A stretch of 64,000 nucleotides of DNA, taken from contig NC_087080.1 of assembly GCF_026151205.1 (NCBI RefSeq), positions 13,899,337 to 13,963,336 of the forward strand, in the 5' to 3' direction. Position numbers and translations under genes: made by a program. The notes beneath the pieces were generated by a model, which made no database searches, was not told the origin of the DNA, and saw nothing but the letters and a program-made list of their open reading frames with translations. The DNA comes from Bolinopsis microptera (lineage: Eukaryota; Ctenophora; Tentaculata; Lobata; Bolinopsidae). This document shows positions 1-64,000 of this stretch, in pieces. The stretch's first letter is position 1. Each line of letters starts with the position of its first letter.

Positions 1-164
1 GTAATAACATGGTTGGGTTGTCTCTTTATTTTGATCAGATTTATTACACAGTTAACTTCAAACTTATATAATAATATAGCTGTTTTTCTTGGTATTTTCT
101 TGGCCTTAAGAGTTTAGAGTCGTCAGTCGGGTAGAGGGAATAAGAGGGATGTCATGAGCTATCA

Positions 165-299
165 AAAACATTGTAGGTTTATAACCTAGGAAGACCAAAG
201 ACGCGCGCCGCGAATTGGACGATCGTCGACGGTCTTGTATTTCATATTTGAAACGGTCTTGTATTTGAAACAAATATTTTACGAGTATCAGCCGTTAAT
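165..299 (+). repeat. Dispersed CpG-rich repeat family R, copy 1
   Basis: This copy starts with a short palindrome around GTAGGTTTATAACCTA, passes through a CG-rich core containing CGTCGACG, and ends with TTTTACGAGTATCAGCCGTTA. The same order of blocks recurs near 46.2, 47.7, 57.8, 59.4 and 59.95 kb in both orientations. This copy is more diverged than the others and its middle is partly duplicated. No coding potential was seen. The class of element is not known. Confidence 0.7.
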
Positions 300-300
300 C

Positions 301-420
301 CAAAACCCTAACCGGAACCCTCTACTCTGACCCTTAAGTTTTACCCTAATCCTAACCCAGCCCAATCCCCAACTGAAGCATATATGCTAAAAGTAAAACC
401 CTAACCCGGCCCTAACGAGA
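301..420. repeat. Degenerate CCCTAA-like (telomere-like) block
   Basis: Imperfect copies of CCCTAA/CCCTAACC (for example AACCCTAACC and CCTAATCCTAACCCAG) are scattered over about 120 bases. They are not a clean tandem array. This could be an old interstitial telomere-like tract or simply C-rich repeat DNA. Confidence 0.35.
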
Positions 421-602
421 AATTAGACCAGCTTCCTTATATGGTCAAACTCAATATAATTATATCAATATGCAATGCGCCAATATTTATATGTCACTTC
501 GATCGAAACAATTTTTCGCCGATAAGTCGCCACTGGCGACTCGCCAGGGGATTGTTTTAACTTTATTTCATGTGATGTGATTAATTCAGTATCATGCAGG
601 TC

Positions 603-762
603 AAAATTACATAAATTCATGAACTGCATGCTGGGGGCCCTTTTAGAAAAATATTTTGTCGAGTTGAAAATTTGCAACCTTTGAACATCCTCAACTTGCT
701 TGAACCTCAAAAATGGTCTTACTCTTACAGGTTCTAATCTGACGTATCATAACTACTTCAGC
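603..762 (+). repeat. Diverged copy of the ~210-bp repeat, cut by a transposon
   Basis: This stretch shares blocks with the tandem copies at 3.3-3.8 kb: ATATTTTGTCGAGTTGAA, CTTTGAACATCCTC, CTTACAGGTTCTAATC and TACTTCAGCTA. The match stops exactly where the element starting at 765 begins. This suggests that the transposon landed inside a copy of the repeat. Confidence 0.6.
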
Positions 763-1380
763 TACCTTATCGGACCTTATTTGGACGGACATTACATGAA
801 CGGACACAATTATGAACGGACATTAATATGAACGCTCGAAGGCATTCAAAACCATCAAAAATCCGAATTTTGTTCAATATTTTTTTCAACGTTTTTTAAA
901 TTTCAGCAAATGATTTTTAAATCCATTTTTTATACACTTACAGTAAGTAAGAAAAGCAGTCATTAAGCAGTAAAAATGTTAAAATATTTGTACATGATCA
1001 GTGTCTAATATCACATATCATCTTCATCAAGATTCAAATGGGTTTTCGTGCATGAAATAGTCCATGCTTAAAACATCAGTGATTTCTAGCTTTATGGAAA
1101 CCTTTTTAAAAAATCAAACTACCCCGGTCTTACCTGAGGACCCCAGGCTATTATGTTCATTAAGATTTGGCGGAATGACAGGCTGAGCGCGGCCCAGTAA
1201 CCCCGGTCCTGCATTTCAGTGTTACTGTTAACTTTTACAAGCCATTCGGCGTGAAGTGGTTTTATCTTAGACAACTTAAGGACTAAGGTTAACCTTAACA
1301 TCACGTGGAGCTTTCCTAGCATTGTTTCATTACCGCCCCCGAGTAATATGGACTATAACACCGTCGGACAATGTCCTTGG

Positions 1381-2620
1381 GGGGGGGGGGGCCAATGGCA
1401 TAAATGGAGAAAATGGAGAAATACTCATGGGTTTTTCCATTTTCTCCATAGAAATAGTCTCCATTTTATGCCATTTTATGCCATTTTATGCCATTGAAAC
1501 CTGTAAAATTTAGAATTTCGAGAAAAATTATTTAAAAAAAAAGATATTTTCGGCCAATAATGAACAGGGTATCATGAAACATGGAGAAAAGTGGTTTTAA
1601 GAAAAACTTTGAAAAATGTTGACTTAGAAAATGTTCGGTCCGAGTCATTTTCGATACGTACCTCCCGTATCGAGAGCTCCCGATTCCGAGCTCGTGTTGC
1701 AAAGGGGAGGCCTGCCTTCCAAGATCGCATTACCTCGAGTCCAAAATTGTGTATCGAGGGGAAGGTGTGGACTTCGAAAAACCGAAAAAATATTTTCGGC
1801 AAATAATGAAGAAGGTAGCATAAAACGTGGAGAAAAGTGTTTTTCAGAAAATCTTTGAACAATTTTGACTTAGAAAATTACCCCTCGGTACACAATTTTG
1901 GACTCGAGGCTTCCCCCTGGTAATGCGATCTCGGAAGGCAGGCCTCCCCTTTGCAACACGAGCTCGGAATCGGGAGCTCTCGATACGAGAGGTACGTATC
2001 GAGAATGACTCGGGCCGAAAATTCTCTAAGTCAAAATTTTTCAAAGTTTTTCTAAAAATCACTTTTCTCCACGTTTCATGCTACCCTCTTCATTATTAGC
2101 CGAAAATATTTTTTTGGTTTTTCGGTTTATCGAAGTCTACACCTACCCCTCGATACACAAATTTGGACTCGAGGCTTCCCCCTGGTAATGCGATCTCGGA
2201 AGGCAGGCCTCCCCTTTGCAGTGCGAGCTTGTTTCGACTTTCGAGGATGTAGGTCTCACTTCTCAGTGCCTATTACTCTCCCCTATTACTCACTCCTACT
2301 GTAGCCTGTAGAAATAACTTTACACTAGGCTTGAGTAATTATGAGTTTGCCTGAAGTGTGCCTCTACTAACCTAGTATAAGCATCTAGTAGCCTACTATG
2401 AGCTTTCATAAGCTTGTTACGCCCCTAGTAAGCGTAAATAAACATGTTAGGATGTCCAATTTAGGTGTTAAATGGTGTTAAAGATGAAATTTCGAAGACA
2501 AAATTCATGGCATAAAATGGAGAAAATGGAGAATTACTCATGGGTTTTTCCATTTTCTCCATAGAAAAAGTCTCCATTTTATGCCATTTTATGCCATTTT
2601 ATGCCATTGGCCCCCCCCCC
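1381..2620. mobile_element. Nested non-autonomous element with poly-G/poly-C ends and 8-bp duplication
   Basis: The element starts with a G run followed by CCAATGGCATAAA and ends with TTATGCCATTGG followed by a C run. The octamer GTCCTTGG sits immediately outside both ends (1373-1380 and 2621-2628). Each end is itself a quasi-palindrome built from GGAGAAAATGGAG and CCATTTTCTCC with repeated TTTTATGCCA. No transposase is encoded. An 8-bp duplication fits hAT-like and a few other superfamilies; the family is not recognised. It interrupts the transposase fragment of the outer element, so it is the younger insertion. Confidence 0.7.
1545..2230. repeat. Fold-back core inside the nested element
   Basis: Sequence around 1608-1730 is repeated in inverted orientation around 1918-2050 (shared blocks include GGGGAGGCCTGCCTTCC/GGAAGGCAGGCCTCCCC and GATACGTACCTC/GAGGTACGTATC). 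The block near 1547-1632 has a direct copy at 1793-1880 and an inverted one at 2021-2111. A partial third copy of the GC-rich block lies at 2160-2230. Transcribed RNA could form a long hairpin. Confidence 0.75.
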
Positions 2621-3030
2621 GTCCTTGGCAACACGATTTACCGTGATATCTAGAGGCTGGAGCAAGTTTGTCATGTTGGCGGGGACTAGTTCATGAACTT
2701 TGTTGTTGAGTGCCATAATTTCGTTGACTTTTTTCCGCCAAGTGACCCTTGAAAACATCATATAGTTATACTAGTAGTTTTCTGTGCCTCCGGCAGACCA
2801 AGGAGAACCTTTCCGTCGTTAACTTACGGCACAATAAAGTTCTCAAAGTTGTCATATTCTGGACAAAAAGTTCGAAATGGAAAAATTTTTAAAAAAATTT
2901 CAACGGACTTTAACTTGGACGGACATTAATTGAACGGACTTTATTTGAACGGACATTAAGATGAACGCTAGGGCCTCCAGCGTTCAAGTAATGTCCGTCC
3001 AAATCAGGTCCGATAAGGTATTACCAGTAC

Positions 3031-3280
3031 CTAGCTTGCTACTTCAACTTGCTAGTTTATTGCTCGCTCCTCTCTGCACTCAGAAGCTTCAAAAGAGCGC
3101 CGCGCAATGCAAAGCAAGGGATTGGCGTGCCAGGTAGCTTCAAGTTCACTATACTATAGTAAGTTATTCATTCACATAGGCATAGCTATGTGTATACACG
3201 TACTGCGGTCCCGGTCGCGCTGCAGCACTACTGCAAGCGAAAGGGCTCTGGTTAGAGCAAAGTTATTCCTAATGCAAGTT
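3031..3280. other. Spacer, nothing recognised
   Basis: About 250 bases between the right end of the transposon and the 210-bp tandem repeat. I see no coding signal, repeat match or structured motif here. Confidence 0.4.
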
Positions 3281-3785
3281 GAAGGTTAAGACTGAATCTG
3301 GAGGAGTCATTTTATGTTTATATTAGGGCCTACGAAATATTTTCCACCGATATTTTGTCGAATTGAACAACCTGTACCCTTTGAACATCCTCGATTTGCT
3401 TGAATCTCAAAAATGGCCATGGTTGGAGGCCAGTCTTACAGTTACAGGTTTTAATCGGACGTATCAGAACTTCAGCTATTGAATTTGAGTTATGTCCAAT
3501 TTAAGGTTAAGACTGCATCTGGAGGAGTCATTTTAAGGCCTACGAAATATTTTCCACCGGTATTTTGTCGAGTTGAACAACCTGCACCCTTTGAACATCC
3601 TCGATTTGCTTCAATCTCAAAAATAGCGAGCTGGAGGCCAGTCTTACAGGTTCTAATCCGACGTATCAGAGCTACTTCAGCTAGTTAGTATATGTCCAAT
3701 TTAAGGTTAAGAGTAAGACTGCAGATCTGGAGGAGTCGTTTCATGTTTAAGGGCCTACGAAATTATTTTCACCGCACCCTTTGAA
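3281..3785 (+). repeat. Tandem array of a ~210-bp unit, about 2.5 copies
   Basis: Copies begin near 3281, 3503 and 3701 with AAGGTTAAGACTG then CTGGAGGAGTC. They share GGCCTACGAAATATTTTCCA, CCCTTTGAACATCCTCGATT and a closing GACGTATCAGA..CTTCAGCTA block. The last copy is truncated. A fourth, diverged copy is at 603-762. Short open frames across the units are not conserved between copies, so they are not genes. Confidence 0.8.
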
Positions 3786-5936
3786 AACTATAAGTCTTAT
3801 ATACCTATAGAACGGGATTCTTATTTAGTCGGACTCTAATCTAGTGGGACTCGTATCTAGCGGGGCTCTTTTCTAGGTAGTTGTGCTCATCAGATCCACC
3901 TTAACCTCCCATTTTGGTAAATTTGTAACAATAAACTTTGTGTAATAATGCTCTCAATTTTATAGTGGTACAGTCAAGATGACAGATAAAGAAAATGAAA
4001 CAATTTTTTTCTTCTATTTCGTGGAAATTCAACAAAATTTAGTTTTACAACAAATATTCGGTGAATATATATTATAAAATGTAGCCTCAAAATATCATCA
4101 ACATCTCAAGTTTATCAAAACTTTTAAACATTAACAATTCCCCCAACACTGATCCGTAGAGTTAACTTATATAATCTAATTAATGTATATAATACTTAAA
4201 ATTTGCTGGAGGATTTAAATTTAACTCGGATAAATTCAATACGTTACCTTTTAATTTTATCAAGTGTCTTTGGCATCATAGATCTGAAAAAACATGACAA
4301 GCGAAAGACTCTCAAAATCTACCCTGAAATTTTGGCTGCAAGCAACGACGGTATGTTTGGTGAAGAAAAGAAATTTCAGTTGATGATAGCTCCTCTTTCA
4401 ACAACAATGTACACGATCACTAGCTAATATTTCTTGGTAATTTGAGCATCAAACTAGGTTATAATTACAAAAAACTGACTAAAAATAACCCAATATTATA
4501 ATCATAATGTACATCTATTCTGTCAAATATAACAAGAGACAAGCACTGTGATACAGAGAGAAGATAGAAAACATCTCAAATTTTAAAAACACAGATAGAG
4601 GAAATACAGTTCTCTATTATCGAGTAGATATTATCATGTAGTTCCAAAAACAAAACCCCTCGGATAAAAACGTTTTCAGAAGAGAGAAAAAGTTTTCTAA
4701 AGTTTAAAACTCAACCGTCTAGGTCTGTTTATTGTCTGTTTTTCAGATCAAGAGATTTTAATATGCAAAACAAACGATGTAATGTACCTTGAAATTGCTG
4801 CGATTAGCCCGGAAAACATTAAGCCCAAAATATTGCACCTCATGAAAACAATGCCTGATTCCAGGAAAAACAACAAATTTAACTCGGCGAAATAATATAA
4901 ATCTTGCTGTTGAATACTTAGGTACCGTGTTTAATGGAAGTAGCAAAGTGATGTTTTGGAAAGTAATTTTAAGCTGACAAAATGAGAAGGATAAGATTTT
5001 CTAATAAAAGCTAGCATGAATTTTCCGCGTTCCGAACAATGGAAACGGGAACAAAATTTCAATGGGATAAGTTATCGGATAACCTAGTGTTACAAAGCAT
5101 AATTAAACATCAACGAAATTTTCGGGAAAAATTAACCATCATATGGACACAAATATATAATAAACCTAAATTTACAAATTCAACGTATCATCATCATCAT
5201 CATGGTATATAACATATCAAATGTTCTGTTTCTATAGCTGTTTCTATAGCAGGGTCTCAGGATGGGATAAATTCTCGGGGTATGAAGACTTTCTGCCCGC
5301 ACGTAACGCATCTCATGGTACAGGTAAAAGTTCAGTGCGTAAACACAATCCGGCGTCCTGGGACCGCTGTTTCTCACAGTAATATTAAAGCATCATGAAA
5401 CAAAATGTCGGATTATTCCACTAAAACACACGTGCAGACATGTTACGTGATGTCCACGTGCAGTCCACGTGCAGCCCAGCACGGCTCAACTTATCTGAGT
5501 AATCTCTCTAGCTTCTCGGGCCAAAAAACCAATCAAACTGACGGTAAAACATCGCTACATCATCGTCACGAAGCAGGGCAAAGTTCAACTGGCACATTTT
5601 TGATTCCTCTTCAGTCCTCAAGTTTGATAAAACATCTATTCTATAACTAATAATTAAATTAAAGTACCAGTGGAGCTTTACCTATGGTATAATTTATATC
5701 ACTGCATCGTGATCGACGATTCGACGCGAATTATCAATAATATTATGTCAATAAAACTAAAATGTAATCGTCCCCAAATGTGCGGTTGCTACGCAGCGGT
5801 CGGCTACGGTTACAGCAAGCTTTCTTCAAATCAATGACGTCATATCTTGATAGCGTGACGTCATCACGAAATCGTTGCTGCGCATGCGCGGCGTTGCCAT
5901 GGTGATGTTGGAAGTGTGGGCGTGCACTTCCGGTTT
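3786..5936. other. No gene seen; presumed PTBP 3' flank/UTR
   Basis: This stretch follows the PTBP stop codon (minus strand) and probably contains its 3' UTR, but I could not find a convincing AATAAA on the minus strand. Three CACGTG sites cluster at about 5429-5472, two of them in direct GTCCACGTGCA repeats. A short ATC microsatellite lies near 5188-5203. The open frames here (for example 4203-4427) show no recognisable domain. Confidence 0.4.
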
Positions 5937-6005
5937 CTACTTCTGAATACAGCCAGCTTTCGAAAATGATATTCTCAGGTACTGTCTGCCAGCCTCTGTG
6001 ATGAA
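5937..6005 (-). CDS. PTBP: PTBP last exon: end of RRM4 and stop
   Basis: The acceptor is CTTTCAG. The exon encodes FITEAGRQYLRISFSKAG followed by CIQK and a TAG stop at 5939-5937. The final RRM4 strand matches the family's LRVSFSK ending. Confidence 0.92.
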   Translation of the reverse strand, partial: FITEAGRQYLRISFSKAGCIQK

Positions 6006-9000
6006 CTGAAAGAAAGGAATGAGTTAGAAATAGACGGTCTATCCATTGTGTTGTGAATGATATAATTTTAAAATGCAATTCAATTGAGTCGACTTAGTTA
6101 TTTTACCACATTGGATTGAAGGCGTTTCCTTTTCAAAATTATAACCGCCATTACTTAGATACTACCAACAGTCATCACTAACAACTTTTATCTCAGCCAT
6201 CTCAACTAATTGATCTATCTCAACTTTCTGAACTTTCTCAACTATGAACTACCATATCAATATCTACAACTAACCTCCTTGTTGTGGAACTGCACGAGAC
6301 CGCAGATAGCGGAACTGGTGTTGGTGAACTCAAGGAGTGCCATCTGTTTGTCAGGACGTTCTGAGGTCAGGAACCGGAAGTTCACAATAGTTCCGCAACT
6401 CTCAAACATCTTCTTCAACTCTTCTTCCGTTACTTCCGCCCTGAGGGTGATAACAGAGGTGAGAAATAGGAATGCTAAAGAAGAACTCTAAAAAGGAAGA
6501 CTGGCAAGTTTTCCAAGCGATTCATATGTATAATTTGCAAGTGTTTCTAATAATAGAACTATTAGTATAACTAGACGTCAGGAACTTACGGGATATTCGA
6601 CAGGTGAAGACAAGGGCTGGGTCCATAAACGTTTTCTCGAACTTTCTGGTTCGGTTTCTGGAAATGAAACATTTTCTAACATGTTTAAAATCGACAGCTT
6701 ACTAATCAAGGATCTCTCATCAACAAATTTCTTAATTCATCAGGTTTCTATTCCAAAATTGCTGGATTCTATTTCCCAATTTCCTTACCCTAAATCTGTG
6801 GAGAGGAGAATCAGAAAAGTCTTTCGTGAGATCTTGTGCTTCGTCCGTTGGTTTAGGCATCTGGACCTCCATGTAGATGGAGTAGGAAACGTAAATCTTC
6901 TTATCTCCGCATACAACTCCATTCAGTGATAGAAGAGCTGGAGAGATGTATAATGTTACTTTAGCTGGTTGAAAACTATTATTTCTCAATAAAACTATTT
7001 CAATTTCAATCCCAAAGAACCATAGCCCATAGGCAATAGGCATAGAAGGGTAAACCATAAATAAATAACGTAATAATGGACACGGTCAAGTTGACAGACC
7101 TTGCTGGGCAGAGATAGGATCCTGCATTTGTACCAGAGCAGTATCAGGCTTCTTGTAGAGAATCTTGACTCTCCTTACATCACCGTATACTCCTGCAAAC
7201 ACGCCAAAATTATACTGACTGTTCCGCGAGGTTTTTAATTTTGTGGGTGGTAAAATTTAGCAATCTTGAAATTTGCTGCTCAATTTTTGGTGAATTGTGG
7301 TATAATGGGAACACTGGCACAGAAGAGCCAGGTTTGATGATTTTATCAAGATTTAACCTCGATTTAAAAGAATTGTCGACACAATCAAGATTTGGTCCTA
7401 ACGTTAATGTTACAAGAAAGGAAAGAAAGAAGAAAGACGAAAGTTCTTATCTTACCAAATAGTATAAACAGTGCGTCGGGCGAGGCAATCTGAAAGGAAG
7501 AGAAGATATATAAAGATATAAGATCTTAATCCAGCAGAATTTAAGTAAGGGTGACAGTAACCGGGATGCATGCTCATCGCTAGAAAGCAATTGGTCGGAA
7601 CTTTCGTCGGAACTTTAAAAATTGTTCAGTTTTAAATCTCCATAAACTATGCAGTTTAAGGCGTATTTTATGTTTGAGATGTTAAATATCACGTTTTCGG
7701 AAGTCTCGCTTACGGAGATTTAAAACCGATCAATTTTTTGGATCAAACTATCGACCAGTCGTTTTTTACCGATGAGTATACATCTAGGTAAGTCTCATTT
7801 TAGCTCTTGTGCTCAATTTCTGTCGTTAAATTAGTTTTAATGATTTGATCTAGCAAGGCAAGCATTTCATTATGATTAAGTCAAATACAGCAACCAAGTT
7901 TTTCAAGCTCATGCATTATCTATTGAATGGGATTTCAACAGAATATTATAACCCACTAGAAGCCATGCATCTAAAATTATTCAAAATTATTCAAAATTAT
8001 TCAAAATTGAGCATTTATCAAATGCAAATGCGCTTGCTGATCACAATTCCAAATTTCAAGATTTAAAATATATTCGGCAATTTGAGCTGAAAAAGCTAAG
8101 AATTTAGGCATTCTAGCAGCACAATAATTGAGGGCCTTGGACATACATAGTATATACTATATATTATATTTATCTTAATTTCGTAAATAAGATTGGAGCT
8201 CAACTAGAAAGTAGCTGTACACGAAAGCGGTGTGTTACGATTATAAATAGCAAATCACAGCACGATGGATGATCGATTGAGAGATCAGATTATTTGTTTC
8301 GATATTGATCACATATCACGGTTCATGACAAGACTGCAAGGTAGTATCACATGTACAAGTAGCGAGAAATAGACATTGATACTGATGGGAAGCGACACAC
8401 GTGCACTTTAAACAGCGTGCACGTGTTTAAAGTGCACGTGCAGTACGTCCCCACTAGTAGCCTCCTGATAGTAAGTCAGTGTAATTGAAGGAGAGGTTGG
8501 TAAGTATGTGTGTTGAGTACTTACACATTCGGCTAGATTACTGACGAGGAGGACGGAAGAGATGGAGTATCCTAGTTGAGGATGTGGAGGTAGCTGAGCT
8601 GCTGTGATAACTGGGAATTAACTTGTTACACATTTATTGTTAATAATTACTTTTAAGCCGGAAATAGGAATCAAACTTGATGTCTGTCGACGCAGAAACC
8701 TTCCCTTTTGAAGGAAAAAAGACTTTGAAAAATCACCATTAGTAATTGGTATCTATCACTAACATATAATATAATAATCTCTACTATAATCCAGAGAATT
8801 CTTTCTGTATGTGGTATGCCCACGTGCAAATCAGACGAGAAATAGGAAGTTGCATAGCAACCATGGTAACGGTGTTAAAAGTGCACTTGCACGTGCAAGG
8901 ATTTGAGAGGGGCATTTTGATCGTTTTTTTTGTTATTAGGTGGTGTTCAGTGCGAGCAATATTTCAATTGGCTGTATGTTCGGTTGTGATGAATATTTGT

Positions 9001-12000
9001 TGATGCTATAAAAACTGACTACCAAAGAATACTATTAGCTTCCTCCCTGTGACCACGGGCTTTCTAGTAATATATATAATCACTATATCAATGTATACTT
9101 ACATTTAAAGTTATTAGGCAGTATCATCTTATCATAGTTCAGTGGCGACAAGGTGGGGGTAGTGATTGTACTAGGAGTGGTAGCGATCGTCTGAACTGGG
9201 TTTGAGGCTGCGGCTAAAGATGGGTAGGCGGTCAGCTGAGGCTGGATCATCTGTGTGTATTGGAGTCCCTGGAGTCCCTGGAGTCCTTGCATTGCACCTG
9301 GGGTCTGCATTGGACCTGAGGACATTGCTGGGTTATGCATTTTTCAAGATTTAGAGATTAATAAAGCGGAATGAAAATGTTTTATATAAGTCAAACTCTC
9401 CAACAAATTCAAATTAAAAACACTTGGTGACTCACTGAAGATAGGAATGTTGTCCATCCCCAATCTGGGAGTGCTCCTCATGAACTGAGGAGGTTCCTTG
9501 GTGTAGTCCCGGGCCTTGTCCGAGTTACTCTTCACGTCCAGGTCCTTCATCTTGGTTTCGGAGAGTCGGAGGGTACAGCATCCTGAGTACACGTTCTGGT
9601 TGTTGAGTGACTGGAAGGATAGTGAGCGGTTATTTTCATGTTAGGTAAATTATCAATTATTGATAATTTATTAGTTTATCTATTCACACATCGAATTAAG
9701 AGTTGATACTAGGGAATAGACCTGTTACCGGTTATAAAACACATTTCATCCGGCTCAGTGTAGTGGCAAAAAATGTATCTGCAAGGCTATAAAAAGATAA
9801 AAGTAAAGAAGGCGCAGTACGCATGTGCCATGCAGGGATATCACGAACACACTATATTGTTTCCGTTAAGACCTGTCAAAAACCCTGTTTAACAAGGTCA
9901 ACGTGCAAAAAGTACGTGTTTTCAGCTTCACGGTTTTGTTTCAAGTTTGCTTTTACACTTGTTGACATGATCGGAAAAATTACCAGGATTATGAATAAAA
10001 ACAAAAAATGTATCGGGATTTATTCATAACTATTTGGGTGTCACCTTGTGCCGGGAGTAAAATAAATAAATCAGATTAAAATTCTTCTTTTCTTCTGAAT
10101 TTTCAGAACAATGATTTGCTAGCGAGTAAAGAAGTCCAGTAAGAGGTTAGGTGTTAAACTTAGTGGAAACTAGAAGCAGAGTAAATGCAACATTGTTGTT
10201 ACTTACGTTCAGGGCAGCCATCGCTGAGAGCTGGTCCACATATTGGACGAATCCTTGGAACTCTGAGTTCTTGTTGAATGTCACGATCTTTGCGACAGGG
10301 CCGAACCTACGGATATTCACTTATTATATTATATGATATCAACATCAGATCATATTCACTTTTAAATATCATTATTTTACTCTGATTAAGTTACTCGCAT
10401 TCTTTAATTTGGATTGATTATGTACACAGATCTTATCCATGTAAAATTACAATGTGTGGTAAAAACCTTGAGAATATCTGATATAGAGTATCGAGTGTAA
10501 CACTGTAGATGGCTCTCTCGATGATGAGATGGAGAATACAACCCTCTTGTAGGGGTAACATCTGAGCGGTGGAGAGGGCGGAGGAGGAGACTATCTGGGG
10601 GATTGCAGGGGGCATGGCGTTCGGAGTCTGTGCTCCCGGATCTGGAGAAGATGGAACTGTTTGAGGGTTAGAACTGGAATGTGGGAAAATAGCGAGACTT
10701 ATGGGGATGTAAATGTGGTTAATTCAGTTTGGAATTTAGAAATGGAATCAAATCAGGGAATTTCATAAGATGATGTTACTGTGATCTATTGTGTGATAAT
10801 AAATTAATGATAGGTACTCACAAGAAGCCAGTGCGTTAAGGGCGGCCTGGGTGGCACTCTGGGACTCAGCATTTGTCTTCAAGTGACTGTGCGTTGATAA
10901 CTGTATGAATACGTGCTTGTTCCTGACAATGGCCGGCACGTAGTTGTGGTAGTTCACGAACGCTATTGCCTGAGATTCCTCCGCAAATTCTATGAATGCC
11001 TGGAATGTATAGAAAATGCTAACGACAAGAAAATGGTGGAGCGAATGGGATAAACGGGGGCGTACCGTTTTAGCACCCACTGACAAGTTATTAGGGGAAT
11101 AAGTAGTGAATGGGGCCGGGTTGGGGGGTAAGGTTTCAATTATTAGGACCCGGCCTCAAGCTCATTAGGTTAACACCCCCTTGTCATAACAATGTTACGG
11201 AAAGAATTTTTCGGGGATGATTATTAATTGGAGAATGAACTGATAATAAAGGAAACGGAGGTATGGAATGTAGTTTCTAGTTCTAGTGGTCTTTGGTACC
11301 AGGCTCTATGTTCTATCAATAGGCATGTTTAAAGTTTCATTTATAGCGCATTTAGACAAATGACACAAAGTTCGGATATTTATGCCGGATAAGGACAACG
11401 CATGGAAATTATCCAATATTTTGTAGTACTAAAACTTTGATTATAACAATGAGGGCCGGTGTTCAGTTGGAAAACGGATTGAGATGTCATTAAAATTAGT
11501 CTAACTCGTTAGCTTAGTCCCACCTTAGTGGGAGACAGGTTGGGGCATCACGTAATAATTTAGAAAGGCACAGTTTCATACAGAAATAAAAATGAATAGT
11601 TTGCTAAAAAGGGCTTTCCCCTATCAGAAGCTACAGTTTCCCATTTAAAAGGCTCCAGCACTGACCTGTCCCTTTTGTCGCATGATAAGGGTATTGATGA
11701 CAGTCCCGAACTTCATGGCCAATATACACAGGTCCAGAGCGGATATGTCCTCCGGGGCATTCCGTACGTGCACCACTTGGGTGGGTTGGATCGATCTTTG
11801 CATGTCCAACTTCAGCTGAAAACATTGAAAACGTCAAATTACATGAATTGGTATTGGTGAGTTTTTTGTGCTTTGATGATAGACCGTCCTATGAAGATCG
11901 AGTTTGGGAATGCTGTAACTGAGTCAGTGGACAGGAATGTAGCTGTTTCCGCCACTGCTAGCGAGTAAAATAGCAGAGATTCGTACCGGGCACAATAACA

Positions 12001-12270
12001 CGTATATTGAATAACACGTACATTGTCATGACCCTGACCGTAGACATAATACACGTCATACAGCTGGGACGGTGTGTCATTAGGTTGGGGATAGTGATCT
12101 GGAGTCACGTGGTAAGTATCCCGGGGGTCCTGGTGTGGAGCGACAGGACGGAGCTGGTAGCTGCCAGTCTGGGGTAGAGAAGTAGGAGGAGGGGTTGGGA
12201 AGTGTTCCATAGGATGTGTGGGAAAGTGTTCCATAGTCGGAGCGGCTGGGAAGTGCTCGATAGAGTTCAT
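5937..12270 (-). CDS. PTBP: Polypyrimidine tract-binding protein (PTBP/hnRNP I), 14-exon isoform
   Basis: This gene encodes an RNA-binding splicing regulator of the PTBP1/2/3 family, a nuclear protein that binds CU-rich RNA through four RRMs. Exons (minus strand, in order): 12270-12022, 11815-11666, 10999-10822, 10656-10467, 10306-10207, 9610-9436, 9327-9103, 8598-8525, 7489-7456, 7192-7100, 6937-6789, 6657-6590, 6440-6275, 6005-5937. All introns have GT..AG ends, every phase joins, and the coding length of 1,920 nt gives 639 residues plus stop. RRM1 lies near residues 96-172, RRM2 233-309, RRM3 437-510 and RRM4 553-634. Diagnostic blocks are VVHVRNAPEDIS, VTLDTLYQIFSRFG, SGCCTLRL, DKARDYT, SVLLVSNL, LFILFGVYGDV, LTKDFSDSPLHRF and LHLSNIP. 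The protein ends in ISFSKAGCIQK, where vertebrate members end in a similar VSFSK tail. The linker between RRM2 and RRM3 is rich in Q, T and P. The assignment to family is firm; which vertebrate paralogue it matches cannot be said. Confidence 0.93.
6275..6440 (-). CDS. PTBP: PTBP exon: RRM4 core
   Basis: The acceptor is CCCTCAG and the donor GTTAGT; 166 nt, phase 2 in, 0 out. It encodes AEVTEEELKKMFESCGTIV, DKQMALLEF and LVQFHNKE. This is the rest of RRM4 up to its last strand. Confidence 0.93.
6590..6657 (-). CDS. PTBP: PTBP exon: start of RRM4
   Basis: The acceptor is TTTCCAG and the donor GTAAGT; 68 nt, phase 0 in, 2 out. It encodes ENVYGPSPCLHLSNIP, the first strand of RRM4. Confidence 0.92.
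6789..6937 (-). CDS. PTBP: PTBP exon: end of RRM3 and RRM3-RRM4 linker
   Basis: The acceptor is TCTCCAG and the donor GTAAGG; 149 nt, phase 1 in, 0 out. It encodes LLSLNGVVCGDKKIYVSYS and QDLTKDFSDSPLHRFR. The second block corresponds to the conserved LTKDYxxSPLHRF linker that packs RRM3 against RRM4. Confidence 0.93.
7100..7192 (-). CDS. PTBP: PTBP exon: RRM3 core
   Basis: The acceptor is TTTGCAG and the donor GTCTGT; 93 nt, phase 1 in, 1 out. It encodes VYGDVRRVKILYKKPDTALV then QMQDPISAQQ, covering strands beta2-beta3 of RRM3. Confidence 0.93.
7405..7527 (-). promoter_or_regulatory. Pyrimidine tracts flanking the 34-nt exon (candidate PTB sites)
   Basis: On the minus strand the acceptor side (7527-7490) is pyrimidine-rich with ATCTTCTCTTCCTTTCAG. 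Just past the donor (7444-7412) comes a long run with TCTTTCTTCTTTCTTTCC. UCUU and UUCU elements of this sort are the known binding motifs of PTB. Tracts on both sides of an exon are a common arrangement for PTB-repressed exons. Binding itself is inferred. Confidence 0.6.
7456..7489 (-). CDS. PTBP: PTBP 34-nt microexon (RRM3), likely autoregulated
   Basis: The acceptor is CCTTTCAG and the donor GTAAGA. The exon is 34 nt and encodes IASPDALFILF plus one base of the next glycine codon. In mammals a 34-nt exon at the same place in RRM3 (PTBP1 exon 11, PTBP2 exon 10) is skipped when PTB protein is abundant, and the product is degraded. Here skipping joins TGT to GAG TAT ACG GTG ATG TAA, so translation would stop at 7177-7175 with five exons still to come. 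Pyrimidine tracts flank it on both sides. Size, position and consequence are visible in the sequence; the regulation is inferred. Confidence 0.92.
8398..8440. promoter_or_regulatory. Perfect 17-bp-arm palindrome with three CACGTG sites in a PTBP intron
   Basis: The left arm 8398-8414 (CACGTGCACTTTAAACA) is repeated exactly in inverted form at 8424-8440, around a 9-base loop that itself contributes to a third CACGTG. It sits in the intron between exon 8598-8525 and the 34-nt microexon, about 85 bases past the donor. It could be an E-box regulatory element or an intronic RNA hairpin. Confidence 0.65.
8525..8598 (-). CDS. PTBP: PTBP exon: start of RRM3, tandem CAGCAG acceptor
   Basis: 74 nt, phase 1 in, 0 out; the donor is GTAAGT after codon TGT. 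It encodes SISSVLLVSNLAEC, the first strand of RRM3. The acceptor is CAGCAG: use of the proximal or distal AG adds or removes one codon (an extra A) without changing frame. This exon precedes the 34-nt microexon. Confidence 0.88.
8815..8905. promoter_or_regulatory. Intronic CACGTGC pair
   Basis: CCACGTGCA near 8820 and GCACTTGCACGTGCAAG near 8882-8898 lie in the PTBP intron upstream of exon 8598-8525. The second is a short palindrome, TTGCACGTGCAA. They belong to the same E-box-rich pattern as the 5' region. Confidence 0.4.
9103..9327 (-). CDS. PTBP: PTBP exon: RRM2-RRM3 linker
   Basis: The acceptor is ACCCAG with a weak pyrimidine tract, and the donor is GTAAGT; 225 nt, phase 1 in, 1 out. 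The peptide is low-complexity, with three GLQ repeats followed by a T/S/P-rich run. The acceptor was chosen because it restores phase. A neighbouring exon boundary a few codons away is possible. Confidence 0.8.
9436..9610 (-). CDS. PTBP: PTBP exon: end of RRM2
   Basis: The acceptor is CTTCCAG and the donor GTGAGT; 175 nt, phase 0 in, 1 out. It encodes SLNNQNVYSGCCTLRLS and SNSDKARDYTKEPP. This is the most recognisable PTBP stretch in the window. Confidence 0.95.
10207..10306 (-). CDS. PTBP: PTBP exon: middle of RRM2
   Basis: The acceptor is CCGTAG and the donor GTAAGT; 100 nt, phase 2 in, 0 out. It encodes FGPVAKIVTFNKNSEFQG and FVQYVDQLSAMAALN. These carry the RNP1-like strand of RRM2. Confidence 0.92.
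10467..10656 (-). CDS. PTBP: PTBP exon: linker and start of RRM2
   Basis: The acceptor is CAAACAG and the donor GTTTTT, a weak site; 190 nt, phase 1 in, 2 out. The first 40 residues are a P/S-rich linker. The rest (LHLIIERAIYSVTLDTLYQI) opens RRM2. Confidence 0.9.
10822..10999 (-). CDS. PTBP: PTBP exon: end of RRM1
   Basis: The acceptor is ATTCCAG and the donor GTGAGT; 178 nt, phase 0 in, 1 out. It encodes AFIEFAEESQAIAFVNY and VFIQLSTHSHLKT, which close RRM1. The position and sequence match the AFIEM and IQFSNHKELKT blocks known in the family. Confidence 0.92.
11666..11815 (-). CDS. PTBP: PTBP exon: start of RRM1
   Basis: The acceptor is TTTCAG and the donor GTCAGT; the length is 150 nt in phase 0-0. 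It encodes TQVVHVRNAPEDIS, then LAMKFGTVINTLIMRQKGQ. These are the first beta strand and the beta2-beta3 region of RRM1. This is the first exon common to both 5' isoforms. Confidence 0.92.
12022..12270 (-). CDS. PTBP: PTBP alternative first coding exon 1b
   Basis: The exon starts at ATG 12270 and ends at donor GTACGT in phase 0. It encodes 83 residues rich in P, H, Q and Y, with EHFP occurring three times near the start. A CACGTG/CCAAT cluster lies 100-165 bases upstream (12372-12434), which makes an independent promoter likely. An alternative is that it is an internal exon, because a TTTCTAG acceptor-like site lies about 30 bases upstream of the ATG. Confidence 0.7.
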
Positions 12271-12371
12271 GTCTCGTCCGTGAAGAGGAGGTTTATACTA
12301 GAAAGATCTAAAACAAAGAGACTGAAAAAGTGAGGAGAAACATTGAGAGCTGGAGTGTTGACTGGAGATAG

Positions 12372-12434
12372 CACGTGACGGAGAGAGACCAATCAGAGAG
12401 CTTGGAGCTCATCACGTGACTTGTACTGTCCAAT
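12372..12434 (-). promoter_or_regulatory. CACGTGAC/CCAAT cluster, candidate promoter of PTBP exon 1b
   Basis: Two CACGTGAC sites (12372, 12413) alternate with two CCAATCAG boxes (12389, 12430), 100-165 bases upstream of ATG 12270 on the minus strand. No clear TATA box was seen. Spacing and position fit a proximal promoter bound by bHLH-ZIP (USF/TFE type) and NF-Y factors; the binding is inferred. Confidence 0.55.
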
Positions 12435-12922
12435 CAGGGGAGAAGAACCCCGACTTGTCATCGAAAATGTAGATTTGTGTAATGATCAGTGATGATGATG
12501 ATAGTTAGTTTAATATTCTCTACATATACAGCGCTTGGCTGGCTGTAATGCTGCAGTGGGGTCGTATGAGTGCTGAGAAACTTAACAAGTTTAATGTTGG
12601 CTTCACCTAGATTAGAGCTACTCCAGTGACTGCACGTGTAAGCATCTAATTTATTCAGTACATGAAGTCAACTTGATCTGTCGTTATGATTACCTCATTA
12701 TCTTCAAAGTTTGAATGTTGCAAATCCAATTATGGAAATCCTATTAGAGAACCATTAACTTTATCTGATTATTTAAAATTAATGAAGCTAAGACTTGTAA
12801 CTTTATGATTATAGCGATTGAATATAAAATACATAATTAAAACGGTTAGCCAATAGATTAGATTACGTAATGGCTTATGATAATGATATGTTAAATATGT
12901 TAAATATGTTAACATTACTAAC

Positions 12923-13002
12923 CTTTTTAGCCTCATTAGTTTCAGCTGGGTCTACATCAAATGAGACATTGGTCTTTCTGTTGACTATCTCTATGACCGG
13001 CC
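12923..13002 (-). CDS. PTBP: PTBP alternative exon 2a
   Basis: This 80-nt exon has an acceptor reading ATTCTAG and a donor GTTAGT. It encodes GPVIEIVNRKTNVSF then DVDPAETNEAKK, entered in phase 1 and left in phase 0. It therefore fits both upstream exon 14385-14604 and downstream exon 11815-11666. It also accepts the 34-nt candidate exon at 39227-39260 in phase. The peptide just precedes RRM1 and is absent from the 12270 isoform. Confidence 0.65.
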
Positions 13003-13428
13003 CTAGAATAAAGTGACATCATTAGTAAACCGGAAAAGTTAACAAGTAATAAGAGTCAATGTTATTCTAAACGTTTCTAAACCGTTAGACTAATAATTAC
13101 GATAAGGTAAACTTGCAAATTGCGTAGAATTAGTTGCTAGAAATCAGGTCAAAAGTAGCAAGAATTTACGCGGGCTTCGTGTGTGTCAAATAATTCTGTT
13201 CGGCAGAAAGCAATGTTGAAGAGAAAAATGTGAAGAGAAAAACGCGATGAAAATCAGTGCACAAGTTCGGTGTGGAGGAGGACACAGTTGGAATATACCC
13301 GCAACTAAGTACCTCGAGATTTCAAACGAAGGAGCTGAGAGTAAATAACTCAGATTTGAGTGTTTCACGAAACTTAGCCAAGTGAGAAGATTTCTATGTC
13401 GCTCCTCCTCCGGTTATACACACGGAAT

Positions 13429-13595
<167 letters not shown>

Positions 13596-13999
13596 ACGAA
13601 ATAGAATTAGGAATAGAGCCCAGTCAAGGCTCATGATAGTAGACAGCAGCAAGGTTTCAAAGGTAAAAGCATTAGGGTGACTGAGTGTGAAGAAGTATAG
13701 GGCTTATAGCTGATGCTCATGAATTAGGGGTAAATATCTAGGATATTTGACGGTTAAACACCGCCTTGGGTAAACAGATTACGATCTTGCTGAGACAGAC
13801 TTGAAAAATGCTTAGTTCCAATCCGTGCATCTAATAGGATTAATTTTCTGTTGTAACCCTATTTTTCCTCCACTTTTACATTTTTTGCGTAAAACAGATA
13901 TCTGTCTGTCTAAATTCGGAAGAAAAGATGTTGTCATAGTTGTTGCGTTAGTCGTGAAGACTGCACTAAGGATGAAAGGACTTGATGAAATATTTAGAT

Positions 14000-14024
14000 C
14001 ACGTGACACGCTCAATACCACGTG
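14000..14024. promoter_or_regulatory. Pair of CACGTGA sites in the PTBP 5' intron
   Basis: CACGTGAC at 14000 and CACGTGAT at 14019, 19 bases apart, lie between exon 1a and exon 2a. No CCAAT box was seen close by. Confidence 0.35.
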
Positions 14025-14384
14025 ATACGTACAATTAAAGGAAGAGCAGCGAGTATGGAGTAAGAAAGATAAATAGAGGTGTCAAGAGCGAATCAGCAGC
14101 TGGAGGTTCCTAGGTCCGGGCAATTTAAATCATGCATTTGTTGTTGACTGTGAAAAGGTTTGTCATATCTATGCAGTGTACATCAGAAAGTTGCAAGACG
14201 ATCAAATAACTCTGATATCACATGAAAATTTGCAGTTTGTCAAACACAAAAATATAAAATAAGCATAGAGCGGGACCTAGGAACCACCTGAAAAGAGATA
14301 CAGTCTTCAAACTGATAGTAAGTGTTTGGGGTGAGATTGCAAATATTAGAGGCTGTATATTCAGGTTCAGCGGCATAAGCCTAC

Positions 14385-14604
14385 CATTTTGTGGGGCCTG
14401 GTCCTCGGCAATGAAATAACACTGCATGGGTGCACTTGACACAGCCGGCATTGACGGCACACCGCCCCCTGGATAGAGCAGGGGTCCTGCCAAGTTACCC
14501 AGATTTGGAAACGTGCCACCAAAACTTGGCACTGTGCCCAAATTTGACGGCATGATGGTCGGATAAGTCCAGCTCATTATTGTGTGTGTTCTAGTGTGCG
14601 TCAC
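14385..14604 (-). CDS. PTBP: PTBP alternative first coding exon 1a
   Basis: An open frame beginning at ATG 14604, or at a second ATG at 14577 (MSWTYP), encodes a G/P/S-rich N-terminus ending AEDQAPQN plus one base. It ends at a GT donor (14384-14383) in phase 1. It joins in frame to exon 13002-12923. Using 14577 would give a 647-residue protein, and 14604 one of 656. The compositional bias and the phase match support it, but no known PTBP N-terminus is recognisably similar. Confidence 0.55.
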
Positions 14605-15115
14605 TTACTGAAATAAAGCAGCTCAAGATACAAAAGACAATTTAGAAACTAATACTTATTATCTTTACTGTTCAGTGACCGAAAGATTTTCCTTTCAACA
14701 TGGTATCACACAGGTTCCCGCAATTCGCATTCTTGAGTCACACACACACACTCACACACTTTCACAAACGCTTTGTTTCGTGCAGACTCAGTGCATTGTT
14801 CTACCTGGCTATCTGGCTACATGAGCCTCATTAAACCAATACTGGTGCCAGATCGTGGAGCTTGACTCTTATAATAATACACGCAGCGAGCTCACCGTGA
14901 TACACTGATTATTATAACTTGAGGGTCAGAGAGTGGGTCTGTATTCATGAAAGTATATTATATATATACATTTTTTGACATAGAGCTACTCGCCACTTAT
15001 GTCCAGGATCATTATAATATATAACGCCGGACTTCTAGGCAACGTGCTTGGTTGTGGGATAATCCATGAAAGTAAGAGAACAGATATTGTTGGTACAGAC
15101 ATGGGAGATGCTGAG

Positions 15116-15223
15116 TGGCGGTGGGGTTAAGGTACGTGGCGGTGGGGTTAAGGTACGTGGCGGTGGGGTTAAGGTACGTGGCGGTGGGGTTAAGGTACGT
15201 GGCGGTGGGGTTAAGGTACGTGG
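15116..15223 (+). repeat. 21-bp minisatellite, about five copies
   Basis: The unit GGCGGTGGGGTTAAGGTACGT is repeated nearly perfectly about five times. Being a multiple of three, it is open on both strands (VRGGGVK on plus, PPPRTLT on minus). That makes apparent peptides here unreliable. Near-identity of the units suggests recent expansion. Confidence 0.93.
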
Positions 15224-16708
15224 CAATTCTTACAGACTTATTAAGTGATTTTGACTAACGGTACAGCGGAAACAAGGTAAAACCTGCAAAGTTTATCACT
15301 ATTAAAAAATAAAAGCCCGCCAATAATAATTCCGATATTAATGGCCGCTGGCTGACGTGCAAAGGGCAACTTGATATAGCGGCGATTAACAACCAATACA
15401 GCTAACTGGATCTGTGACAAGGGCAAATTTACAGTGTTGTCAGAAAAACACACCACCCTACAACCGACAGCAATACCCTGATCGAGTCTAGCCGTCTAGA
15501 ACGGGATTAACTGGGATAGAAGTTACAGAACATGCGAGGAAAAGTCTAGGATTAAAGTTGAGAGGGAGAGAGCGAGGGAGAGAGCGAGAGAGAGAGAGCG
15601 AGGGCGGGCGAAGCCCCCCTTATGCTCTTGGTCTGTCACCACCCCGCTCCGTGATAAGAATCTATTGTAACCCCGGGTGTACATTCACTGTACACTGTAC
15701 ACCCCGTATTAAAGGCACATTCGTGTCAACAGAATGTAGTGCTGAGCTCAACTCCCTCACTTTCTAATATTCGCACAATTAAAGATGTGATATGCGTCTG
15801 GGGGGAGTTCTCTCTCCTGCGAGCTGCTAATATAATCGGAGCTTCTTCGGTACGAGACTTTATGTCACGGATATTAGCAAGACTTCGTCGGTTCGTTATA
15901 GTTGGGTGTCACTCCGATATGTTTAACCAATCCTACCGATATGTTACGAGTTGTTGATAGAAGTTGAGCGAAGACTACACTTGTTAATACTGGGTTTGGA
16001 GCTATGAATAAATGGGGTGACTGGAGCGAATGCCATGCCATATGAAAATAACTCTATACGAGCAGAATGTTATGACAATGCTGGTAGTCATAGTGCGACT
16101 CATTGCAGACTGACGAGGTAAACGGCTCCATGTTTTCAGTAATTATCAAATCATAATGACCACAGAGACCCTCACCACCCCTCACCAAACGGTTAAAAGA
16201 TCATCATAAAATCTAATTTCTGAAAATTAGGTCTCAGAATTTGCACCTAACATGTTGGTTCGTGATCGTGAAATTTCCATACCTAATGACCTATGTTGTT
16301 GTGTTGTCGCTGATGAGTAATTACATAAAGACATAACCAGTGAAACAGAAAATATTCCCCCGCATAGATCTTTATAAATATAAGTGAATTCTAAGGCAAA
16401 TAAAGAAATATAATCACGGCTAACGAACTGAAACCCTCTTCGAAACTGTTGGTTATAAGGACCAGCTGAATGAATGGCGCTCAGGAGAACAATGCCATGA
16501 TGACACAGAGGCACAAGAACGATTATAACCGGTTATAATGCAACCTACATAATGTTTATATAACTACTGCAAAACAAAATACAGTAAAAATAAGAGTCCG
16601 AGAAAGCTCGGTATTTGGAGAGTAGGGATCTCTTGGGTGTAATTAGGTCGGAGATCATGTTACGAGGCATTACCAATGATCGGAGGGAGAGAAACGTTGT
16701 ATATGTGT

Positions 16709-16710
16709 CA

Positions 16711-16744
<34 letters not shown>

Positions 16745-16747
16745 GTG
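16709..16747 (+). repeat. (GT)n microsatellite
   Basis: About 39 bases of GT repeats with one TTT interruption. Confidence 0.9.
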
Positions 16748-16794
16748 GAGTTATGGCAGCTGCATTCCTCAGCTCTCATTGAACAAGGAGCTGT

Positions 16795-16823
16795 CACGTG
16801 ACAGGGTGAAGGCTTCTGATTGG
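16795..16823. promoter_or_regulatory. TCACGTGAC + ATTGG composite site
   Basis: The palindrome GTCACGTGAC is at 16793-16802, followed by ATTGG at 16819. This is the same pairing as upstream of PTBP exon 1b. Confidence 0.4.
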
Positions 16824-19800
16824 CCAAACAAAGGGATTACCGGCATCGCTAAGGAGCGAAATAGTGTCGCAATTATATGCAAGAGAAAAAGGTAATCGAC
16901 TGGTCCTGACTAAGGAGGGCGTAATCTGGACCTATAATTTGTTCAACCATATGTTGGAGAAAATTTGGGCACGAGGATTTAGATTCTTTATTTTGACGGT
17001 CATTACAGTGCTAAAGATCAGTCCGAAGTCAAATCCTGGGTTGATAGTCTGGCATTACCACCAAATAGCACTGTATTAAACAACCTTGAGCAATAACTGG
17101 GGTGGCCCCCTCTGTTCTATATTTAGAAAGTGCCACAGGTGTTCTGATACTTTATTTCCGCATATCGTCTGCACATGGTTTGAGCGTGGATAAATCAGAG
17201 ATGCGCGCCACTATGCGCGCACCTTAGCAGCATGTTCTTAAAATTACAGTTGAAATGTCTCCACTAAGTTTCAAAGTCAGCGCCATACGTACAGTACCTC
17301 ACACTGGCAACTCCTTCGGCCAGTACAACCGCTAGTAATCTAATAGTAGTTCAAGAAGGGAACAGGCCTAATTTCTAGACGCAAGACGTACATTATGACC
17401 ATATTGTAGACAATTGTAAATAAAGACCGGGCTAGCCGAGGTCAATCTCTCAAGTGATTCGTAACATAACAAACCAAACACCAAAATTTATCCCGACTAG
17501 ATTTAACCAAGTCTAAATACTAAGCTACCCTTCAGGAGAGTGTAAGTAGCAGTAGCTTCTACACACACACACAATCAAACTCTCTCTCTCTCTCTCTCGC
17601 CCTCTCGGGGTGGGAGCCCCTTTTCACAGCAAGTTCACATGTCCCTGTAGTAGTACTACGTGCAACAACCCTGCTGTAAGCCACACAACCTCCCCTGTGT
17701 GTGTTGACAACATTTGCCCTGTTCACAAAGAGTCAACTAATTTGGCGACAGATTCACTCACATGCCTTACATGTTATATAATCTCACATCATCACATCTA
17801 TCTCGTAGCAGCATCAGCACTACGAGAACCACAATATATAATATATATTATATATATTATATTATATCGCCAGGCACACATTTTGTTAATGCATTTTAAG
17901 TAAGATCGATATGGATGTCGTGTTATAATATAAAAGCTAAATCGGTAAAAGGCACATTTTATAGCCTTACAGAAATTAGACCGTGTGATTTCCAACTACA
18001 TATCCTACCTGACTGGAGATATTTTCAACAAATCAACAGGTTCCCCCTATAAAGGTCTACATACCGTTAAATGGAAGCAAGACAAGGGCTTAACCTAGCT
18101 CACATAGTATAGGGCAATGCTTTGTAGTGTCCCGGTATTTGGGCTATAGCTGGATATTTTATCATGTTTGGAATTATCTGTCATGTTTCCTAATTTTACC
18201 CGATAAGAAATTGTCGCAATTCCTAAGACGAGGTATAGTCATAATATATAGGATATTTTACATCGCCAGAAAATATACACCGCCAACGTACAGATAGTTC
18301 ATAGTATTTGTAGATATTGAAGTAGGGAACTCGGCAGTCGGCTATTACTGTAAAAAATCTCATCATCAACAATCATCATCTTCCAAAAACTTGTTAAAAG
18401 GGCCTCAAAGATTTACAAAGGAAACTGCAATCAAATTTATCAAAATCTTTAGCTAAAAGGAGATCTTACGTAAGGAAACAATCAATAAACCACATAATTC
18501 GTAACACCTCGGCCACACCGATACAAAACACTGGAGAAACAACACTGACTTTAAAAACAAGCAAACCTACGTAATATATTCCAAAAAGTATTTACGTTAA
18601 ATTATGTTGTTTAGCAAGTTGTATGATTGACTTGAAATCTCTGCTTCAGATTTGCTTTCAAAAGTCAAGCATGAAGTCGTGTAAATTTGTAATGCAATGG
18701 AAATTTCCAGCTCAAACAATAGTCCGCGGTAAAAAAAGCAGTTTTACTTGGTTTCCGGTGCTCGTGCTGTTTTTTTTCCTTTGCTTGAACTTTTCTTGTC
18801 AGAGAAAACTTAGACTTCCTCAAAGTCAAAACGAAATCTTACACTAACTTTAATCAGTAAGTAGGTGCTGATAGCGCATTCCTCGCGAGTAGTACGGGTT
18901 TGAATCCTCATCAGATCAAAGAAAATCTCAGTTTTTATAAACCCTTCCTCTCCTCATAAATTCTTCGCAACAACAAAAATTGATCCACGGACAATACCAA
19001 ATTTGAGTTATATGGAATTAGACAGTGAGTCAGCTAAGCTTTAAAACTGAAGTCTAAAAGTTAAAACAGATGTCTAAATCATCTGTAGAGCACGCTAATG
19101 AAGCTGCTGATTATCAAACCAACAAATACCAAGACATTGTTACTAAGAGCAAATCCTTACACAAATCCTCAATCTGTACCAAGCACTGAAAACCTGGCAC
19201 GATCCCCAATACCGGACCATCTTTATGATCGATTATAATATTATACTATCTGTATGATCGATTAAACATTATTTGGCTTTTGAGACGCAGGTACCGCGGT
19301 ACCTATGATAAACTGATACATTGTATTAATGAACACACTATGATAATTAGGCATGATAAATTAGCTATATTCTTGAAGATAATGTATAGTCATTAGAATC
19401 AGGTGACTTGGAAATTCATCAGATTGGCATAAGAACGTGTTGGCTGGGATTAAAGTCTATTTATAAGATTCTTTTGCTAAAGCTTTCATCTTTATCTTAG
19501 GACCCAAATCATTGCTAAATACCGAGAATTAACGGGAGAATTCTTTCTGCTATTTCAGTATACAATGAACGACAACAGCGGACTAAAACGTACCTTTTAA
19601 AGCTAAATCGTTATCAGACTTTGTACGTGCAGCCTCCATTTGAAACGTCAGCAAAATTATTCTTAAAAAGGCAACAACAGCACTTGAACCAGGATCACAA
19701 TCACCACAAAAGAGTACAGCACTATTATATAGGAGATATTATCTCATCAAGCTACTGCTGTCACCACAAAAGACTTCCCACAGATCAGGGGGACTCTCTC

Positions 19801-22800
19801 ACAGTCTCCTCAATTAACAGCGTCATTCGAAACTGCTACTATCAGTGAGGCGGTAATTGGGTAATTAATGATGATAATTGGATCGTTATCGGGTGGAGTT
19901 TGAGTTTGGAGCTGGATTTGTGGTCTTTTGTGACCCGTAGGTCGCTGTACTGGATTTGACGTATGTGGGGAGGCACTTGTTAGAGCTTTAGAGGGAGTTG
20001 CAGGTCGGATACATGACTTTCCTAATTATCAGAGGAAATCGTAGAATTTAATGTAAGCACAGAAGTCATGTTTTGCATACTCTGCTCGACACGATCAAAC
20101 AGACGCCACCACCAGGGGACACAGATCCTGACTCTGCAATTAGTACTTCTACAATTATGTATTTTAAAACAGATATAATTAGAGACCTTGACACAAACAT
20201 CATGTACATCTTCGATCCGAAACACACAGTCCACTTCATATTCCTACGCTGGCTTCTCACATTTAAATATCTCTCGGGAAAATTTTCAAAAATCTGACTC
20301 ATGTCGACTGATTGGACGGAGGCGATTCGTAACTAGGCCCTGCTATCAAATTCTTTCAACAGGTTTCAAGAGTTTAGGTTTCCCTAGAATTGGAACGGCT
20401 TTGTACCAAGCGAAAAAAAACCCGTTTGTGTCAAACGAACAACTTTTAACATCGGAAATTTATCAGGTAGGCACACGAAGACATGAGGTAGAGATTTGCA
20501 AAACCCTGCAGAAATGTAGGAGGTAACCAAACCAAGATAAATTAATCTTATGTTCTGTTACAACGTAATCATGTGGGGAGGATTACATCATCACTGAGCT
20601 GGGAGAAACACCGGAAATAACGTCAAAATGTACGCCGGCACGAGATTGGAATGAGTGGAATATTTGAAATACCTAGAGAAATAGGATGTAAAGTGATTAA
20701 AATAACTAAATGAATTGGATATTCAAAATAGCAAGTAAAGTAATTCAACTTATTTAATGAATTGCAGTAGTGGCCAGTAACGGTAAGGTAGAAAGTTTGT
20801 GACGGCTCAGCAGTGAGGGAGTGTGATCGTAATAAAGATGTGCCTTTTTTAATAACTAAATTGAGAAACTTCACGGCGATATGATTTCAATTCACGAACG
20901 CTATACATAAACCCCAACATTATTTCAATCCTATATCTACTGCCAATCATAATGTATTCCTCTTCAAATCATAATTTCTTACCAGCACAACCATCTCAGA
21001 TACATCACAGAATCATGAGCTCTACGGAAAGCAACTCCTAAAACCCATATAACGTATTATCCGCGACATGTACCGAGGGTGATATGTCTAACCCCACTTT
21101 TAAAGTCGGTAACAAGTCATTCCCGGCGACAACTTGCGCTGGAAGCTGTATAACCTGTAGTTTATTGTAACAGTTGACTTTTATGTAAGCTTTACTTATG
21201 AGTAATGGGACAGGGAGTGGGAGTTTGAAATGTTAATAATATTATAGTAATTTTACTTTCCGGTTCTACACTTTTATCTTGAGAATATGTTATCTGCACT
21301 GTTCGTGTTGTAGGGAGCATGTCTTTTTAAAACAAAGGTGAGCCGCCACCCTACCATGGCAAAGTCTGTCAAATAAATGCGAAACAAGTACAGTTAAGTT
21401 ACATAAAGTTCAGTATATTACAGTTAAGTACTAGCAAGTACAGTTAAAAATAGTACTAGTTCTGAGCGGCGGTACATCGCAACCACATCCCGACCATCCG
21501 TACTACTCTCTCTCTCACTCTAACCGGATAATAGTTAAATTGAAACTCAATCTCTTATTAGATCAGAAGGCTGATAATCGCTAAAAACTCGATTTCCCCG
21601 ACAATATAATGGTATTAGCTGGTGTCTGACGTACGACACACACTACCCGGGGGACCACTCATGTCAAGTTCAGGGGTTTTATTGGGGAGTGGAGGGGAAA
21701 TTGAGTTGTTGTTAGTTTTGGTTTTGGTTACACGAGTGCATCGTTTAGGAGATTTGGGAGAAACGAACGAATCTTTTTTTTTCGTGGCTGTTTATAAAAT
21801 TTTGCGGTTTAGCAGGTTGCTGCGTGTATGAATTAAAACATAGAAAAGTGCGAATTCAAGTTTTAACTGTCAGAAACAACTGCCAAGCACTCCAGAAGCA
21901 AAACTTCTGTTTGATCTTTTCGATTACTTTCACATAAAAAAAATCGTCCATGTGAAAGCAGGAGCCAAAAATCGAGCAAGACTATTCAAGGAAATATCGA
22001 TGAATAAAATTAGTGGGAAAAAGCAAAGCTAGTCAAGAGTTACAGTATTTACATAGGTGTTGCTGTGTTGGCCGTGATTTTTCGTGAATTACCTGAGCCT
22101 TACAAATTCCGGAAACCCAATCTGAGAGGATATCAAAGAGGAGTCTAATTGTATGCGGTTTTAGTTCAACTATGCAGCACTTTAATACCATTACCAACTT
22201 ATCGGATGCCCCTATACATATCTCTGAATAATATTATATTTTATGCAACATATCAAAAGACTAAGGATCTATAGGGCAATCATCAAAAGCAATCGAATTT
22301 GAAGATTGCTAGAAGTGTTGATTAGAGTTGAGGAGTTTGCTTTTTGTGAGGATGAGAATTACGTTTAGGTACACATGCAGCAAGGATTGCTTTGTTGAAA
22401 AACTGTCAGGATAAACATTGTGATTGGTGCAGGGTCAGGAAACGGACTGACGATAAAGTTTATGCAATGTTTGTGTTGACTATAAATGTTGTGCACGAAT
22501 AATCGTATCAGGAATACGAAAAGTAGAACTTAGAGGATGTAGTACGACACTAATGCCATGAAATGTTGTCATGGAAATAAATAAATATATCATGACTACT
22601 ACTATCATAGTAGCTTTTAAATTTTTTTGGTATCCCATAAAAATTGGTCTGCGATAAAACAGGCAAGGACAGCGGACTTCAAAGAATCGTGTGTCTGTTG
22701 CAAACTTTAATATCAAGTTTGTAGGAATGATCGAGTGGTAGTATCAAAGTAATGAATGATGACAGCATAATTAATTGCGGATCCTTCAAAAAGCGGGCCC

Positions 22801-23430
22801 ACATCGAGTATCTTACTAAAAATATGATTTGAGAGCAAAAAAAGTTGACTGAACTTTTGGCTCGGTGACAGAGAATTTTTCTGTTGCATTCATGTGTTCA
22901 TATTAAAATGGACAATGTTCGACAGCACATGTAATGTTTTATGAAATGAAATGCCGAGTAGATACCTTATACAGTGTTCTAGATGCAATTTCAATTGATT
23001 CCGGGCACAATTTTCTACTACTATTATAAGATATAACCATAGGATCATGTTGTCCACAAAGGTGAACACAACATAGTTCCACTCGTCCACTGTTAATGCA
23101 ATATCAATCTCAACTGTATCGTGCAAAAAAGTCTGAATCATCATTTCTTTCAATCAACTGCACAAGTTCTTCTTTGATTGTAAAGCAATTGTGGATTTAC
23201 CGACGTTTTCACGACTCTGACACTAATGCACTGTCCGAAATTGTATTAACTTTTGTTAAACTCACATCGCTCTAAATTAGACTGACTCATCGTGCACATT
23301 TTTGAAAGCTATATATAACTACATATAACCGTACATTTTAATTTTCAAGCGGATGAATTTCCATAAACAAGATATTTCATTTCCGATTCATTTTCTCTGA
23401 CGGCAGGAAAATAAGGAATCAAATAACAAA
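16824..23430. other. Gene-poor stretch, no exon recognised
   Basis: About 6.6 kb with only short unsupported open frames. A degenerate B-box-like GGTTTGAATCC occurs near 18895, but the rest of a tRNA fold is absent. I found no repeat shared with the other families of this window. Confidence 0.4.
17822..17868. repeat. AT-rich palindromic tract
   Basis: Runs of ATAT/TATA (ATATATTATATATATTATAT) over about 45 bases, able to form cruciform-like structures. A TC microsatellite lies shortly before it at 17576-17600. Confidence 0.8.
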
Positions 23431-23506
23431 CCAATCAGAAGACAGATAACTGCCACGTGACATGCTTCAACCAATAGGAAGAGAGGACCAGATGTGCGCG
23501 GGCCAA
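23431..23506. promoter_or_regulatory. CCAAT/CACGTG cluster
   Basis: CCAATCAG at 23431, CCACGTGAC at 23453, CCAATAGG at 23471 and CCAATAG at 23502 fall within 76 bases. All CCAAT boxes point the same way. Confidence 0.45.
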
Positions 23507-24156
23507 TAGAAAACAAGGACCAGATGTAAACACTGGAGACAATTATAAGGTTACACTGGACGCTTATCCCATCATATTCCAGCAACCAATGATTCGCAGT
23601 AGATCCAGGGACCAGCAATCAGCATATCTTGCATATTTAGCTACCAGAATATCTTGCATATTTCTTACTTAGTTACTACAATTAAGCTCTAGATCTAAAG
23701 ATCTCTCATGTTAGAGAAACTACCTTTTACTACTCGTAAACATATCTTGCGAACTCCATGCATATCATGCTACATTTTGAATTCATAATACATTTAGTTA
23801 GTCAATAGATTATCAGCTGTACATTAGCATGTACTACTACACTAAATCTTACGTATAGAAGTGAGAGTACACTATCAAATTCCGACATTTCTCAACAGGA
23901 ACTGACATGAGAACATAGCTTCCAGCGGCATCAAGCTCAGGAACATATTTAAAGAAGTACCAGCAATGTTCTGACCAAATGCCGGAGAGAGAGGCTGTGC
24001 TTTCCCTTTGAACGGGTCTGATAATTGTGGAAACCTTGCTAAGCACCCCATTTAATGAAGGTGGAGTCAAAGCGATATAACTACGAGCCGGAGTGTGAAT
24101 CTGATAGCTGAGTAGGGGTTCTCTTATGGAAATTATTTTAAATCATCTCTCCAGCC

Positions 24157-24233
24157 ATTGGTCGGTCTCGGGCAGTGTGACGCTCTGATTGGTTTTCAAG
24201 AGTCACGTGATGTCAGAGCTTGATGTTGATTGG
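24157..24233. promoter_or_regulatory. ATTGG/CACGTG cluster
   Basis: ATTGG boxes at 24157, 24188 and 24229 surround TCACGTGATG at 24203. They are on the opposite strand to those at 23.43 kb, giving an inward/outward pair of clusters 650 bases apart. A further CACGTG is at 24435. Confidence 0.45.
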
Positions 24234-24460
24234 TTAAATCGTTTTGGACGCGGCAAAAATTCCACTTGAGAGAGATCAGCTTTAAATCACTCACGTTTTC
24301 AAGAGAATTGAATTCCTGAATAATTCCGATTTTGCCGAGGTCAACCTAACGGGGTTTTCTGATGTATCTGTGTTGAGTACATTAATAGAACATTAGATAA
24401 CTGCACATTGATCACCACAAAACTCAGTAATTATCACGTGGGTCACCCCGAACTAATGTG

Positions 24461-24513
24461 GGTACATTGTACAATGTACAATGTATAATGTACAATGTAC
24501 AATGTATAATGTA
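24461..24513. repeat. Tandem ~10-bp palindromic repeat
   Basis: Repeats of TGTACAATGTA/TGTATAATGTA over about 50 bases, each unit nearly self-complementary. This is a simple satellite-like tract. Confidence 0.85.
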
Positions 24514-26426
24514 CCTTTGTCAACTTGTAATCTGACTGCCAAGGGTGGCTGCTTTTACCTCAGTCCACAAAATGAAATAACGGCAGAATGAACCACTGGT
24601 TTCTAGTCAAACGTTTCGGAAAGCTCTCGAGAAAAGTTTAGTCGGATTGGGTTTACTATCAGGAAATCAGTTACATTAGCGAAAACATTCACTGGAGAAA
24701 CTGGATGGGCAACAAATTACGACGAATCCGCCAGAAAGCAGGATTTCAGCATTTAAGTAGGGGTAAGTACTAAGTACTAAGAACAAATTGTTTAAATATA
24801 CCAAATTCCTTAAATAAACCAGCATATCCAGCGAATTACAGGTCACCCAACCGGCACCAACCCCTCATGAAAAACAACGGAACGTATCCTGAGTCCCGGC
24901 TCCGTAAGTAAATGTTTATGAATCTCTTTGACCTGATTAGCTCTGATAAATGACGATGTCTCTTTGGTTGAGAGAGTAGCGGTTCCTTCCTAAATTGATA
25001 TTTTCTTGTAGGCTATTTATTTACTCAGATTCCCAGGAATAATTTAAGATTTTACATTTCAGCGATAGGACCCAGATTTTAGAGAAAATGTAGCTCTAAA
25101 CTCCTCTCGTAGACTACAAGGAATGATGTTTAATGTAATGAGAGTCTACACCCACCTGAGTCTGTATTCCCGCCCACAAAGCGCACATATTGTATTAAGT
25201 AAGAGAGTATAGGGAGAGCAATGATCAGGGGTAGAGAGAGATAGAGGGGGTAGAGAGTTACACAGATTGACATCTCACGTACACTGCCTCGGAGGCTGCT
25301 TATTCAACCTTTTCAACTACAATGGCATGCTAAGTACATGCTAATCATGTGGTAATGTTATGCTGGCATAATTATGCTAATTGCTAATTGTGCGCTTGAT
25401 AAATAGAGTTATAATATTCATAACATACTATAAATATGTTTATTATAATATATGCCAGAATATAATATATTTATAGAAATGAAGCCCCGTGTCAACACAA
25501 AACAATTCACTAAAACAATTCACGACACAACTGCCGTAACAAAGTGAAAATTAGCGGGAAGTTGTGGTGAAGTGAACGTTCTCCTCAGACTCACCAACTA
25601 TAACAAGTCTCACACTAACAGGCTAAAACACAACCTTTAAATAAACCCGCTCCCTGCTCAATTACCCTTGTTACCTCACTACAAACAATACCCGTTACAA
25701 GCTAGATAGAATTCCTGTGTCCTCCTCTCCCTCATTCTTTCCTCGCATTCCCCGGGGAGACAAGATTCTGTGTTACAATAATTCTCTTTGTGTGTGTAGT
25801 TATTGACCGGCTGAGGTTTAATGTGGCTAAGTTAGTGTGTGTAGTTCTGATAGTGCGGACTGGGGAGGCGCCCACTTGGAGTGTACTTAACAATGGTATC
25901 AGATCCTTAACTTTATAAACTTTCTAAACATGGCTACAAATTTACAAATGTGAAAATAATTTTAGAATTGCGAATTAGATACATGACGTTTCATCATGTC
26001 GAAAGAACAAAGATCTTAATGGATTCAAGCGGCTAATTTTCGAAAATTACGATTCGCTATATTTTATCTAGATTTATCTAAATAATACCGAATAGTGGAA
26101 TTTCCAAAACAAGGATTTCAAAACTACTCTGCTAAAGTTTCAAAATAAACAGATATTTTTCATAACAAATTGGTCGGTTTAACACATCTAGCACGGTGTT
26201 TTCAAAACATGGTAATTCTCGAGGGAAAAGACACCTGTTGAACTGATAAGGATTTGTAATGGATACAACCAACGTTGCCAAGGAGACGGCCACAGTATTT
26301 TGATCTTCTGAACATGCAGACTTACAAGGCTACGACCGTGTAAACAAATAACACACTCTACCTATGATCTACTGTAGATATATCTATGATCTACTGTAGA
26401 TGACAATGTGAGGGTGGATGGCAATA
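24514..26426. other. No gene recognised
   Basis: AT-rich DNA with no supported exon. The tandem duplication TATGATCTACTGTAGAT just to its left-hand neighbour's end (26362-26400) contains the palindrome ATCTACTGTAGAT. Confidence 0.4.
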
Positions 26427-27197
26427 TTATCCAGGCTCCGGACGATTGACCAGAAAATTCTGCAGCAAAGCAGTTGCAGAAACGTTCTGGAATATGACGT
26501 TTGCGGCATGCTTTATTGCAGTAAAAATGATAATCAGGTCTCCCAAAATTCACGAAACATAAGATGAGGCATCGCTACCTGCCAATAATAAAATAGCCGT
26601 GAGTGTGACCGCTGTAGCCATGAAGATAATAATGTATAGATTATAAGTGTTCTCGAAAGTAAAAGTAGGGTCTAGATCTTCAATCATATCATCATCATGT
26701 GTACACATCTCTCCAATGTCACACCCATAAGAATATTATTATTATGTGGTGGTAGGATGCAAGGCGTCTCCTTCGTAACACCACTACATAACTTTAAAAC
26801 ATTTCACAAAACCCTGATGCTTTGCAACCAGCTGCTTGCAGGACTTGTCACCCTGCCAAGTTATTTATCCAAAGAGTATGTAACTAAGAGTGGTGTGTAC
26901 CCGCTTATATTCTATGGTATGTACTATATGTGATATCGTGGGAAAGAGAGAGAGAGAGATAGAGGGAGAGCTGCTTCTTGATTGAATGATCGCAACATTC
27001 CAGGGCTCCGTCACTTACCACAGTAATAAGATCAGTGAATGTGGTGGACAGTTGGGGGAGAGGGAGAGCCGTGGTCGTGCGGTTCCGGCCCCGGTTCTGT
27101 GTTATCGTGGTTATGAGGGTCACAGTGAGTGGAGCCAGTAACGTCAGGTATACTGTGAAGTTAATGGTTTGGTTTGCCCACAAGCTTTCATGCAAAT
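26427..27197 (-). CDS. Weak candidate: three-exon membrane-protein fragment
   Basis: Three minus-strand segments have splice-like ends and matching phases. 27197-27019: acceptor CTATCAG, donor GTAAGT, with a hydrophobic VYLTLLAPLTVTLITTI stretch. 26651-26579: acceptor after a pyrimidine tract, donor GTAGCG, encoding the likely membrane helix LYIIIFMATAVTLTAILLLA. 26539-26427: ends at TAA and encodes DLIIIFTAIKHAANVIF. The joined frame is open, but the second intron would be only 39 bases, unusually short for an animal, and no known family is recognised. An upstream start was not found. It may be chance. Confidence 0.2.
26939..26967 (+). repeat. Short (GA)n tract
   Basis: About 28 bases of GA repeats with a GATA interruption. 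Confidence 0.8.
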
Positions 27198-30067
27198 CTG
27201 ATAGGATAAATTTTGTGAATTCTTATCGGAGCAGATTGCCGGATAAAAGAAATTTAAATCTCGTAAACCGATACATTCGCAAGGAATACTTTGAAGAATC
27301 AAGCTAGAAAACCAACAAGATCATGTGAAAACTCTATGAAAGTAGGTAGGGCATATAAATAGCTTGCTTATCAGTGCTTACTTGATGCGTTCACAAAACA
27401 TTCTCACTTTAAAACTTCAAGCACGACGCAAAAATAAAATTTTATTCATGCAAATTTATATCCTTCAGGTATACAAAATTTGCACGAGTCGCAGAAGAAG
27501 TCTCATGCCTCAAGATAAGCCTGGGTAAATTAGCAGAAGAGAAGAAATGTATCCAGGAATTAGGAAGGTGGGATAAACACAGAAACAAATTTTATACCGG
27601 TTTCCAGTCTACCGTGAAACTTTAGGACCACTAACAGTCTACAATTGTGGGATTGGTCGGCTAGTTCTAATGCCAACTGTCTAATTCACTTGCTCTGAAG
27701 ACCGCCTTGAAGACAGTGTGGACCGGGAATGTTTTATAAAAATCACTATCTCAATATCGACTGGAAATAGGCCAGAACTCTACAAATCCTCCACTGCACT
27801 CTGGGTTGAAATTTTTCAGCTGTATTCGGTAAAAAAAGATGGCTATAGCTAGTTTCAAGGTAAATATCGTAATTTCGCCAACTTTGACCAATGAGTGACC
27901 ACAAGTAATCAGTAATGCAATATCCACCATTATTCAGAAAAAGTTATAGTCAGTACAGTTTCAGATTAGGTCCAATAAAACTGCATTAGTTTGAAGAGCA
28001 GGTCGATCAGAGAAAATAAAAAAGGTTTTAAGTACTCTGTCCTCAGAACATCTTTGTACGACTTTAAATCACTGAAATTATTGGTTCCCACATTCATTCC
28101 CAAATACCGTGGTTCCTTCACCTCTCCCCCAGAACACCTGGAATACTACTGGATATAAGTACTAATTCTCTGATTGAATTAACTCTCTCGAACTGATATT
28201 ATTTCAGTCTCCATAGGAACAACGACAAGAAAGTAACGTTCCCCTTTACAAGCGCCAATTACGAGCCAGCAAGCAAAAATTCCCGAGTAATTGGCCCGAC
28301 AAGTAGAGGTACATTAGACCAAGCACCTCCCCTATCTAGCTGAGAGCTAGTCACGTGACTGCTATATTGTACTCTGGAAAGTTGCAGCACTGGTTCTGAC
28401 GGTGGAGGAGCGTGCATTCATTGCAACCACTAATTGCTAGCACCAAGGTGAGACGTTGAGAACTTTAAGATGAAATAAGGTTGAAGACAGAAGTCGCTGG
28501 GAGTAGAACTAGAACTGGACCGTTGGGATATAATAAAGATGTAAATAACCGTTAAACTGAAATGAAACGAACGACAAATTTCACAAGCTTAAAACTGACT
28601 GGTTTGTGAATACTGAGCACACGGTAATTGGATGTTACTCGCACGTCAATGTTACCCGTATTAATATTTCTAGAAACAGATGAAGGGGAGTTGGAGATAT
28701 TGTAAAATCTAATCATCTATGGCAGATGAATTGGAAGAATCTCTCCTGGTGTTAAATCAGAAAACAATCATGATATCTCATTATCAGTATGATCATTACC
28801 CACTGTATGTTATTAAAAGTGTTATCAGCAGCTGTAGACACGTGGTATTAAAACACAGCGACAAATAACCAGCGCGCCACTTACATGTGAGACAGCAGGA
28901 TCTTGTAGAGCAACAACTATAATTCAAGTACTTAGAACTGAATTACGCGCTCTAGACTCTCCCAAAGACAAGGTCAAAACATTTGGTGGCAGTTAGAAGA
29001 AGGGGGTGTAGTAGGGAGAGTCTAGATGCAAACAGGGCCCCATTGTCCTAAATGTCCCTGTGCTCTGTTACATGAATCAGGGAGCAGGTTCTAATAGCGT
29101 GCCTAATGGATGTTTCGTTTAATTTGTTTTGGGCGACCTCAACTTCTAAAGTTAGCGTTTAGGTTCAGGTGTTGTTGAAGGGAGCTGACAATGAGGGGGG
29201 AGGTGTTGAGTATTCATCAGAGTGGTGTAATCTTAGATGTTACGCTTGATTACAAAGAGGTTACCTTGTAGTACAGTGTTTGAGGTATTACGCAACAGTG
29301 CAGTGAGACAGGAGTAACAAAAGATCTAGATCTAGAGATGATGGGTATTCAATATTCATAGCGGACACTAACATTGCTGTTACATTAATGATACTTGCAG
29401 GAACCCGTCTAATCCTAAAGTGGTGTCAAGAGACAGCAATATTCATCTATTTTGTGATTTTTATGCTCCAAAAAGCTATAAAAGTATTCGACCAAGCCAA
29501 AACGTTTCAATGGTATAATATCTCTCACGGTTTTCACGGAAAGTTATGTTAAAGTTGATACGACATAATATTGTTGTGGTGTCAGTAAAATGGCAACAGA
29601 TATAATATATGCTGACGTAGTGGAGGTGGCAAAACACACTGGAGGGTTGAAAGAATGGAGATTAAAGAACTAAACGGTCATGGTTATTCAAAATATTCAC
29701 GTGAGCAACGCTGGTTAATAATCAGTATGAAACAAGTTAACTATGCGTCGAGAGGAAAAGCAAAACGGTATGAAGGACTCCAAGCTTCACAATCAAGTGA
29801 ATGAAGATACAAAATATAGACAGGCTATGTAGGAAAATAAATCTTCTATTTTGGATGGTTCAATAGATACACTCCCCTCATTATTGTTGCTATGGGATTG
29901 TAATTGCGGTTACTAAGATAAAGACTCTGCATTGTATAATGCTCACCAAATAAGGCGTGTGAATAATTCAACTTATTCAGTGTCAGTTATAGCGGTGGCG
30001 GCGGTTCAGTCAGGATAGCAGCCGATCCATCCATCCCAGTGTTCAATCCAACAATAACCTACCGTGA
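27198..30067. other. Gene-poor stretch
   Basis: No exon recognised. CACGTG sites occur at 28352 (in TCACGTGACT), 28839 and 29698 without an obvious CCAAT partner. Confidence 0.4.
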
Positions 30068-30266
30068 CACGTGTTTCTATGACAACCAGTCACGTGATGA
30101 GCTCCAGCCAATGAGAACCGGAGTAGTGGGGTCTATCTATTGTGGTTGTAATAAGGTAAAATAACTGTATGTCAAGAGTACAGTGCGCTTCAACTAATGA
30201 TATGATTTGTTAAACTGACACGTGGGCGAATCTTTGGCCTCTGATTGGTCAGTGAGAAGTCACGTG
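30068..30266. promoter_or_regulatory. Dense CACGTG/CCAAT cluster
   Basis: Four CACGTG sites (30068, 30091, 30219, 30261) with CCAAT at 30108 and ATTGG at 30244 lie within 200 bases. This is the richest cluster in the region and the best candidate for a distal promoter or enhancer. Confidence 0.5.
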
Positions 30267-33200
30267 GGCAAATACTGACCTGTGAGCGGGTGAGCGGGTA
30301 ATTCAACAGAGCGGTCATTTTAGCGTGGTATCCCTTGTGTATACGGTGTAATACTGCTGTAAAGCCCGGCTTTGTTTGAGAGATATTGTGAAAAGTGTAC
30401 GTGACAACTGGTGTATCTTCCGACTGGAATGACGGTTATTTCGGCATACAACAGTTGATGGGATCAATAAACTAGGCAAAAACTCATTAAGCAAGCTCAT
30501 TACAGCTCCGCTTAGTAATGCAAACAATAGTACAATGTGTAACAATGATATAAGGAGACAAGACAGAATCCAAAAAGTGGTAACAACCTCTGCAGTACCA
30601 CGTCCACAAAGAGTCGGAAAGGACTGAAGAGCTGAAGTATTGATCGGAAATGATTCGTATTTCACACTTTCATTGATCGATTTAACTGTGACAATGGATT
30701 CAGCTGGGGGCTCGCCTAGTCGTCAATCAAGTCTCAGGAATTTCAAAACGCATGAGTAACGACAAGCTCAAATATCAGGCTCTAAGTTATTTTGAGTTGG
30801 ATTAAACGAGGTTTATTCATCAGGGGCCCTGTCTTTCAATCTTTCATAACCAAATATATAAACTTCACGCTTCGCAAACTAATAAGTTAACAGATGAATA
30901 GATGTTTCACTTTCAGCTTGTATATTTCTTACAATCCTGCATAGCCGCTCACCTACAAGCTTTGGCAAAGTGCAAAATGCATACGGTTAACGGTAATTAC
31001 CAAACGGCAACTTTACAACCGAGTAACACAAGTCTTGACATTGTCCCAGGAGAGATTGATGCAGTTTCCCGGTCCCTATATTATTATTTCAGTGACTGGT
31101 CCTACCGTAAAGCGAGCATTGGATTTCTACCCTGCATTGTCCCGACCTCCACTTCAACAACCCGGACAATGTACTAGACACAAGTCAACACTAGCTCTCC
31201 TGGACGAACACCTTGAGCTAGACTAACGTTCAGCTCTACTACCCAAGAGGGTGCTAGTTGCTACCGGGAGGGTGCTACCGGTGCTACCACTTTATTCTTT
31301 TATTATCAAACACAGTGTTTTCAAGGTGGCGTGTTATAGTGATGCTAGCTTGGAGAGTAACCGCTAGGTGGGTGGCCACATTATGCCTGCCTCTTATATA
31401 ATATGATACAATGGAGCAACTTGGAGGGGTCTTTAGTTCGAATATCGACACATTTCTCCTTTGATGCAGATGAAGTTTGGGGTTGTGCCAGCAACTACAT
31501 GATATTATATAACCCTTAGTGTTATCGCATTGTGTCTTTTAGAAACAAATGACATGATCTTTCCCTTTGATCAAAACTCGGAGAAGTAAAACAGGTCATT
31601 GTGTTTTACCTAAAACTCCATAATTTTCTAACACGATGGCTATAACTTGTCTTTAACATTGTGAGGACAGATCGTGCAAGTTGGAATAGCGAGTGGCGTA
31701 TGTTCGCAGTTCAATATATCTTCTAATTTAGAACCCAACCAAAGCTTCGTGTAATCAATCTAGAATTAATTAATTAGACCCCATTCTTTGAACTACCACT
31801 CACTCACTCATTGTCAAGTTAAGTAGAGAGGGTAGCCCAGAGCCCTGTTCATGATGTACCCTCTAAACTTTACACTGTTGACGTAGACAACACATAAAAA
31901 AAAGGGTTATTGTAGAACATATTGGAATACAGCGAAATAGAATTAAATAATTTGCCGGCACTACTCTGAACGTAATTAGGGGGTAACTGGAGGGTAACTT
32001 TCTGGCGGTAAAAGCGCCGGTAGAGAACCGGTAATGTGGCGGTAAATGCGGTTCGGGTCTTGAGAAGGATCGCGGAGTCTCTATTTAACTAGTCGTATCA
32101 GTTTAGGGAGTCTACCGCGCAATTACTCTGTTGAAGTTTAATCAAGTACTACATCAGGTCTACGATATATTATATTATCAGGCAACATTAAAACATTTTT
32201 ACTTCTTAAAATCGGTTCGAATATTGATGATCTAACATATTGTTGAAGGCACTGAGACTCTTCACTCCACAAATAACTTATGTCTGTTATAAATATAAGC
32301 TATTTTCACAAAATGTTGACAACAGTTTTTTTACACTACTCACTAAAACTAAGATGAGCAATGTTAACATAATTATGTCTGAAGTTAACATAATTATGTC
32401 TGACTGTGAATGTAGAGGTCATTACACTCTGAAAATGTAGGATAATATAAACCTCACATCTCCCCGTCTCGACAGTATATAATATGTCTCAAGACTGAAG
32501 CTTGAGCAGAATTAATTACCATCTCTGATGTTGTTATGGGGATGGTTGGTTGGCATGGTAGTTACTATGGGCATGGCTGGTAGCTGCTTGAATGAGCTTC
32601 AGGGCTGCTCTATTAATACAGCATGGTGTGTATACACTTGTGGACATGTCTCCAATAATGTTATACGACGTAGGACCTGACCGGCTAAATGGTAAATAGT
32701 ATCAGGGTCATAGATTTACTTTTGTGTTTGGCGGATAATTCACATGGCGCTCATACGTAAGACGATAGGAATGTACAGGTCAGAGACTAATTTTGGTTGA
32801 AGTAAACTTATTTTCACCACTATGTTTTCACTTTATAGACGTCGATTCTTTCAACACTGTTTGTTCACGTACTTTTCCCATGACAAAATAAACACGGTCA
32901 AACTGACCATTATAACTCCCCTTCTATTCATGGTGTGTCCGAAGTGTGTCCATGGTGTGTCCATGGTGTGTCCGAGGTGTGTCCAGTCAAACCCCACTGA
33001 GTGTCATGGGGTATTCTATATAGTGTACATTAATAGCCTCGTATCTGCTTCAAGCTGAGACCCATCTTAAATACCTTCCAGAAGACTGCAGAACTTGAGC
33101 ATTTTTTGAGGGACATTTAGAAAACTTCTCATTCTTTGTTGTCTACTATAAACTGTAAAGATGGATTCCTTTGCTAATTCCATAAAGAAGAAGCCAACGA

Positions 33201-33522
33201 GCACCTGCTTTTTAACAACTGCCAGCAAGTTTTAGTTGCGGGCTCTTTATTCAGGAAAAGATATTGGCAGAATAAGTATCACCGTTACGATGTAGTTTAT
33301 TGTAGCGGAGCTTTATCTTGTCAGCTCTGTATTCAGCAACCGCAAAGCCGAGATGGCGGTGTAACTATCTGACTTGCTCCTTTCAACATCAAAGTTCTAA
33401 TGTGTTGCCAATAGACACGTTTACATGGTTACATGGATATAGGCGGGCCTGATTGAGGGGAGAGGACAATGAAAACAGTGGTTCGAATAAAGCGCTGCTC
33501 ACATGTTCTTTAAAGCACGGAT
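30267..33522. other. Gene-poor stretch
   Basis: No exon recognised. Small features are a duplicated block AACATAATTATGTCTGA near 32366-32402 and the GTGTCC repeat at 32925-32983. Confidence 0.4.
32925..32983 (+). repeat. Tandem 11-bp repeat
   Basis: Five imperfect copies of CATGGTGTGTC / CGAGGTGTGTC in a row. Confidence 0.85.
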
Positions 33523-33573
33523 CACGTGATCTAGAATAGTGTCACGTGACACGCAGATACAGTGTAGGATTGG
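33523..33573. promoter_or_regulatory. Double CACGTGA + ATTGG cluster
   Basis: ATCACGTGAT at 33521, GTCACGTGAC at 33541 and ATTGG at 33569 lie within about 50 bases. Single CACGTGG sites follow at 34877 and 35763. Confidence 0.45.
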
Positions 33574-35615
33574 TCAATCCGGGTGGAGGTGAGGCGACCT
33601 AAAGTTGATCCGGTAATTCGGGCTTTGTCTAGGAATTAGGTGTTGAATAGCCCTCGATCAATAGAAAGCAAGATGTGTAGTCGATATTTAATGAATCCGA
33701 TAAATCGTTGACAAAATATGGGTGTGAATGTAAAAGATTTCTATAGAACTATCAGTATATTGTCGCTGGGATGACACAATGAAGAACAGCATCAGATAAA
33801 CCTTGCTGCGTGTGGCTATATCTGTGTGGAGCAGTCTAATTAAAATAAAGAGGGACCAGAGAGACAATATTTATATATTCTCAATGGAAAAAGGGGAGAT
33901 TTAGAAAAAATGATTATCGTAGGGGATACTACGTCTACAAGTACAAAGGATAAATAAATATACAATAATTTATCGATTAATAGCCCAAAGATGACAGTGT
34001 GCAGAGGCGCAACACATCAGATAGTTACAACAAACAAGTGTCTCGCACTACTCCGAATATGTAAATGAGTACACCGGTCAGAGGCAATGAAGAGACCGGC
34101 CCGAGCACGCAACACGACACCAAACATGTCACCGTTATAACTCCCTTCCCGTATATATTAGTACTATATGATATAATATCTTGTTATTAAATACGACACT
34201 ATCTCCTCAACATCAGATTTATATCTTTGTCTAGTCTGTTCTACTTGGTTTAGTACCCGTTTTGTAGTGTACTGTGTGCCGAAACTCTAGTTCAAGTACC
34301 CCCAAATATTGAAAACGGGTGGGTTTCTTAACAATTCCTGCCCATGTCAGAAATGTAAAGTAATTGTACCATGTAGGTGGAGTATGTAGTATTTTGTATG
34401 TGTTTTGCCACATCTAGGTAGTAGGTACTGTCTACCCTGTCTGCACCTTTACTCGTGACTCAGTTCCTGGCACCCTCATGCACCCTGAATTATATTATAC
34501 TATTGGATATTATTCCTTATAATTATCACCCTAGTCCCTATCTCTTCGTTTATCTTACTAGCTCTATCTCTCTTCCTGTACCAATGTGGGTTCTTGCAGT
34601 TACTAAAATGATGATATAAAAACCCCTAAAACCGTTCTTTTTCCCCACAACTTTCTTTTCAGGGATCCACCCCAAGCTTTGCCCTCAGTTTCAAGACTAC
34701 CAGAATAATCCCTGAACCCAGATTCTCACTTCATTACATCATAACCACTCAGCAGCAATGACCCTATATTGATATTCTGACATCTCCCATCCTATCTTTG
34801 AGAGGTTCTAGTTCTGTCAGCAGTGTCTCTTGTTTCTCCCAGTGATGACATGTTCCGGTCAACCTCTCCGTCTGCGCACGTGGGCGCTCTGTTCACCACC
34901 CCCAACACTTTGAACCCCAACTATCATGTCATTCTCTCCCAACACTCACACATACTGGTACCTAGTACATGTGTGTAATGGGGCGTGTCAATGTTTGAGA
35001 ACTTGAACTGAAGTTATATCACTGCACAAGTCAGGAGTATGGATAGGTTTCAGCCAGACATTTCTTTAGAGAAAACATAAAATTATGCATTGTTCTCGTG
35101 TCGTATGTAATAAGCTGTACTCAAAACTCGCGAGCTTTTTTCTCTTCTTTAAAAAAAAAAGAACTGATTAGAGATGTTTCGTACTTCAATGTTTCATCAC
35201 ACTAACACTTGACTAACTTCAATAGACCAATTCAGAGAGTAGTAGTAGTAGTAGAGCTCCTATATATCTGTCAACAAATGCCTCTCTCCTTCCCCGATCA
35301 GAATGAATCATACCATCACTATTTTTCAGTGCACTCTAAATCTTATCCTGATGATTTATACTACATTTACGCAGCGTACTTATCTACTGTTTTCTCTTTC
35401 TACACTCTTAGAAAGACACTGTTTTACTCTCTTTCTTCACTTTTACTAAGACTAAACAATGCGAGCCCCTCATCGTGTCCTCATAGCACTAACTCTTATT
35501 ATACCACCTGGAAACACGATCCACCACACCGGCCCAACCTCCTAATAATCTGCTTTTTAATAACGGTCCTTGCAACTAATGCAACAGTATATTTATTCAA
35601 TTTAGTCTGCATTTA

Positions 35616-35616
<1 letters not shown>

Positions 35617-35648
<32 letters not shown>
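35617..35648 (+). repeat. (AG)n microsatellite
   Basis: About 32 bases of perfect AG repeat. Confidence 0.95.
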
Positions 35649-35651
<3 letters not shown>

Positions 35652-36972
35652 GGCTGTCTTAATCTCTACACCTAGCTCGGCTAAGGCTCTTGAAAAATGT
35701 TAAGATCAGGGATTGTGTTAAGGTTTTATCGTATTAGTGCGGGGATGACGTGAGGGTTTGGTCACGTGGGGTGCAAGATAGAGAGGTTATAATTACAATG
35801 TGGAGCTACCTCTGAGAGTGAATCTACTGGTTTCATGATAGTACCAGGTACTTTCCCTGAACTGCAGTAATGGTTATTAGTATCTGCCACGGAGATTCAA
35901 TCTTTCAATTTATATATTAGAGCTTCTTAGTGGAGAAGAGAAGCTATATAATTGTGAAATTGAGCTTTATGTGATCTGAGAAGCGTCAAAAATATAACCA
36001 TTTACCAAGGGTCTAATCAAATAATTGGGGAGAAAACCCCGCGCAGTTCGGGGACCTAATTGTAGCTGATTATACCATATAAGGCATGATTGTTCTGGAG
36101 GTCTACAAGGTACTGAGTCTTGGAAACACGGACTTCTCAATAGTTAGAGGGGACGGCGCTCTTCTCAGCAGAATGATAAGCTGTTCTTCCATCATAACTA
36201 AATATAGCACAGGGCAACATATTCTCTCGCCGTATTAGTCAAGAGGTACACGGTTATTGTTCTTTTGTACAGGGATTGTTCATGGTATTGTCAGCACTTT
36301 CCAAGTTACATACCTCTAGTATTGATAGGTTACAGGCAACTGCAGCACCAGTATTACCGGCAAACGCCGCACTTTCATAAAAAACGTGAGCACTACCCTG
36401 CACTACCCTGGTCGGCTGGTCAGGCGGGTAAAACGTTTTTATATTCAGCACTTCAGTCTAATTCCCCCACTTTTTGAAGTGATCCCCTCTGCAGGCCTTG
36501 AGGGCACGACGACATTCCAACAGTGGACACCCAGCTAGCGCCTCTATCTTCTCTACACCGCACTACACGCCAGTATGTAACAGCTAATAGCTGGCAGGTA
36601 CGCTCAGCTCCGTAAATCCCGCCTCAAAGCAAGTTCCAAACCCTACATAACTAGAAACATTTCTACTGTTTCAGAGCTCTCTCAACCGGGCAGCAGTTCA
36701 GCACCCTCGACATATCCCGAGCCGAGAAGTAGTGCTTCTACACCCCACCATGTGATAAATGTCACGGAGCAGGAGCGGTCAACTTAAACCGAGCTACGCG
36801 AAACATGCAGTTCCGGCAACAATTGTTGACACAGTCAGGATTTGGTGTTGAAAAGTTCGGTCCGGCGATACTCTGTGACCCGTAATATTCTATTTCGGAT
36901 GGAAGATGCTATACAAGAGAGTGCTTTATCCTCATAATTTTATATAAAACGGAAAATAAATTTTTATTACAG

Positions 36973-37031
36973 TGGATGAGGAGGAGGAGGAGGAGGAGGA
37001 GGAGGAGGAGGAGGAGGAGGAGGAGAAGGAA
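36973..37031 (+). repeat. (GGA)n trinucleotide repeat
   Basis: About 59 bases of GGA repeats with one GAAGGAAGA ending. It is a pure purine strand, prone to triplex formation. There is no sign that it is translated. Confidence 0.95.
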
Positions 37032-39226
37032 GAGGGGGCACCGTTCAGTACAGACGTCTGAGTATGTTTCTAATTTCACATATTATTCCCAAATTAATTT
37101 GGGGACGTGATGTACACTGAAACAATCCTAGGGTTGAGGTCAGGACCATAATGTTTAATTATTGGGTTTGAAAGAAATAAAGGATCCGACGGTAATTTTC
37201 TTTCGAGTATTTTATGAACACAATAACACACTATCAATACTTTTAATCGCATCATAACAATCAGGCAGTTGCACAGCCCATTACCCCAACTTGTACACAC
37301 ACACCCCCTCACTCATTACACACTAATCACTCTCCATTACACCCTAATTAGCTAATTAAACCCTCATTACATGGCTCAGTCAAACCACCAGCTCCCGGAC
37401 TGGGTATCAAGTTTCGTGTGAGTTGATATGAGCACTATTGTTTATTGACTACCACTGGTCATTAGGGGTCACACTGCTTGTGTGTGAAGGTTTGTGGGGG
37501 AATATGTTATTTACACGTACATTCCGATCTTGAGCCACGAGGTGGAGCGGAGGGTGACAATTGGAAATGAAATATTAAAAAGTAGCGAATATTAGCATCT
37601 GGTTTGGATATTGTGGCAGTATTAATTTGGGGTAATGGTCGATGCAGATCCTTAGTGTTCAGAGCTAGGAGCTGTATATATATATAATATAATAATATAT
37701 ATATGTAATGTTGATAGCAATAACCATTACATATGTCTTATAACTAGTCCAGTATTAATAAGTTACACAGTCAATGCTAACTCAACAAAATAGAATTATA
37801 AAGGAACGTTTAGCTGGTAATAACTTAATATTGTTGTCGACAGCGTTCTGTAGCTTTGACCATGACTTAACAGCGTAGCTATTCGGTTGAATGTTCTGTG
37901 TGCTGATAATATGCAACTACATAGAATGCCAATACCTGGACTAGTCTAGATGATGCATACTCATCTTCATTTCCAGATTCCTGGAGAAGTTGTTAAATAG
38001 GGGGGCCGACTACAAACTCTCAGACTAAGTTAAACTACCATTGAGTGGGAGAGAATGGTTTTAAACTATGATAAGCACCGTTCATGTCACACACACACTC
38101 TCACCGCCTAATAACGAGCTATTCTACGTGATTGACGACACACAACTATAATATCTCTATTATATAACTGCGACACTTAAAAGTATACTACTACTTTACT
38201 TGTTAAGTGTTATAACACTATTAATACCACAATCAGGATATACCGACTAGATCACACACCCCCCCTTTCAGCGGGTATCTGAACTGTTAAAATCCCTACA
38301 ACACTTTCATTATGCAGCTTTGACCCCTTTGTAATCGGTTATAAAAACAGTACAAAAGGATCATCCGCAGCGTTTTCAACGTCACACCAAAAGTAAGTTC
38401 TCACACTCCCGCCACATGATCAGTGCCATTCTGAGTTTTAAATACTTATCAAGTGTTAGCTAGAGTTTTATAACGTTTTGGAGTAGACAAAGCGTGTGCA
38501 TTTTAACACTGTACTGCTTGCCATTCGAGTGTTTGTACATCTAGCATCTCTAATACAATTTTAAAGGAGTACATTTGCATGTTAGTTGATCATGACTTGG
38601 AATGGTGGTAATTTAGTGCATATTTTTCTGTTTTATCCAGTACAACGCGATATAGAGCGGAATGTCTCCCGCTGTAGATAATATGTAATACATCCACGGA
38701 TCAATAGAATTATCGGAATCTGAAGTAGTCCAGTTATCATGTTCTTAAAAGGGCATGCATTTGCAATTCACAGTGATCATCATTGCCACAAAGCGACAAC
38801 CCTCGGAGTACTCAGTACATGTTATGACGGTGGAGGCATCACGTTACAACCGTGTACCACGATGGAAATCCGACTGGAGCAGGCCTAACTGAAGTTTCGT
38901 CAGAGCAAGCGCTTGTATTGAGCAGAATAAATCATGCATGTTATTGCAAGCATCGACTAAACACCAGTTTCAACTGCGCTCACTTTCTTACAGCCGTGGT
39001 TAAGATAGAGAGCATCTTGCTCATGTAATATATTTTACTCTTACAAGTTATATTATATCACTTATTCTGTTTATAATTGCTAAACAAAAACTGGAAATGC
39101 CAAGAAGAATTATCGTAATTATGATAACGTATTATACTTAGTTACTTAAGATTGTCATCAGTTATTAAAAAGATCTTGGATACAAATTTAAGTCACATAA
39201 TAAAATAGAAATTTGAAATTACTCAC

Positions 39227-39260
39227 CGAGATGCAGCGACATCAATGTTTTTGTATCTTC
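39227..39260 (-). CDS. Candidate 34-nt exon, possibly a distal PTBP 5' exon
   Basis: Strong splice signals bracket 34 nt on the minus strand: acceptor TCATTTTAG and donor GTGAGT. Its frame is open (EDTKTLMSLHL plus one base) and contains an ATG at 39242. It ends in phase 1, so it would join in frame to PTBP exon 13002-12923. The intron would be about 26 kb. It could equally be an exon of another transcript, or chance. Confidence 0.3.
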
Positions 39261-40838
39261 CTAAAATGAGGGGTGTTTATTAAGTATTGTAAGTTAAAAT
39301 GAAATGAGGTATTTAAATCCCGATCATATGATTAACCAACAAGACAAGGAAGGTGATTGACCTTGTCAGAGCCGCTGACTGTAAGAGATGTGTAAATGCG
39401 TAAACGCAAAGTTAACACAAAAACAATAAATCCATACTTTAATGTTTCAATACAAGACTTAGACAATACAATAGATCAAGCTCTAAAAGTATAAGAAAGA
39501 TTATCAGAGATTATAAATGCCTGTGAATTTCCAATTTAAATTGTACTGACATATAATAAACTTCAAATGAAAATCATTCCAATATCTATTAATAAATAAA
39601 TTAACATAATAATATATTTGTCGATATTAAAATTCATTGCGAGTCTTCATTAAAAGTGGATTTAGAAACTTTTAACTGGTAGAAAACTGATCTTTAAATT
39701 GGTTTTTAAAAGGATATTTAAAATAATTCTTCTTCTCAACACAAGTGAGTAAAACATTTGTACAAGAGAACTGCAGCAGGAATAACATATTTCTTCGCAT
39801 AGTCTGGCGTTTTATGGAACTTTCATATGAATTGAAACACATTTAAGCTGCAAAAAAGCTTGAAAAAATAAGTCAGCAGATACTTTGACACTTCATAAAA
39901 GATCCTAGCAAGAAACCATTTCAAACCTTACAAATATCACACAAACACTACAAACTTTAAGTGTCACAAAATAACAAATCAATCGATCATCATAAAACTT
40001 ATTTAGTGCTGATGCTCTGGTGTACATTGTCACAATATGTTAAGATAATAATAAGATTCCACACCACTCGAAGAGGATAAGAGAGATTATATTTTGCTTT
40101 TTCTTCAGAAAACTTCTTACATAGGTTTTTGGCCATGTTGGTTAGTGGAAATAAAATTGAAAGCTTATCTGCACTGAAGCCAAGAGGGAAATCGACTCAT
40201 AAATATTATACCATACAGAGCATTTTGTTCTGTGCAGCCTCATTGATTACCCATAGTTATACAGTTGTTAAAGTTATGGCGATCACTCTTTTTAATAGTT
40301 TAACCTGAATTGATTGTTTGATCGGCCCTACACTCTGTGCACTGATTAACTCTCATAGTACATCTGACGTGTTGTCATGGTAACATGAATTATTTGTTAC
40401 TCGTAGTATGGTACAAAGATAAACAATTTTTAATCTATGTTAATGATTCAGTGATTAACATCCCGTTGACTGTTCATCGATATGGTTGGTGTGTACCATT
40501 ATAGTACGTGGGTTTTCTATTCTTCTATTGTGTTCTATAATCAGTAATGTTGCCCTGTTCTGCATCTTAAACCAAAGGCAAAAGCATTATGATTTTCTTG
40601 TTAATTTGCAACTTGAGTCCGAAATCTTTTACTTTTATTTGCTGTGATTGTTGGAAACTGTGAAGTTTTGGAAAAATGCCCGCTTGTGGATATAAAACAT
40701 ATCATACTCGCCTCGCGGGCAGAATTTCTTAATATAGCATTTTGGCCCCACGGCCCCCGAGCTATATGAAGAAATGTCGTCCTCGGTCTAGCGCCCTCGA
40801 GGACATAAATAATATATTGCACGCATGGGCTGCGTTGA
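39261..40838. other. No gene recognised
   Basis: AT-rich DNA. The open frame at 40601-41026 (minus) runs into the end of the adjacent transposon and has no recognisable domain. Confidence 0.4.
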
Positions 40839-40840
40839 TA

Positions 40841-42307
40841 TACGGGTATCGGCCTTACAAAATGACACGAAAAAGGAGATGGCTCTGAAATGCACAAAAA
40901 TGAGTTTTGTTCATGTTTTATTATCCAGATAGGTAGTTCAACAGGTATATTTTTCTTCCCGGGGGTTGATTTGATTGAAAAACCGTAAATTTTGCGATAA
41001 AAATTGTCATCTTTGAAATCTTCCAAAAAAGCATGCCTTACAAAATGACAATTTCGTCACGGCTGTCATTTTTTAACAGCAGCCTATATAAAATTTGATT
41101 TCACCTAGGACAGTTAGATAAATATAATAGATTGAAGATTAGAATAGCTTTTACAGGAAAAAGGATGATTAAAAAAAGTTGGGCAATTTCGCGTGAGATA
41201 GTGCCTTACAAAATGACAACCCAAAACGGCATCACTTCAAATCCGATTTGGGAAAAAGTTTCATTATTCTTTCACGTGTCTTACTGTTAGATATATATGT
41301 TGTTTATATTATACCAGTTCTGTTTTTACCAAAATATATTTAAAAAGGAACATTTTTTATACTTTGAAAAAATTTAAAAAATGTCATTTTGTGAGGCGTT
41401 AAAATCATTTTTTGTTTTCATACTTGAACACAGTATTTGGTTATATTTGATATTTTCTATGACTGGATAGATCACTTTTCAGTGTTTAGTTAACGTTTGA
41501 CATGTTTTAGGAGTTGTTATTACTCTCTGCTTTCACAAAATAGAAGCTTTATTTCGTTGAGTTTTAAAATCAGAGTTTGAAATCAAAGAGTTTGAAATCA
41601 AAGTTTTGATATCAGAGCTGCACTTTTGTAATGCTACTTGATTGTTAACTGTCAGATTATGATTATTTTTAACTCCTTCTTGTATTGACTGTTTCTGATC
41701 CATTTTTGATGATGAAAATAATTCAATCTGAAACATTGTCATTTTGTAAGGCTTTTCGGTGTCATTTTGTGAGGCATTTTGATCAAAATTGATGATCAAA
41801 CAAACACATTTAGGCTCATCATGAGCTTACTGGGTTTAAGAATACCAATAATTAGGCAAGGGGCATCCAATATAAATATGCCATCTTTGTATCATAAAAT
41901 AAAACTGTCATTTTGTGAGGCATAACACTGTCATTTTGTGAGGCTAGGTCATTTTTTTGTCATTTATTCTACCAAAGTCACTAAATCAGTTTTTTTATTT
42001 GACCAGAGTAGTCTTTGATTGACATAAGTCATGGTAGTACCTGGTTTTCTGGGGTTAAATTCAAAACTTTGGTCTCCATTCTGGGTAACAGTTAGGCGGG
42101 GCAATGACTGAACAGCAAAAACGTCCATATTTATGTAAGAAATATAGATTCTATGTCATTATCATTCCTTGGGAAGTGTTAATTAATGCTTTTTCTTTCA
42201 TACAGTAAAAGGAATAGGGTTCAATGTATAGGGAACCTAAGCTACAGCATGGTCTATGTGGGCTGTCATTTTGTGAGGCCTGTCATTTTGTAAGGCCGAT
42301 ACCCGTA
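40841..42307. mobile_element. Non-autonomous DNA transposon with repeated subterminal motifs
   Basis: The left end reads TACGGGTATCGGCCTTACAA and continues AAATGACA. The right end is the exact inverse (TGTCATTTTG then TAAGGCCGATACCCGTA). A TA flanks each side. Inside, GCCTTACAAAATGACA recurs near 41036 and 41202 in the left part. The inverse TGTCATTTTGTRAGGC recurs near 41382, 41737, 41760, 41906, 41929 and 42263 in the right part. No transposase is encoded. Such arrays are typical binding sites for a transposase supplied in trans; the superfamily is unknown. Confidence 0.8.
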
Positions 42308-42439
42308 TATATATATATTATATATACAATGTGTAATGAGGTCTGATCGTCATCTTCTTACAGCGTTCGATGTCTGTGTGAAGGTAAAATGGTGATATCC
42401 TCTGGATCAGGCAGAGGTTGAGTGTTATCGGGATTATTA

Positions 42440-42529
42440 TTTTTTTAGTAGTGGAACAGCAATACTAAGGTAATGGGACTACCGCAGTAGTCCCATTACC
42501 TTAGTATTGCTGTTCCACTACTAAAAAAA
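42440..42529. repeat. Perfect hairpin: 43-bp arms, 4-base loop
   Basis: The left arm 42440-42482 begins TTTTTTTAGTAGTGGAACAG. The right arm 42487-42529 is its exact reverse complement, and the loop is CGCA. The sequence ATATACAATGTGTA occurs on both sides (near 42318 and 42529). It may be a recent fold-back MITE or the source of a small hairpin RNA. Confidence 0.95.
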
Positions 42530-42663
42530 TATACAATGTGTATTGCGAATCTTACCATAAAAAGCAAGAACTTTGTTTTCAAGATAAAGCATGTTAAACT
42601 ATGATACATAAGACAAATCAAGAAGACATCAAATTTTTTTCAATAAAAAACAATAGTCCTTTC

Positions 42664-42926
42664 CAGTGGCGTAACATTGCCTGTTGGCCCCCCCCCCCCC
42701 CCCCCCCCCCCTGCTGAAAAAGCACCCCCTGTTTGGTGCATCCTCCCCTTTTGGCGCCCCTCCCTAAAATTGAACAAATTAGTAAAATCTCTTAAAAAAG
42801 TGTGTTTCTAGAGCAAAACGCTAGCACTGTAGATAACTTTTTCGAAATTGTCCCACATTCAAACGACGATTTAGAGCCCCCTAAGATGCCCGGCGCAGCA
42901 GAGTTGGCGTGGCCCTTACGCCACTG
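42664..42926. mobile_element. hAT-type MITE, 263 bp
   Basis: The ends are CAGTGGCGTAAC and TTACGCCACTG, the classic hAT terminal inverted repeat. The 8-bp target duplication GTCCTTTC is exact on both sides (42656-42663, 42927-42934). The interior carries a long C run (about 42689-42711) and no coding frame. It is non-autonomous. Confidence 0.95.
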
Positions 42927-42934
42927 GTCCTTTC

Positions 42935-43630
42935 AAACCTAGATTCTTAGCTAATTTCAGCAACAGGCATCCTGACCTGTGGAGAACTTTGAAGATCAGA
43001 AAGCCTGAAAAGAAAAGAGGTATGAATGGCTACAAGTAGATAAAGACAGCAGGCTGGAAAAAAGAGACTTCTGCGCACAGGGGAATCAGAAGATGATCAG
43101 TAGCCCAGAATACCGAACTGTGGACTGTAAGAGATAATCTTTACCTCATTCTTCAAAAGACAAGCTTTAAGAACTCTTAGATAATATGTTTATATAAGTT
43201 TTGTCTTTCTTAAATTTTATTGCCATTACAATTAATATCATAATAGATAAAAGTAAACATCCGATAATAAACTTGCTAGAACCAGTATAGCCCAAGATGC
43301 TTTACTAACAAATAAAAAGAACTAGCAGGTTCATGGTCCTTCGAACGCGCATACATGATAGGCCATACCGATCATGTAATTTTTCATTTTAAATATGAAA
43401 AATTTAAATAATATCAACATTCAATAAATATTTTATCATATAATTTTACAGATAAATGATGCTGGGGGACTCCAAACCCACAGCACTTCGTCGGGTAGTT
43501 GATGCAACTTTTACAAACAAGAGCCACTTGCTATGAGGTGACTTAGCTACATGGGGTCACCTTTTTTAATCAAATAAAACCGGTGCCGGTTATATATGAT
43601 TACCACTAACAATAGTAAGACCTCTATAGA
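42935..43630. other. Spacer, nothing recognised
   Basis: About 700 bases between two elements with no coding or repeat signal that I could see. Confidence 0.4.
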
Positions 43631-43634
43631 AGTA

Positions 43635-45560
43635 CAGCAATAGCAGCAAATCTGGGGAAACTTTGAAATACACCAATTTGAAGCATTTAACCCCCCCTTA
43701 AAAATCAAAGATTATGAATTTTAGTAATCTGATCATTTACATAGGTCCAAAAATGTCATAGCTTCATGATAGTGCAACGAAAAAAATCTCAGAACATTTT
43801 GGTGCTGAGTTAGGTGGTTAAGTAGTCGAAAAATGACTGATTTGTTAGTGGACATTTTTTATACCTCTAACACCCAAACCCTTACTACAGTGAAGATATA
43901 AGTACTACAGTTAATATTGATGGTCATTATTGAACAAAAATGGTTCATTGACACATAGTTGAAGAAGGAAATTAAAAAAATTAATAAATGTGGTCTGTGG
44001 AGTGGTTTATTTGTTTATGTTATAGTGTACGCGTGCGCGCGCTAGCGCGTACTTAACCATCTGTAGGCCAACATATTTAGTCTAGGCTTAAATTCTTTAT
44101 ATATTATGTCACCACTATGGTGCCCAATACTTTTAGTGAAGGTTTGATGTAGAACAGTTAACCACCAACTGTGGTATATCAAAAAAACCATGTTTGTACG
44201 CGTGCGCGCGCGCTAGCGCGTACTTAACCACCTGGTATGGCACAGCATTGAAATATCACTATAATTTCAAAAGCAGAGGTCACCATTCAGGTGCCCAAAA
44301 CTTTTGACTATGGTCCCAATACCATAAAACCTTAGATGTGGCCTCAATGTGGTTAAAACATGTTTATTTTGGACTTTCGGTCAACAGAAGCCATCACAAA
44401 TTAACCATTATTCAGCAACCTCCGAACTTTTTGTGCCTTATTTTGTTTTGATATTTGATTATGAGAGATAGCTGGAGGATAATAAGTGATTTTAAAGATA
44501 ATGCAACAAAATGTGTGGCCGTATGGTGGTTAAAACGACCAAAAACACTAATTTTGGTCAATTTTAGACCTTTATTAACCATGATGGACGCAACATAGGA
44601 CTCAGCAATGTTTCTGGTCATATAAATGAGCAGGTAGTTATATCTAGATAATGTAGCATGGCCAGCTATAGCTTTACAAAGCTAATATGTGCTCTAAAAA
44701 TGGTTAATTAGTGCAAATATAGGGTATTTTCGAGACATTTTAACCACCTTAGCTGCACATTGATCGGAATGCATGAACTTGGGGTCAATTATGCATTTGC
44801 AAACAAATATACACTCATTTGGATAGCAAACCATTATCTGAAGTTCATATTGTGGTTAATTTTCACTTTAATAGATGCCTTGTTCAACAGCCTAGCAAGT
44901 AATATAGCCCTTTTAACCACTTTTATGACAACATTTCTTGAAAAATTTTATCAAGACCCTTCAAATGTCCTTTGTTGACCATAAAATGTCGACTAAAATC
45001 ATTAATAATGTTTTGATTGGTGGTTAACAACAAATTTTGACATTTTAACCATCTTTTTAGCACTTTTTACGAATATTAACAACCTCAAATCAACCATACT
45101 ATTAAATTGCACATTTGTGATAAAAAATTATCATCCATGCACAAATGAACAACCACCACTATACATCTATAATCGGAGCAATATTTATAGCTCACCGTTC
45201 ATCTTCAATTTAACCACCATTAGGACCACAAAATGCCCCCCATGAGGTTTGAAAACTTTTGTGATAGTTGCACCATGATATGATCTCAATATAATGACTA
45301 CTCAGTTCATAATATCATACCTCAAAATGGTGGTTAACCCTAAAACTGGTATTTTAACCACCATAGTGGCCACATAGATGACCCATTAACCACAATTATT
45401 CAACATAACCGTACTGCAGTGTTTTGTGCACCAGAAAAACATCACTCCAACATTGAGATTAACCACAATGAGCTGCAACATAATGTTGAAGTCAACATAC
45501 TCAAATTGTGTGAAAAAAGTCAATGTCCACCAAGTTTCCCCAGATTTGCTGCTATTGCTG
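43635..45560. mobile_element. 1.93-kb non-autonomous element rich in TTAACCAC motifs
   Basis: The left end CAGCAATAGCAGCAAATCTG continues GGGAAACTT. The right end is its inverse (AAGTTTCCCC..GCTATTGCTG), about 29 bp. AGTA lies next to both ends (43631-43634, 45561-45564), a possible 4-bp target duplication. Fourteen exact TTAACCAC/GTGGTTAA octamers, in both orientations, are spread through the interior. Two copies of a GTACGCG..GCGCGTAC palindrome are also present. No transposase frame exists. The superfamily is not recognised. Confidence 0.75.
44027..44223. repeat. Two CG-alternating palindromes
   Basis: GTACGCGTGCGCGCGCTAGC then GCGTAC occurs at 44027-44052, and a version two bases longer at 44196-44223. 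Both are followed by TTAACCA. Alternating purine-pyrimidine CG runs are Z-DNA-prone. Confidence 0.85.
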
Positions 45561-45740
45561 AGTAGGATGTCGGTTTTTTACCACTTCCTTAACATCAGGA
45601 AAAGAGGGCACTGATACAATGGCAGTCTCCCAAAGGTTCCTACACTATCTGGCTCGGTTGCTACAGCAAATCCTGGAGTGACAATAATCACAAAGCAAGT
45701 AACCGAAAGACCTAGCCCAGTTTTATCCTGGTGAACAGTT

Positions 45741-45955
45741 CAATGAAACAAGAAATTTAATTTTAGCACATTTTACAGAATCAACACATTTATAACGATG
45801 AAAATATAATGCTCATTTGGTGTATAACTTTCTGTCCTTCACTGCTAATTGGGTTGTAAACGGAGAGGCAACTAACAGGGCAGCAATGTGCGGGCCTGAA
45901 AGCTTTTGCACACACCGAAACGTTAGTCTCAGTTACCTAGGGTCGTATGATTGAG
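45741..45955 (+). repeat. Direct repeat, left copy, flanking LINE debris
   Basis: About 200 bases beginning CAATGAAACAAGAAATTTAA and containing TTTGGTGTATAACTTT and GGAAGCTTTT-like blocks. A diverged copy in the same orientation is at 46793-46995. The pair brackets a copy of repeat R and the reverse-transcriptase fragment. Confidence 0.75.
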
Positions 45956-46185
45956 CATATGGCGGAATGAGCGACGACCATTAAGGCAAATAGCTAAATG
46001 TTGGGCTCTTAAAACGGTGTTGTAAGCTACACTCAGGCTAATAATAACACAAAAGATACTCATGTCTGCCATACTTGTAGAATCTGGCGAACTCTATACT
46101 ATATATTCACAGCTCAGTTATTCAGTTAGAGAGACAAAATTATTTATGATCTATCAAGGATCACTCAATGAAACAATAAGTTTTT

Positions 46186-46277
46186 TAACTGGTGATACTC
46201 GTAAAATATTTGTTCCATATATTGGACTGTCGACGAGTCCAACTAGGCGCGCGTCCTGGTAGGTTGTAAACCTACAA
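46186..46277 (-). repeat. Dispersed repeat family R, copy 2
   Basis: It starts ACTGGTGATACTCGTAAAAT, has a CGACGAGTCCAAC core and the CG run GGCGCGCG, and closes with the palindrome TAGGTTGTAAACCTACAA. Inverted relative to copy 1. Confidence 0.8.
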
Positions 46278-46333
46278 AGAATGGACAACTAATTTGTAAT
46301 TTTTATGTTTTTATTTCATTTAACCTTTCTATT

Positions 46334-46795
46334 CTAGCTAATAACGAACCATGGCGAAGTAACAAGTCACTAGGTTCCTTACTCTGCACTGAGAAGGACA
46401 TTCAAAGAAGGAGAATCCTAGCTGAGATTGCTTTTAAGAACTTTGGAAAAGTATGGTTGTCCGGTAAGAAAATTTCCCTTGAAAGAAAGCTGAGGTTATA
46501 TGATGCTCAAGTTGTATCTGTATTGATTTACAACTCAAATAGTTGGAGTCCTAAGAAAGCAACCATGGACAAAATGGACACACTCCATCGTAGACACCTC
46601 AGGTCCATTTTAAACATCAAATGGCCTAAAGGTATGATAAGCAACAAAGCATTGTATGAACGGTGCAAAGTTGAAAAGTTATCCAAGCGTATTGAACACC
46701 AGCTGCAGTGGAAGATGTTTGGACACATTCTCAGGAGTATGGATCGAGAACACCCCAGCCCAAACGGCTCTCTCTTTTGCAATTTTTTTTTCAAT
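46334..46795 (+). pseudogene. LINE reverse-transcriptase C-terminal fragment
   Basis: One open frame encodes the end of a non-LTR retrotransposon RT domain. Motifs are KSLGSLLCTEKDIQRRR, AFKNFGKVWLSG, KLRLYDAQVVSVLIYNSNSW, HRRHLRSILNIKWP, SNKALYERC, and QLQWKMFGHILR. These match the thumb and connection region common to CR1/RTE-like RT fragments (xxLGSL..EKDIQRR, RLY..xV.S.LLY...W, RW.xxGHxLR). The catalytic YADD block is not present upstream, so the fragment is 5'-truncated. At about 46795 it runs directly into the right copy of the flanking direct repeat. It is inactive. Confidence 0.8.
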
Positions 46796-46995
46796 GAAAC
46801 AAGAAATTTAATTTTAGCACATTGTTACAGAATAAAAGGATGTAAAACAATTCATAAATTATAATGCCCTTTGGTGTATGACTTTTTGTCCTTGACAGCT
46901 AGTTTGGTTTCGGAAGGACAGGTAACTAACGGGGCAAGGAATGCGCGTGCCTGGAAGCTTTTACACACCAAAACGCTAGTTCAGTTAAGTTTATC
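46793..46995 (+). repeat. Direct repeat, right copy
   Basis: Diverged copy of 45741-45955 (shared start CAATGAAACAAGAAATTTAA). Frames across it are not conserved between copies. Confidence 0.75.
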
Positions 46996-47411
46996 ATTTA
47001 TAGAGACAAGGCTCAGATTAGGACTAGAAGAAAAATTGTTATCAGACATTAGGGGTTTTGTTTATAGTTGTTATTATAGGTTGCAGTCTTGTTGTGACAA
47101 AAAGTCTACACTAAAACATGCTTTAGTTTATATTGTGTAGTTCAAGGATATAAAATGCAGCTTCAGGGTGGATATTGGAGAGCTGGCGAAAGATTTTGGC
47201 CTTTGTATCAATGGTTATAATAAGCTAATAATATCTTAAACTATACAGTGCTAATTAAAAATTTATTTAAACTTCATTGTTCATTCTCAAATTAGATTTT
47301 ATTGAATCAGATAATTTATTCATTGGTATATTGGGGAGACCTAGAATGAACTTGTTATCGGTTTTAAGAAGTGATTTAAGTAGTAGAAATTTGCAAATGG
47401 ACAACTTGCAT

Positions 47412-47625
47412 GAATTTTGTATCACGTTGTGACACCCACGGTCGTCACACCCCTTTATCGTCCTGACGATACTTGTATCACGTTGCGACCCCCACGGTCG
47501 TTTCACTATGTGATACAGGGGGAGCCGCGCACTTCGTGCGCGGCGGGTCATACAACGTATGACAAGACGATACAGGGGAGCCGCGCCCTTCGTGCGCGGC
47601 GGGTCATACGACGTATGACAACATG
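47412..47625. repeat. Hairpin-rich GC repeat block
   Basis: GTATCACGTTG..ACCCACGGTCGT occurs twice (47420, 47476). GCCGCGCAC-TTC-GTGCGCGGC forms a perfect 9-bp hairpin at 47524-47544, and a near-copy is at 47581-47601. Each hairpin is followed by GGGTCATAC..CGTATGACAA, another short inverted repeat. The origin is unknown. Confidence 0.75.
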
Positions 47626-47684
47626 AATTGAACGAAATTAGAGATATAGCTGTATGCAACAGATGTTGGGTTAGTGGTTCGCGC

Positions 47685-48060
47685 TCAGCCTGTTATGTCA
47701 TTCCGCCGAATCTCTGTTATGTCATTCCGTGGTAGGTTTACAACCTACCAGGACGCGCGCCGAGTTGGACTCGTCGACGGTCCTCGTCCAATATATGGAA
47801 CAGATATTTTACGAGTATCACCCGTTAAGTCATTCCGCCGAATCTCTGTCATTCCGCCGAATCTTTATGTTTATGAACATAATAGTCTGAGGTCCCCAGG
47901 TAAATGTTGGGAAAATCTTTTTCAAGGGTACAGTTTGATTGACAATGTCAATCCGTCGATATCGTTGCTCTGCGAAGCAGAGCAACGATCGACGACGTGC
48001 TAATTCGATGCGAAGCAAGAATGCTAGTTTGCGCGGCGCGTCGAAGCGGCGAAGTCCTCC
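47685..48060 (+). repeat. Composite of repeat families Q and R with hairpins
   Basis: The repeat TCATTCCGCCGAATCT (family Q) occurs at about 47697, 47828 and 47847 around a full copy of R (47731-47826). It is followed by GAACATAATAGTCTGAGG/TCCCCAGGTAAA. A perfect 13-bp hairpin (ATCGTTGCTCTGC-GAA-inverse) is at 47961-47989. Partial copies of the hairpin segment recur near 54305 and 58640. Confidence 0.7.
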
Positions 48061-48171
48061 AAGGGTACAGTTTACTATACCGCATTAAGGTATTTTTAAG
48101 AATCATTTTTGTCGGTAAGATCCTGTTATGTTTTATAATAATCATAATAATTCTTTACCTGGGGACCCCAG

Positions 48172-49728
48172 TGTTAAGAGGCGTACTCGGGTTTCAGCAC
48201 GACAACTTACTTAACGGCCTATTTAATGCTCCAATTTTCCATGACTTCTAGAGATTATTTATTTATTATATTTCATTAAATTGTGATGGTATTAATTTAA
48301 CTACGTATAATGGGCTCCTTTTAACTAGAGTATGGAAATTCAAGTTCCGATATTATGGAATACCTCCCGGTTTGAGACTCACTCAGGGCACAGTTCAAAC
48401 CCAAACTCTCTTTGTACGGATACATTTTTAGGACAGTAATTTCTATTGTAATTATGGACTTCAGAATTTTATGCGAATTTGTATCTGGAAGATAACCAAT
48501 TAAAACAAGTTAATAAAGGGTTGTAAAATAATTGGGTTAAATAGGACTACAATATTAATTTAACTCTCATATCTCATAACTTAGTGTTAATGTCCATTTA
48601 CCCCAATAATTGAAGTAGTAGCGAATGTGGCGAGGGTGAAGCGATTAAATAGGATGATTCACGAGGTCGCTGTTCCGGTTCTCTCTCTCTCTCAAGGAAT
48701 AAGAATATAAAGTGGCGATCTGGTCTTTTCATATAGTGGAATGTCAACTAGAACTGAACCATCTTGCATGGTCATCTCGAGGATCTAACATAGTGACGAA
48801 CGGTTCTCGAGGAAGGAGGGGGGAATCAATGAAGCAATACGACTGGTGGAGCTTAGGTGAGGACAGGCAGAGCAAGTGGGGTGGGTATCACCGTCATATT
48901 GCCTCAGGAAAGGAACTCCATAGCCTAATAGTAATTCTGGAAGGATCTATCGGGAACAGGTAGTACTAGTAGTGCGAGGAATCTGATGAGATATTATGTA
49001 TATTAACAGCATATTAAGCATTATACGACGGAAATTGACCTAAGTACGAACTAATCTTTAACGTCAACCTTTTGATACGAATGCAATCAATGACAATAAC
49101 ATGATCAAGAACTTAATCTAAATTACGAACCTATAATAGAAATGAGTAACATGTGGAGAGAGAACGGATACAGCAGAGCAAGACCCCGGGCCATGATAGG
49201 AACAGGTGAATGCAGAAGGCGAAAGGCGGAAGGCGGCGAGCAGCAGGCGAGCTCCCCTTTTTGTAGACTGCTGGTTGACAGGTCTTTGGGGAGTTGAAGG
49301 GGGAGTTGATTCTCATGGCACTCTTGTAACACCTCGGCTAGTTCGTCAACACAATAATCAAAAATCAATGCTGTTAAAATAATTGTAAGTATTCTTTTAA
49401 CTATAAGTTCTAATAAATTTGAAACTTTAACAATCTTCAAGCCACTACTTTTCCCACCGGGAACGTCACAATTCCAAATAACTACTAATTTACAACGGCT
49501 TAAAATACTAACTACAGCTTCACGCCGTGGGACATTGCAACCCTACCGATAAAGACTTCAAAACTAATCTGACTACCAGTCTAGACCGACTACCAGTCTT
49601 TTAGTAAAACTATTCTATAAATTACTATAATTATAATACAGGCCGTTAGATATTGCAAACCTGAGATATTGCAAACCTGAGATATTGCAAACCAGTTCAC
49701 CCTCAATTCACTATACCCCTACCTAACA
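48172..49728. repeat. Left LTR, 1,557 bp
   Basis: TG..CA ends. It contains a plus-strand 83-codon frame (48712-48963) and a minus-strand 105-codon frame (49123-49440), both identical in the other LTR. Neither has a recognisable domain, so they may be passengers. A triple AGATATTGCAAACCTG tandem lies near the end (49649-49692). Confidence 0.93.
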
Positions 49729-51051
49729 TCTCCCCGATCGAAATTTAATGACGACCCCGTCATATTATAATATATAATTTAAAGAATCCTTAGTTACATA
49801 CAAGACGTTCTAAATAATGAGAAAGAGTAAAGAATAAGGAATAAATTTTGTCCGTATATACTTCCATTTCGGTACATTTAGATAATACTTTGTTAAATTG
49901 TCTAATAATTTTTTAAATTGTTTAATAATTTTTTAAATTGTTTAATAATTTTTACGATACATTAATTAAATACATTTATCGGATCATACCCTTACAAACA
50001 GCTAATAGGTAACTTAAATTAAAATTATAAAGTGTCTATCCTTAAGGTTTCTTCACATAACTCTACTTCAGCGGTAATTACAGCACAACAATTAAAAGTC
50101 TGTACTCCTCCCGATAGAGAGACCACCGTGTCACAATACACGTTAAAACAAAATTTATAATTTAAGCTTGTTATCAATTTATAGTGTTATTATCGTTTAT
50201 GTTATTATTATATCGGATCTTTATAGAAATAGGAGGTTTCGACTGTTTAAGCTCACTCACATAGTGTATACTTCATAACTTAAGAAATAATTGAAATAAA
50301 ATTTCGACCATTCTACTTTTTATCTTCTTACTTACTTATCTTTATTATTATTATTATTTATTTTTTTACTCTTTTTTATCTTTTTTTTTTTATACATTAA
50401 ACCATACTATAATGATTCTACAATTACATGTTATGATCTATAAAATTTCTATAGCACATTTTCTCGCAAAAGCACGACAAAATAAACTTTCAAAAAAAAA
50501 TTAAAATACGAAACTCTACATTGGCTATTCTTCGATCAGCCGTTTATATCTTTAATTCGCGCAATTACTTAATCAATAATACATACTTCTTAATTCGAAT
50601 ACTACAACTCTTAGCTAAACTACTTGACTTTTAAAATATAATACTACTAAGCGGCTATACTTCGATCAGCCGACGGTACTACTTCACACAGCATAAACAA
50701 TTCTAACACAGTGCAAAAGGATTTGCTGCTACAAAGGGCAATGTTTCTAATTTATTTATTATCGCTACAACATCTGCACTTCTAAGTTCTCTCAACTTGT
50801 TCGTAACTTTTTCGGTATTCTGCGGAGAATAAAAATAATCTTAGTAGTACTTACATATTTCTTCATAAATCTATAAATGCCTAATGCAGTAATTAATGTG
50901 CAGCCACCAGCCATATTTCACAACGTAAATTACCCCAACTTCAACAAAATTTGTATCCCTTATTTCCCAGCATGATTCCACCATGCCAACTTTAACAACA
51001 TCACTTCTATATCAAATCACTTCTCTATGTATCTACTTCATTTAAAATATC

Positions 51052-51386
51052 TTCCCTTCTTCTTCACGTCCGCATACCCTATTACACTAAATCATCTTTA
51101 TTTTTTAAAACAACAAACCCTTTATCAAATCTCCCTCTGTCTCATCATAATTCAAATATCTTCTCTTTTTCACGTCCGCATACCCTATTACGCTAAATCA
51201 TCTTTATTTTTAAACAACAAACCCTTTATCAAATCTCCCTCTGTATCATATCTTCTCTTCTTCACGTCCGCATACCCTATTACGCTAAATCATCTTTATT
51301 TTTAAACAACAAACCCTTTATCAAATCTCCCTCTGTATCATATCTTCTCTTCTTCACGTCCGCATACCCTATTACGCTAAATCATG
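51052..51386 (+). repeat. Tandem ~95-105-bp repeats inside the LTR element
   Basis: Four copies of a unit beginning TTCACGTCCGCATACCCTAT, with ATCTTTATTTTTAAACAACA and AACCCTTTATCAAATC blocks. The last copy ends at CGCTAAATCATG. The last three copies are nearly identical; the first is longer. Confidence 0.9.
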
Positions 51387-52009
51387 TTGCCAATCTTAGT
51401 TTCAAAGTTCAAAGGGTCGTACTGAATCCGAAGTGTTTCTAAACACCAAGAGCTCTTTTGGCAGTATCACAACACTCAAATAACAGATAAGAAGCCCATC
51501 TACTAATTAAAACTAACACCTTGTCAACAACCATTATAGCACCTCCTCCCAATAAACTTCACAAGATCTTCTAAACCCCGTATCCCTTAGCCGGCTAATA
51601 ATTTATACTGCAGTTTGATATATCTCCCCATAATATAATTGTCTCACATTTCAAAATCTCATAATAGCATAATCTCATTATCTCGTAACATCATACATCT
51701 CTCGCATCATTCCCATCTTTATCTAATTATACGGCCGTATATTTCCTATAATATATCACTTCTTTCTCTTTAACATCTTCTTCTCTTACTTCTCATTATA
51801 ATTACATCACTTCTTTGTCTCTTCTACCTACTTCTCTGTTGTGACTTCATCATTTTATGGCTATGGCTGCAACAACTAATATCAATGTAAATAAATAAAT
51901 TGCACTAACGGTGCACTAACAAAACAAACTAAGGTTTGGTGTCTCTTCCAGATTTTTTGAAAATTTTGCTAGAAAATTTTGTACAGAGAGAGCCGCATTA
52001 GGGCTACAT

Positions 52010-53566
52010 TGTTAAGAGGCGTACTCGGGTTTCAGCACGACAACTTACTTAACGGCCTATTTAATGCTCCAATTTTCCATGACTTCTAGAGATTATTTAT
52101 TTATTATATTTCATTAAATTGTGATGGTATTAATTTAACTACGTATAATGGGCTCCTTTTAACTAGAGTATGGAAATTCAAGTTCCGATATTATGGAATA
52201 CCTCCCGGTTTGAGACTCACTCAGGGCACAGTTCAAACCCAAACTCTCTTTGTACGGATACATTTTTAGGACAGTAATTTCTATTGTAATTATGGACTTC
52301 AGAATTTTATGCGAATTTGTATCTGGAAGATAACCAATTAAAACAAGTTAATAAAGGGTTGTAAAATAATTGGGTTAAATAGGACTACAATATTAATTTA
52401 ACTCTCATATCTCATAACTTAGTGTTAATGTCCATTTACCCCAATAATTGAAGTAGTAGCGAATGTGGCGAGGGTGAAGCGATTAAATAGGATGATTCAC
52501 GAGGTCGCTGTTCCGGTTCTCTCTCTCTCTCAAGGAATAAGAATATAAAGTGGCGATCTGGTCTTTTCATATAGTGGAATGTCAACTAGAACTGAACCAT
52601 CTTGCATGGTCATCTCGAGGATCTAACATAGTGACGAACGGTTCTCGAGGAAGGAGGGGGGAATCAATGAAGCAATACGACTGGTGGAGCTTAGGTGAGG
52701 ACAGGCAGAGCAAGTGGGGTGGGTATCACCGTCATATTGCCTCAGGAAAGGAACTCCATAGCCTAATAGTAATTCTGGAAGGATCTATCGGGAACAGGTA
52801 GTACTAGTAGTGCGAGGAATCTGATGAGATATTATGTATATTAACAGCATATTAAGCATTATACGACGGAAATTGACCTAAGTACGAACTAATCTTTAAT
52901 GTCAACCTTTTGATACGAATGCAATCAATGACAATAACATGATCAAGAACTTAATCTAAATTACGAACCTATAATAGAAATGAGTAACATGTGGAGAGAG
53001 AACGGATACAGCAGAGCAAGACCCCGGGCCATGATAGGAACAGGTGAATGCAGAAGGCGAAAGGCGGAAGGCGGCGAGCAGCAGGCGAGCTCCCCTTTTT
53101 GTAGACTGCTGGTTGACAGGTCTTTGGGGAGTTGAAGGGGGAGTTGATTCTCATGGCACTCTTGTAACACCTCGGCTAGTTCGTCAACACAATAATCAAA
53201 AATCAATGCTGTTAAAATAATTGTAAGTATTCTTTTAACTATAAGTTCTAATAAATTTGAAACTTTAACAATCTTCAAGCCACTACTTTTCCCACCGGGA
53301 ACGTCACAATTCCAAATAACTACTAATTTACAACGGCTTAAAATACTAACTACAGCTTCACGCCGTGGGACATTGCAACCCTACCGATAAAGACTTCAAA
53401 ACTAATCTGACTACCAGTCTAGACCGACTACCAGTCTTTTAGTAAAACTATTCTATAAATTACTATAATTATAATACAGGCCGTTAGATATTGCAAACCT
53501 GAGATATTGCAAACCTGAGATATTGCAAACCAGTTCACCCTCAATTCACTATACCCCTACCTAACA
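52010..53566. repeat. Right LTR, 1,557 bp
   Basis: Same ends and internal features as the left LTR, with a single observed base difference at 52900. Confidence 0.93.
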
Positions 53567-53640
53567 CCCAGGCTATTTATATGTTCGGCGGAATGACGGG
53601 CTGAGCGCCGCCCAGTAAAATAATTTTAGGTGAATAGAAA
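53567..53640 (-). repeat. Repeat family Q, right half of the LTR target
   Basis: CCCAGGCTATTTATATGTTC then GGCGGAATGACGGGCTGAGC. Joined to the sequence left of the LTR element (TTACCTGGGGACCCCAG), it rebuilds the arrangement seen uninterrupted at 1131-1200. Confidence 0.75.
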
Positions 53641-53948
53641 GGTTGGCATCGTCAATCAAATGAATGATTGATACCGCCAATCAAATGCATGCGAATAAGC
53701 ACAAATTTTATTATTTCTGCAAATTCAAAGATGTGAACTTTTATTTGGCCCAAAACGAAAAAGTTATTTTTACGAGGCGCGACAACAACAAACATTTTGC
53801 AAAAAACCGGACGTCTCTAGCTCTTTTACTTTTGGAGATAGGCCCCAGCCAGTAATGTTTCCTGGGCCGGTTTATATGCATATGCACTGCGCAAGTAATC
53901 AGTGATGGCACAGGTTTTGTATTGCAATAGACTACTGTACTAGTACGC

Positions 53949-54134
53949 GTTGTAGCGCCATGCACTACTGGGCCGCGCCGCGCATATTCTCTCAGCCACA
54001 TATCCGTAGATCGGCGAGATGCACCACTGGGCCTCGCCGAGCTAGGAAGGATTGACATTTGCTCTATCCAGAGCCCTCTCGCCGATCTACCGAGAAGAAT
54101 TATTTGATGCGCGGCGCGACCCAGTAGTGCATCG
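53949..54134. mobile_element. GC-rich fold-back element (family G), ~186 bp
   Basis: The left arm TTGTAGCGCCATGCACTACT, continuing GGGCCGCGCCGCGCAT, is repeated inverted at the right end (ATGCGCGGCGCGACCCAG..GCGCTACAA). A second inverted pair lies inside (GTAGATCGGCGAGA/TCTCGCCGATCTAC). It resembles a small fold-back MITE. No target duplication was recognised. Confidence 0.7.
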
Positions 54135-54483
54135 CGCTACAAGCCAAATATATACTTTAATACTTTCAACACTGCTATATAATGAATAATTTGAGAATGA
54201 CTGTTATAAAGGTATATTTTTACCGACATTTGAAGTCAAAGCGTTGTTTTACTGACAGTAGTGGCTGACTAATAATTTGATTGACGATGTCAACCCATCA
54301 AAATCGTTGCTCTGCGAAGCAAGAATGCTTATAGTTTGCGCGGCGCGTCGAAGTCCTCCAAACTAACAATATATTTATATGATATTGACAAACGTTGCAT
54401 GCCACTTTTCGCGCGCGTAACATTTATCAAATATAATAAGTCGTCACTTTTTTATATTTTTATCAAGAAACTTATTTTACTTT

Positions 54484-54590
54484 GGTGTATTCCAACAGCC
54501 ACATTGTTACACAACTGCAATCAGCCAATTACAGCTAAAGTCGAAGCCGAAGAATTTATTTGGCCAGTGACGGTTAAGGTAGTGTATGGA
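54484..54590 (+). repeat. Dispersed ~105-bp repeat, copy 1
   Basis: It contains CAGCCACATTGTTACACAA, AGCCAATTACAG, TTTATTTGGCCAGTGACGG. An inverted copy is at 60126-60236. In one frame both copies would read FIWPVTVKVV, but the frames around are not conserved, so I treat it as a repeat. Confidence 0.7.
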
Positions 54591-54595
54591 AGCGC

Positions 54596-57325
54596 ATGTG
54601 TGTCAAAAAAAATAATGATACACATGCGCGCTAGCAGGTTTATCATGTAAATCATTATGTGGCCCATGTGTGTCATTTCAATTTGAGACTTATTACGTAA
54701 GGGCTGGGAACCCCCAATTCGGTTTTCTATGATAGATATTGTCATAAGCTAGGCCTAGAGGTCATCGAAAGTCGCACAAAATGACCCAGGTTCATAGAAT
54801 GAACGGAAATGAACGGAAATGAACAGAAATGAATTGTATCCCAAAATTGCTCATAATGGTTCAAAATTGGTCTGAAGAGTTTGGTTGGCCCTAGGACCAC
54901 CCTATGACATGGATATGACATGGTTATGACATGGTTATGACATGGTTATGACATGGTGATAACATGGTTATTGGCTATGACATGGTTACAACCAAAACTC
55001 CTTCAGACCAATTTTGAACCATTATGAGCACTTTCAGGATACAATTCATTTCCGTTCATTTCGTTCATTCTATGAACCTGGGTCATTTAGTGCGACTTTC
55101 GAGGCTTAGTTTATGACAATATCTATCATCAATCATAGAAAACCGAATTGGGGGTTCCCAGCCCTTACGTAATAAGTCTCAAATTTAAATGACACACATG
55201 CACCACCAATTGATTTACATGATAAACCTGCTAGCGCATGTGTGTCAAAAACAAAAGTGACAGACATGCGATACCAGGTTTATAATGTAAATCAATAGGT
55301 GGCGCATGTGTGTTATTTCAATTTGAGACTTATTACGTAAGGGCTGGGAACCCCCAATTCGGTTTTATATGATAGATAGTGTCATGAGCTAGGCCTAGAG
55401 ATCATCGAAAGTCGCACAAAATGACCCAGGTTCATAGAATGAACGGAAATGAACGGAAATGAACGGAAATGAATTGTATCCCAAAATTGCTCATAATGGT
55501 TCAAAATTGGTCTGAAGAGTTTGGTTGGCCCTAGGACCACCCTATGACATGGTTATGACATGGTTATGACATGGTTATGACATTGTTATGACATGGTTAT
55601 GACATGGTTATGACATGGTTATGACATGGTTATGACATGGTTATGACATGGTTATGACATGGTTATGACATGGTTATTGGTTATGACATGGTTACAACCG
55701 AAACTCCTTCAGTCCAATTTTGAACCATTATGAGCACTTTCATGATACAATTCATTTCCGTTCATTTCCGTTCATTATATGAACCTAGCTGGGTCATTTT
55801 TTGCGACTTTCGATGACCTCTAGGCCTAGCTTATGACACTATCTATCATAGAAAACCGAATTGGGGGTTCCCAGCCCTTACGTAATAAGTCTCAAATTTA
55901 AATGACACACATGCGCCACCTATTGATTTACATGATAAACCTGGTAGCGCATGTCTGTCACTTTTGTTTTTGACACACATGCGCTATCAGGTTTATCATG
56001 TAAATCAATAGGTGGCGCATATGTGTCATTCAAATTTGAGAATTATTACGTAAGGGCTGGGAACCCCTAATTCGGTTTTCTATGATAGATAGTGTCATAA
56101 ACTAGGCCTCAAAAGTCGCACAAAATGACCCAGGTTCATAGAATGAACGAAATGAACAGAAATGAATTGTATCCTGAAAGTGCTCATAATGGTTCAAAAT
56201 TGGTCTGAAGGAGTTTTGGTTGTAACCATGTCATAGCCAATATTCATGTCATAACCATGTCACTTTTGTTTTTGACACACATGCGCTAGCAGGTTTATCA
56301 TGTAAATGAATACTAATAGGTGGCGCATGTGTGTCATTTAAATTTGAGACTTATTACGTAAAGGCTGGGAACCCCTAATTCGGTTTTCTATGATAGATAG
56401 TGTCATAAACTAAGCCTCGAAAGTCGCACTAAATGACCCAGGTTCATAGAATGAACGAAATGAACGGAAATGAATTGTATCCTGAAAGTGCTCATAATGG
56501 TTCAAAATTGGTCTGAAGGAGTTTTGGTTGTAACCATGTCATAGCCAATAACCATGTTATCACCATGTCATAACCATGTCATAACCATGTCATAACCATG
56601 TCATAGGGTGGTCCTAGGGCCAACCAAACTCTTCAGACCAATTTTGAACCATTATGAGCAATTTTGGGATACAATTCATTTACGTTCATTTCCGTTCATT
56701 TCCGTTCATTCTATGAACCTGGGTCATTTTGTGCGACTTTCGATGACCTCTAGGCCTAGCTTATGACAATATCTATCATAGAAAACCGAATTGGGGGTTC
56801 CCAGCCCTTACGTAATAAGTCTCAAATTGAAATGACACACATGCGCCACCTATTGATTTACATGATAAACCTGGTAGCACATGTCTGTCACTTTTGTTTT
56901 TGACACACATGCGCTATCAGGTTTATCATGTAAATCAATAGGTGGCGCATGTGTGTCATTTAAATTTGAGACTTATTACGTAAGGGCTGGGAACCCCTAA
57001 TTCGGTTTTCTATGATAGATAGTGTCATAAACTAGGCCTCAAAAGTCGCACAAAATGACCCAGGTTCATAAAATGAACGGAAATGAACGGAAATGAACGG
57101 AAATGAATTGTATCCTGAAAGTGCTCATAATGGTTCAAAATTGGTCGGAGTTTTGGTTATAACCATGTCATAGCCAATAACCATGTCATAACCATGTCAT
57201 AACCATGTCATAACCAATAACCATGTCATAACCATGTCATAACCATGTCATAACCATGTCATAACCATGTCATAACCATGTCATAACCATGTAAGAAAAA
57301 GGCGTCATAGCCATGTCACTAGCTG
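54596..57325. repeat. Palindromic array with 11-bp minisatellite centres
   Basis: Five modules in a row: full palindromes at about 54600-55245, 55250-55985 and 56270-56905, and half-modules at about 55975-56265 and 56905-57310. Each arm runs through TGACACACATGCGC, TTATTACGTAAGGGCTGGGA, ATGATAGATAGTGTCAT, GTCGCACAAAATGACCCAGG, tandem ATGAACGGAA, and CATAATGGTTCAAAATTGG. It then meets a central tract of TATGACATGGT (11 bp) before the mirror arm. The number of 11-bp units differs strongly between modules (about 13 near 55545-55680). No protein is encoded. It looks like a Foldback/Galileo-type or satellite structure. Confidence 0.85.
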
Positions 57326-57650
57326 ACCACTATGATTGCATTAACAATAAAGCGTTATTCTAAAAATAATTATGAATTACAAACGAGAAAACACGTTTCC
57401 TTTTTTATTATTCTTATTTTGTAAATGTGCTGTAATTATTTTGTAATTTTCACGCAGTACAGGCAATCACGGACAAAAGAAACGATGTTTTATATTATTA
57501 GTCTTAGAAGACTGACATGATCAGCGCATCAAATAATGTTTTTTTCTTGATCGGCGCGATGCACAATTTATTAACTGGGCCGTACTGCCAGCTTACTGTG
57601 ACATGTAAAATATTGACGTTGTTTTTTATTCGTTCGTAAATGATAAACGG
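57326..57650. other. Spacer, nothing recognised
   Basis: AT-rich DNA between the palindromic array and the next repeat composite. Confidence 0.4.
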
Positions 57651-57715
57651 TTGTGGGTTGCGGAATGACATTGAAAAGGCACAGGCTGAGCGCCGCCCGG
57701 CCAGTAACACAAACA
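57650..57715 (-). repeat. Partial copy of repeat family Q
   Basis: GCGGAATGACATTGAAAAGG then CACAGGCTGAGCGCCGCCC, matching the GGCGGAATGACRGGCTGAGCG arrangement with a short insertion. Confidence 0.6.
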
Positions 57716-57813
57716 TTTCGCTTCGAAAAGAAAGTTGTTCGTGTTACTTCGAAAAAATTTAGACAAGCATCATCTGTCGACATACCGGCGAGTTCAATTT
57801 CCAATCCTTTCTT

Positions 57814-57932
57814 TAACGGGTGATAGTATCACTGATACTTGTAGTCGTAAAATATTTGCTTCAAATATTAATCAGGACCGTCGACGAGTCCAACTCGGCG
57901 CGCGTCCTGGTAGGTTATAAACTTACAAGTCA
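57814..57932 (-). repeat. Dispersed repeat family R, copy 4
   Basis: TTAACGGGTGATAGTATCAC, ACCGTCGACGAGTCCAAC, CTCGGCGCGCGTCCTGG and TAGGTTATAAACTTAC blocks in order, with a small duplication near the start. Confidence 0.8.
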
Positions 57933-57976
57933 CGCGTCGCGATCCTCATTTGTAATTCATTTCGCCCCCGCTATAC

Positions 57977-57992
57977 CGTGGCGAAAGCCACG
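57977..57992. repeat. Short hairpin with GAAA loop
   Basis: CGTGGC-GAAA-GCCACG, a GNRA-type tetraloop hairpin if transcribed. It sits between copies of families R and G. Confidence 0.6.
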
Positions 57993-58012
57993 ATACGACC
58001 GCGCAGCCCACA

Positions 58013-58168
58013 GTTGTAGTGCGATGCGTTACTGTGCCGCGCCGAGCTGCCATGAATTGACATCGTCAATTAAAGCCCACAGGCTAGATCGGCCCACTGG
58101 CTAGATCGGCGAGATGCGCTACTGTGCCGCGCCGAGCTGCCATGAATTGACATCGTCAATTAAAGCCC
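58013..58168 (+). repeat. Family G, tandem pair
   Basis: GCGATGCGTTACTGTGCCGC then GCCGAGCTGCCATGAATTGA and CATCGTCAATTAAAGCCCAC, repeated twice with GGCTAGATCGGC between. A related pair lies at 59648-59775. Confidence 0.8.
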
Positions 58169-58927
58169 ACAGGCACAACGAAGGGCTGAGGGTAATTAAT
58201 TTACCGGATGGTGTAGGGAAATTGGTAAAAACACGACTTCGATTTTACATTAATTGTATAAAATTCTAATTTCAGGTAAACAAGCAAAGTTTGTTTTCAA
58301 TTATTACATATAACTATTAGTTGACGGATGTTACTCGTTTGGATTTTTCGATGCGAAGTTTACTCAGCCTCAAGCCTGTCATTCCGCCGAATTTATATGA
58401 TTATGAACATATAAATATAATACAAAAATTAAGTGCAAGTAAGTAAGTAAATATTTCATGCTAGGCATGTAGCACCCATTACGGTATGGGTAACCACTAA
58501 TATAACCATCCATTGAGTCTTTGCTTTTTCGCTTTGCATAGCAGCTCAGCGAGGTCCGCAGGGCACAGGGGTGCTGGGTGCATTTTGCCTATATCTAACG
58601 ACAAACAAGGTGGCCTTACAACGAGAAGCATTATTACTATTAGATCGATGCGCAGCAAGCTTGCTAGTTGCTACGAAGTATCCCGAAACGGGTTAGTCCA
58701 TTATCTTTTCTAACAATAAACACATTTTTGGCACTTGGCAGTTGGCTTGATACACGAATAATTGCATTTCGATCTTCGCGCACGAAACCAGGACACAGAA
58801 GCTTGCCTGTCATGCGTCGGCGTACACGCTTCAATATGCAATTCTTGGTAGCTGTCATGCTACGCGCAGCAGGCAGCTTCATTCCTCCATAGCTCCATTG
58901 TCCAATGAGTATGTTTATAAATATTAT
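58169..58927. other. Repeat-derived spacer
   Basis: It contains a partial Q copy (CAAGCCTGTCATTCCGCCGA near 58375), a short AAGT tandem at 58436-58450 and a GATGCGCAGCAAGCTTGC fragment near 58647. The open frames on both strands around 58664-58939 are complementary shadows with no domain. Confidence 0.4.
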
Positions 58928-59060
58928 AGCTTGTAGCACGATCCGTTACTGTGCCGCGCCGCGCATTCAATTATTGATTATTCTTCTTGCAACGCTAATT
59001 CGGTGAAATGTGCTACTGTGCCTTGCCGAGCTGCGATGAATTGACATCGTCAGTTAACAT
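58928..59060 (+). repeat. Family G, diverged copy
   Basis: CGATCCGTTACTGTGCCGCG, then a second half GTGCTACTGTGCCTTGCCGA and GATGAATTGACATCGTCAG. Confidence 0.65.
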
Positions 59061-59263
59061 TATAGCCTGTGCAGCAACAGTACACGCGCTTTAACCTAAC
59101 CATGTGCTTTCGCGCCACTGCAGCGTGCAGGCGCGCTCGTTTCACACGGGAGGCGATCGGCGGAGAGGAGTTTAAAGATAAAATAGAGATAAGGATAAAA
59201 TACATATATAAATAGATCAAGATAGCGATTAGAATATTGAATAGAGATTTTACAGCAATTTTA

Positions 59264-59405
59264 CAAAAATGACACACATGGGCCACATAATGATTTACAT
59301 GATAAACCTGCTAGCGCATGTGTATCAAAAAAATTTTTGACACACATACGCTACCTAGGAAGCGCATGTGTATCATTATTTTTTTGACACACATGCGCTT
59401 CCATA
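59264..59405. repeat. Small relatives of the palindromic-array arm
   Basis: TGACACACATGGGCCACATA, TGATTTACATGATAAACC, GCGCATGTGTATCA and two more inverted TGACACACAT..GCGC segments. They match the outer arm of the 54.6-57.3 kb array. Confidence 0.75.
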
Positions 59406-59416
59406 AATGACATTAG

Positions 59417-59522
59417 CTTAACGGGTGATACTCGTAAAATATTTGTTCCATAATATATATTGACCGTCGACGAGTCCAACTAGCTCTGCGCGCGTCCTGG
59501 TACTGGTAGGTTATAAACCTAC
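59417..59522 (-). repeat. Dispersed repeat family R, copy 5
   Basis: TAACGGGTGATACTCGTAAA, CCGTCGACGAGTCCAACTAG, GCGCGCGTCCTGGTA and GGTTATAAACCTACAAGG in order. Confidence 0.8.
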
Positions 59523-59647
59523 AAGGTATTATTATTAGAAGCTGGAAATGAACTTAGTCAAATTGTGATAAGTTTTGTGCAGGGATGAGTATGGTGTAGA
59601 TTAGAAACTTTAGTTTTTATCACAACGGATTTTGATTTGGGATTTGT

Positions 59648-59775
59648 AGCGCGATGCGTTACTGTGCCACGCCGCGCACTCAATGAGGCTTCATAGTGAG
59701 GCTTCTCTGGCTAGATCGGCGAGATACGCTACTGTGCCGCGCCGAGCTGCCATGAATTGACATCGTCAATTAAAT
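59648..59775 (+). repeat. Family G, copy
   Basis: GTAGCGCGATGCGTTACTGT followed by GGCGAGATACGCTACTGTGC and TGAATTGACATCGTCAATTA. Confidence 0.7.
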
Positions 59776-59813
59776 TTGGGATGGGATGAACGTTTGTTGA
59801 ATTTTAAACGGTC

Positions 59814-59902
59814 ACTAGGTACGTAGCGCAGTTGGTTAAAACTGAGAACGCCATCTTTGCAAATCGTAAGGTTGCGAGTTCGAATCCCACTGTCTGCCTA
59901 GT
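59814..59902 (+). repeat. tRNA-like sequence, probably a SINE head or pseudo-tRNA
   Basis: TAGCGCAGTTGGTTA resembles a Pol III A box and GGTTGCGAGTTCGAATCC a B box. ACTAGGT at the 5' side can pair with GCCTAGT at the 3' side. The anticodon and T stems do not pair well and the spacing is too long (89 nt), so it is not a functional tRNA as it stands. Confidence 0.45.
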
Positions 59903-59953
59903 CGTGGGGTGAGCGTCGTTGACGTTCAGCTAAGGATCCTGAGTGGTATATGT

Positions 59954-60015
59954 TGTAGGTTTACAACCTACCAGGACGCGCGCCGAACAGATATTTTACG
60001 AGTATCACCCGTTAA
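59954..60015 (+). repeat. Dispersed repeat family R, copy 6, internally deleted
   Basis: TGTAGGTTTACAACCTACCA then GGACGCGCGCCGA joins straight to ACAGATATTTTACGAGTATC. The TTGGACTCGTCGACGGTCC core present in the other copies is missing. Confidence 0.8.
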
Positions 60016-60125
60016 TGGTATATGCAGCCCCCCGGTCTACTCAGCCGACTACTCGAGAAATCGGGTGTAAGGGTTAAATGAGGATCAGCTGCACATTGCA
60101 GCAAAGTCTCGGGCGAAGAAAGTAT

Positions 60126-60236
60126 GGTACACACTACTTTAACCGTCACTGGCCAAATAAATCCTTCGGCTCCCTGTAATTGGCTGGTTAGTTGCACTTG
60201 TGTAACAATGTGGCTGTTGTATTACACCGAAGTAAA
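60126..60236 (-). repeat. Dispersed ~105-bp repeat, copy 2 (inverted)
   Basis: Inverse of the 54484-54590 copy: the CCAAATAAATCC, CTGTAATTGGCTGG and TTGTGTAACAATGTGGCTGT blocks. Confidence 0.7.
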
Positions 60237-60508
60237 ACTAAAATAAGTGTCTTGATTTAAAAAATTGTGCGGTTTTAACTTCATACGCTTTCTTAATATA
60301 ATTACACATAACTGTTTTCTTTGTTCTTTGTTCTTGAGTCATGAACTCACGAGGCCAGGGTACAAATGACGTTCAAATTAAAATATTTCAAAGTTATTAG
60401 TTCACCAAAAATTAACATAATGTGTACTATGATTTGTAACAACCAGTCTACATAGCTATATGCATTATGACCACATAACACATTTCAATCAAAAATCATT
60501 TCCATTCT
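60237..60508. other. Presumed 3' flank of the receptor gene
   Basis: AT-rich, with no repeat match and no clear minus-strand AATAAA. Confidence 0.35.
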
Positions 60509-60509
60509 T

Positions 60510-60606
60510 CATCTGGACGTATTCCAACATCATCTGGACGTATTTCAACATCATATGGACGTATTTAAACATCATCTGAACGTATTCCAACATCATCTGG
60601 ACGTTT
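60510..60606 (-). repeat. 18-bp minisatellite spanning the receptor C-terminus and stop
   Basis: On the minus strand the unit GATGATGTTGAAATACGTCC is repeated about five times with point differences. In frame it encodes IRPDDVE/G. The stop TAA arises where one unit has GTTTAA instead of GTTGAA. Past it the same frame continues IRPYDVEIRPDDV to near 60495. Copy-number or point changes here would alter the receptor tail. Confidence 0.85.
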
Positions 60607-63600
60607 TTCAGCGTCATCTTGAGCCTCAGAAATGAATGATGTTGTATTTATTGGTTTCTGCAAAATAACATTCAGAGAAACCCTTTCCCCTCTGGAACTT
60701 GATACCTCTCCAGGCACAGTAAGGTTGATATGGGTAGTTCTTGCTTCTGGTATTTGCACAATCTCATCATTAACCCTCGCGCTAGGGATAAAAGGTAGCA
60801 ATTCTCTTATTCTGGTACAAACTCTGTTCCAAAGTCCTACGAATAATCTCAGCCATTCTTTAAATTCAGAGTGATAAATAATGGGATTTATCAAAGAGTT
60901 AACCGGTAGAATCACTATTGAGCAGAAATCATAGTAACGGGAAGCATCAACCACCATCATGAAATGTAGGAGCCCTATGGTAATAAAAGGAATCCAACAA
61001 CAAGCGTCAGACAGGATTATGATGCTTATCTTTCTCTGTAGAGCTGTGTTCATCTGGGTTGCATATCTATTATTTGAGTTGGATCTGGAATAACCGGATA
61101 TGATGAGCACTATGATGTAGCATATGGTGATGATAATGAAGCAGAAAAAGTTTATAAATAGAACGGAGAGAGAATACACTTTTTGGGGATCATCTTCAGT
61201 GACAAAGTATTTAAAAAGGCACACTCCTGAGTTCCCGTAAAAGCCTATGCCTCTCCCTTGAACTCCTCCATGATCATTGGAGAACATCTCTCCTATGAAC
61301 CTTCGTATCGTTTCCCATGACATGTTAGGTTGCCCATCATTATATCGTAGTCTAATTTTACCTTGATATTGCTTTATCACATCAGCATGGATATTTTTAT
61401 TGATCATTCCAACGAACAGTGTTATTTCTTCGTAGCTTAGACCGTTTATGAAGAAATCTTCCAACTGACTCATTATTGGTATGACACTGAGAAGAACTGA
61501 AATGAGGAGTGTCAGAAGACAAACAACTGCAGTCAGCGTAACCCACTTCTTGGATAAAATGTTAGATTGGAAGACATGACCTATACGGTAGACTCTGTAA
61601 ATACTCAGGGTTGTCATGGTGAAGAGGGATATCTGGGACCCTACTGAACTTAAAATTCCAAGAAATAAACACTCAGAAGCACCCCTCCACTTAAATTGTT
61701 CTTTACAATATCTCTCTCCTATTATGTAGTCGGCTATTGCAATAAGGAGGAGATACGACCCGACTAACAAGTCCCCAAAAGCAATCAACATGATCAAGAA
61801 GTTGTCCCTAAATACCACAGAGAATCCCCGCAATCGAGTGAGCTGTGCCCCGGACTTGATAAGAACTAGGATGTTGATGACTGTAGATCCTACCCCGATA
61901 AGCCACGAAGCAGTTCTCAGATGAGCGCTGGAAATAATCCGACGTTGGGCGTTCTCACACTGATCTCCACACTCGTCACTGAAATCTACACAGTTCATGA
62001 TCCCGTTACACTGCTTACTTAGAATGAGTCTCTCTCCGCTGGTCACACAAGTAAACTGATTAATACACCCGTCTTCATCAGACCCATCTCCACAGTCATC
62101 AGCTAGGTCACAAACCTTGTCCCTTGCAATGCACTTCCCACTTTTACATGGGAACACGTTGTCGAGGTACTGTGAGTGTGAACCTGGTTTTGGTGACACC
62201 TTGATGATTTCGGACATGCTGCTTGTTTTGTTTCTTTTTAATGTATTGGTGGTCTCAAAGCTTGCTTCCAAACAGTCACTTATACCGCCATACTTATACA
62301 TACATTGTACACCTTCTTCAGTACACAAGTTGTTGCATGATGCAAACAAATATAGGTTGCCATATAAAAATGAACAATGCCTTTTTACTTCTGAATGAAT
62401 TATATTTTTCATTTTTACGCCGATTATATCAACACGAGGAACTTTTTCAGCACAGCTAAAAATCTGACTGTACTTAAGGAGGTCGGGCACACACGGGGGC
62501 ACGAATATTCTACCAGCATGAGTAATAGTGTCCGTCCACCAGTTTGCATAATCTCTACTGATGTAACACATGGCCTTCTCTCCCTCAAAGTCAGACACGT
62601 GGTCGCACAAGTTGTTCATGTTCAAATACCTTTGATCCTCCGGTATGTTGCTGATTTTGAGCATTTCACTGCAGGTTGATGTTTTAGCATCCCATCTTTT
62701 TCTGTTTTCTTGGCCGCATTCTTGAAAGAAGTCCTTACTCTCATCTTTACCGTCGATGCAATCATGAACTCCGTCCATTACAAAAGATTTAAGGAGTGGA
62801 ATAAACTTGGTATCATGATGGTAATGGACTTTGCGCTGACATGCAATGTTTTTATATGTTGTAGCATTGCAGTCAGTTTCGTCCACTCCTAAAGGACAAT
62901 CATTTACTCCATCACATATGGAATGGTTATGTATACCACAGTGCTCATTAGAAACTGTAGTAAAGTTTGTGCACTTCTCATCCATACCATCATCACAGGT
63001 TTCACCCCTACCACAGATCAGGTATTTGGTGATGTTCGTATTTTCCCCGTTCACTCTGCACATCAGAGCTTCGTTTATTTTGCCCAGTTGACAGTTCATT
63101 TGTTCCTCCCACTTCTCACAAGGATGGTATTCTCCGCCGTCAGCAAATCGGGGGTTGGTGCACATGTTAAAAGGTGGAACGTATATTTCCTGCGAGCTAA
63201 TTAAAGCGCTCTTACAACGAATACCTTGGTCTGGACCGAGGGTTCCGCCTGGATCCTTGCATCCTTTTTGATCCCATAAGTTTACTTCGCTTTCAATACA
63301 TGTATAATAAGGATGAAGCCACCAACTTTTAATCCAGCTTGGCTTAGAAAAGTTTACTATTTGTCCTGTTGAATGGTTGCAATATCCATCATCTTCATCG
63401 AGGTAGAAGAACCCCCCTCCACAGTAGAAATACGACTCGTCGCATCTCACTTTCTTCAGAACATCAGCAGATACGCTGATAGAAGAGTCCAGCGTGCACG
63501 GCTCGCTTCCGTTCAGCTCCTCTTTACAATCCCACTCATCGGCTCCATCATCACAATCCTCCTCTCATTACATATGTACCTGGTCGGGAGAGCTGTTGAG

Positions 63601-63718
63601 GGGCCGCTACTTGTGGGGCAGATTACCATGCACCTACCCTTGTCTGCATTGTTTCCATCTACTCCGCACATCTGAGTTTTGTTGTATCTACAGGTTTTTG
63701 TCAGGTTGTAACAATATT
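60565..63718 (-). CDS. LDLa-containing class A GPCR (relaxin/LGR-like), last exon with a frameshift
   Basis: This is a seven-helix receptor with a large cysteine-rich ectodomain. From the frameshift (63562/63563) to TAA 60565 the frame is open. Numbering from codon 63450: LDLa modules near 146-160, 170-194, 220-245, 435-462 (CKSGKCIARDKVCDLADDC) and 468-498. Helices lie near 513-534, 549-572, 593-617, 636-658, 757-785, 808-832 and 838-860. Family features are D560 in helix 2, IYRVYR in place of DRY, CCWIPF in helix 6 and NPIIY in helix 7. A long second extracellular loop (about 660-745) ends in GNSGVC. The cytoplasmic tail is about 100 residues. Leucine-rich repeats typical of true LGRs are absent, so GRL101/relaxin-receptor-like is the closest description. 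The acceptor CCGCAG at 63718 joins in phase to the exon above. The ligand is unknown, and coupling to G proteins at the cell surface is inferred from family. Confidence 0.85.
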
Positions 63719-63833
63719 CTGCGGATTTTGGAATTTAGATACATTTGCAAGACTGCAAGCTTGACCATTTGTTAATGATGGAATCGACGATAACTTCGCT
63801 TTTGCAATAATATTGTAGCTATTTTATTTTTAC

Positions 63834-64000
63834 CTGTGGTGTCGTTCGTGAAGTGCGGGTTGGTATTACAAAGAAACTTTTGCTGTATCTCGTAATATTC
63901 CTCCTCAAATGGACACTTGAAATAAACACGTTTAGTTTCTGAGACACACTTTTCTTTCAGGAAGCCTTCCTCGTTTGCAACGTTACATTCTGTACCTGGG
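63834..64000 (-). CDS. LDLa GPCR, upstream ectodomain exon (partial, runs off window)
   Basis: An open frame from the window edge to donor GTAAAA (63833) encodes a cysteine-rich segment with ECNVANEEGFLKEKCVS, FKCPFEEEYYE and LCNTNPHFTND. It ends in phase 1 and joins across a 115-bp intron to exon 63718. The segment resembles a block in the last exon (MCTNPRFADGG), so the ectodomain contains a repeated module. The signal peptide and start lie outside the window. Confidence 0.75.

Follow-up and report, generated by a model that had tools for sequence, protein, structure and literature searches.

A 34-nt RRM3 exon in a ctenophore PTBP gene as a candidate for ancestral splicing feedback

Mammalian PTBP1 exon 11 and PTBP2 exon 10 are 34-nt exons in the RRM3 part of the gene and are autoregulatory: PTB promotes their skipping, and NMD degrades the skipped mRNA (PMC1940037, PMC1431707). 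A PTBP gene in the window analysed here, a 64,000-nt stretch of the genome of the ctenophore Bolinopsis microptera, carries an exon that a first-pass annotation had likened to them. This locus therefore raises two questions: is the ctenophore exon the same exon by descent, and might it serve the same feedback?

The PTBP coding region occupies positions 5937-12270 of the minus strand, the strand of all exons and introns of this gene given below. Our 14-exon model, with borders read from the sequence alone, runs from 12270 to 5937 as a single open frame of 634 codons, with every intron GT-AG, and yields a 634-aa protein with four RRMs. This protein passes the TIGR01649 (hnRNP-L/PTB/hephaestus) profile at 398 bits against a cut-off of 287.4, and a profile search places RRM_1 in four stretches of it. 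In a PDB search, RRM3-4 matched the solved structures of PTBP1/PTBP2 at 163-169 bits versus 63-64 bits for hnRNP L; judged by sequence, the gene is closer to PTBP than to hnRNP L. The Bolinopsis genome holds at least one PTBP gene, a lower bound from scoring 12 candidates of the first look: 14 matches comprised 12 to this gene and two elsewhere, in an hnRNP L-like gene and, with E 1.07, in another RRM gene. Because one PTBP gene was found, buffering by a paralog is no obvious alternative to self-regulation.

Several further features lie upstream of exon 9. The exon 4 donor, GTTTTT at 10466, pairs weakly with U1 (-4.1), and the exon 1 donor, GTACGT, pairs more weakly than that (-2.0). Candidate extra first coding exons lie at 19639-19594 and 14577-14385 on the minus strand, each in frame via 13002-12923 to exon 2; beside the first exon at 12270, they may point to alternative promoters, as reported for ptb-1a/ptb-1b of C. 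elegans (PMC4876481). Between 14577-14385 and 13002-12923, at 13430-13587, the PTBP coding strand holds a CT repeat some 158 bp long (AG x 79 on the plus strand), to which PTBP might bind strongly in the pre-mRNA of its own gene. A perfect tandem repeat at 15115-15224 consists of 5.2 copies of a 21-bp unit (100% matches).

Exon 9, at 7456-7489, measures exactly 34 nt, as the first-pass annotation had it, and reads from 7489 to 7456 between TTTCAG and GTAAGA. It runs from phase 0 to phase 1 within RRM3 and codes IASPDALFILF(G), supplying the first base of the G codon. Ahead of it are exon 8 (8525-8610; 86 nt), which encodes the first strand of RRM3 (VLLVSNLAEC) and ends in the donor GTAAGT, and intron 8 (7490-8524), which, at 1035 nt, exceeds the other 12 introns of the model in length. 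It is followed by intron 9 (7193-7455; 263 nt) and exon 10 (7100-7192; 93 nt). The RRM3 alignment passes through exon 9 without a gap, pairing ASPDALFILFG with VTPQSLFILFG of the PTBP1/PTBP2 RRM3 chains in solved structures. Together with the published 34-nt length and RRM3 place of the mammalian exons, this bears out the earlier statement that the exon sits where PTBP1 exon 11 and PTBP2 exon 10 sit, and the borders of human exon 11 presumably match those of exon 9 to the nucleotide. On these grounds exon 9 is almost certainly the inherited 34-nt PTBP exon. The best explanation of its length and place is that it is the ctenophore ortholog of PTBP1 exon 11, PTBP2 exon 10 and C. elegans ptb-1 exon 11, and we infer that both introns flanking it are homologous with those of worm and mammal.

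The sole other clear family member that we found is the hnRNP L-like gene (locus L023, contig C12). All five PDB matches of its RRM3 exon (L023:7683-7870) at E 0.01 are hnRNP L. This exon of 188 nt is uninterrupted across both positions that correspond to the exon 9 borders, so the exon 9 introns are not common to that gene here. We had considered these introns as an inheritance shared by PTBP and hnRNP L, and the hnRNP L-like gene is without both; by sequence, the PTBP line may have acquired them or the hnRNP L line may have lost them. The surroundings of the hnRNP L-like gene include, upstream, a 472-aa open frame at L023:647-2065 (minus strand) that by eye resembles a LINE-type reverse transcriptase and, within one of its introns, a tandem repeat of about 13 bp (tagtttgcagtgc), also noted by eye, at L023:8020-8130. 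Genes of the glutamate-receptor ligand-binding family gave 32 genome matches on several contigs, many of them single open frames of at least 900 aa and intronless there. Of two ionotropic glutamate receptors compared with solved structures, one (L027) matched ML032222a iGluR, a Mnemiopsis protein, best at 407.5 bits, with the runner-up protein at 243.5; the other (L026) had kainate receptor 2 as its top match at 191.1 bits, ahead of ML032222a at 186.5.

What would skipping of exon 9 do? The first-pass annotation predicted a TAA six codons on with five exons to follow, and both details hold. Joining 8525 to 7192 reads TGT GAG TAT ACG GTG ATG TAA; the stop, at 7175-7177, falls in the first of the five following exons, 75 nt ahead of the exon 10/11 junction, which leaves four junctions 3' of it, at 75, 224, 292 and 458 nt. 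The product would end C-EYTVM-stop after 447 residues, truncated inside RRM3. Skipping exons 8 and 9 together removes 120 nt, a multiple of three, and also meets a stop, after 413 codons. The genome contains matches to UPF1, Upf2 and Mago domains, from genes of NMD and the EJC. In mammals, repression of exon 11 is reported to require RRM3 and RRM4, so the RRM3-truncated product would probably be unable to keep the loop going. The frameshift by itself is uninformative about exon 9, because 8 of the 12 internal exons (3, 4, 5, 6, 8, 9, 11 and 12), when skipped singly, leave a stop over 50 nt ahead of the last junction; it is the rule in this gene, and we rejected it as evidence for regulation.

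The pyrimidine tracts around the exon are more telling. We counted overlapping TCTT, TTCT, CTCT and TCTC as PTB-type motifs in the last 50 nt upstream of each acceptor and at +7 to +50 (44 nt) downstream of each donor. The last 50 nt of intron 8 (7490-7539) hold eight motifs and the downstream interval holds nine, in agreement with the earlier remark that TCTT/TTCT-rich tracts flank the exon. Both counts lead the gene: eight is the highest among 13 acceptors (runner-up exon 13, seven) and nine the highest among 13 donors (runner-up two). The upstream pyrimidine fraction, 0.73, is not the highest (0.75 at exons 3 and 13), and exon 9 itself contains none of the four motifs. Intron 9 is the densest of the 13 introns at 6.1 motifs per 100 nt (intron 12: 6.0), and when the introns are ranked by their best 44-nt window, introns 9 and 8, both adjoining exon 9, come out ahead with nine and eight motifs. 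The element on the downstream side is a 30-nt pyrimidine tract at 7414-7443 (20 T, 9 C, 1 G), which begins at +13 of intron 9 and is a putative binding site for PTBP or for a TIA1-type protein.

How unusual such flanks are depends on the background chosen. Of the 205 GTRAG donor-like sites that the window contains, 3 have at least nine downstream motifs, one of them at exon 9 itself and two in CT-rich repeats; at least eight upstream motifs occur at 6 of 222 acceptor-like sites. Counts of nine or more are found in 0.55% of all 44-nt intervals on both strands of the window and in 0.025% of 100,000 sequences simulated from a first-order model of the PTBP gene's own introns. Among 84 acceptor/donor-like pairs 20-250 nt apart, exon 9 alone reaches both flank counts, the thresholds being its own values and thus chosen post hoc. 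The flanking motifs are moderate evidence, of the order of one in a hundred, at an exon preselected by homology.

The splice sites themselves look conventional. The AG-free zone ahead of exon 9 spans 33 nt, where such zones across the gene range from 9 to 67, and candidate yTnAy branch sites lie at -22 and -30, with another at -57. Pairing of the donor with U1 (-8.0 kcal/mol) is the third best of 13, so the donor is not weak, and we rejected a weak donor as the cause of regulation. Vertebrate exons of this kind have AG-free zones of 381 nt (human PTB exon 11), 438 nt (nPTB exon 10) and 590 nt (Fugu), and the branch point of human PTB exon 11 has been verified at -351 (PMC1431707). Taking an AG-free zone of at least 150 nt as the mark of a vertebrate-type distant-branch-point exon, we rejected that assignment for exon 9. 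Its AG-free zone, its donor and the absence of motifs within it place it outside the vertebrate class and nearer to human ROD1/PTBP3 exon 10. The first-pass proposal of a conserved autoregulatory exon thus stands in part: homology, as expressed in length, RRM3 place, frameshift and flanking motifs, is upheld, a working feedback loop is a prediction, and the vertebrate branch-point arrangement is absent.

In the mechanism that we propose, exon 9 would be an 'essential' exon handed down from the common ancestor of animals. At low PTBP levels the exon would be included and full-length protein made; at high levels PTBP would bind the pyrimidine tracts that surround the 3' splice site and the one at +13 to +42 of intron 9 and block or loop out the exon, and the resulting 8525-7192 mRNA, with its stop after 447 codons, would be removed by NMD. 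Binding, skipping and decay are presumed for the ctenophore by analogy of sequence, and the balance tips slightly toward exon 9 being skipped under PTBP and the skipped mRNA being degraded. The published C. elegans findings and the tract downstream of the exon raise this probability; the PTBP3 precedent and the ordinary look of the exon's 3' splice site lower it. Even for human exon 11, a large knockdown analysis reports changes that are small and non-significant (PMC6547761).

The same facts can be read as an inherited but constitutive exon: the introns would be ancestral, the ctenophore exon always included and skipping an error, with feedback arising later in worms and vertebrates or lost here. 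We regard this as possible but doubtful. It fits the short AG-free zone in place of the vertebrate arrangement of 381-590 nt, the donor that is third strongest of 13 and the plausible branch sites at -22 and -30, and the frameshift common to 8 of 12 internal exons asks nothing more of it. Human PTBP3 exon 10 is apparently a precedent: its branch point is reported to be conventional, and ESTs gave no sign that it is skipped (PMC1940037). In the ctenophore Mnemiopsis, moreover, multiples of three are reported to make up 76.9% of skipped exons versus 37.8% of unskipped ones (PMC6142364), so frameshifting skips are a minority there. Constitutive inclusion nevertheless leaves the dense tract at +13 to +42, unusual among 205 donor-like sites, unexplained, and a loop common to worm and mammal makes an ancestral loop simpler, at least for Bilateria.

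Other readings take the tract as their subject. It might be an inclusion enhancer that recruits a TIA1-type protein, or an activating PTBP, and aids U1 at a very short exon, in which case PTBP would raise inclusion or leave it unchanged. TIA1-type enhancers act just downstream of donors, and activation of inclusion from downstream PTB sites has been reported; the tract, with T at 20 of its 30 positions and starting 13 nt past the donor, would suit such a role, and a 34-nt exon is plausibly in need of help. We nonetheless think enhancement unlikely, given that the donor is already strong, that the nine motifs, being TCTT/TTCT, are of PTB type and not plain runs of U, with similar motifs on the acceptor side, and that the PTB regulation known for the orthologous exon is repressive (PMC1940037, PMC4876481). 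Chance or slippage could also have left a tract with no role, for instance the remnant of a CTTT-type simple repeat. The window is rich in pyrimidine repeats: counting both strands of the window (128 kb of strand), 10 tracts of at least 24 nt have at most one purine, 7443-7414 among them, and the roughly 158-bp CT repeat lies in the same gene. Against this, TRF makes no tandem-repeat call for the tract at score 50, the tract stands at the one exon that homology singles out, and, with the post hoc thresholds, flanks this rich on both sides mark only that exon among the 84 pairs. A tract of no function seems to us quite improbable.

Feedback through skipping of exon 9 is the reading that we prefer, and its interest lies in its possible age. 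Systems of this kind are known already, and one in a ctenophore would take the PTBP loop to the deepest animal split if ctenophores are the sister of all other animals, as the title of PMC10232365 argues. PTBP feedback may then be as old as animals. We advance tentatively, as a conjecture with a little less than an even chance, that the skip-and-decay loop is ancestral to all living animals and was kept in ctenophores, nematodes and vertebrates, its original form being tracts that hug a tiny essential exon and the distant branch point being a vertebrate addition. Should ctenophores regulate the exon, one splicing switch would have persisted throughout animal evolution with its exact exon length kept, and it would stand as one of the rare examples, SR proteins aside, of frameshifting alternative splicing that has been conserved. 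Such a finding would also argue that control of PTBP dosage is as old as animals, and that the requirements of the loop, a short essential exon flanked on each side by tracts, are separable from what vertebrates added to it. If the exon is instead constitutive, the PTBP gene would show exon architecture persisting without regulation.

Among the literature matches listed, from a search conducted mostly outside subscription journals, there was no description of a 34-nt PTBP exon in a ctenophore, sponge, placozoan or cnidarian. Among systems already known, the SRSF5 splicing-factor NMD switch is reported to be conserved among all animals and seen in fungi (PMC4379411); that switch, in an SR gene, involves a poison exon or a retained intron, whereas PTBP exon 9 would be an essential exon. 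The ctenophore exon resembles mammalian PTBP1 exon 11 and PTBP2 exon 10 in its 34 nt, its place in RRM3, the frameshift on skipping and the flanking PTB-type motifs, and it differs from the mammalian and Fugu exons, with their distant branch points and AG-free zones of 381-590 nt, in a zone of 33 nt. In this last respect it is like the equivalent exon 10 of human PTBP3 (ROD1), with its conventional branch point. Nematode introns are usually short, so a distant branch point is unlikely to be essential to the loop.

The closest parallel is C. elegans ptb-1. Its exon 11 is a 34-nt cassette encoding part of RRM3, and skipping causes a frameshift and a stop; the smg-2 NMD mutant stabilises the skipped forms, with ptb-1a inclusion going from 77.6 to 65.2%, and the same report describes them as undetected in the ptb-1 mutant (PMC4876481). 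Its authors termed the conservation of role, position and size between mammal and worm surprising (PMC4876481). The feedback is therefore already known beyond vertebrates, and the first-pass reading, which compared mammals only, becomes both more plausible and less new. Bolinopsis exon 9 shares with the worm exon its 34 nt, its RRM3 place, its frameshift with a premature stop and, as candidates, alternative first exons. Skipping, NMD and dependence on PTB-1 have been demonstrated in C. elegans, whereas exon 9 is known from its sequence, in which it has the length, place and reading-frame consequence of the worm and mammalian exons.
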